Shown here piece after piece: positions 1-34,008 of a stretch of 34,008 nucleotides of DNA. The DNA lies in contig CACWOX010000023.1 of assembly GCA_902762615.1 (NCBI GenBank), positions 1 through 34,008 of the forward strand, read 5' to 3'. The translations under genes were made by a program, and so were the position numbers. Positions within the stretch are counted from its first letter, which is position 1. Each line of letters begins with the position of its first letter. Below the pieces are notes generated by a model that was not told where the DNA came from, searched no databases, and saw only the letters and a program-made list of their open reading frames with translations. Origin of the DNA: an uncultured Ruminococcus sp. GTDB taxonomy: Bacteria > Bacillota > Clostridia > Oscillospirales > Acutalibacteraceae.

Positions 1-89
1 CTCCGGCGCTTTCCTCCGCGAGCTCTTTTCCCTCTCTTGGGCGGCTTTCCGCGGTTTCCTTCGCTCCGTCTCTCTGCGACAGCTTTGCT

Positions 90-118
90 ATTCTAACACA
101 CCCAGCACCAATTGTCAA
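90..118 (-). promoter_or_regulatory. Strong sigma-A promoter pointing out of the left edge
   Basis: Read on the minus strand there is TTGACA (113-118), a 17-bp spacer and TAGAAT (90-95). Immediately upstream of the -35 lie three A-tracts (plus-strand T-runs around 122-128, 133-137 and 143-149) about one helical turn apart, like an UP element. No gene downstream of it is visible before the window ends, so the transcript leaves the window at position 1. Near-consensus boxes plus an UP-like element suggest an rRNA, tRNA or other highly expressed unit; that identity is inferred. Confidence 0.65.
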
Positions 119-329
119 GCGTTTTTTTCGGATTTTTCCGACTTTTTTTATCCTTGTGGAATATGCTGTGTTTCCCTGAACTTTTCTCGGCATAACGCAT
201 GGGTATTTTTAACTGAAAATGGACAATCATGTTTTACAATAACATCAAATTCATTTCATCTTTATTTAATCAAAATCACTTTATAAGAATCTATACTTAT
301 ATATATTGTTATAAGCGGGAGATGATCCA

Positions 330-1319
330 ATGAAAAAAGTGCTTTGTATTATATTAGCTGTCTCGTCAATCTTGTTTACCACATGCTGCGAAATATCCGA
401 TGTGGATAGACCGATAAAATCAAGCAGGAAGGAATTTTTGCAAAGCAAAGCGCCAAGCGAAAGCGGGTATATCTATTACAGTACAGGAAACAATATAGTC
501 CGTATTAAATCGGGCGATGAGAACGAGGAGGATTTTACCGACTTCTTCGCTGATTATCTTTTCACTGTTGGCGAATGGGTTTATTATTATGATTACAGAA
601 ATGACGGTGCAACATACACGGAGCCCATTCTTCACCGCAGGAAGGAGGACGGCTCCCTTGATGAAGCAGTGATTGATACACCTGTAAAATCAGTTTCCTA
701 TCATGACGGTTATATCTACTATATGCCGGGTGAGAAATTTACATATGGCTTATACCGCGCCAATCCCGACGGCAGCCAGCCTGTGCAAATATCCGACGAA
801 TCGCTCAATCGCTATTATTTTGAAGATGACTGTCTTTATCTGCTTAACAGTTCATCCGACATTATACGGATGGATTACGAAGGAGGCAGCCGAAAGCTGA
901 TTATCGGCGGAGAAAAGTATTCTGCCGTTGGCATTTCGGATGTGTTTTTCGATCAAAGCTACATTTATTATATCGGGGATCTGCTGGGAAATTGGTTTAA
1001 TAACCGCTATATTTTCCGCACCGACAAGGACGGGCAGCATGAAAAACAGCTCACAGAATTATCCGTTGACAATTTTATTCTAAGCGGAAGATATATTTAC
1101 TTCATCGGAGGAAAAACCTCTATTTCAGATCAATTTCTATATAAAATGCCGGTGAGCGGAGGTGAACCTAAAAAGATAAGCCATAGGAAACTGCCGGATT
1201 ATGACTCATTCATGGGATGTGACGGGGAGGATATTTACATCAAATTCGTCGATGTTTTGAGCGGAAGAAACGACGGATTTGAATCCGCCACATTCTATAA
1301 AATCAAATGCGACAGATGA
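330..1319 (+). CDS. Putative lipoprotein with DUF5050-like YIYY beta-propeller repeats
   Basis: The 329-residue product starts with a signal sequence: two Lys, a hydrophobic stretch to about residue 18, then Cys19-Cys20. It therefore looks like an exported lipoprotein, although the box before the Cys (LFTTCC) is not a textbook lipobox. The rest is a series of repeats opening with YIYY or YIYF and closing with motifs such as LYRANPDGS, FRTDKDGQ and LYKMPVSGG. That is the pattern of DUF5050 / low-density-lipoprotein-receptor-like propellers in clostridial surface proteins. The ATG at 330 follows GGGAG by 8 nt. The gene stands alone on the plus strand with a terminator just after it. Ligand and role are unknown. 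Confidence 0.75.
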   Translation: MKKVLCIILAVSSILFTTCCEISDVDRPIKSSRKEFLQSKAPSESGYIYYSTGNNIVRIKSGDENEEDFTDFFADYLFTVGEWVYYYDYRNDGATYTEPILHRRKEDGSLDEAVIDTPVKSVSYHDGYIYYMPGEKFTYGLYRANPDGSQPVQISDESLNRYYFEDDCLYLLNSSSDIIRMDYEGGSRKLIIGGEKYSAVGISDVFFDQSYIYYIGDLLGNWFNNRYIFRTDKDGQHEKQLTELSVDNFILSGRYIYFIGGKTSISDQFLYKMPVSGGEPKKISHRKLPDYDSFMGCDGEDIYIKFVDVLSGRNDGFESATFYKIKCDR

Positions 1320-1328
1320 TAAATCAAA

Positions 1329-1375
1329 ATCGGCGTACCGCCTTTTCCTGAGCGATACGCCGATCATTTTTATTC
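1329..1375 (+). terminator. Terminator, probably bidirectional
   Basis: Arms ATCGGCGTA (1329-1337) and TACGCCGAT (1356-1364) are followed by CATTTTTATT. On the minus strand the same stem is followed by TTTGATTTA, so it can also end the TerD operon, whose last gene stops at 1385. Confidence 0.7.
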
Positions 1376-1384
1376 TTCTCAAAA

Positions 1385-1939
1385 TCACTCCTCTGCGGCG
1401 AGTCCGTACCGGCTGCAAAGCTCGAGCAGTCCGAAGTCGGCGCTGTCGCAGATGATATCGTATTCCCAGCCGTCGCCGCGTCGAGTGAGTTCCAGCACAG
1501 CCATTGCGCTGCTCTGGGGACAGTGCTTCGCCAAATCCACCGAACAGAACGAATTGTCGCCCTTGTCAAACTGATCGGCAACCACGCTTGCCGAAAGAAC
1601 GATACTTTCCGCTTCACCGAAAATGTGTTCCTCTCCGGTATCGTCGAATGTCACGCAGAACACCGCCTTGGTGATACTCTCGGGTATTTTTTTGAGATGG
1701 ACAAATATTGACTCGTTGGTGCCGTCAACCATGCCGCTGCGGTCGTCACCGCTCAAAATAACCGCTTCACCAGCCGATACAGGATTGTTGTAAAATACAA
1801 AATCTTCATCGCCTCTCGCAAGGTCTTTTTCGTCCAGCAGGAACGCCGAAAGGTCAAGGTCAAAGCTGTATTCCCTGCCGGAAGTCCAGTTCAGACCCAC
1901 TCGAATTTTTTGAATCGAGCTGTCAAGCTGTGTTTTCAT
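1385..1939 (-). CDS. TerD-family (tellurium resistance/stress) protein, second copy
   Basis: The 184-residue product matches the TerD fold: an N-terminal beta region containing GLNWTS, then DLDLSAFLL, then GDDRSGMVDGTNES, which corresponds to the conserved acidic Ca2+-binding loop of TerD/TerE. A C-terminal strand (VLELTRRGDGWEYD) is also typical. TerD proteins are cytoplasmic Ca2+-binding factors linked to tellurite, phage and envelope-stress phenotypes; their biochemical role is unsettled. An in-frame ATG six codons earlier (1957) overlaps the GGGGAGGAG ribosome binding site, so the ATG at 1939 is chosen. The gene begins 21 bp after the preceding gene stops and is the last of a three-gene operon. 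The acidic loop is more diverged than in the first TerD copy. Confidence 0.85.
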   Translation of the reverse strand: MKTQLDSSIQKIRVGLNWTSGREYSFDLDLSAFLLDEKDLARGDEDFVFYNNPVSAGEAVILSGDDRSGMVDGTNESIFVHLKKIPESITKAVFCVTFDDTGEEHIFGEAESIVLSASVVADQFDKGDNSFCSVDLAKHCPQSSAMAVLELTRRGDGWEYDIICDSADFGLLELCSRYGLAAEE

Positions 1940-1960
1940 TATATGACTCCTCCCCATTAA

Positions 1961-2950
1961 TTACTTAAAAATGATCTGCGAGACGAGCGACGTAATTTCA
2001 CCGTCAACACCCGAATATCGCTCCTTTATGCGATCAATGACCGCTCCGTCGATACATTCGGAAGGCATTTCCTTTGCCCTGCGCAAAAACGCCTTTATCA
2101 CCTCATCGCCTTTTTCTATCTCAGAAATGCCAGGGCACGGACCTTCGTCAAGCAGCGCGGCAATCAATGTGCTTATCGCCGAAAAGTCCTCCGTTGACAA
2201 ATCAGGCGCGAACAAAAGATTCTCCGCCTCCGAGCCTTCCCAGCAATTTAATGCACTGTAGGCTGGCAGCACGGTATTGTGTATTCCCTCGCGCAGCAGC
2301 CATTCTCTTATCTCCGGCGTATCGGGAATCAGGCGCTCAATAGCGTGAATTCGCCCCCAGCCGTTTGTCCGTTTGGCAAGTCTGAATATCTCTTCATTGG
2401 AATTCTCCCACTGCTGCATGATGAAAATGACAAACAGCGTAAATTCGTCCGAAAGCCCCACCAATCTGAGTACGTCTTTAAGATTGTCGTCGTCCAGCTT
2501 CACAAGCTCCAGCATGGAGAGAGCGAATTTCAGCGACTCGCGGTCTTGGGTGTTGTAGAGGGTGTAAAGCGCGAATTTCACAACGCTCTCCGCGGATACG
2601 GATTCCTTATGGTCTATAATGTATTTTTGAAGATCGTCGATGATCGAAACAGCACGCGCCATGGTTCCCAGTTCTTCAAAGCGTTTTTTCGCTTCATCTC
2701 TGTTCCCCTTGCCGACCGCTTTCATCGCCTTTACCATCACGTCCTTAGCCTCATCGGAAATCGGCTGGTGCTCGGTGTGATAGATGAAGATGCCGTCGAT
2801 TGCGCCATCGGCAAACTTAGAGAGCTTTTCATCCTCCAAATCAGGAAGTCTGAAGCCTTCGGGCAGATAACGATCCTTCCCGTCATTATCGGGAAGTGTG
2901 GCATTCACTATTGCGTCCATTATCGAATGATCGGATAGTATTGATTTCAT
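1961..2950 (-). CDS. Uncharacterised helical protein between two TerD genes
   Basis: A 329-residue soluble protein with no signal peptide or membrane segment. It is rich in alternating acidic/basic helical stretches, for instance RFEELGTMARAVSIID and WGRIHAIERLIPDTPEIREW. It looks all-alpha and may be HEAT/ARM-like; I do not recognise a catalytic motif. I vaguely recall homologues in Firmicutes genomes being labelled 'limonene hydroxylase'; nothing in the sequence supports that activity. The start at 2950 follows GGAGGA by about 9 nt, whereas the ATG at 2974 lies upstream of that site. It sits 27 bp after the first TerD gene and 21 bp before the second, so it is almost certainly co-transcribed and probably acts with TerD proteins. 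Confidence 0.7.
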   Translation of the reverse strand: MKSILSDHSIMDAIVNATLPDNDGKDRYLPEGFRLPDLEDEKLSKFADGAIDGIFIYHTEHQPISDEAKDVMVKAMKAVGKGNRDEAKKRFEELGTMARAVSIIDDLQKYIIDHKESVSAESVVKFALYTLYNTQDRESLKFALSMLELVKLDDDNLKDVLRLVGLSDEFTLFVIFIMQQWENSNEEIFRLAKRTNGWGRIHAIERLIPDTPEIREWLLREGIHNTVLPAYSALNCWEGSEAENLLFAPDLSTEDFSAISTLIAALLDEGPCPGISEIEKGDEVIKAFLRRAKEMPSECIDGAVIDRIKERYSGVDGEITSLVSQIIFK

Positions 2951-2977
2951 GCGTATGATTCCTCCGGAAAACAAAAA

Positions 2978-3541
2978 TTATTGATACAGCTTCACAATGG
3001 ACTGCAATCGGCTTGCCTCCTGAATCGCCTTGCCTATCGGAGCAAAATCCCAGCCTGTGCTGCTGCGGAAAATCTCGGCGGCGATTATTCCGGTCATGCC
3101 GCTGTAATTGTCTGTGAGATTGAATCGGCACATTTCCTGACCTGTTTTCCAGTTGACCACTCTGACAAACGCGTTGTTGATCATGCCGAAGTGCTGACGC
3201 TTTGCCTTTGCGTCGTAAATGTTGGCGGAAATAATGATCTTTCCTATATTCTGGGGCAGCTTGGTAAAATTGATGTAAATACGCTCGTTGTCTCCGTTTC
3301 CTTCGCCGGTCTGACTGTCTCCGGTATAGATCACAGCGTCGTTGGCACTTCGCATTTTACCGAAGTATATTACATCGGCAGCCTTGCCGTCAAAGCCGCA
3401 GATGATAGCGGAAGCGTCGCAGTCAACGCTTGCGCTGCCTTCCTTTGCACTGTCCCAGCCGAGACCGACAATTACGCCGCTGACGAGGTTATTCGTAGAG
3501 GAAAGATTGACTTTCTCCCCTTTTCTAAGATTTACAGCCAT
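2978..3541 (-). CDS. TerD-family (tellurium resistance/stress) protein, first copy
   Basis: A 187-residue protein with the full TerD signature: N-terminal VNLRKGEKVNLS, then VGLGWD, a DASAIICG strand, and GDSQTGEGNGDNERIY, the conserved Ca2+-binding loop. Later come INFTKLP, INNAFVRVVN and a C-terminal TGWDFAPIG. The length is normal for TerD (~190 residues). The ATG at 3541 is preceded by AAAGGAACGGTG. It is the first gene of an operon with an unknown protein and a second TerD. TerD proteins are cytoplasmic and associated with metal, oxidative and envelope stress. No TerC, TerB or Ter kinase/phosphoribosyltransferase gene is present nearby, so this is a minimal Ter locus. Confidence 0.92.
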   Translation of the reverse strand: MAVNLRKGEKVNLSSTNNLVSGVIVGLGWDSAKEGSASVDCDASAIICGFDGKAADVIYFGKMRSANDAVIYTGDSQTGEGNGDNERIYINFTKLPQNIGKIIISANIYDAKAKRQHFGMINNAFVRVVNWKTGQEMCRFNLTDNYSGMTGIIAAEIFRSSTGWDFAPIGKAIQEASRLQSIVKLYQ

Positions 3542-3577
3542 TAATAATCACCGTTCCTTTCGTTATATTTACTATAA

Positions 3578-3605
3578 ACTATATTCATTAACAGTTATTT
3601 AACAA
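3578..3605 (-). promoter_or_regulatory. Candidate promoter of the TerD operon
   Basis: On the minus strand TTGTTA (3600-3605), a 16-bp spacer and TATAGT (3578-3583) lie about 40 bp upstream of the first TerD start. A second TATAGT follows seven bases later. The region is very AT-rich, so chance matches are easy. Confidence 0.4.
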
Positions 3606-3635
3606 TATATATCACAATACTTAATATTAAATACA

Positions 3636-3680
3636 AAAATAACGGCACGGTTATTCTTTGACGCTTCAATCCGTGCCGTT
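3636..3680 (-). terminator. Rho-independent terminator of gltA
   Basis: Perfect 10-bp arms AACGGCACGG (3641-3650) and CCGTGCCGTT (3671-3680) lie just after the gltA stop. On the minus strand the stem is followed by ATTTTTGTATTTA. Confidence 0.8.
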
Positions 3681-3694
3681 GTAAATTTTAGAGC

Positions 3695-5026
3695 CTATTC
3701 CAATTCGTCCATTACACTCATATAGGCAGGACGAATTATTTTGTTCATTCCTATCATTTCCTCAATGCGGTGAGCACTCCAGCCTACTATTCTTGCGATG
3801 GCAAAGAGAGGCGTGTACAATTCCACCGGAATACCCAGCATCTCATACACAAAGCCGCTGTAGAAATCGACATTGGGACTGACCCCTTTGAAGATATGGC
3901 GCTTCTCGGCGATGATTCTGGGTGCTTCCTCTTCTATTATATTGTACAGAGTGATGTCCTCTTCCTTGTGCTTGGCAACAGCCAGCTTTTCCACATAGGA
4001 TTTCAGAATTCGTTCCCTCGGGTCTGAAACAGAATATACCGCGTGACCCATGCCGTAAATAAGGCCCTTACCGTCAAACGCCTTGCCGTCTATGATTTTG
4101 GCAAGATACGCGCTGACCTCTTCGCGGTCGGTCTTGTCAGAGACATGCTTTCTGATGTCCTCCATCATCTCCATGACCTTGATATTGGCGCCGCCGTGCT
4201 TTGGGCCCTTCAATGAGGACATTGCCGCCGCAATGGCTGAATAGGTATCGGAACCCGATGATGTTACCACGCGCGTGGTGAATGTGGAATTATTACCGCC
4301 GCCGTGCTCCATATGCAGCATGAGAACGATATCCAACACCTTCGCCTCCAGTCTGGTGTAAGCGCGGTCTGGTCGCAGCATGCGCAGAATATTCTCCGCG
4401 GTGGAAAGCTCGGGTCTCGGTCTGTGAATATACATGCTCGCGTCGTTCATGTAGTGATTGTAGGCGTGGTAGCCGTAGACCGCAAGCATCGGGAACACCG
4501 CGATCAATTCAAGGCATTGTCTGATACAGCATTCCAGCGTGGCGGAATTGACCTCCTTGTCATACGAAGCCAATGTGAGTATGCTCTTTGTCATGGAATT
4601 CATAATGTCCTTTGAGGAACCTTCCATAATGACATTGCGTGTGAAATTGACAGGAAGTTTCATGCATTTGCCTAAAATATAGCAGAATTCCTCTTCCTCC
4701 TGCGGCGTCGGCTTCTGCCCGAAGAGAAGCAGGTACGCCGTCTTTTCAAAGCCGAATTCGTAACGGTTAAGATCCTCAATCAGCGAGTTGACCTTGTAGC
4801 CGCGATACCAAAGCTCTCCGTCACAGGGAGTCTTTACTCCGTCAACATCCTTGAAGGACACTATCTTGGATATTCTGGTAAGACCGGCAAGCACGCCTTT
4901 GCCGTTGACGTCGCGCAGTCCGCGGTTGACTCCGTATTCCTTGAACAGCACATCAGAAATCGTGTCGTTGGCAATACACATATCCCTCTTGCCCGTTGTA
5001 TACAAATTCAATTCCTTGTTTGTCAT
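3695..5026 (-). CDS. gltA: Citrate synthase
   Basis: The 443-residue product catalyses condensation of oxaloacetate and acetyl-CoA to citrate, the entry to the (probably oxidative-branch) citrate pathway feeding glutamate in anaerobic Clostridia. Catalytic residues are visible: His277 in GPKHGGAN, His328 in GMGHAV and Asp387 in PNVDFYSGF, matching the pig-enzyme triad His274/His320/Asp375. The substrate-binding MEHGGGNNST segment is at 239-248 and WYRGY at 73-77. Length fits citrate synthase; 2-methylcitrate synthase is a less likely alternative. The ATG at 5026 follows GGAGGGAGG by about 6 nt. It is monocistronic, with its own candidate promoter upstream and terminator downstream. No aconitase or isocitrate dehydrogenase gene is adjacent. 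Confidence 0.95.
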   Translation of the reverse strand: MTNKELNLYTTGKRDMCIANDTISDVLFKEYGVNRGLRDVNGKGVLAGLTRISKIVSFKDVDGVKTPCDGELWYRGYKVNSLIEDLNRYEFGFEKTAYLLLFGQKPTPQEEEEFCYILGKCMKLPVNFTRNVIMEGSSKDIMNSMTKSILTLASYDKEVNSATLECCIRQCLELIAVFPMLAVYGYHAYNHYMNDASMYIHRPRPELSTAENILRMLRPDRAYTRLEAKVLDIVLMLHMEHGGGNNSTFTTRVVTSSGSDTYSAIAAAMSSLKGPKHGGANIKVMEMMEDIRKHVSDKTDREEVSAYLAKIIDGKAFDGKGLIYGMGHAVYSVSDPRERILKSYVEKLAVAKHKEEDITLYNIIEEEAPRIIAEKRHIFKGVSPNVDFYSGFVYEMLGIPVELYTPLFAIARIVGWSAHRIEEMIGMNKIIRPAYMSVMDELE

Positions 5027-5085
5027 TGTCGGCCTCCCTCCGGCTCATGCCGTTTTATTTGTTAATTAATATACATCGAGTATGC

Positions 5086-5114
5086 ACAATATACATTTAT
5101 GCTTTTACTATCAA
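5086..5114 (-). promoter_or_regulatory. Candidate gltA promoter
   Basis: On the minus strand TTGATA (5109-5114), a 17-bp spacer and TATTGT (5086-5091), about 60 bp upstream of the gltA start and downstream of the Ca2+-ATPase stop. Confidence 0.45.
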
Positions 5115-5159
5115 ATTAATTATAACATATTTTCAAATGAAATTATATACAGTGCTGTT

Positions 5160-7820
5160 TTACTTATTTCTGTTTTCCATCACTTTGACAACGCACTTTC
5201 TGATAATGTCCACAGGAATAATCGCAAAGGCAAGCAGTAATATCAGGCACCAATGCTCGATGTTCAGACCGTAGCACTGAAATATATCGCCGCCGAAGTA
5301 GGTGAGCAACACCTGTACAACGGCAATCAGACCCATGATCTTGAGGAAGTTCTTGTTGCGTGTGAGGTTGTCAAAGAGGTTGATCTCTTCGGTACGTGCG
5401 TTAAAGGCGTTGAAAACCGCGATAAATATGAACAGGGCAAAGTAGGCTGTAAGATGAATCTTAGGTTCATAGCGCCATTCATACATCCAGTTTTTGCCGG
5501 CAATCAGGAAGAGAAGGCTGATCAGAGCGGTATAACCTGCACCCACAGAAATGGACGACCACATCGACTGGCTGATGATGCTTTCGTCACGCTTCTTGGG
5601 CTTCTCGCGCATGAATCTGCGCAGCGCCGGTTCACCGCCGAAGGCAAGCGCGGCAAGCGTATCCATGACGAGGTTCACCCACAAAATCTGCGTAATGGTG
5701 AGAGGATTGCTCATATTGAGCAGCGGACAAATGAAGGAGATGAACACAGCAGAGATGTTGATGGTAAGCTGGAACACAATAAATTTGCGTATGCTGTTGA
5801 AAATAGTACGACCGTAGAGAATTGCCTTTTCGATAGAGAGGAAGTTGTCATCAAGAATAACGATATCTCCGGCTTCCTTGGCAACCTCTGTGCCGCCTCC
5901 CATTGCAAAGCCGACATCCGCCTTTTTCAGTGCGGGAGAATCATTGACGCCGTCACCTGTCATGCCGACAACAAGATTTCTCTCCTGCGCAATGCGCACA
6001 AGTCTGCTCTTGTCTGACGGCAAAGCGCGAGCGATAACGCGGATCTTTCTGATGACCTTGCTGATTTCTTCATCGCTCATTGACGCAAGCTCGTCGGAGG
6101 TAAAGACCAGATCGCTTTCCTTTTTGAGTATGCCGGAGTCTTTTGCTATGGCAACAGCGGTCTCCTTACGGTCGCCTGTGATCATAACGACCTGTACGCC
6201 GGCGCGCTTGACCTCTTTGATTGCCTGAATGGATTCGGGGCGAACCTCGTCGCGTATGCCAACGAAGCCGACAAGCGTCCATTCGTCCTCAGGCAGCTTA
6301 CCGTCGGCGATAACGCTGTCAGAGGTGGCAAACGCAAGCACACGAATGGCGCGTGTTGCAAGCTCATCCATCTTGGCGTCGATCTCGTCGGAATTAGTGA
6401 GCGGGACCCTTGCTCCGTTCACATCGTAATAATAGCCGCACTTGGCAAGCATTTTCTCCGGAGCGCCTTTGATGAGAGTGACATATTTGCCGTTTCTGCC
6501 CACTGTGGTGGCGGAATATTTATTGGTGCTGTTGAAAGGAATGGAGCTTACCTTGGGCGCATCAAAGGTCTTTTTGCTGTCAACCGCAAAACCGAGCACC
6601 GCGCGTTCGGTTGCGTTGCCGCCGACGATCTTGAGGCTTTCGCCTTCGCCGGAAATTACCGAGTCGGTGTTGTTCTTAATGCTCATGGTGATAAGATCGC
6701 CCAGCATTCCGGGTATCTCATTGATTCCCTTGAATTCGTTCAGATCGCCGTCAATGAAGGTGACGACCTCCAGCTTGCCCTTGGTGATGGTGCCTGTCTT
6801 GTCGCTGAAAAGGATATTCAGGCTACCGGCGGTCTCGATACCCACTATCTTGCGCACAAGAACGTTGTCCTTGAGCATTTTATTCATGTTCATAGCCGAA
6901 ACCAGTGCTACCATAAGCGGCAGACCTTCCGGAACAGCCATGACTATGATGATGACCGCGAACATAAGCGCTTCCACACAGTCGTGAATGACATTGCCTG
7001 TGTGGGAGAAATATGCTGCTATCTCTGCGCCGTTGAAGTGATTTGCCACAAAGAAACGCATGAAGAGATATGCCACAGCGATCAGTGCGCCGCCTATGTA
7101 GCCGAATTTGCTGATACCGTTAGCCAGCTTGGAAAGCTTGACCTGCAAGGGAGACTGTCTGTCGTCGTCCGCCTGCAATTCGCTTGCGATTTTGCCGTAA
7201 ACCGAGCTGTCGCCCACAACCGTGACCTTCATCACACCGTTGCCGGAGCAGACCACAGCGCCTCTGAACACCTTGTATTCATTGAGGAAGTCGAGCGGCT
7301 CGTCGGTCTCGGTATAATCGTCGGGAATGGCAACCTTGAGCGCTTCCTTGCTCTCGCCGTTGAGCACCGACTGGTCAACCTTGATCTCGCCGTCAATCAT
7401 AAGTCCGTCGGCAGGAATCTTGTCGCCCGACTGGAGCAGAATGCAGTCGCCCACAACAAGGTCGTTGATGGCAACCTCGACTATTTCGCCGTTGCGGTAG
7501 ACCTTGCACATGATGCGGGAGGCTTCCTCCTGCAGCTTCTGGAAGGCGTTCTCGTTATTGTACTCGGAATAGGTGGAAACAAGCGTGGCGATCAGAATGG
7601 CCGCCGTAATGCCGATCGGTTCAAACCAATCCGCCTGTCCCAGTATGCAGAGCACTACATTGACGATAAGGGCAAAGCAGAGGATCCTGATCATCGGGTC
7701 CTGAAAGTTACCCCACAGCTTTTGCATGAAGGTTTCGCCCTTCTGCTCGGTCATGCTGTTGTCGCCGTACTTCGCTTTTGACTCGGCAACCTCAGCATCA
7801 GTCAAACCTATGATCTTCAT
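5160..7820 (-). CDS. PMCA-type (P2B) calcium-translocating P-type ATPase
   Basis: An 886-residue cation pump, probably exporting Ca2+ across the plasma membrane at the cost of ATP. Domains in order: N-terminal cation-ATPase segment, TM1-2 (about 45-90), actuator domain with LNGES at 153-157 (a T-to-N variant of TGES), TM3-4 with AVPEGLP near 295-301, phosphorylation site DKTGT with Asp340, nucleotide domain, TGDRKETA hinge, GMTGDGVNDSPA, then TM5-10. TINISAV and WVNLVMDTLAALA in TM5-6 match the single-site plasma-membrane (PMCA) type rather than the two-site SERCA type. The ATG at 7820 follows AGGAGGT by 9 nt. It is transcribed alone from a consensus promoter bearing a palindromic operator-like site. 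Substrate assignment is by family; Mn2+ cannot be excluded. Confidence 0.93.
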   Translation of the reverse strand: MKIIGLTDAEVAESKAKYGDNSMTEQKGETFMQKLWGNFQDPMIRILCFALIVNVVLCILGQADWFEPIGITAAILIATLVSTYSEYNNENAFQKLQEEASRIMCKVYRNGEIVEVAINDLVVGDCILLQSGDKIPADGLMIDGEIKVDQSVLNGESKEALKVAIPDDYTETDEPLDFLNEYKVFRGAVVCSGNGVMKVTVVGDSSVYGKIASELQADDDRQSPLQVKLSKLANGISKFGYIGGALIAVAYLFMRFFVANHFNGAEIAAYFSHTGNVIHDCVEALMFAVIIIVMAVPEGLPLMVALVSAMNMNKMLKDNVLVRKIVGIETAGSLNILFSDKTGTITKGKLEVVTFIDGDLNEFKGINEIPGMLGDLITMSIKNNTDSVISGEGESLKIVGGNATERAVLGFAVDSKKTFDAPKVSSIPFNSTNKYSATTVGRNGKYVTLIKGAPEKMLAKCGYYYDVNGARVPLTNSDEIDAKMDELATRAIRVLAFATSDSVIADGKLPEDEWTLVGFVGIRDEVRPESIQAIKEVKRAGVQVVMITGDRKETAVAIAKDSGILKKESDLVFTSDELASMSDEEISKVIRKIRVIARALPSDKSRLVRIAQERNLVVGMTGDGVNDSPALKKADVGFAMGGGTEVAKEAGDIVILDDNFLSIEKAILYGRTIFNSIRKFIVFQLTINISAVFISFICPLLNMSNPLTITQILWVNLVMDTLAALAFGGEPALRRFMREKPKKRDESIISQSMWSSISVGAGYTALISLLFLIAGKNWMYEWRYEPKIHLTAYFALFIFIAVFNAFNARTEEINLFDNLTRNKNFLKIMGLIAVVQVLLTYFGGDIFQCYGLNIEHWCLILLLAFAIIPVDIIRKCVVKVMENRNK

Positions 7821-7866
7821 TCAAATAATACCTCCTGAATGTTTACGCCATCTAAAGCCTCTACAG

Positions 7867-7878
7867 GTTCATATGAAC
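7867..7878. promoter_or_regulatory. Perfect 12-bp palindrome in the Ca2+-ATPase leader
   Basis: GTTCATATGAAC is a perfect palindrome between the predicted transcription start (about 7904) and the ATPase start codon (7820). It could be a second protein-binding site; function is inferred only from position and symmetry. Confidence 0.35.
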
Positions 7879-7910
7879 TCTTAATGCAGACATTTGATTG
7901 ACGTGCTATT

Positions 7911-7939
7911 ATTATAATCCAATCATTGGATTTTGTCAA
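7911..7939 (-). promoter_or_regulatory. Consensus promoter of the Ca2+-ATPase with operator in the spacer
   Basis: On the minus strand TTGACA (7934-7939), exactly 17 bp, TATAAT (7911-7916). The spacer is almost filled by the palindrome AATCCAAT-C-ATTGGATT (7916-7932; 8-bp perfect arms). An operator between the -35 and -10 of a perfect promoter is the arrangement expected for repression by a dimeric regulator. Confidence 0.75.
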
Positions 7940-7995
7940 TAGTATTATACCATATAATAATAACAGTATGTTAATTTTTAATGTTTTTTTGTGGG

Positions 7996-8484
7996 TCAAT
8001 ATCCTAAAATTCCCTCGGCTGATTCGTCGTTGTCTATCCAGCTCTGCACGTCCACCACACGGTAATCGTTCTTGGTGTCACGGATATAGACCTTGGCTAT
8101 TCCGGCGTTGATGATCATGCGCTTGCACATAGAGCAGCAGTTGCCGTTGGCGACATATGCTCCTGTATTCACGTCCACTCCTACCAGAAACAGCGAACTG
8201 CCGATCATCTCGTTGCGGGAAGCGCTGATGATGGCATTCTGCTCGGCGTGTACGCTGCGGCAAAGCTCATACCGCTCCCCGCGCGGCACCTGCAGCTCCT
8301 CCCTGATGCATCGCCCCATGTCGGTGCAGTTCATCCTGCCTCTCGGTGCGCCAACGTAGCCGGTGGAAACCACCTCGTCATTCTTCACTATCACCGCGCC
8401 ATAACGCCTCCTCAGGCAGGTGCCACGCTGCGACACCATTTCGGCAAGGTCCAGATAATAATTGATTTTGTCTCGTCTTTCCAT
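7996..8484 (-). CDS. dCMP deaminase (ComEB-type)
   Basis: A 162-residue zinc-dependent deaminase converting dCMP to dUMP for thymidylate synthesis. Zinc-binding residues are seen: HAE (His79, proton-shuttling Glu81) and CSMC (Cys117, Cys120). The Pro of the usual PCxxC motif is a Cys here. The N-terminal GTCLRRRYGAVIV and GYVGAPRG...NCTD segments are characteristic of dCMP deaminases rather than cytidine or tRNA-adenosine deaminases. The ATG at 8484 follows AGGAGG by 6-7 nt. It is transcribed divergently from the structured-leader/HPr-like gene. ComEB is a historic name for this family in competence operons; no competence genes are nearby. Confidence 0.92.
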   Translation of the reverse strand: MERRDKINYYLDLAEMVSQRGTCLRRRYGAVIVKNDEVVSTGYVGAPRGRMNCTDMGRCIREELQVPRGERYELCRSVHAEQNAIISASRNEMIGSSLFLVGVDVNTGAYVANGNCCSMCKRMIINAGIAKVYIRDTKNDYRVVDVQSWIDNDESAEGILGY

Positions 8485-8591
8485 GTTTTTCCTCCTGTCG
8501 ATTGTTGTCGAAATGTATAAAGCTGAGACTAATTTTTGTAATTTTCATATAATCAAGGGAATTGTTGAGAGTATGTTTGTTGTATTGCACA

Positions 8592-8620
8592 TTGACAAAG
8601 CTTTGACAAGGCTCTATAAT
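8592..8620 (+). promoter_or_regulatory. Perfect consensus sigma-A promoter
   Basis: TTGACA (8592-8597), 17-bp spacer, TATAAT (8615-8620). The expected start, about seven bases after the -10, is A8627, which is also the first base of a perfect 10-bp RNA stem. Confidence 0.85.
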
Positions 8621-8626
8621 GTTCAC

Positions 8627-8700
8627 AGCTGAGGGGAACCGCAGTAGGTGAATATAATTACCACTCTGTTTCGCTCCTCACGGATCATCCCCCCTCAGCT
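8627..8700 (+). ncRNA. Structured 5' leader or small RNA of unknown class
   Basis: Arms AGCTGAGGGG (8627-8636) and CCCCTCAGCT (8691-8700) form a perfect 10-bp closing stem. Inside, CCG (8639-8641) can pair with CGG (8681-8683). CAG (8642-8644) can pair with CTG (8666-8668), capped by GGTGA/TTACC (8647-8651 with 8658-8662). The closing stem is followed by a loose T-rich stretch rather than a tight T-run, so it is not a standard terminator. It starts at the predicted transcription start and lies 42 nt before the HPr-like gene, as a riboswitch-like or protein-binding leader would. I tried to match it to TPP, c-di-GMP, fluoride, THF, Mn and SRP RNA consensus features and found no fit. Confidence 0.55.
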
Positions 8701-8742
8701 TTGACATAGATTTTGCTTTTTATTTGGAAGGGGAATTTTTTT

Positions 8743-8976
8743 ATGATTAAAAAAAGCATCAAATTCACATCGGTCAATGAAATAAAGGAATTCGTCAATA
8801 TCACTATGACGCAACCCTTTGACATCGACCTTATCGCCGGCAGGTATATCGCCGACGCGAAATCCATTCTCTCGGTATTCGGACTTGACCTTGACAGCGA
8901 GGTAACGCTTGGCATTCACGCCACCGAGGAGGAAGCAGCCGCTTATCTCGCAAAAATTGCCAAGTATCTTGTCTGA
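8743..8976 (+). CDS. HPr-like protein lacking the active-site histidine
   Basis: A 77-residue protein whose second half follows HPr of the phosphotransferase system: DAKSILSVFGLDL aligns with the KSIM-GVMSLG segment of Bacillus HPr, followed by a strand and a Glu/Ala-rich final helix. Ser41 occupies the position of the regulatory Ser46. The first half has no GIHARP motif; about residue 10-11, where His15 would be, there are Ser-Val. It therefore cannot be an ordinary PEP phosphocarrier and resembles Crh, the Bacillus HPr paralogue with Gln15, which signals through HPr kinase. The start at 8743 follows GGAAGGGG; an upstream ATG (8713) precedes that site. Strong promoter, structured leader and terminator frame a single-gene unit. 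Function as a Crh-like regulator is inferred. Confidence 0.7.
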   Translation: MIKKSIKFTSVNEIKEFVNITMTQPFDIDLIAGRYIADAKSILSVFGLDLDSEVTLGIHATEEEAAAYLAKIAKYLV

Positions 8977-8998
8977 AAATAATTGAAACCATCCGATT

Positions 8999-9043
8999 AT
9001 CAGCTCTGCACGCTCCATTCCAACACGCAGAGCTGATTTTTTT
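8999..9043 (+). terminator. Rho-independent terminator of the HPr-like gene
   Basis: Perfect 11-bp arms ATCAGCTCTGC (8999-9009) and GCAGAGCTGAT (9027-9037) are followed by TTTTTTTATT. The convergent phosphatase gene stops at 9042 inside the T-run. Confidence 0.92.
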
Positions 9044-9746
9044 ATTCTTCCTGCTGTTTTTCCTCTTTGCGCTCCGGCGCATCGGCGATCAAATACTCCG
9101 CCTCATAGTAATCGTCTGACTCTTCGTCCTCCCTCGGAAGCGGAAGCGTCTGATAGACCTCCACCTTTTTTGCAGCTGTCCAGAGCTGAGGGTGTATCCT
9201 GATGGAATAGCCGCAGCCCGGCTCCATAGCCCATTCGGAAATGCTCGCCTCCGGCAGTCCGTACTGCGCAAGAATGGTCATTATCACACCCCCGTGGGTC
9301 ATGATCACCGCCGAAGGAATCCCCGTCTTCATCAGCGCCTCCACTATCTTCTCAAATGCCTGACACACACGCCTGCCGAATTCCACTCCCGACTCACCGC
9401 TCGGCGGAGCGACATTCCCATCAGAGGCAAGCCATTCGGCGAACTCCTTGCTGCCGCTCAGCTCTTCGGCTGTAAGCCCTTCAAATTCTCCGAAGTCGCA
9501 CTCGCGGAATTCGTCAATATCTATCGGCTTTACATTCGGGTAGATAATCCCGAGAGTCTGCTTGCAGCGCTGCATGGGGCTGGTGAAGTATGCCGCCGCT
9601 CCGGGATAGACATAATTTTCATCGAGCGAACGAATGTGCTGCATTCCTGTGTCGTTCAGAGGAATATCCTTGCTTCCTATATACTGTCCGTTAATATTTC
9701 CGTCAGTTATGCCATGTCTCAATAGATGAATTTGGTAAGTTTTCAT
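9042..9746 (-). CDS. Histidine phosphatase (phosphoglycerate-mutase-like) family protein
   Basis: A 234-residue cytoplasmic protein with the branch-1 histidine phosphatase signature LLRHGITDGN (phospho-accepting His11). SPMQRCKQT and ECDFGEFEGLT follow, and the second catalytic His is in MTHGGVI. These motifs fit broad phosphatases (CobC, PhoE or GpmB-like) more than a glycolytic mutase, but the substrate is not evident. The last ~35 residues form an acidic/charged tail (EDEESDDYYEAE, ERKEEKQQEE) absent from typical members. The ATG at 9746 follows GGAGGC by about 8 nt; an ATG seven codons earlier overlaps that site. No cobalamin genes are nearby, which argues against CobC. Confidence 0.88.
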   Translation of the reverse strand: MKTYQIHLLRHGITDGNINGQYIGSKDIPLNDTGMQHIRSLDENYVYPGAAAYFTSPMQRCKQTLGIIYPNVKPIDIDEFRECDFGEFEGLTAEELSGSKEFAEWLASDGNVAPPSGESGVEFGRRVCQAFEKIVEALMKTGIPSAVIMTHGGVIMTILAQYGLPEASISEWAMEPGCGYSIRIHPQLWTAAKKVEVYQTLPLPREDEESDDYYEAEYLIADAPERKEEKQQEE

Positions 9747-9900
9747 AAAACTGCCTCCAAATGACAAATTGTTATAAATAACTCTTGAAATGACACCCGG
9801 TTTATGCTATCATTTATGTTATTCGGTATAAAACATTCCGTTAAATACTGCTTCATATATTATAGCTTTAATATTGAATATAATCAAGTCTTAATTCGTA

Positions 9901-9928
9901 AAACGCTGAAAAAGTAAATTCAGCGTTT
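9901..9928. promoter_or_regulatory. Operator-like inverted repeat upstream of the XRE regulator
   Basis: AAACGCTGAA (9901-9910) and TTCAGCGTTT (9919-9928) are perfect 10-bp arms with an 8-bp gap, ending 34 bp before the regulator start. There is no T-run, so it is more likely a DNA-binding site, possibly for autoregulation. Confidence 0.45.
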
Positions 9929-9962
9929 ACTTAAACTATACGACAACCGAGGTGAACTTTCA

Positions 9963-10664
9963 GTGAATGACAGCTTTCCGCGAATTATAACTTTGCTTCG
10001 TACCGAGCGCAATATTACCCAGAAGGACGCGGCAAAGGATCTTAACATTTCTCAGGCGCTGCTCTCGCATTACGAACGGGGCGCAAGGGAATGCGGATTG
10101 GATTTCCTGATTAAAATTGCCGATTATTACGGCGTTTCCTGTGACTATCTGCTTGGCAGAACCTCCGACCGCAGCGGTGCAAAGCTCACGGTCAACGATA
10201 TTCCCGAGCCGGACGATGCCGCTGACAACATAATGAAAGGCTCCACACTGCCAATACTTAATAAAAAGCTGATTGCCAATTCACTCAATATTATTTTTGA
10301 CCTACTTCAAAAGCTGGACAATCCGGACCTCACAAATCAGATTTCAACTTATCATATGATTTCGGTCTATAAAATCTTCCGGATTCTCTACTCGGCAAAC
10401 TCGCAAAATTCATCCAGCTTCTTCTCGGTGTCAGAAAACACATTTCAGGGCTTTTCCGATGCGTCAATGAGCATCATTGAATCGCACATACGCTCCCTCG
10501 CAGCCGGCAGGGAAATTGACGGAATGAAACCTATCAGCGACACCCAGCCGCTCGCCATGTCGTTTGACAGCATAAACAGTGATTATCAGCTCTTTGCTTC
10601 CTCACTGATGAACCTCATCAGAAGCGCCGAAAGCGCGATGGATTTTTCTAAAGATAAAAATTAA
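9963..10664 (+). CDS. XRE-family transcriptional regulator
   Basis: A 233-residue protein with an N-terminal Cro/C1-type helix-turn-helix at about residues 7-61 (LLRTERNITQKDAAKDLN then QALLSHYERGAR and IADYYGVSCDYLLGRT). The remaining ~170 residues are a mostly helical domain with no recognised ligand motif. It starts with GTG at 9963, preceded by GAGGTG at 8 nt. It is divergent from the histidine phosphatase, and the shared 200-bp intergenic region contains a perfect inverted repeat next to its start, so autoregulation and possibly control of the phosphatase are plausible. Comparable XRE proteins occur as single chromosomal regulators in many Clostridia; targets are unknown. Confidence 0.88.
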   Translation: MNDSFPRIITLLRTERNITQKDAAKDLNISQALLSHYERGARECGLDFLIKIADYYGVSCDYLLGRTSDRSGAKLTVNDIPEPDDAADNIMKGSTLPILNKKLIANSLNIIFDLLQKLDNPDLTNQISTYHMISVYKIFRILYSANSQNSSSFFSVSENTFQGFSDASMSIIESHIRSLAAGREIDGMKPISDTQPLAMSFDSINSDYQLFASSLMNLIRSAESAMDFSKDKN

Positions 10665-10700
10665 AGCAGGCTTATCTATTGCGGTAAACCTGCTTTTTTA
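10663..10700 (+). terminator. Terminator of the XRE gene
   Basis: Arms AAAGCAGG (10663-10670) and CCTGCTTT (10689-10696), with inner TTA/TAA pairing, run into TTTTTTA. The stem starts within the stop codon. Confidence 0.88.
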
Positions 10701-10717
10701 TATGTAAACACAATAAA

Positions 10718-10757
10718 GCCGTGCGGCATATCGGCGTTTCGCTGAATGTCGCACGGC
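10718..10757 (-). terminator. Probable terminator of the glycogen operon
   Basis: Arms GCCGTGCG (10718-10725) and CGCACGGC (10750-10757) lie just after the glgA stop. On the minus strand they are followed by TTTATTG, a short T-tract, so efficiency may be moderate. Confidence 0.6.
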
Positions 10758-10780
10758 AATTTCTATTAGTAATCAATCAA

Positions 10781-12211
10781 TTATTCCTGATTAAGAATTT
10801 CCTTGTAAAGATTGTGATACTGCTTTGCTCTCTTGCCCCAGCTGTTGTCACAGTTCATGGCGCGCTTGACAAGAATCCTCCAGCCGTCTCGGTTGGAAAA
10901 TCCTCCCAATGCGCGGTAGATGGCGTTGAGCATCTCCCTGCCGTTGTAAGCCTGGAATACAAAGCCGTTGCCGTAGCCGTCTGCACTGTCCGAAACCGTA
11001 TCGCGCAGACTTCCGGTCTCTCTGACAATCGGAATGCTTCCGTAGCGCAGCGCGACCATCTGAGCCGTCGAGCCGGGAGCTATCTTTGAGGGTACGAGGA
11101 ACATATCGCTCGCCGCATAGATCTTGCGGGCAAGCTCCGGAATGAAGCCGAAGCAGGCGACGAATTTGTCGCGGTACTTCTCCTGCATCTGTCTGAAATA
11201 CTCCTCATATTCCCAGTCGCCCGAACCGAGTATGACAAACTGCACATCTGCGTATTGCAGCAGCTCTTCCAGCACATCGCGCAGAATATCCATGCCCTTG
11301 GGTGTGATCATACTGCTGACCATACCGATCATAGGAACGTCCTTGCGCTCAGGCAGGAAAAGTCTGCGCTGGAGTTCGCGCTTATTAATCTCCTTGCCGG
11401 TGATGAATGAATCGTCGCCGTACTGGGCATATGTCATCATATCGGTTTCCGGATTATAGGCTGCTTTATCCAGACCGTTGAGAATTCCCCTTATCTTTGA
11501 CCAGCGGTCGCGGATAATGGAATCCAGCCCGAACGAAAACCACGGGTCACGCAGCTCCTCGGCATAGGTCTGGCTGGATGTGGTGACGACATTTGCCGTC
11601 TCGATGGCGCCCTTGAGCAGATTGATGCAGCCGTCGAACTCCACCAGTCCCTTGTCGCTCTCGGGTATGCCGAGCACTTCTTCCACAAGCTCCATGCCAT
11701 ATTTACCCTGGTACTGGATATTGTGAATGGTAAAAACCGTCTTTGTGCCGTAGAACCACTCGTTCTTGGAGTAGAAAAGATGATAGTAAACAGGCACAAG
11801 CGCTGTCTGCCAGTCGTTGGCGTGAATAATATCAGGCTTATAATCAACATACGGCAGCATTTCGAGCACTGCACGGGAGAAGAAGGCAAATCTCTCGGCA
11901 TCGTCGTAATGCCCGTAGAAGCCTTTGCGCTTGAAGTAGTACTGATTGTCGATAAAATAGTAATCTATGCCTTTGTATCTCGCCTCAAAGACCCCGCAGT
12001 ACTGACGTCTCCACGCAACAGGAACCGAAAGGCTGACAATAAATTTCATGCTGTCCTTGAGCTCCTGCGGAATTCCGTCATACAGGGGCATTACCACGCG
12101 GCAGGTCACGAGTCGCTGACGCAAAGCGTATGGGAGACAACCCGCTACCTCGGCCAATCCGCCGGAATAGGCAAAAGGCATAGCCTCGCTTGTTACATAC
12201 AAAACTCTCAT
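10781..12211 (-). CDS. glgA: GT5 glycogen synthase homologue lacking key catalytic residues
   Basis: A 476-residue GlgA-fold protein of normal length, with GT5 landmarks throughout: GGLAEVAG (17-24), IIHANDWQTALVP (128-140), TVFTIHNIQYQG (158-169), ILNGLD (243-248) and ALRYGSIPIVRETGSLRDTV (387-406). A canonical enzyme adds ADP-glucose to glycogen. Three residues described as essential in E. coli GlgA are changed: Lys15 of KTGG is Tyr15 (AYSGG), Arg300 of SRLTxQKG is Ser300 (SSMITPKG, Lys305 kept), and Glu377 of FEPCG is Ala378 (KIAPG). It is the last gene of glgB-C-D-A, 47 bp after glgD. It may be a non-catalytic or altered paralogue with a true GlgA elsewhere; family membership is certain, activity is not. 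Confidence 0.88.
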   Translation of the reverse strand: MRVLYVTSEAMPFAYSGGLAEVAGCLPYALRQRLVTCRVVMPLYDGIPQELKDSMKFIVSLSVPVAWRRQYCGVFEARYKGIDYYFIDNQYYFKRKGFYGHYDDAERFAFFSRAVLEMLPYVDYKPDIIHANDWQTALVPVYYHLFYSKNEWFYGTKTVFTIHNIQYQGKYGMELVEEVLGIPESDKGLVEFDGCINLLKGAIETANVVTTSSQTYAEELRDPWFSFGLDSIIRDRWSKIRGILNGLDKAAYNPETDMMTYAQYGDDSFITGKEINKRELQRRLFLPERKDVPMIGMVSSMITPKGMDILRDVLEELLQYADVQFVILGSGDWEYEEYFRQMQEKYRDKFVACFGFIPELARKIYAASDMFLVPSKIAPGSTAQMVALRYGSIPIVRETGSLRDTVSDSADGYGNGFVFQAYNGREMLNAIYRALGGFSNRDGWRILVKRAMNCDNSWGKRAKQYHNLYKEILNQE

Positions 12212-12258
12212 ATTATAAAACCGTCCTTATCGAAGGATGTGCTGTGACTCTGATTTAA

Positions 12259-13374
12259 TCAGACCACACTGCCCTTGGAAACGTAGATCGGGTAGGACTC
12301 GGTGCCTATCATTGCCTTGCCGTCGCTGAAGGTTACGTCCTTGTCACTGACAAGATAGGTCAGCACGGTATCGTCGCCGATCACGGTGTCCTGCATGATG
12401 ATGCAGTTGGAGAGCTTGGAACCCTTGCCAACATGAACGCCGCGGAAGAGCACGCAATTTTCAACCTCGCCCTCAATGACACAGCCGTCGGCTATGATGG
12501 AATTGGTGACAACCGATCCGAGACCGTATCTGGTGGGCATTTCGTCTCTTTCCTTGGTGTAAATGGGACGCATGGGATTGAAGAGATCCTTGAGAACGTC
12601 CATATTCATCAGATCCATATTGACCTTGAAGTAAGACTGCATGGAATCCAGCGTGCCGACATAGCCTTCAAACCTATAGCCGTAAATCTTATTTTCAAGC
12701 ACGCCTCTTTGCAGTATGTCGCGGACAAAATTGCTGCGGTTTCTGCTGACGGCTTCGGCTATGGTTTTCTGCAGGAAGGACTTCCTCATGACATAGATGC
12801 CCATGCTCCATGTTGCCTTTTCGCCCTTCTTGGTGCCGACAACTATATCGGTAACCTTGTCCTGACCGTTGAGCTCGAGCACTACCGGCTCACTGAGATC
12901 AGCGGGCATTTCGCTGTTCTTGTAAACAATTGTAATATCGGCGTTGGTATCGAGATGTGCGTCGAGCACTTTCTTGAAATCGAGATTGCAAATCATGTCA
13001 CAGTCAGCGAGAATGACAAATTCCTCATTGCAGTTCTTGAGGAAGCTCGAAATGCCGTCAAGTGCTTCGATGCGGTTGCTGTACATCTGATTGCCGTTGC
13101 CGAAGGGAGGAAGGATAAACAGACCTTCACTCTTTCTGGAAAGATCCCATGCCTTGCCTGAGCCGAGGTGATCCATCAGCGAATGATAGTTGCTCTTGGT
13201 GATAACGCCAACCTTATTGACGCCGGAATTGACCATATTGGAAAGCGGGAAGTCTATGGTGCGGTATCTGCCGCCGAAGGGCACCGAGCCGAATGTTCTG
13301 ATATTGGTGACCTGCTGCATGGTATCGTCATGCATATTGGAAAAAATGATACCTACTACGTTATTTCCTCTCAT
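12259..13374 (-). CDS. glgD: GlgD, non-catalytic ADP-glucose pyrophosphorylase subunit
   Basis: A 371-residue homologue of GlgC typical of Firmicutes. The nucleotide-binding AGGxGxRL motif is replaced by FSNMHDDTMQQV and the SGDHIYKMD motif by ADCDMICNLD, so it should not catalyse by itself. FGGRYRTIDFPLSNMVNSG and the C-terminal left-handed beta-helix repeats (VIEGEVENCVLF, KLSNCIIMQDTVIG) are intact. GlgD associates with GlgC and raises its activity or shifts its regulation. Its ATG shares one base with the glgC stop (TAATG), and GGAGGT lies inside the glgC end, so translational coupling and a 1:1 complex are likely. Confidence 0.96.
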   Translation of the reverse strand: MRGNNVVGIIFSNMHDDTMQQVTNIRTFGSVPFGGRYRTIDFPLSNMVNSGVNKVGVITKSNYHSLMDHLGSGKAWDLSRKSEGLFILPPFGNGNQMYSNRIEALDGISSFLKNCNEEFVILADCDMICNLDFKKVLDAHLDTNADITIVYKNSEMPADLSEPVVLELNGQDKVTDIVVGTKKGEKATWSMGIYVMRKSFLQKTIAEAVSRNRSNFVRDILQRGVLENKIYGYRFEGYVGTLDSMQSYFKVNMDLMNMDVLKDLFNPMRPIYTKERDEMPTRYGLGSVVTNSIIADGCVIEGEVENCVLFRGVHVGKGSKLSNCIIMQDTVIGDDTVLTYLVSDKDVTFSDGKAMIGTESYPIYVSKGSVV

Positions 13375-14591
13375 TACTTTGTCACCTCCGGAATATCCTC
13401 TTCAACCATTGCCTTTGCCTTGACCACAGCGTTTGCACCAACCTTGACGCCTCCGCCGATAACGGCAATGCCCCAGTTGTCTCTGTTTTCCATCTGTTCG
13501 GGGCGCTCGCCTACCACAGCGCCGGGACCGATTACGGCGTTCTCGGCAACAATGGCAAACTGAACCACAGCGCCTTCCATAATCTTGGCGCCGGGCATGA
13601 TGATGGATTCGGTGACCTTGGCACCTGTCTCCACCTGCACGCCCTCAAAGAGAATAGAGAATTCCAACTGACCGTTGACCATACATCCCTCGGTAACAAG
13701 CGAATTCTGACAATCCGCATTCTTGCCGACATAGTGAGGCGGCATAATGGGATTGCGTGTAAATATTCTCCATGAAGGATCAGACATATCGAGCGGATCG
13801 TTGGGATCGAGCAGATCCATGTTGGCTTCCCAGAGAGAGTCGATGGTTCCGACGTCCTTCCAATATCCCTCGAACTTCCATGCGACCATCTTCTCGCCTG
13901 CATTCAGCATAGCGGGAAGTACGTCCTTGCCGAAGTCATTGCTGCTTTCGGGATTGGCTTCGTCCATTTCCAAATACTTGCGCAGCTTATCCCAGCTGAA
14001 GATATATATACCCATCGAAGCGTTGTTGCTCTTGGGTACCTTCGGCTTCTCGTCGAATTCGTAGATGGTGCCGTCCTCGTTGCAGTTGAGTATGCCGAAG
14101 CGGGAGGCTTCCTCCATCGGTACCTGATAGGCTGCGATGGTGCAGGCTGCTTTGTGCGACTTGTGGAAAGCGAGCATCTCGGAGTAGTCCATCTTGTAGA
14201 TGTGGTCGCCCGAGAGGATCACCACATAGTCGGGGTTGTATCTCTCAATAAAGGGGATATTCTGATAAATGGCATTTGCTGTGCCCTTATACCAGTCGGC
14301 ACCGTGTGTTCCCTGATAGGGCGGAAGAGCGTGAACGCCTCCGTACATTGTATCGAGATTCCATGGCTGACCGTTGCCCAGATAGTCATTGAGCACGAGC
14401 GGCTGATACTGCGTCAGAACGCCGACAGTGTCTATGCCGGAATTGACGCAGTTGGACAGCGGGAAGTCGATTATCCTGTATTTGCCTCCAAACGGTACTG
14501 CCGGCTTTGCAATTCTCTTGGTCAGGGCATAAAGTCTGCTGCCCTGTCCGCCTGCAAGCAGCATTGCAATACATTCTTGCTTTGGATACAT
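13374..14591 (-). CDS. glgC: Glucose-1-phosphate adenylyltransferase, catalytic subunit
   Basis: A 405-residue enzyme making ADP-glucose from ATP and glucose-1-phosphate, the committed step of bacterial glycogen synthesis. The N-terminal pyrophosphorylase motif [13 protein letters not shown] and [19 protein letters not shown] are intact. [10 protein letters not shown] carries the metal-binding Asp, FDEKP the sugar-phosphate Lys, and GYWKDVGTI follows. The C-terminal beta-helix is present. The ATG at 14591 follows AGGAGG by about 10 nt. It lies 197 bp downstream of glgB, with a strong hairpin in the gap, and overlaps glgD by one base. Confidence 0.97.
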
Positions 14592-14654
14592 CTTGTATAT
14601 TCCTCCTTGCGTATCGCCTGTTGAGTTTCCGTTGATTATTTTAGCTTAAATTCA

Positions 14655-14703
14655 TACAGCACTCAAGGCAGCGTAGTCCGGGCGCCGCCTTGAGTGAGCT
14701 GTA
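14655..14703 (-). other. Large stem-loop between glgB and glgC
   Basis: ACTCAAGGC-A-GCG (14661-14673) pairs with CGC-C-GCCTTGAGT (14683-14695), and the outer TACAGC/GCTGTA (14655-14660, 14698-14703) extends it. On the minus strand it is followed by ATGAATTTAA, not a T-run, so it is unlikely to terminate strongly. It could be an mRNA-processing or stability element setting the glgB:glgC ratio. Confidence 0.6.
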
Positions 14704-14788
14704 AAAGCTGTATAATGTTCAAGCTGTTTTGATATATCTTTGCCCGGTATCTGTTCCGTCAGATATAAATATGCCTGTCTTAATAAGA

Positions 14789-17170
14789 TTATTCCTCGGT
14801 TGCGGGTTCTTCAGCAGGTGTCTCTGCAGGAGCCTCGGCTTCGGCTTTCTTGGCTCTGGTCGTGCGCTTCTTTGGAGCAGGCTTTTCTGCTGCAGCTGCA
14901 TCGTCGGTTTTCTTTGTCCTGGAAGCTGTCTTCTTTGCGGCAGGTTTCTTAGCGGCAGGCTTCTCTTCGGTTGCAGTCTCAGCGGTTGCTTCTTCTGCCT
15001 TCTTGGATTTTGCAGCTCTCTTCTTGGGAGCAGGCTTCTCTTCCGCTGCCTCAGCAGGCTTCTCTTCCTCAGCCGCCTTCTTTGCCTTGGCTGCACGCTT
15101 CTTGGGAGCAGGCTTCTCTTCCGCTGCCTCAGCAGGCTTCTCTTCCTCAGCCGCCTTCTTTGCCTTGGCTGCACGCTTCTTGGGAGCAGGCTTGGGAGCT
15201 TCCTCTGCAGTAACTTCGGTTTCCGCCGCTGCTTCGGCTTCCTCTTCGCCCTCAGCTGCCGGCTTCGGCTTCTTGGGCAGTCTTGCGGAAAGCTGATAGA
15301 ACTGCACGGAGAGCGAAGGCAGGTTGACTGCGATGGACTGCTCCTGGTCGTGCATCGGAACATCCTCGGTGCTGGCAACGGTACCGTTATTCTCGCCTGT
15401 ACCGCCGAATTCCGCAGCGTCAGAGGAGAATATCTGGGTGTATCTGCCGTGTACCGGAACGCCTATGCGATATCCCTCACGTCTGACCGGGCAGAAGTTG
15501 CAGATCGCAATAAGCTCATTGCCGAGCTTGTCGATTCTGCGGAAGCTGATGACGCTCTGCTGATAGTCGTCAAGCGCGATCCACTGGAATCCGTGCCATG
15601 AATCATCGACTTCCCACAGCTCGGGGTGATCGAGATAGAACTTGTTGAGCTGCTTGTTGAATTCCTTGAGCTTGGCGTGCATGGGATATTCGAGCAGATT
15701 CCAGTCGAGCTGCTTCTGATAATTCCATTCGTCAAACTGACCGATTTCAGCACCCATGAAGGTGAGCTTCTTTCCGGGGTGAGCCATTACATACGTCTGG
15801 AAAGCTCTGAGTCCGGCGAACTTCTGCCAGTAATCGCCCGGCATCTTCTGAAGCATGGACGCCTTGCCGTAAACCACCTCATCGTGGGAAAGCGCAAGCA
15901 CAAAATGCTCAGAGAATGCGTACATCAGCGAGAAGGTCAGAAGGTTATGATCGTATGAACGGTAAACCGGATCCATCGAGAAATATCTGATGGAGTCGTT
16001 CATCCAGCCCATGTTCCACTTGAAGGTGAAGCCCAGACCGCCGTCCTCCGGCTTGCCTGTGACCTGAGGCCATGCGGTGGATTCCTCTGCGATCATCATA
16101 GCGTTTGGATAGTACTCCTTGACAGCCGTGTTGAGCATCTTGAGGAATTCAACCGCTTCGAGGTTTTCATGACCGCCGTAGATATTGGGCATCCATTCGC
16201 CGTTGCTGCGGTTGTAGTCGAGGTAAAGCATCGAAGCAACAGCGTCAACACGCAAACCGTCGATGTGATACTTGTCGAGCCAGAACAGCGCATTGGATAT
16301 AAGGAAGGAACGGACTTCGTTGCGGCCGAAATCGAATACGCATGTACCCCACTCCTTGTGCTCACCCTTGCGCCAGTCGGAATATTCGTATGTGGGGGTG
16401 CCGTCAAAGCGGTAAAGACCGTGAGCGTCCTTCGGGAAGTGAGCCGGAACCCAGTCCATGATAACGCCAATGCCGTTCTCATGCAGGATATCGACAAACT
16501 TCATGAAGTCCTTAGGCTCACCGTAACGCGATGTAGGAGCGTAGTAACCACAAACCTGATATCCCCACGAGCCGTCATAGGGATACTCCGTCATAGGCAT
16601 AAGTTCGACATGTGTGTAATTCATTTCCTTCAGATAAGGAACAAGTTCTTCCGCCAGCTTGACATAGCCGAAAGGATTGCCGTCGGGATATGTTCTCCAT
16701 GAACCTGCGTGCATCTCGTAGATATTCATGGGCTTGTCGAGTTTGTCAGGCGACTGATTAGCCTTCCACTCCTGATCATGCCACTCATATCCCTCGATAT
16801 CGTAGAACCGGGTAGCGTTTGAAGGACGTGTTTCAAAATGATAGCCGTAAGGATCGCTCTTCTGCGTCATAGTGTTCCAATTGGATTCAACACAGTACTT
16901 GTAAACGCAAAAATCGCCTACACCCTGAATTTCACATTCCCACACGCCGCCGCTGTTGCACTTATACATATAGTTTGCCTGTGGATTCCAATCATTGAAA
17001 TCACCTACAACAGAGATGGACTTCGCATTGGGCGCCCATGTGCGGAAAACTACAGAACCATCACTCTGACGGTGTGCACCGAGATATTCGTATGCACGGA
17101 CGTTTTTACCTTCGTAAAAAAGATGCTGTGCCAGATTTCCTCCCGATGAGATGTTGGTTTCATTGCTCAT
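14789..17170 (-). CDS. glgB: 1,4-alpha-glucan branching enzyme with a histone-H1-like C-terminal tail
   Basis: A 793-residue GH13 enzyme forming alpha-1,6 branches in glycogen. An N-terminal CBM48 domain (about 25-110; VFRTWAPNAKSISVVGDFNDW) is followed by the GH13 barrel: nucleophile Asp309 in GLRVDAV, acid/base Glu362 in IAEEST, Asp430 in ALSHDEV. The C-terminal beta domain ends near residue 630, which is already a complete GlgB. Residues ~632-793 are an added low-complexity tail of Ala, Lys, Pro and Glu built from APKKRAAKAKKA and EEEKPAEAAEE units, like histone H1 or AlgP-type tails. The ATG at 17170 follows AGGAG by about 10 nt. First gene of glgB-C-D-A. The tail may bind polyanions or cluster the glycogen enzymes; this is inferred. 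Confidence 0.95.
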   Translation of the reverse strand: MSNETNISSGGNLAQHLFYEGKNVRAYEYLGAHRQSDGSVVFRTWAPNAKSISVVGDFNDWNPQANYMYKCNSGGVWECEIQGVGDFCVYKYCVESNWNTMTQKSDPYGYHFETRPSNATRFYDIEGYEWHDQEWKANQSPDKLDKPMNIYEMHAGSWRTYPDGNPFGYVKLAEELVPYLKEMNYTHVELMPMTEYPYDGSWGYQVCGYYAPTSRYGEPKDFMKFVDILHENGIGVIMDWVPAHFPKDAHGLYRFDGTPTYEYSDWRKGEHKEWGTCVFDFGRNEVRSFLISNALFWLDKYHIDGLRVDAVASMLYLDYNRSNGEWMPNIYGGHENLEAVEFLKMLNTAVKEYYPNAMMIAEESTAWPQVTGKPEDGGLGFTFKWNMGWMNDSIRYFSMDPVYRSYDHNLLTFSLMYAFSEHFVLALSHDEVVYGKASMLQKMPGDYWQKFAGLRAFQTYVMAHPGKKLTFMGAEIGQFDEWNYQKQLDWNLLEYPMHAKLKEFNKQLNKFYLDHPELWEVDDSWHGFQWIALDDYQQSVISFRRIDKLGNELIAICNFCPVRREGYRIGVPVHGRYTQIFSSDAAEFGGTGENNGTVASTEDVPMHDQEQSIAVNLPSLSVQFYQLSARLPKKPKPAAEGEEEAEAAAETEVTAEEAPKPAPKKRAAKAKKAAEEEKPAEAAEEKPAPKKRAAKAKKAAEEEKPAEAAEEKPAPKKRAAKSKKAEEATAETATEEKPAAKKPAAKKTASRTKKTDDAAAAEKPAPKKRTTRAKKAEAEAPAETPAEEPATEE
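15020..15193. repeat. Perfect 78-bp tandem repeat in the glgB tail
   Basis: Two identical 78-bp copies (15020-15097 and 15098-15175) plus the first 18 bases of a third (15176-15193). Each encodes 26 residues of the APKKRAAKAKKA/EEEKPAEAAEE unit. Identity at every base, including synonymous sites, points to a recent duplication; the in-frame period means copy changes keep the reading frame. Confidence 0.95.
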
Positions 17171-17235
17171 TTTGCTTCAACTCCTAAAAGAAATAATAAC
17201 CCGTAATCACCAAAAAAGTATATGGTTACGTATAT

Positions 17236-17264
17236 ATCATACCAAATTATATGCCAAAATGCAA
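17236..17264 (-). promoter_or_regulatory. Candidate promoter of the glycogen operon
   Basis: On the minus strand TTGCAT (17259-17264), 17-bp spacer, TATGAT (17236-17241), with an extended -10 TGG just before it. It is 66 bp upstream of the glgB start. The -35 is a weak match. Confidence 0.45.
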
Positions 17265-17417
17265 GCACTTTTAGCAAAATTCTTATAAAAAAAATAAAAA
17301 CCCGAATTCTTTTTTGTAAGTAATGCCGAGTTTTTTGTTTTTTGTGAAATTATGTAACTTATATTCCCGAGCATTCGCATTTTTGCGAGTAATTTGCAGA
17401 ATAATTGTACAATTTAA

Positions 17418-17508
17418 CAAATAAAAACGTATCCGTTTGTGACAATCAGAGAAATTTCAATGATTGCCAAATCGCCCGTTGTTTTTGAGAAAAAGGTGAA
17501 ACGGATAC
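17418..17508 (-). terminator. Long-loop terminator downstream of pfkA
   Basis: GTATCCGTTT (17429-17438) and AAACGGATAC (17499-17508) are perfect arms 60 bp apart. The loop contains a nested CAATCA/TGATTG stem. On the minus strand the outer arm is followed by GTTTTTATTTG. Confidence 0.55.
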
Positions 17509-17520
17509 AGGAATCAGCCC

Positions 17521-17550
17521 CGGTCAGGCGGGATTTTTCCTGCCCGACCG
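17521..17550 (-). other. Stem-loop right after pfkA
   Basis: CGGTCAGGCGGG (17521-17532) pairs with CCTGCCCGACCG (17539-17550) with one mismatch and one G-T pair, around a short T/A loop. No T-run follows on the minus strand, so it is more likely a 3'-end stability structure than a terminator. Confidence 0.5.
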
Positions 17551-17569
17551 AAGCATTTATGCAGTCATG

Positions 17570-18646
17570 TCAGTCACCGAAGCTTGCTCCGGTCATCTTT
17601 GCCGTCTTGATGATCTCGCAGTCAACAGGCACAAACTTGGTCTTGCCTGCCACCTCAGAAAGGGGATTGTGTCCCACCTTGCCATCTATCATGGCGACCG
17701 TGTTGCCGTAATTCTCATCCTTTATGAGCATTGCCGCATATGCGCCGAACTGGGTGGCAAGTACTCTGTCATAAGCAGACGGCGAGCCGCCTCTCTGATA
17801 ATGCCCCGGTACGACAACCCTTGCCTCCATGCCGGTCGCCTTCTGTATCTGGTCGGCGACGCGGTAGCTGACGGAAGTGTAATTCTCGGCTGCACGCTTT
17901 TCGATGCGCTTTTTCTTCTTCATCACCGATTCTTCCAGATCAATAGCGCCCTCTGCGACGCAGATGATGCTGAACTTTCTCTTTTTCTCGGTGCGCTTTT
18001 CCACTGTTTCAATGACCTTGTCAATATCATACGGAATTTCAGGCAGCAGAATCACGTCGGCGCCTCCGCCGATACCGGCGTAAAGCGTGAGCCATCCTGC
18101 CTTGTTGCCCATTATCTCGATGACCATGACTCTGCCGTGGCTGTTGGCTGTGGTGTGAATTCTGTCGACCACGTCGGTGGCAATGTCAACCGCGCTGTGG
18201 AAGCCAAAAGTCACATCGGTGCCGTAGATATCGTTGTCGATCGTCTTTGGCATACCTATGACATTCAGCCCCTCTTCGCTGAGAAGATTTGCGGTCTTGT
18301 GCGTTCCGTTGCCGCCCAGAGTCACAAGGCAGTCGAGCTTCATTTCCTTGTAATTCTTCTTCATGGCGGCTACCTTATCTACATTGTCCTGCTCGATTAC
18401 GCGCATGTTGCGGTATGGTTGGCGGCTTGTGCCAAGAATAGTCCCGCCGAGGGTGAGAAGTCCGGTAAAATCATCCGGCTTCATCACATGATAGGTGCCG
18501 TCAATAAGCCCCTTGTAGCCGTCGTTGATGCCGACGAACTCCACATCCATCAGGTTGAACGAGGCGTAAGCCACACCTCTGATAGCAGCGTTGAGACCGG
18601 GACAGTCTCCGCCGCTTGTTAAAATACCGACTCTGCGTTTAGCCAT
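17570..18646 (-). CDS. pfkA: 6-phosphofructokinase
   Basis: A 358-residue phosphofructokinase converting fructose-6-phosphate to the 1,6-bisphosphate. Motifs: TSGGDCPGLNAAIRG (10-24), TLGGNGT (109-115), MPKTIDND (132-139; catalytic Asp137), GRVMVIEIMG (171-180) and PGHYQRGG near the end. The donor-determining positions read Gly114 and Lys134 (E. coli Gly104 and Gly124; PPi enzymes Asp and Lys), so ATP is more likely than PPi, but it belongs to the PKTIDND clade. Asn113 stands where most ATP enzymes have the Mg2+-contacting Asp103. The ATG at 18646 follows GGGAGGT by 8 nt; a TTG two codons earlier is rejected. It lies between the glycogen operon and a nitroreductase gene on the same strand. 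Confidence 0.94.
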   Translation of the reverse strand: MAKRRVGILTSGGDCPGLNAAIRGVAYASFNLMDVEFVGINDGYKGLIDGTYHVMKPDDFTGLLTLGGTILGTSRQPYRNMRVIEQDNVDKVAAMKKNYKEMKLDCLVTLGGNGTHKTANLLSEEGLNVIGMPKTIDNDIYGTDVTFGFHSAVDIATDVVDRIHTTANSHGRVMVIEIMGNKAGWLTLYAGIGGGADVILLPEIPYDIDKVIETVEKRTEKKRKFSIICVAEGAIDLEESVMKKKKRIEKRAAENYTSVSYRVADQIQKATGMEARVVVPGHYQRGGSPSAYDRVLATQFGAYAAMLIKDENYGNTVAMIDGKVGHNPLSEVAGKTKFVPVDCEIIKTAKMTGASFGD

Positions 18647-18722
18647 AGTCAATTACCTCCCGGCAAAATAAAAATAGTTTTAAATATAAAATAATGCTGA
18701 TGCATTTATTTACGGTAAGCAT

Positions 18723-18754
18723 TTTTTGAGTTTTTGAGTTTTTGAGTTTTTTAG
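18723..18754. repeat. TTTTTGAG tandem repeat
   Basis: Three exact copies of TTTTTGAG (18723-18746) and a degenerate fourth (TTTTTTAG, 18747-18754) lie in the 119-bp gap between the nitroreductase stop and pfkA. Confidence 0.9.
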
Positions 18755-18765
18755 TAACACAGCGC

Positions 18766-19521
18766 TTATCTGAGCCGCATTGTATATTCATAAATACAGT
18801 TTTCCGGCAGCTCCGGCGGTCTGCTCTGACGCACAAATGTACATTTACCGTCACACATAACATACATATTCGCCATAGCAACGCCGACGTCTATCTGCTG
18901 AATATTGTCGAGATATTGGAATTTCAGCGGCGGCTTTGTGCGGCAGATGTAAATGCAGTCATCCTCCGTCAGATACCTGACGGGCTGAAGATTTACCGCC
19001 GAAGGTGCAAGTCTGCCAGCTTCAAGCACAGGCAGAAATTCTGGGCGGCTGATTTCTCCCAGAAGCAATTCATGCAGCTTTTTGCGGGGCGATTCCTCCG
19101 GCAGCCGTCTGAAAGGCGCATTGTCTCCCCTGCCGAATTCCACTGAAATGACATACGGCAATTCACCTCGGGAGGGCTGCGTTTTCTGCTTTGCCATTCC
19201 CGCCCAGCATGAACTTATCCCCTTGTGGGTGAGCCATAGCGCAATCTGCTGACCGATGAAGCCTGCGTTTTGCTGATAGCCCCTGATGCTCATAGCCGAA
19301 CGCAGCACTGCGAAATCAGTAGCCCGATAGATGGAGGAACGTGCGAATTCCTTTTGAAAATCGTCCTTTCCGTAAAGCATTACGTCTACGGGAATATTGT
19401 CGTGAAGCGGCTTTATGCCCGAAATGTATTCCGCAAGCTCATCAATAATGGATTCGTCAATCGGCTGTCCGGTATAACTTCTCACCGAGCGCCGCGCAAC
19501 GATGGCGTCCTTCATTTCCAT
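18766..19521 (-). CDS. Nitroreductase-family flavoprotein
   Basis: A 251-residue FMN-dependent oxidoreductase of the nitroreductase superfamily. The N-terminal ARRSVRSYTGQPID is the hallmark FMN-phosphate-binding segment. IGQQIALWLTHKGISSCW and LEAGRLAPSAVNLQPVRY match later flavin contacts, and QIDVGVAMANMYV is the usual C-terminal helix. The spacing resembles the 'putative TM nitroreductase' subgroup common in Clostridia. The ATG at 19521 follows GAGGTG by 8 nt; a GTG three codons earlier overlaps that site. Physiological substrate unknown. It may be co-transcribed with pfkA, 119 bp downstream. Confidence 0.85.
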   Translation of the reverse strand: MEMKDAIVARRSVRSYTGQPIDESIIDELAEYISGIKPLHDNIPVDVMLYGKDDFQKEFARSSIYRATDFAVLRSAMSIRGYQQNAGFIGQQIALWLTHKGISSCWAGMAKQKTQPSRGELPYVISVEFGRGDNAPFRRLPEESPRKKLHELLLGEISRPEFLPVLEAGRLAPSAVNLQPVRYLTEDDCIYICRTKPPLKFQYLDNIQQIDVGVAMANMYVMCDGKCTFVRQSRPPELPENCIYEYTMRLR

Positions 19522-19611
19522 ATGCTTCACCTCTTGCAGTTTATTTTCATATTAAATCTATCATACACCATTAAACCACTAATTGCAATGAAAATTTTAT
19601 TAATATTAAAC

Positions 19612-19647
19612 AAAAGCAGCCATGAATTCATTCAAAGCTGCTTTTTT
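19612..19647 (-). terminator. Terminator of the gpsA-HAD transcript
   Basis: Arms AAAAGCAGC (19612-19620) and GCTGCTTTT (19637-19645). On the minus strand the stem is followed by GTTTAATATT; on the plus strand by TTACATTAATT. It ends the long minus-strand cluster. Confidence 0.75.
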
Positions 19648-19662
19648 ACATTAATTATTCAA

Positions 19663-20472
19663 TTACGCTATAAGAAATTTTTCTATAACAGGAACAAGTC
19701 CGTCATCGTCGCAGGAGTCGGTGATGTAATCGGCATACTGCTTGACCACCTTCTGAGCATTTGCCATTGCCACACCCAGACCTGCGTGACGAATCATAGA
19801 AAGGTCGTTGAATCCGTCGCCGCATGCAATGAAGTCGTCCTTGGTCAACCCGAGATGTTGCGCAAGCACGTCTATCCCGTGCGCCTTGTCAATGCCGAGT
19901 GGCAGTATCTCAAGGAAATAAGGCTCGGAGCGATACACGCTAAGCCTTCCGTCAAAGTGGGCAGCCGCAATCTTTTCCAGTCCGGCGAGCTTTTCCGCAC
20001 TGCCGGTAATAATGCACTTGAAAAGGCGGTGCTCATTGTAATCGGCAAGTGAATCAATCTTATGTACTGTCATATGATTGAGCCTTGCTTCCAGCTGAAT
20101 GATTTCGTCCTCCGGTCTTTCGGAAACCAGCATATCAGGAGCGTGTGCCACCACCGGAGCATCGTATTCCGCCGCAAGAGCGGCAATTTCAGACACAATT
20201 CCATCGGGAAGCGTGGTCTCGGAAATGTGTTCACCGGTCTGCACATTGATGATTCTGCCGCCGTTGTAGCCCATGATATAGCCGCCCTTTTCGGCAAATT
20301 CCAGCGTGCTGCATACGTCGGCTATGCCCGGAACAGGTCTGCCGGAGGCAATTACGATAACCTTGCCTGCCTCTCTGGCACGAAATATGGCCTGTTTGGT
20401 AGCATCGGTTATCTGCTTGACCGAATTGTAAAGCGTGCCGTCAATATCAAGCACCAAGCCTTTGTAATCCAT
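19663..20472 (-). CDS. Cof-type HAD-IIB family phosphatase
   Basis: A 269-residue haloacid-dehalogenase-type hydrolase. Motif I is VLDIDGTLYNS (nucleophile Asp9, acid/base Asp11), motif II IASGRP, motif III the Lys in LPLGIDKAHGI and motif IV GDGFNDLSMI. The ~110-residue insert between motifs II and III is the C2B cap of the Cof/YidA group, which dephosphorylates sugar phosphates and related small metabolites; the substrate is not predictable. The chosen ATG (20472) gives the family's usual N-terminus, although its ribosome binding site is weak (GGGGTG about 15 nt away). A longer frame would overlap the gpsA end. Translational coupling to gpsA, 64 bp upstream, may compensate. Confidence 0.88.
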   Translation of the reverse strand: MDYKGLVLDIDGTLYNSVKQITDATKQAIFRAREAGKVIVIASGRPVPGIADVCSTLEFAEKGGYIMGYNGGRIINVQTGEHISETTLPDGIVSEIAALAAEYDAPVVAHAPDMLVSERPEDEIIQLEARLNHMTVHKIDSLADYNEHRLFKCIITGSAEKLAGLEKIAAAHFDGRLSVYRSEPYFLEILPLGIDKAHGIDVLAQHLGLTKDDFIACGDGFNDLSMIRHAGLGVAMANAQKVVKQYADYITDSCDDDGLVPVIEKFLIA

Positions 20473-20536
20473 TTTTTTACTAAAACACCCCGATAATATA
20501 TTTCTTATATTTCTTAAAACTGAAGCCGCAGCGCTC

Positions 20537-21541
20537 TTAATCCAGCCATGTCTCGTCGTCCTCATGCTTGGTGGGTCGCGTCATGAGCAAACTTACTTCC
20601 TCGGCAGGATTGCCGCCTTCATAGCAGACCTTGTAGCAGGCGTCCATAATCGGCATGTCCACATCGTAGCGGTTTCGCAGCTCGTGGGCGAGCTTTGCGG
20701 CGTGATAGCCTTCGACGGTACCGATCTTTTTTATCGCCTCGTCCACCGGAACGCCTTCGCCTATGAGGATTCCGGCGCGGCGGTTGCGGCTGTGCATACT
20801 GGTACAGGTGACAATGAGATCGCCGATTCCTGTGAGTCCCGCAAATGTCTTTTCATTGCCGCCCATTGCCTTGCCGAGTCTGCCTATTTCGCTCAGACCG
20901 CGGGTCATGAGAGCAGCCTTGCTGTTGTCGCCAAGACCAAGTCCGTCGGTTATTCCGGCGGCAAGCGCGATGACGTTCTTAATGGCGCCGCCCAGCTCAA
21001 CGCCGACTACATCTTTGTTGGTGTAGACTCTCAGCTTTGGAGTGGTGAAGGTTTGCTGGAGCATGAGCGCGGTATCCCTGTCCTCAGAAGCCGCCACAAG
21101 CGCGGTGGGAATGAAGCGTGCCACTTCTTCGGCGTGAGACGGTCCCGACAGAACCGCCACCTTATTGTTCGGCAGCGCCTGCTGTATGCTCATCGAAAGC
21201 CTGTTGCAGGTCTTGGGGTCGAAACCCTTGCTGATGTTGACCAGAACGGTACTCTCCGGAATGCCGACCTCGGCTATTCTCTGAGCAACACCCGCCACGG
21301 CAAACGATGGCACTGCGGTGATGATGATATCCGCCTGCTTTACGACTTCGATGTCGGCAGTGAATTTCAGTTCTGCCGGCATTTTGATACCGGGCAGAAG
21401 ATGATTTTCTCCGCTTGCGACAATGCGTTCAATCTCCTCGGGAAATGCCGACCATACGGTGACGTCGTTTCCGGTAGATGCTGCCGACATCGCCATGGCA
21501 GTACCCCAGCCGCCGGAACCCATTACGGTTATTTTTTTCAT
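20537..21541 (-). CDS. gpsA: Glycerol-3-phosphate dehydrogenase [NAD(P)+]
   Basis: A 334-residue enzyme reducing dihydroxyacetone phosphate to sn-glycerol-3-phosphate for phospholipid synthesis. The N-terminal Rossmann motif is MGSGGWGTAMA. LSGPSHAEEV is the conserved GPSxAxE motif, and VELGGAIKNVIALAAGI holds the catalytic Lys. LTGIGDLIVTCTS and SRNRRAG are family signatures. The ATG at 21541 follows AAGGAGG by about 9 nt. PlsY, which uses its product, is encoded just upstream, separated only by a mobile-element-like insertion that ends a few bases before the gpsA ribosome binding site. The metabolic pairing supports an original plsY-gpsA operon. Confidence 0.96.
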   Translation of the reverse strand: MKKITVMGSGGWGTAMAMSAASTGNDVTVWSAFPEEIERIVASGENHLLPGIKMPAELKFTADIEVVKQADIIITAVPSFAVAGVAQRIAEVGIPESTVLVNISKGFDPKTCNRLSMSIQQALPNNKVAVLSGPSHAEEVARFIPTALVAASEDRDTALMLQQTFTTPKLRVYTNKDVVGVELGGAIKNVIALAAGITDGLGLGDNSKAALMTRGLSEIGRLGKAMGGNEKTFAGLTGIGDLIVTCTSMHSRNRRAGILIGEGVPVDEAIKKIGTVEGYHAAKLAHELRNRYDVDMPIMDACYKVCYEGGNPAEEVSLLMTRPTKHEDDETWLD

Positions 21542-21570
21542 GAAATTTTGCCTCCTTTTGATTGAGTAAA

Positions 21571-21891
21571 TCAGCCGATTGTAAAAGTTAAACAACTGCC
21601 TAAATCAGGGTTTTGTCAATTTGAACAGGCAAGTTTTTTCTCCACTCGGAGCAAGGCAAATCTTGATATGACATTGTTTTGGCTGCGCCCAAGCTCGTTT
21701 TATATTGCAGCGCGTTGCAGCGAGGGGCGCTGCCCCTGTCTTTTCACATTTCATGTGAAAAGAGCTACCCCGCCAAGGCTCCGCCCTGGACCTGCCAGGG
21801 AACCTTGCCCCCTGGACCCCACGCTCGCATTCGCTCGCTAATTGGCGTTGCGCGCTTGCTTTTTTTCATTTTTACTTTTACAATCGCCTAA
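21571..21891. mobile_element. MITE-like insertion with terminal inverted repeats
   Basis: The outer ends carry CGATTGTAAAAGT (21576-21588) and its exact complement ACTTTTACAATCG (21874-21886). Similarity extends a few bases either side (TCAGC/TTAGG and TAAA/AAAA). They are flanked by TTGAGTAAA (21562-21570) and TTGAGTATA (21892-21900), a 9-bp direct repeat with one mismatch that looks like a target-site duplication. The interior has no supportable gene. It is packed with GC-rich hairpins: AGGGGC/GCCCCT (21723-21737), CTTTTCACAT/ATGTGAAAAG (21740-21762), CCAAGGC/GCCCTGG (21773-21789) and CCAGGG/CCCTGG (21795-21815). It is therefore a non-autonomous element, ~320 bp long. Confidence 0.7.
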
Positions 21892-21908
21892 TTGAGTATA
21901 AATGTATT

Positions 21909-22667
21909 TCACACTTCTGTGTTCTCGCCTTCGACTGTGTCCGCTTTGTCTTCCTCCGGCTTGCCATCCGGATCGAGAGGTGGTTCGGGATCGTTCTTCT
22001 TTCGGGCAATGGTCTTTGGCTCGGTTCCGTTGAGAATCCGCCTGATATTCGCGCGGTGCATATAAATTACCACAACCGAGAAGCAAAGCGCAATAATGGT
22101 CATCGGCAGCCACGCACTTGAACCGTAGACAAATTTATTGAAGAGCAGCGTAATAATCGGATAGAATACCGCCACGGTCAACGAGCATTTGGAAACGGTC
22201 TTGGTAATCGAAAGCGCTATCAGGAAAATCACAACCAGCGCAAGGAAGCTCGGCCAGTCAAGCGCGCAAATGATTCCCGCGCTGATCAGCACGCCCTTGC
22301 CGCCCTTAAATCCGAAATAAAGCGGGAAAAGATGCCCCAGCAGCGCAAAAAGTCCCGCAACGCCTGCACCGACCTGCGCCACATGCTCAATGTCCGATAC
22401 GCCGCTGCACATCAGCTTAAACACCATCTCTCCGATGAAAACCGAACAAATGCCCTTTGCAAAATCGCCGATAAAGGTGATAACAGCCGCCGGAACGCTC
22501 ACACACCGCAGGACATTTGTAAATCCGGCGTTTTGGCTGCCCATGGTTCGGATATCCTTGCCTGTAAATAGTTTGGTTACCGGAATGGCAAAGCTGATGC
22601 TGCCCAGCAAATAAGCAATTGCCGCCGAAATCAGTATCGGCAGTCCGAATGTTGTAATAAGGTCCAT
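21909..22667 (-). CDS. plsY: Acyl-phosphate:glycerol-3-phosphate acyltransferase PlsY
   Basis: A 252-residue membrane enzyme transferring an acyl group from acyl-phosphate to glycerol-3-phosphate. The motifs GSISFAIPVTKLF, GSQNAGFTNVLR (phosphate-binding SxNxGxTN) and FGFKGGKGV are diagnostic. About five membrane segments are seen. It is longer than usual (~200 residues) because of a ~35-residue hydrophilic, acidic C-terminal tail rich in Pro, Asp and Glu after RRILNGTEPK. The ATG at 22667 follows GGAGGT by about 8 nt; the long upstream extension of the frame overlaps der and is rejected. It follows der by 31 bp and precedes gpsA, a conserved Clostridia arrangement. Confidence 0.95.
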   Translation of the reverse strand: MDLITTFGLPILISAAIAYLLGSISFAIPVTKLFTGKDIRTMGSQNAGFTNVLRCVSVPAAVITFIGDFAKGICSVFIGEMVFKLMCSGVSDIEHVAQVGAGVAGLFALLGHLFPLYFGFKGGKGVLISAGIICALDWPSFLALVVIFLIALSITKTVSKCSLTVAVFYPIITLLFNKFVYGSSAWLPMTIIALCFSVVVIYMHRANIRRILNGTEPKTIARKKNDPEPPLDPDGKPEEDKADTVEGENTEV

Positions 22668-22698
22668 TTTATAACCTCCGCAAAAAATTTTTTGGGAA

Positions 22699-24030
22699 TT
22701 ACTTTTTCTTTGACTCGCCGCGTTCACGGATGATGAAGCGCACCGGAGTGCCCTCCAGTCCGAATGTCTCACGTATTTTGTTTTCAAGGTAGCGCTGGTA
22801 CGAGAAATGAAAGAGATCGGCGTTATTGACAAAGCATACGAACGTCGGCGGCTTGGTGGACGGCTGTGTGATATAATAAATCTTGAGCCTCTTGCCCTTG
22901 TCCGACGGCGGCTGCACCCTTGCCGTAGCGTCCGCCAGCACATCATTGAGCATGCCTGTTGAAATGCGGGTGGAATTCTGGTTGGAAACATAGGTGATCA
23001 GCTCAAACAGGCGGTCTATGCGCTGTCCGGTCTTTGCCGATATGAAAATGATCGGGGCATATGCCATAAACGAAAAATCGTTCTCTAATTTCTTGCGGAA
23101 AGTATTCATCGTTCCGCCGTCCTTCTCTATCGCGTCCCATTTGTTGACGGCAATAATGCAGCCCTTGCCCTTCTCATGCGCAATTCCGGCGACCTTGGAA
23201 TCCTGCTCGGTGAAGCCCTCGGTCGCGTCTATCATAATAACGCAGACGTCGGCGCGGTCAACTGCCGCTTCGGCGCGGATAATGCTGTATTTTTCAACAT
23301 TATCCTTAATACGGCTCTTGCGGCGTATTCCGGCTGTGTCAATAAAGACGAATTTTCCCTTGTCGTTTTCAATGACAGTATCAATCGCGTCGCGCGTGGT
23401 TCCGGCGATGTCGGAAACAATGACTCTTTCCTCACCTGCCACTTTATTAACCAGCGATGATTTACCTGCATTCGGCTTGCCTATGATGGCGACCTTGATG
23501 TATTCGTCGTCCTGCTCCTCGGGCGATTCCGGCGGGAAGTATTCAAATACCGCATCGAGCAGATCGCCTGTGCCGTGACCGTGAACCGCCGAAACGGGAT
23601 AAGGCTCGCCCAGACCTAAATTGTAAAATTCATAGAAATCCGGCGGCAGATTTCCCACCGAATCGCATTTGTTGACGCACAGCACTATAGGTCTGCCGCT
23701 CTTCTGAAGCATGGCGGCAACCTCCATGTCTGTTGCGACTACGCCGGAGCGCATATCCGTGACCATCACGATCACGTCAGCCGAGTCTATCGCCAGCTGC
23801 GCCTGACTGCGCATCTGTGACAGAATAATATCGTCTGACGCAGGCTCAATGCCGCCTGTGTCGATCAGCATGAACTGGCGGTTTCGCCATTCGCTGTCAC
23901 CGTATATCCTGTCTCGTGTGACGCCCGGCGTGTCCTCCACTATCGAGAGCCTGCGCCCCACGAGCTTATTGAACAGCGTGGACTTTCCGACATTCGGACG
24001 ACCCACAACTGCAACTATCGGTTTTGACAT
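22699..24030 (-). CDS. der: Ribosome biogenesis GTPase Der (EngA)
   Basis: A 443-residue double-Era GTPase needed for 50S subunit maturation. Two G domains: GRPNVGKS with DTPGVTRD, DTGG and NKCD, then GKPNAGKS with DIAGTTRD, DTAG and NKWD. A C-terminal KH-like domain ends in RFIIRERGESKKK. Length is as in B. subtilis. The ATG at 24030 gives the canonical MSKPIVAVVGRPNVGKS start; the ribosome binding site AAAGGA is about 13 nt away, and no other in-frame start lies between. It begins 31 bp after the DUF512 gene and is followed by plsY. Confidence 0.97.
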   Translation of the reverse strand: MSKPIVAVVGRPNVGKSTLFNKLVGRRLSIVEDTPGVTRDRIYGDSEWRNRQFMLIDTGGIEPASDDIILSQMRSQAQLAIDSADVIVMVTDMRSGVVATDMEVAAMLQKSGRPIVLCVNKCDSVGNLPPDFYEFYNLGLGEPYPVSAVHGHGTGDLLDAVFEYFPPESPEEQDDEYIKVAIIGKPNAGKSSLVNKVAGEERVIVSDIAGTTRDAIDTVIENDKGKFVFIDTAGIRRKSRIKDNVEKYSIIRAEAAVDRADVCVIMIDATEGFTEQDSKVAGIAHEKGKGCIIAVNKWDAIEKDGGTMNTFRKKLENDFSFMAYAPIIFISAKTGQRIDRLFELITYVSNQNSTRISTGMLNDVLADATARVQPPSDKGKRLKIYYITQPSTKPPTFVCFVNNADLFHFSYQRYLENKIRETFGLEGTPVRFIIRERGESKKK

Positions 24031-24061
24031 TTTTACTATTACATCCTTTCTGAGTCCTCTC

Positions 24062-25378
24062 TCAGACTTCTTCACAACGCCCAAGCAGAACGTCAAGCAG
24101 CTCGTATCCGTCGCTGTTTATCACGGCAATCTGTGTATTAAGTTCCTTCTGAACATCCTCAACCGTCAGGTCGTCAAGAAACATCTGTCCGGTGCTTTCC
24201 AGCATGGATGACGAAATCATCAGCCTGTCTCCCAGCTCCCCGCCGCGAAGCTGAGCGATAAGATCCTGCCCCGTGATCAGACCCGAAACCGTGATTCTCT
24301 CACCGAAAAAGTGATTGACGATCGGATAAACCTTCCATTTAGCATTATGCCATTTTTTTTGCGCCAGGTCAAGCAATTCTTTCAAAATCGGCGCAATACT
24401 TATCCCGCAGGCTATGGATGCGCTGTAATGCCCGTCGTCCCCCGGCTCGTCCTCCATCGCGGAGATAAACTCGCTGCGCAGAAGCGACACCATGCCCACG
24501 CCGTTCTCCAGCTGGGCATAATCCTCATAGAAATCCTCGCCGTGTATCTCCCTGCTCGCGTTCAGGTAAAATTCGTCCGACGGATAGACAATCCTGCTGC
24601 CGAATTTTTCAACGCACATATTCCCAAAGACTTCTATCTGGTCAATGACCCTGCCGCATTCCTCCGGCGTGAACATGCGCAGCTTTTCCAGACCTTTCCT
24701 GTGCCTTGTAAGCCCTACAGGCACTACGGCAACCGACTGAACGGCAGGACAGAGCGCCGTAAGATCACGCAGCGTCCTGTCAAGCTCCGCGCCGTCGTTC
24801 CATTCCGGACAGAGCACTATCTGGCAGTTTAAATGAATGCCGCCGTCGGCAAGCATTTTGATAAAGCGAAGCGACTTGCCGGCGTGAGGATTCTTCATCA
24901 TCTTCACCCGAAGCTCCGGATTTGTCGTGTGTACCGAGATATTCACAGGCGATATGCGCATCTTTATAATACGGTCTATCTCACGTTCGTCGATATTGGT
25001 GAGCGTGATGTAATTCCCGAAAAGAAAGGACAGCCGGTCATCATCGTCCTTAAAGTAGAGCGACTTACGCATTCCCTTGGGCAGCTGGTCGATAAAGCAG
25101 AATACGCACTTGTTGCGGCAGGAGCGCTGCCTGTCCATCAGATATGTGCCGCACTCCACCCCGAGCGAATCATACTGCCCCTTGCGAATGGTGATTTCAC
25201 GCCTGCTGCCGTCACCCTTCTCGAGCAGAATATTGAGCCTGCGGTCGGTCTCGTAAAAGCGATAATCCAAAATATCATTAATCTCATTGCCGTTGATGGA
25301 TATAATCTTGTCCCCGCATTCAATGCCGTGTCTCTGAGCCTGACTTCCGCTCTGCGTGCTGCTTACGGTAACTGGCAT
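24062..25378 (-). CDS. DUF512 family protein with PDZ and radical-SAM-like regions
   Basis: A 438-residue protein. Residues ~1-65 form a PDZ-like domain (SQAQRHGIECGDKIISING). A cysteine cluster CRNKCVFC (Cys87, Cys91, Cys94; the CX3CX2C spacing of radical SAM enzymes) and FIDQLPKGMRKSLYFKDDD follow. The rest includes the DUF512 region with LCPEWNDG and VPVGLTRHR. The family is conserved in Firmicutes, commonly beside der; its reaction is unknown. It probably binds a [4Fe-4S] cluster, but that is inferred from the Cys spacing. The ATG at 25378 follows GGAG by about 8 nt. A strong terminator-like stem lies just upstream. Confidence 0.9.
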   Translation of the reverse strand: MPVTVSSTQSGSQAQRHGIECGDKIISINGNEINDILDYRFYETDRRLNILLEKGDGSRREITIRKGQYDSLGVECGTYLMDRQRSCRNKCVFCFIDQLPKGMRKSLYFKDDDDRLSFLFGNYITLTNIDEREIDRIIKMRISPVNISVHTTNPELRVKMMKNPHAGKSLRFIKMLADGGIHLNCQIVLCPEWNDGAELDRTLRDLTALCPAVQSVAVVPVGLTRHRKGLEKLRMFTPEECGRVIDQIEVFGNMCVEKFGSRIVYPSDEFYLNASREIHGEDFYEDYAQLENGVGMVSLLRSEFISAMEDEPGDDGHYSASIACGISIAPILKELLDLAQKKWHNAKWKVYPIVNHFFGERITVSGLITGQDLIAQLRGGELGDRLMISSSMLESTGQMFLDDLTVEDVQKELNTQIAVINSDGYELLDVLLGRCEEV

Positions 25379-25399
25379 ATCATCACTCCCTTCGGTATG

Positions 25400-25464
25400 A
25401 CAAATAAAAAAGCGGCTGTATCAAACAACATACGGAAAAACCGCCGTTGATATCTAAGCCGCTT
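25400..25464 (-). terminator. Terminator or attenuator between rpmF and the DUF512-der genes
   Basis: Arms AAGCGGCT (25410-25417) and AGCCGCTT (25457-25464) with inner TATCAA/TTGATA pairing. On the minus strand they are followed by TTTTTATTTG. It lies only ~22 bp upstream of the DUF512 start, with no room for a promoter between them. Confidence 0.8.
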
Positions 25465-25490
25465 CTTTCGGATTGCAAAGTCAGAAGAAA

Positions 25491-25679
25491 TTATTTGTCT
25501 TCGCCCATTTTTATAACTTCACGACCCTTGTAATAGCCGCAGTTACTGCAAATGCGGTGAGGTCTCTTGTACTCGCCGCAGTTAGAGCACTTCACGAGTG
25601 TGGGAGCGTCGAGCTTCCATACGCTGGAGCGTCTGCTGTTTCTTCTTGCCTTAGAAGTTTTTCTCTTTGGTACCGCCAT
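25491..25679 (-). CDS. rpmF: 50S ribosomal protein L32
   Basis: A 62-residue basic ribosomal protein. The N-terminus [18 protein letters not shown] is near-invariant in L32. A zinc ribbon is formed by Cys31-x2-Cys34 and Cys44-x2-Cys47, so this is the zinc-containing form. The ATG at 25679 follows AGGAGGTG by about 7 nt. It directly follows the yceD gene (34 bp), the universal bacterial yceD-rpmF pair. Confidence 0.98.
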
Positions 25680-25713
25680 TTTTCAGCACCTCCTTGATTA
25701 AAATAGAACTGTG

Positions 25714-26211
25714 TCAGTCTTGCATCAGTTCATCGAGAACTGCCATTCTCGGGTCAACCGCTTCCTTTTTGCAGCCGCAGCTGCCCTCGTTTAGATTTTG
25801 TCCGCACTTAGGACAAAGTCCGAGACAGCCCTCAGAACACAGGTGCTTGATAGGCAGCTCCAGAAGAATATCGTCCCTGACCAGACTGAATAGGTCGAGT
25901 GTGTATCCCGCAACGATGATGATGTCATCCGTGTCCTCGTTTTCGGCAGAGAGAGCAAGCGTGTGTACAAAATCCTGCTTTACCGATTTTTTGGCGTCTG
26001 CAAGACACCTGTCGCACGGTTTGGAATAGTCGAACTCCGCGGTATAGCTAAGCTCTACCAGACCTCCGCTGTTTTTGACCTGACCCCTGACCCTGACGGG
26101 GGAAACGGTTAACTGCTCGCCCTCGGCAGAGAGATCGTCGTACACAAAGCACTCGTCAACCTCGAGACTGCTGTCGGGAGTGACAAATATATCATTTAAC
26201 TCAAGCGGCAT
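25714..26211 (-). CDS. YceD (DUF177) family protein
   Basis: A 165-residue protein of the DUF177 family, found upstream of rpmF and linked to 23S rRNA and ribosome accumulation. It has the central CDRC motif (CDRCLADAKK), the acidic DIIIVAGYTLDLFSLVRDDILLELPIK segment typical of the family and a C-terminal Cys-rich cluster (CSEGCLGLCPKCG, then CGC), likely zinc-binding. The ATG at 26211 is preferred; a GTG five codons earlier coincides with the GAGGTG site. The first gene after a consensus promoter. Confidence 0.92.
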   Translation of the reverse strand: MPLELNDIFVTPDSSLEVDECFVYDDLSAEGEQLTVSPVRVRGQVKNSGGLVELSYTAEFDYSKPCDRCLADAKKSVKQDFVHTLALSAENEDTDDIIIVAGYTLDLFSLVRDDILLELPIKHLCSEGCLGLCPKCGQNLNEGSCGCKKEAVDPRMAVLDELMQD

Positions 26212-26255
26212 AATACAATAATACACCTCGTATATAATTATACACTCGATAATAT

Positions 26256-26284
26256 ATTATAAAGAATCAAGTCGGCTTTGTCAA
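26256..26284 (-). promoter_or_regulatory. Perfect consensus promoter of yceD-rpmF
   Basis: On the minus strand TTGACA (26279-26284), 17-bp spacer, TATAAT (26256-26261), 45 bp upstream of the yceD start. Strength fits a ribosomal-protein transcript. Confidence 0.85.
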
Positions 26285-26304
26285 TAGATTTTTTAAATTT
26301 ATAA

Positions 26305-26721
26305 TTACTTAATTTCAGCCAGCTTGAAAATCTCCTCCGGGAAGTCGGCTGAATCAGCGGAAATCGAGAAGGTGATGTTGACCTTGGCAGAATCGGTGAG
26401 CATCTTGATTCTGGCAAGAAATGCGGTGAGCTGATTGAGATCGCCACCGCCGATCTTCAGTGTGGAATCCACAAGAATGTCGGTGATATCGTAGTTGCCC
26501 GCGCAGAGACCGCTGATGAAGCCGTAGAAGCTGTCAAAACCGGAAATGCTGTAGCCTTCGATATTAACCAGACGTGCGTTGTGGTCGACGTCAAATGTGA
26601 GTGTGTCGCCCTTTTCAATGCATACGACGTTGCCCTTGGAATTGACGACCGCTTCGTGTGTCAGGTCGATGAGCTTCTTTGTCTTGCCGGAGCCTTTTTT
26701 GCCTGTGAGAAGTGTGATCAT
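26305..26721 (-). CDS. Small P-loop NTPase-like protein
   Basis: A 138-residue protein starting with a Walker A motif, MITLLTGKKGSGKTK (GKKGSGKT at 7-14). A possible Walker-B-like strand, ITDILVD, lies near residue 82, and FYGFISGLCAGNYDITD is distinctive. The family is common in Clostridia and is often given the name 'twitching motility protein PilT' or 'ATP-binding protein' on the P-loop alone. It is far too short to be a PilT ATPase and there are no pilus genes here. The ATG at 26721 follows AGGAGG by about 10 nt. It lies alone between pgi and the yceD promoter. Function unknown; nucleotide binding likely. Confidence 0.8.
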   Translation of the reverse strand: MITLLTGKKGSGKTKKLIDLTHEAVVNSKGNVVCIEKGDTLTFDVDHNARLVNIEGYSISGFDSFYGFISGLCAGNYDITDILVDSTLKIGGGDLNQLTAFLARIKMLTDSAKVNITFSISADSADFPEEIFKLAEIK

Positions 26722-26777
26722 GTTAAATGACCTCCTGTAAAAATAATTATTTATTGTTTAAAAAGAGATTTCAATGA

Positions 26778-26798
26778 GTGTGGCGTGTGGCGCGTGGC
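26778..26798. repeat. GTGTGGC tandem heptamer
   Basis: Two exact copies of GTGTGGC and a third with one change (GCGTGGC) lie in the gap between pgi and the small P-loop gene. Confidence 0.8.
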
Positions 26799-26856
26799 GT
26801 TTTGCAATCATTACATCTCACCATTCCAGCCCACTGTTCACACAGAGTTTTCTCTT

Positions 26857-26880
26857 TATGTTTATTACTATGTTTATTAC
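26857..26880. repeat. 12-bp tandem duplication spanning the pgi stop
   Basis: TATGTTTATTAC occurs twice in a row (26857-26868 and 26869-26880); the second copy contains the pgi stop codon (26877-26879). A tandem duplication here leaves the protein unchanged. Confidence 0.9.
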
Positions 26881-28217
26881 TCGCCCAGTCTGGCTTCGAG
26901 AGCAGCCTTCTGCTCTTCATAGCCGGGCTTGCCAAGAAGTGCGAACATATTCTTCTTGTACGCCTCCACGCCGGGCTGATTGAATGGATTGACGCCGAGG
27001 GTGTAGCCCGAAATGGCGCATGCCTTCTCAAAGAAATAGATCAGCCAGCCGAGTTCAAACTCGTTTGCCTCGGGTATAGACAGCACGATATTCGGCACGC
27101 CGCCGTCATTATGGGCAAGAATCGTCCCTTGAAAAGCCTTCTTGTTGATGAAGTCCATTGTCTTGCCGGCAAGGAAATTCAGACCGTCGCCGTTCCCTTC
27201 GACTTCACCCATGACCAGCTCGCTCTTTGACTTTTCAATATTAACGACCGTCTCAAACAGGTTGCGTCTGCCTTCCTGCACATACTGACCGAGTGAGTGA
27301 AGATCGGTGGAGAAAATGACCGAATCGGGCAGAAGACCCTTGTTGTCCTTACCTTCGCTTTCGCCGTAGAGCTGCTTCCACCATTCGTTCATCATCTGGA
27401 AGTAAGGCTCATAGCTTACAAGAAGCTCGGTCGCGTAGCCCTTGCGATAGAGGATATTTCTGACAGCCGCGTACTTGTACGCCGGATTCTCCTCGAGATC
27501 GGTCGAGCAGAGACTATCCTGCGCTTCCTTTGCGCCTGCCATGAGCTTGTCTATATCGCATCCTGCAACGGCAATCGGCAGCAGACCTACTGCGGTAAGC
27601 ACCGAGAAACGACCGCCGACGTCGTCCGGAACAACAAATGTTTCATAGCCCTCCTGATCGGCGAGAGTCTTTAATGTACCCTTGGCCTTGTCGGTGGTGC
27701 AGAAGATTCTTTCCCTTGCGCCTTCCTTGCCGTATTTTTCCTCAAGAACGCCGCGAAGCACGCGGAAAGCAATAGCCGGCTCGGTGGTGGTGCCGGATTT
27801 GGAAATCATGTTGACGGAGAAGTCCCTGTCCTTGCACAGCTCGATGACCTCGTTGAGCGAAGTGGAGCTGATGGAATTGCCGGCAAAGAATATCTGGGGA
27901 GTATCCTTGCAGACAAGATTGTAGTTGGGTGACTTGAGAAATTCTATAGCAGCTCTTGCGCCGAGGTAGGAACCGCCTATGCCTATGACGATAAACACTT
28001 CGCTGTTCTTCTGGATTCTTGCGGCGGCATCCTTGATACGCGCGAATTCTTCCTTATCATAATCGGTAGGAAGAGTAAGCCAGCCGAGCTTATCGTTGCC
28101 GAGACCTGTTCCGTTGTGGAGAGTATCATGCGAAAGAGCGATCTGTCCTGAGATTGCCTTAAACTCATGCTCAGAAACAAAATCGGAAATGTACTTGCAA
28201 TTTAATGTTACAGCCAT
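26877..28217 (-). CDS. pgi: Glucose-6-phosphate isomerase
   Basis: A 446-residue isomerase interconverting glucose-6-phosphate and fructose-6-phosphate, of the short Bacillus/Clostridium type (~450 residues). Signatures: [13 protein letters not shown] (sugar-phosphate-binding SIS region), [45 protein letters not shown] and [16 protein letters not shown] with the C-terminal catalytic Lys. The ATG at 28217 follows GGAGG by about 9 nt; the 14-codon upstream extension of the frame has no site. Single gene with its own promoter. Together with pfkA and the glg genes it places the F6P/G6P/G1P node in this window. Confidence 0.97.
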
Positions 28218-28250
28218 ATAAAATAGCCTCCTAAAAATAGATACATCAAT

Positions 28251-28279
28251 AATATACATTATCTGTCACGACTTTGCAA
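28251..28279 (-). promoter_or_regulatory. Candidate pgi promoter
   Basis: On the minus strand TTGCAA (28274-28279), 17-bp spacer, TATATT (28251-28256), 34 bp upstream of pgi. The -35 sits inside the small inverted repeat GACTT-TGC-AAGTC (28270-28282), which may be an operator. Confidence 0.55.
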
Positions 28280-28406
28280 GTCACAGCTTGTAAATTTTGA
28301 ATTATTTTCATGTTTTTCATAAAAAGTTTAAATTTTTAGCGGCATTTTTATGATTTAAAAACAGCCATGACCATATAGTACACAAATGGACGGGATTATA
28401 AAAAAT

Positions 28407-28472
28407 CTTAACCCTTTTTCTTCTGTCTCTTAACCTTTTCTAAACCTTTTGGGATTACCATTTAGCCATGAT
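28407..28472 (+). promoter_or_regulatory. Phased direct repeats and activator-type promoter of the ABC locus
   Basis: CTTAACCCTTTT (28407), CTTAACCTTTTC (28429) and CTAAACCTTTTG (28440) are direct repeats offset by 22 and 11 bp, that is, one or two helical turns. The last overlaps the -35 position of a possible promoter with -10 CATGAT (28467-28472). This is the layout of OmpR-type response-regulator activation sites; the binding protein is inferred. Confidence 0.5.
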
Positions 28473-28495
28473 AAACGAAAGGAACGGTGAGCCGC

Positions 28496-29407
28496 ATGGC
28501 AAACACAATTCTCAAAACAGAAAACATATCAAAGAAGTACGGAAGCAATCAGGTTCTCAGCAATGTAAGCATCACCCTCGAAAGCGGAAAGATATACGGA
28601 CTGATCGGCGTCAACGGAGCCGGCAAGACCACTCTCATGCGCCAGATCCTCGGGCTGTCGGTTCCCACCTCGGGTGAGATCGAGCTTTTCGGCAAGCGCG
28701 GCAAGGCTATCTCCAAGGAACGCGGCAGACTCGGCTGCCTGATCGAATCCCCCGGTCTGGTGCTCAACCTCACTGCAAAGCAGAATCTTCATCTGCACCG
28801 CATTATGCACGGCATAGCCGATGCCGACATTGAGGACAAGCTGCTTGAAACCGTCGGTCTGGCAAACACCGGCAAAAAGAAGGCCAAGGACTTCTCGCTC
28901 GGCATGAAGCAGCGCCTCGGCATTGCCATTGCCCTGCTGACCAATCCCGAGCTTGTCATTTTAGACGAGCCGATCAACGGACTTGACCCCATCGGCGTCG
29001 TCGAAATCAGAGAGCTTATCAAAAGGCTCTGCGACGAAAAGGGCATGACCATTCTCATCTCGAGCCACAATCTTCCCGAGCTTTACCAGTGTGCTACCGA
29101 CTACATCATCATAGATCACGGCGAAATCAAGGAGCAAATCACCCTGGAGCAGCTGGAGGAAAAATGCAGACACTACCTGCAAATAGAAACGCCCGACACG
29201 GACAAGCTCGCTCAGGTGCTGGAATCCAAGCTTGGCACAACAAATTTCAAGGTTATGCCCAACGGCAGCGTGCAGCTCTACGATTTTACAGATGAAAAGG
29301 AAAAAGTCACCGATGTTCTCTTTGAAAACGCCGTTAAAACCACAGGTTTCTCGCTGATGGGCGAAACGCTGGAGAATTATTTCATCTCGGCAGTCGGCAA
29401 ACAATAA
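28496..29407 (+). CDS. BcrA-type ABC transporter ATP-binding protein
   Basis: A 303-residue ABC ATPase. Walker A GVNGAGKTT, the variant Q-loop LIESPGL, signature FSLGMKQRLGIA, Walker B LVILDEPINGLDP and the switch SSHNLPE are all present. The C-terminal ~70 residues form the extension seen in bacitracin/lantibiotic-immunity transporters (BcrA, SpaF). Such proteins energise an ABC-2 permease to remove peptides from the membrane. The ATG at 28496 is preceded by AAAGGAACGGTG; a GTG three codons earlier is rejected. It is first in a unit with an ABC-2 permease and a histidine kinase. Confidence 0.92.
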   Translation: MANTILKTENISKKYGSNQVLSNVSITLESGKIYGLIGVNGAGKTTLMRQILGLSVPTSGEIELFGKRGKAISKERGRLGCLIESPGLVLNLTAKQNLHLHRIMHGIADADIEDKLLETVGLANTGKKKAKDFSLGMKQRLGIAIALLTNPELVILDEPINGLDPIGVVEIRELIKRLCDEKGMTILISSHNLPELYQCATDYIIIDHGEIKEQITLEQLEEKCRHYLQIETPDTDKLAQVLESKLGTTNFKVMPNGSVQLYDFTDEKEKVTDVLFENAVKTTGFSLMGETLENYFISAVGKQ

Positions 29408-29485
29408 AGACCTTTTTAATCATTATACTCTGCTCAGGCAAATTCAAACATACATTTCACATAAAAACAGGAGGACAATAAGAAA

Positions 29486-30289
29486 ATGATCAATCTCATC
29501 AAGGCTGATTTTTATAAAATTCACAGATCGGTAATTTACAAGGTGCTTTTCATTATTATGGCTCTCTGCGGCGTCAGCACCACTCTTGTATCGCATTTTA
29601 TCGGAACCGGCGACATGGACATCGCCTCTGCAAGCTCCGCCGGACTGCTCACCGACGTCGTTATGCTCAACCTGGTCAGCTGCATTGTCGCAGGTCAGCT
29701 GGTCTGCGGCGACTTTGAGAACAAGCTCATTCAGTCGGCTCTCACAGGCACAAGCGGAAGGTTCACGCTCGTCTGCAGCAAAATGATCACCTACACGATT
29801 CTGGTCGGCGTTATGGCACTTCCCTATGCCCTCTGCGCCATCATCGGCTGGGCAACAGGCGCCCAGTTCGGCGCTCCCTACTCCGCTTCGGTCTATCTCA
29901 AGATTCTCTCCGAAACCGCAACCGTCGATTTTTCTGTCGCAGCACTCTTGAAATACATCGCGATAGCTGCTATAATGGCTTTGACTTACACTGCTCAGAC
30001 TGCCTTTGTATTCATGCTCGCATTCATCTTCAAGAACAAAGCCCTTATCGTCACGGCAGTCGGCTTCATCGTCTGCACCTTCATCGGGATGACCTCCTCC
30101 CTGTTTTCTCAGAACAGCGAGGCTGTCGAAAAGGCAATTTCGTGTACTCCCTTCGGCAAGGACGCATACACCATGTGCAATTCCACCGAAGCCGGCACAA
30201 TGCTGAAGGTACTGCTTGTGGCGGTCGCATACCTCGCGGTCTTTACCTGCCTGACATACGCGACCTTCAAAAAGGCTGAGATCAAGTAA
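29486..30289 (+). CDS. ABC-2 type transporter permease
   Basis: A 267-residue integral membrane protein with about six hydrophobic segments (near 17-37, 53-73, 101-122, 151-182, 186-206 and 239-260). The MINLIKADFYKI start and the GDFENKLIQSALTGTSGR segment are typical of BcrB/SpaE/G-like ABC-2 permeases. It starts 78 bp after the ATPase stop with AGGAGGA about 11 nt upstream. Only one permease is present, so the transporter would be ATPase2-permease2. Substrate unknown; antimicrobial-peptide immunity is inferred from the neighbours. Confidence 0.88.
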   Translation: MINLIKADFYKIHRSVIYKVLFIIMALCGVSTTLVSHFIGTGDMDIASASSAGLLTDVVMLNLVSCIVAGQLVCGDFENKLIQSALTGTSGRFTLVCSKMITYTILVGVMALPYALCAIIGWATGAQFGAPYSASVYLKILSETATVDFSVAALLKYIAIAAIMALTYTAQTAFVFMLAFIFKNKALIVTAVGFIVCTFIGMTSSLFSQNSEAVEKAISCTPFGKDAYTMCNSTEAGTMLKVLLVAVAYLAVFTCLTYATFKKAEIK

Positions 30290-30319
30290 ACATCAAGGTA
30301 ATCACGTCACCTCGAAAAA

Positions 30320-30352
30320 GCAGAAGCTCCGGAACAAAATCCGGGCTTCTGC
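30320..30352 (+). terminator. Stem-loop between permease and kinase genes
   Basis: GCAGAAGCTCCGGA (30320-30333) pairs with TCCGGGCTTCTGC (to 30352) through about 13 bp. A T-rich stretch (TTTTTTATTTTT) begins after CATTTGTG, so termination may be partial, lowering kinase expression. Confidence 0.6.
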
Positions 30353-30393
30353 CATTTGTGTTTTTTATTTTTAATTTAAGCGGTGATAAATAT

Positions 30394-31305
30394 ATGAAAT
30401 ATGCCATCGTATTGCTCAGCATAATCATATGCGTGCTGCTTTTTGCACTGATAAACATGAAACTACAGCTGCGCTCACTTTCAGATCAGCTCAAAAAACG
30501 TCTTGACGACGGCTCACGGAACTACCTTCATGTATCACTGCTGGATCATTCGGTTTCCCGGCTCGCCTCCGATATGAACAAATGCCTTGTGCAGGACGAT
30601 CAGGCAAGGCAGACACTTCAGCGTGAGGAAAAGCAGTTCCGTGAGACAATCGCCAATATCTCCCACGACCTTCGCACTCCTCTCACCTCGATCAAGGGAT
30701 ATTTGCAGCTGTTGGAAAATGAAAACCCCAGCCGGCAGCAGCAAAAGCGTCTGACTGTTATCAGAAAGCACACAGGGGAATTAGGCGATCTGATAGAGCA
30801 TTTCTTTGAATATTCCTACCTGCTCAGCAGCGATTCCGAGATAAATCCCGAGCGCTTCTGCCTGACCGACGAAACGGCGGAATGCATAGCCGCGGCGGTC
30901 TTGCAGTTCGAGGAAAAGGGCATTGACGTGCATACAGGTCAATTCGGACGCGTCCTCGTGACTGCCGACAGAGAAAAGACCGTCCGCATAATACAGAACC
31001 TTTTGCGCAACTGCATTCACCATTCGGCTGGTGACATCACGGTAAATGTCACCGAATCAGACGGTTTGGCGCGGCTTGCCGTTTCAAACCCCGTGAGCGA
31101 CCCCGCTGCTATGCAGACTGGGCGGCTCTTTGAACGGTTCTACACTGCGGAGAAATCCCGACACAAATCGACAGGTCTCGGTCTTTCCATTGTCCGGCTG
31201 CTGAGTGAACAAATGCACGGCTCGGCTCGGGCAGAACTAAACGGCAATATTCTCACTATAACAGTTTCGCTCCCGCAGGATTTTTCCGTTTACAGCCAAA
31301 ACTGA
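30394..31305 (+). CDS. Sensor histidine kinase with a single N-terminal membrane segment
   Basis: A 303-residue kinase. Residues ~3-21 are the only membrane segment and there is no extracellular loop, so a direct extracellular sensor is unlikely. The HisKA domain has NISHDLRTPLTSIKGYLQLL with phospho-accepting His91. The HATPase domain has NLLRNCIHHS (N box) and STGLGLSIVRLL (G box). The type accompanies BcrA-like ABC operons in Firmicutes. The ATG at 30394 has a weak site (GCGGTGA), and an upstream ATG (30358) falls in the T-rich tail of the stem-loop. No response regulator gene is adjacent; the next gene is convergent. Confidence 0.9.
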   Translation: MKYAIVLLSIIICVLLFALINMKLQLRSLSDQLKKRLDDGSRNYLHVSLLDHSVSRLASDMNKCLVQDDQARQTLQREEKQFRETIANISHDLRTPLTSIKGYLQLLENENPSRQQQKRLTVIRKHTGELGDLIEHFFEYSYLLSSDSEINPERFCLTDETAECIAAAVLQFEEKGIDVHTGQFGRVLVTADREKTVRIIQNLLRNCIHHSAGDITVNVTESDGLARLAVSNPVSDPAAMQTGRLFERFYTAEKSRHKSTGLGLSIVRLLSEQMHGSARAELNGNILTITVSLPQDFSVYSQN

Positions 31306-31306
31306 A

Positions 31307-31348
31307 ACAACCCGCTCTTATTCCACAATCGGGATACGGGCGGGTTGT
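31307..31348. terminator. Terminator between convergent kinase and hydrolase genes
   Basis: Arms ACAACCCGC (31307-31315) and GCGGGTTGT (31340-31348). The plus-strand tail is GTTATTTATG, the minus-strand tail TTCAGTTTTGG; both are only moderately T-rich. Confidence 0.6.
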
Positions 31349-31353
31349 GTTAT

Positions 31354-32943
31354 TTATGATTGATTATCAATGAGGTCGGCGTAGCACTGCTGGGTTATCT
31401 TCTGGCAGACGGTGTAGAAGTGATTGTCATCAAACGTACCCCATGCGCCACTGGTCATGACCACAACGCCGCTCTTTTGCTTTTCGTCGTAGCATACGCT
31501 TGCGTAAACGCCGTAGGCATTGCCGCCGTGGTAATACATGTCGTGTCCGGGTACATAATTGGTGCTTTTTTTGAAACCGAGACAGTAGCGGAACTTGTCG
31601 TCCTTGAGGTATTCCTTCTCGACCTCCTTGACAGCCTCTTTTGACAGAACCCTGATGTTGCCGTACATTCCGTCGTTGATGAAGATCGTGACCAGCTTGG
31701 CGTAATCCTTAGGGCTGATGAGCAGACTTCCCTGCGCCAGAATATACGTTTCGCCCGGATTCCTGATCTGTCTGTCCTTGACAAGCACGCCGCGGGAACG
31801 TGCAATCTTGCCCACCTTGTAGCACTCGGCGACATTGTTCTTATCCTTCAGGCTCTGTCCCCCAAACGCCGCGTCAAGTCCCAGACGGTCAAACAGCACA
31901 GAGTCAGTGAAGTAAATATAATGCAGGTTGGTGACCACTTCATCGAGTGAGCCGACTATGCCGAAACCGGAATTGCTGTAGGAAAATTCCTTGCCCGGCT
32001 TCTGGTTGTTGTAGCTTTTGAGGTCAACAACAAGGTCTTTAAGCCGCGTTCCTGCGTTGCTGCCGGTATATATGATGTATTCGTCAGCGAGCGATGATGA
32101 ATGATTGAGCAGCATACGGGGTGTTATCTCCGCCTCGGCAAACAGCGGATTGCGGAACCGGAAACCGAAATAATCCTCCACGTTGCGGTCGAGGTCAATC
32201 CTTCCCGCGTCAACAAGTGTCATGGTGGCAAGAGTCGAAATGATCTTGGAGAGCGACGCGGGACGGAATTTGGTGTCGGCATTGATCTTTTTGCGCTGAG
32301 CTTTATTGGCGTAGCCGTAGCTGTAGGTATAGGAAACCTTGCCATCCTTAATGACCGCTACTCCCGCGCCCATGGCACTGTAATCCTGACAAATTTTTTT
32401 GAGGGAAGTGGCGGTCTTGCCCGTTAGCTCTTCCGGATTGTGCGGATCGACGACCTTAGGCTCCTCCTGCCCTTCCTTTTCCACATAGTACTTGTCTATC
32501 CAACCGAAGCGGTTTTGCAGGTATTCTATGCGGTAAAAGTCGCCGCTGGTCTCCAGTACCTCGAATTTCTGCCCCTTGCTGACGGTGTTCTGTACCTTCT
32601 TCTTGAAATTCGGCTCGGAGCAGATGGTGCCGTAGGTGAACTTCACAATGACATTGAAACCGCTCTCCGGCTCTTCGGAAGAAACCTCCGCCCCGTCTGA
32701 AACGGTTTTTTCAGGGTCTTTGAACCATGAGGCGATTACCTCGGCGTAATTAATGCGGGAACCTTTGAAGGCAATCACCATGCTGATCGGCATGATCAGC
32801 GCCATTCCCACTGTGCCTATGCCGCGGATACGGTTGCGCCGGTAGTATTTCAGATATTTTTTCCACAGCCGCGAGCCTATCGCTCCCAGCTCCGCTTTGA
32901 CGCCCTTTCCGTCGTATTCCTTTTCTCTCGGATTTCTCTGCAT
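31354..32943 (-). CDS. Membrane-anchored serine hydrolase (class C beta-lactamase/PBP-like) with SH3 domain
   Basis: A 529-residue protein. Residues ~41-58 form one membrane segment after a basic cytoplasmic stretch (KKYLKYYRRNRIR), placing the rest outside. A bacterial SH3-type domain covers about 97-155 (ICSEPNF to RFGWIDKYYV). The hydrolase domain has PASLSK (Ser230-x-x-Lys233), YSN (Tyr322-Ser-Asn324) and a late YHGG in place of KTG. This is the beta-lactamase family (PF00144) of D-alanyl-D-alanine carboxypeptidases and esterases. Wall remodelling is more likely than antibiotic hydrolysis, given the wall-binding SH3 domain. The ATG at 32943 follows AAGGAAG by about 11 nt. Confidence 0.92.
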   Translation of the reverse strand: MQRNPREKEYDGKGVKAELGAIGSRLWKKYLKYYRRNRIRGIGTVGMALIMPISMVIAFKGSRINYAEVIASWFKDPEKTVSDGAEVSSEEPESGFNVIVKFTYGTICSEPNFKKKVQNTVSKGQKFEVLETSGDFYRIEYLQNRFGWIDKYYVEKEGQEEPKVVDPHNPEELTGKTATSLKKICQDYSAMGAGVAVIKDGKVSYTYSYGYANKAQRKKINADTKFRPASLSKIISTLATMTLVDAGRIDLDRNVEDYFGFRFRNPLFAEAEITPRMLLNHSSSLADEYIIYTGSNAGTRLKDLVVDLKSYNNQKPGKEFSYSNSGFGIVGSLDEVVTNLHYIYFTDSVLFDRLGLDAAFGGQSLKDKNNVAECYKVGKIARSRGVLVKDRQIRNPGETYILAQGSLLISPKDYAKLVTIFINDGMYGNIRVLSKEAVKEVEKEYLKDDKFRYCLGFKKSTNYVPGHDMYYHGGNAYGVYASVCYDEKQKSGVVVMTSGAWGTFDDNHFYTVCQKITQQCYADLIDNQS

Positions 32944-32978
32944 TTTGAAATAACTTCCTTTTTCAAGTTTTCTACATT

Positions 32979-33007
32979 ATTATATCAAAACACAGCGACA
33001 AGAACAA
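32979..33007 (-). promoter_or_regulatory. Candidate promoter of the serine hydrolase
   Basis: On the minus strand TTGTTC (33002-33007), 17-bp spacer, TATAAT (32979-32984) with an extended -10 TGA. It begins four bases after the acyltransferase stop. Confidence 0.5.
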
Positions 33008-33010
33008 CCG

Positions 33011-34008
33011 TCATTTTATTAAGTTTATATTTTTTTTGCTTACCCGGCGAATCACAACGCTTAGCATAACCGACAGCAGCATATAAGCTGTGAACATTAT
33101 GATTCTGTGCGTGCGAAAACCCGCGTTCAGTAAAATGGATCGAATGCCCACATGCGTCATAAAAAGCTCAAGCGAATAGCTCCCCACAAACGACAGTGCT
33201 CTGTTGAGCTTAGATGAATTCAGTCGTTCCATCAGGTAAGACAGAATAAATATCAGAGATATGGAAAAGAAAAAGGGAATAAATCTTTTTGGTATAACAA
33301 AATCAGCATTGATCAGATCGGTTTTTAAGAGCATTTTTAACATAATAAGCAGCAGGCCAAAGGCAGTAAGAACATTTTCTGCAAAACCAATTTTTTCCTT
33401 GTTACGAATCTTTTTGCCGTATCCACAGCCTGCTATAAAGATCGGAAATCTGCAAAGGGCTATTTCGATTTTTTCATAATAATCGGGTGAGACATGATGG
33501 ATAAAGCAGCAGAGTGCCGTCCAGCCGAGCACAAGCAAAATGCATACCATTCCTGATGCATCTTTGCCGTTTATTTTGCCGTTTATTTTGCCGTTTATTA
33601 TTTTAAACAAAAACGGAAATAAAATATATGCAATTAAAATGAACGCTATATACCAGAAAACCCTTGTGCCTGAAATCCAGAAGGTCACAAGGGATAAATC
33701 CGCGGCAAAATGAAACAAACCCTCCGAGTACAGTATAACATCTCTTATGAACCAATAAACCACGCCGAAAAACAGATACGGAATCATAACGCGTTTAAAT
33801 CTTTTGGCATAAAATGCCTTTATGCTCGGGTTGCCGCACATGGAATAATACAGTCCCACTCCGGAGAGAAAAAGAAAAATTTCAACTCCTACGCTTCCGA
33901 ATATATCATGACTCAAACTTCCCACACCGAAAATCAGCCAAAAGCCCGTAATATAGGGAAAAAACGGCAATCCAATATCACGCAGCCTGAGCAATATGCA
34001 AAGAATTA
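33011..34008 (-). CDS. Acyltransferase-3 family membrane protein, 5' end beyond the window
   Basis: At least 331 residues of a multi-spanning membrane protein with about nine hydrophobic segments. GSVGVEIFLFLSGVGLYYS is the diagnostic GVxxFFxLSG motif of OafA/NodX-type O-acyltransferases, followed by FYAKRFKRVMIPY. The frame stays open to the right edge. Family members normally have ~20-30 more residues with the LRxxA...H motif before this point, so the true start lies outside; a TTG at 33994 is only a fallback. It probably acetylates an exopolysaccharide or wall polymer. A loop near residues 133-145 consists of repeated Asn-Gly-Lys-Ile units encoded by tandem DNA repeats. Confidence 0.85.
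   Translation of the reverse strand, partial: ILCILLRLRDIGLPFFPYITGFWLIFGVGSLSHDIFGSVGVEIFLFLSGVGLYYSMCGNPSIKAFYAKRFKRVMIPYLFFGVVYWFIRDVILYSEGLFHFAADLSLVTFWISGTRVFWYIAFILIAYILFPFLFKIINGKINGKINGKDASGMVCILLVLGWTALCCFIHHVSPDYYEKIEIALCRFPIFIAGCGYGKKIRNKEKIGFAENVLTAFGLLLIMLKMLLKTDLINADFVIPKRFIPFFFSISLIFILSYLMERLNSSKLNRALSFVGSYSLELFMTHVGIRSILLNAGFRTHRIIMFTAYMLLSVMLSVVIRRVSKKNINLIK
33563..33598. repeat. 12-bp tandem repeat inside the acyltransferase gene
   Basis: Three exact copies of TTTGCCGTTTAT (33563-33574, 33575-33586, 33587-33598), encoding the NGKI tetrapeptide repeat in a loop. Copy changes stay in frame. Confidence 0.95.

Follow-up and report, generated by a model that had tools for sequence, protein, structure and literature searches.

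The stretch of DNA analysed here, referred to as the window, comprises 34,008 nucleotides from an uncultured Ruminococcus sp. (contig CACWOX010000023.1, positions 1 to 34,008), and was shown to contain four glycogen genes on its minus strand:

14789..17170, minus strand: glgB, branching enzyme, first in the cluster (NF008967, 905.4 bits, above cut-off)
13374..14591, minus strand: glgC (TIGR02091, 467.5 bits, above cut-off)
12259..13374, minus strand: glgD, upstream of glgA (TIGR02092, 374.7 bits, above cut-off)
10781..12211, minus strand: putative pseudo-glgA, the operon GT5 homologue (476 aa, P0001), full-length ORF and last of the four genes

These genes are organised in the order glgB-glgC-glgD-glgA, with 197 nt separating glgB from glgC and 47 nt separating glgD from glgA, while the stop codon of glgC overlaps the start codon of glgD (TAATG). 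The plus-strand reading of 10781-12211 contains stops and the coding strand is the minus strand, on which the glgA homologue (its product being designated here as window GlgA) represents a genuine ORF of undiminished length, in agreement with a first-pass annotation made from the sequence.

Window GlgA was shown to match the general GlgA model TIGR02095 (482.3 bits; cut-off 328.45) as a whole-length GT5 protein, as well as PF08323 (260.8 bits), and to score just below the threshold of the equivalog model NF001898 (581.1 versus 603 bits needed), as does its intact paralogue described below (568.5 bits). Since window GlgA passes TIGR02095, automatic annotation would name such proteins glycogen synthase, a label that pseudo-synthases would carry and that constitutes a warning for genome annotation. 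Residue equivalence was established by alignment to E. coli GlgA (K15, R300 and E377) and Arabidopsis SSIV (K39, R332 and the FEPCG glutamate), which confirmed three previously proposed replacements:

12167..12169, minus strand: codon 15, Tyr replacing Lys15 (a ribose contact in AtSSIV), from the alignment
11312..11314, minus strand: codon 300, Ser replacing the phosphate-binding Arg300, from the alignment (contact as described in the available text of PMC6086201)
11078..11080, minus strand: codon 378, Ala replacing the catalytic-loop Glu (Glu377 of E. coli), from the alignment

The accompanying proposal that other GT5 landmarks are intact did not hold, as C380G, G381S, L382T, G401S/A, D21E and Q304P represent further losses. 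Loop 378-382 reads APGST in window GlgA, with E378, C380, G381 and L382 each being present in 80/80 background sequences (30 hand-picked family operon, 23 class-level, 13 genus and 14 family stand-alone copies). Thus, of the residues that mark an active ADP-glucose glycogen synthase, the phosphate-binding Arg300 and the EPCGL motif are absent and K305 is retained. Mutants of E. coli R300 and E377 suffer large rate losses. Compared with E. coli GlgA (GT5; 2qzs/3cop), window GlgA is devoid of equivalents of R300, E377, C379, G380, L381 and K15. A lysine, an arginine and a glutamic acid are named as implicated in catalysis of these GT-B enzymes (PMC11046441, available text), and window GlgA, judged by its residues, very likely lacks synthase activity. 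Loss of the glutamate need not abolish donor binding, since the E. coli GlgA E377A variant was crystallised with ADP bound (3cop).

The donor loop K-x-G-G reads YSGG in window GlgA. Lys15, which had been put forward as near-invariant, was shown to be replaced by A, M or S in 30/30 sampled operon GlgAs of the family, and it is also missing from 8/23 class-level sequences that carry R300 and E378; its loss was consequently rejected as a sign of inactivity. As K15 is missing even in genomes with a single GT5 match (E <= 1e-60), Y15 represents weak evidence, and Lys15 alone is unusable as an activity marker in Clostridia. In total, 362 of 395 family genomes (named relatives including Acutalibacter sp., Faecalispora jeddahensis and Clostridium sporosphaeroides) gave a match at E <= 1e-60, mostly one match each, and the family operon GlgAs that were read (L033-L054, L070-L134) retain R300 and the glutamate and lack K15.

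Furthermore, an F-x-P arrangement at positions 356-358 was observed in 28/30 family operon copies and 17/17 genus copies, and F/Y-x-P in 29/30 family operon copies (e.g. L033 and L070), often in the only GT5 match of a genome. The same proline placement is found in the UDP-Glc-preferring CpGBSSI (PMC6086201, available text). Together with the missing K15, this is a hint that nucleotide preference could be altered in the ordinary operon enzyme of the family. Because the family operon enzymes already lack K15 and mostly carry F-x-P, it becomes more plausible that window GlgA has remained an enzyme but changed its chemistry, using another donor (UDP- or GDP-glucose, or a sugar phosphate) or performing a slow, specialised glucan transfer (e.g. 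priming) at a rebuilt donor site; prokaryotic GT5 proteins do include UDP-Glc and mixed-donor types (PMC11046441, available text). Strong conservation and the persistence of K305, F356, H163, N245 and G400 also agree with such an enzyme, whereas the continued presence in the operon of glgC and glgD, whose products serve ADP-glucose formation, speaks against it.

A search of the same genome for a second GT5 gene with KTGG and FEPCG motifs, as suggested in the first-pass annotation, identified one on contig C24, encoding a protein of 485 aa with intact KTGG, SRL and FEPCG motifs and 40% identity to window GlgA. In contrast to E. coli GlgA, window GlgA therefore coexists with an intact paralogue. 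The genome also encodes two full-length glycogen phosphorylases (C14:7712-10084 and C1:233984-236311), both outside the glg operon.

Within the genus, represented here by uncultured rumen and gut genomes, the operon GlgA was found in 17/18 genomes, with an open frame spanning the query in 17/17. A stand-alone-type GlgA was likewise matched in 17/18 genomes; K15, R300 and E378 are present in 13/13 of the sequences read, while the other four (G004, G005, G006 and G010) are known as matches only, that of G006 being a fragment. The two genomes in which one copy is missing are 78-79% complete; G009 (78% complete) carries a decayed operon copy and yielded no second GT5. In a FastTree phylogeny of 97 sequences, the genus operon copies formed one clade (support 0.999) nested among the operon GlgAs of the family, while the 27 stand-alone sequences on the tree grouped separately as another clade. 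Window GlgA thus nests in the operon GlgA clade of Clostridia.

The genus operon copies were shown to represent successive stages of loss. In clade I, consisting of the deepest genus species (G003), R300 and E378 are kept in the operon copy and a second GlgA is also present. Clade II (G001/G014) carries P300, G18A and N164S, and clade III (G009/G011/G013), which is adjacent to the clade of the window on the tree, carries S300 and G18Q; both retain the glutamate, so that loss of R300 is the only loss common to all decayed copies. In the clade of the window, S300 and A378 were observed in 11/11 genomes. The order of loss across the genus is L382, followed by R300, C380 and G401, and finally E378 and G381 (clade of the window). 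An ordinary glycogen synthase of reduced rate, weakened by these losses and leaving most of the synthesis to its intact paralogue, would be compatible with the glutamate kept in clades II and III, and with R300 also kept in clade I; however, R300, E378 and the backbone loop CGL are all missing from the clade of the window, although each is fixed in the 80 background sequences, and this reading is regarded as improbable.

The genus genomes with titles (L055-L069) are uncultured or metagenome-assembled, as would suit a sequencing or binning artefact. However, 11 genomes, each from a different species, share the substitutions while diverging at synonymous sites with the frame preserved (mean dS ~1), and the neighbouring glg genes keep the same order wherever genus contigs reach far enough. 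Sharing among 11 genomes and synonymous divergence exclude an artefact in practice, and the concern raised in the first-pass annotation, i.e. that the substitutions could be sequencing errors or absent in close relatives, was thereby settled.

The operon glgA was furthermore shown to be under strong constraint, with a median Nei-Gojobori omega of 0.042 (55 pairs) in the clade of the window, a within-clade value that is approximate because mean dS is ~1. The corresponding (equally approximate) values were 0.060 for one of the other decayed genus clades (3 pairs) and 0.057 for the second (1 pair), and, for comparison genes in the clade of the window, 0.048 for glgD, 0.020 for glgC, 0.057 for glgB and 0.032 for the intact glgA2, the neighbouring genes being readable in fewer genomes (glgD 14, glgC 11 and glgB 8). 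Between clades, dS is near saturation and omega was not relied upon. Intact family operon GlgAs exhibited an omega of 0.011-0.040 (six pairs), indicating that decayed copies evolve somewhat faster, yet remain strongly constrained. A decaying pseudogene held by its operon position could account for the loss of six near-invariant donor/catalytic sites in the presence of a redundant intact copy, but this is contradicted by purifying selection at about the level of glgD, by the frame being open in every genus copy, and by the finding that only 9/175 family-conserved positions exhibit three or more residues in decayed copies; such an origin is considered very improbable. Catalytic residues have been lost and purifying selection has been retained, the sequence signature of a putative pseudoenzyme.

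To describe where change is concentrated, 90 near-invariant sites (>=95% identical in the 80 background sequences) were considered, 10 of which are changed in the clade of the window: 6/9 donor/catalytic sites, 0/8 N-domain sugar-cleft sites and 4/73 other near-invariant sites (contact lists drawn up here from the available text of PMC6086201). Donor/catalytic sites versus the rest gave a Fisher value of 2.5e-5, in which shared ancestry is ignored and sites are treated as independent. In the 30 family operon sequences, at most 2 near-invariant sites are changed (median 0). Relaxation of the C-terminal half as a genus-specific trait found no support, as the family shows an N/C difference in the same direction.

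The kept N-domain cleft residues are E9, Y99, D133, W134, Q135, H163, N164, Y167 and N245; N164 was tallied with these as a neighbour of listed contacts, itself being no listed contact. On the donor side, K305, F356 (the adenine-stacking aromatic), V298, H163, N245 and G400 are kept, a set that includes several contacts to the phosphate, adenine or glucose of the donor; H163 and N245, tallied here as cleft residues, contact the donor glucose O6 (PMC6086201, available text). An AlphaFold2 model of window GlgA retained the whole GT-B fold. Donor loop 11-17 was predicted with pLDDT <50, and block 11-20 gave 49 in window GlgA compared with 79 in an intact relative, both folded from the same sequences.

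Decayed GlgAs were also identified in glg clusters outside the genus. Among 138 GT5 frames (loci L135-L274, duplicates included, and including picked multi-copy class genomes), four further decayed copies were found, and follow-up searches brought this number to six genomes in two further Clostridia families. Three of these, from one family (G476, G452 and G521), carry R300P together with several changes among G18, C380, G381 and G401 and, once, E to D; in another family, G498 carries R300T with little lost beyond this residue, and G540 and G696 carry R300E. Most of the six copies also lack G18, C380, G381, L382 or G401, and each of the six genomes encodes another GT5 with R300 and E378. Five of the six decayed copies lie beside glgD and the sixth is located in a glgA-glgP-glgC cluster, while glgP was confirmed to adjoin the decayed glgA directly in 4/4 loci tested:

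L275:6233-7663: decayed GlgA, R300 to P or T, in a glgC-glgD-glgA-glgP or glgA-glgP-glgC cluster
L276:6629-8062: decayed GlgA, R300 to P or T, in a glgC-glgD-glgA-glgP or glgA-glgP-glgC cluster
L277:6484-7920: decayed GlgA, R300 to P or T, in a glgC-glgD-glgA-glgP or glgA-glgP-glgC cluster
L278:5985-7427: decayed GlgA, R300 to P or T, in a glgC-glgD-glgA-glgP or glgA-glgP-glgC cluster

A further FastTree phylogeny divided the decayed copies into three groups, intact relatives lying in between, and a close relative (G520) keeps R300; since G498 joins G540/G696 with weak support (0.50), decay may have taken place two or more times in that group. Cleft losses were observed in the f23 lineage, namely H163Y in L282 and H163Y, N164G and Q135P in L283, and N164 is also changed in L295 and L296. 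The only intact-looking GT5 found in G540 besides its R300E operon copy is the product of L367. This divergent GT5 (contig C31) carries KRGG, CRL and FEPCG motifs and is 29% identical to the intact copy.

Across the decayed copies, no single residue has taken the place of R300 (S, P, T and E all occur), and variation is also seen at positions 18, 381, 382 and 401. This pattern looks like loss rather than redesign, and an enzyme with altered chemistry is accordingly judged unlikely.

Loss was shown to be concentrated in copies linked to glgC or glgD (i.e. with either gene within flanks of about 1.5 kb). Among 196 readable copies from 130 genomes, R300 or E378 is lost in 21/79 linked versus 1/117 unlinked copies (Fisher 1.3e-8, shared ancestry ignored), and outside the genus in 5/62 versus 1/104; as copies are related by descent, these counts are descriptions more than tests. 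The single unlinked decayed copy has glgC ~2.5 kb away, behind glgP. For this set, duplicates were merged to 197 copies, one copy without both positions was dropped, and the second copies of G585, G004, G005, G006 and G010 are not part of it. The copy search covered 21 of the family genomes with >=2 matches and 42 picked class genomes with >=2, at cuts of 1e-60, 1e-30 and 1e-100, at which weaker GT5 copies may be missed (as the second copy of G540 initially was). Decay as an inevitable consequence of carrying a second GlgA was rejected, as outside the genus 20/24 linked operon GlgAs from genomes with several copies have stayed intact.

The interpretation of window GlgA as a conserved pseudo-synthase is well supported by the intact paralogue, the dN/dS of 0.04, the ordered and selective loss, the kept cleft and the recurrence; this part of the first-pass annotation stood, whereas its Lys15 argument did not, and the regulatory, scaffold or primer-binding role that it proposed is a possible one. 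With a probability of roughly 0.6, the operon GlgA is a catalytically dead, selectively kept, glucan-binding and non-catalytic partner in glycogen synthesis. Points against this are the donor-side residues that persist, the ADP-bound crystal of E. coli E377A, the glutamate retained in clades II and III, the small extent of loss in G498, the intact operon GlgAs of most other multi-copy genomes, the cleft changes in the f23 lineage, clade II, L295 and L296, and the case of G009. In a lineage that also possesses an intact stand-alone GlgA, the operon copy lost its C-terminal donor-phosphate site and catalytic loop stepwise, whereas its GT-B fold, as predicted, and the residues of its N-domain cleft for alpha-glucan were preserved. 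The resulting protein would still bind glycogen or malto-oligosaccharide ends, and could act by association with intact GlgA or by presentation of primer or glycogen near GlgC/GlgD and GlgB, its dose being presumably tied via the glg operon to the ADP-glucose supply. Its simplest function would be that of a glucan-binding partner of intact GlgA, or of a platform on which intact GlgA is placed close to where ADP-glucose is made.

In bacteria, glycogen synthase is commonly viewed as one catalytic protein, and regulation is assigned to GlgC/GlgD; under the proposed mechanism the GlgC/GlgD logic would recur one pathway step later. GlgD is described as the inactive subunit of the Firmicutes ADP-glucose pyrophosphorylase, which modulates GlgC (PMC9093745, available text), and the parallel drawn in the first-pass annotation fits both this role and the operon position. 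Like GlgD, the pseudo-glgA product would be related to an enzyme of the pathway, lack activity and yet be maintained, and the genes for both lie within one operon; GlgD differs in belonging to the nucleotidyl transferase family and in having its active partner encoded next door, whereas the intact GlgA is encoded on another contig.

Among plant proteins, STARCH SYNTHASE 5 (SS5) lacks the C-terminal GT1 subdomain, which is present in window GlgA (PF13692 and PF00534 matches at 287-435). SS5 is described as a non-catalytic protein that binds MRC and favours the initiation of starch granules (PMC10801857 and PMC11772324, available text), i.e. a non-catalytic member of the starch/glycogen synthases, as is proposed for window GlgA; being a plant protein, its origin is assumed to be independent. 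Among the open-access papers listed in literature searches, and in the available text of PMC10395257 and PMC11046441, no published bacterial GT5 pseudo-synthase was found, and information even on the oligomeric state of glycogen synthase is described as limited (PMC11046441). A wider proposal, which is put forward tentatively and as possible rather than probable, is that Clostridia have repeatedly, about three times, made the GlgA of a glgC/glgD cluster into a non-catalytic, glucan-binding 'GlgA-prime' subunit of a separate active GlgA, which would adjust the synthesis of glycogen or its initiation in the way that GlgD modulates GlgC, and would represent a bacterial counterpart of SS5. Living intermediates within a single genus (R300 and E378 kept; R300 lost; both lost) make such control of GlgA directly testable, in terms of the step at which activity disappears and of whether the dead form binds glucan or alters the intact enzyme.

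The remainder of the glg locus exhibited two further features. The C-terminal ~160 residues of GlgB (14789-15277, minus strand) form a Lys/Ala/Pro/Glu-rich repeat tail with PAPKKRAAKAKKAAEEEKPAEAAEE-like units, and Lys/Arg-rich GlgB tails of varying length were observed in the genus and in many of the family relatives listed; this tail resembles a basic extension, perhaps one that binds polymer or nucleic acid. Convergent with the end of the operon, a gene at 9963-10664 (plus strand) encodes a protein with an N-terminal helix-turn-helix (PF01381, 50.5 bits), a possible local regulator.
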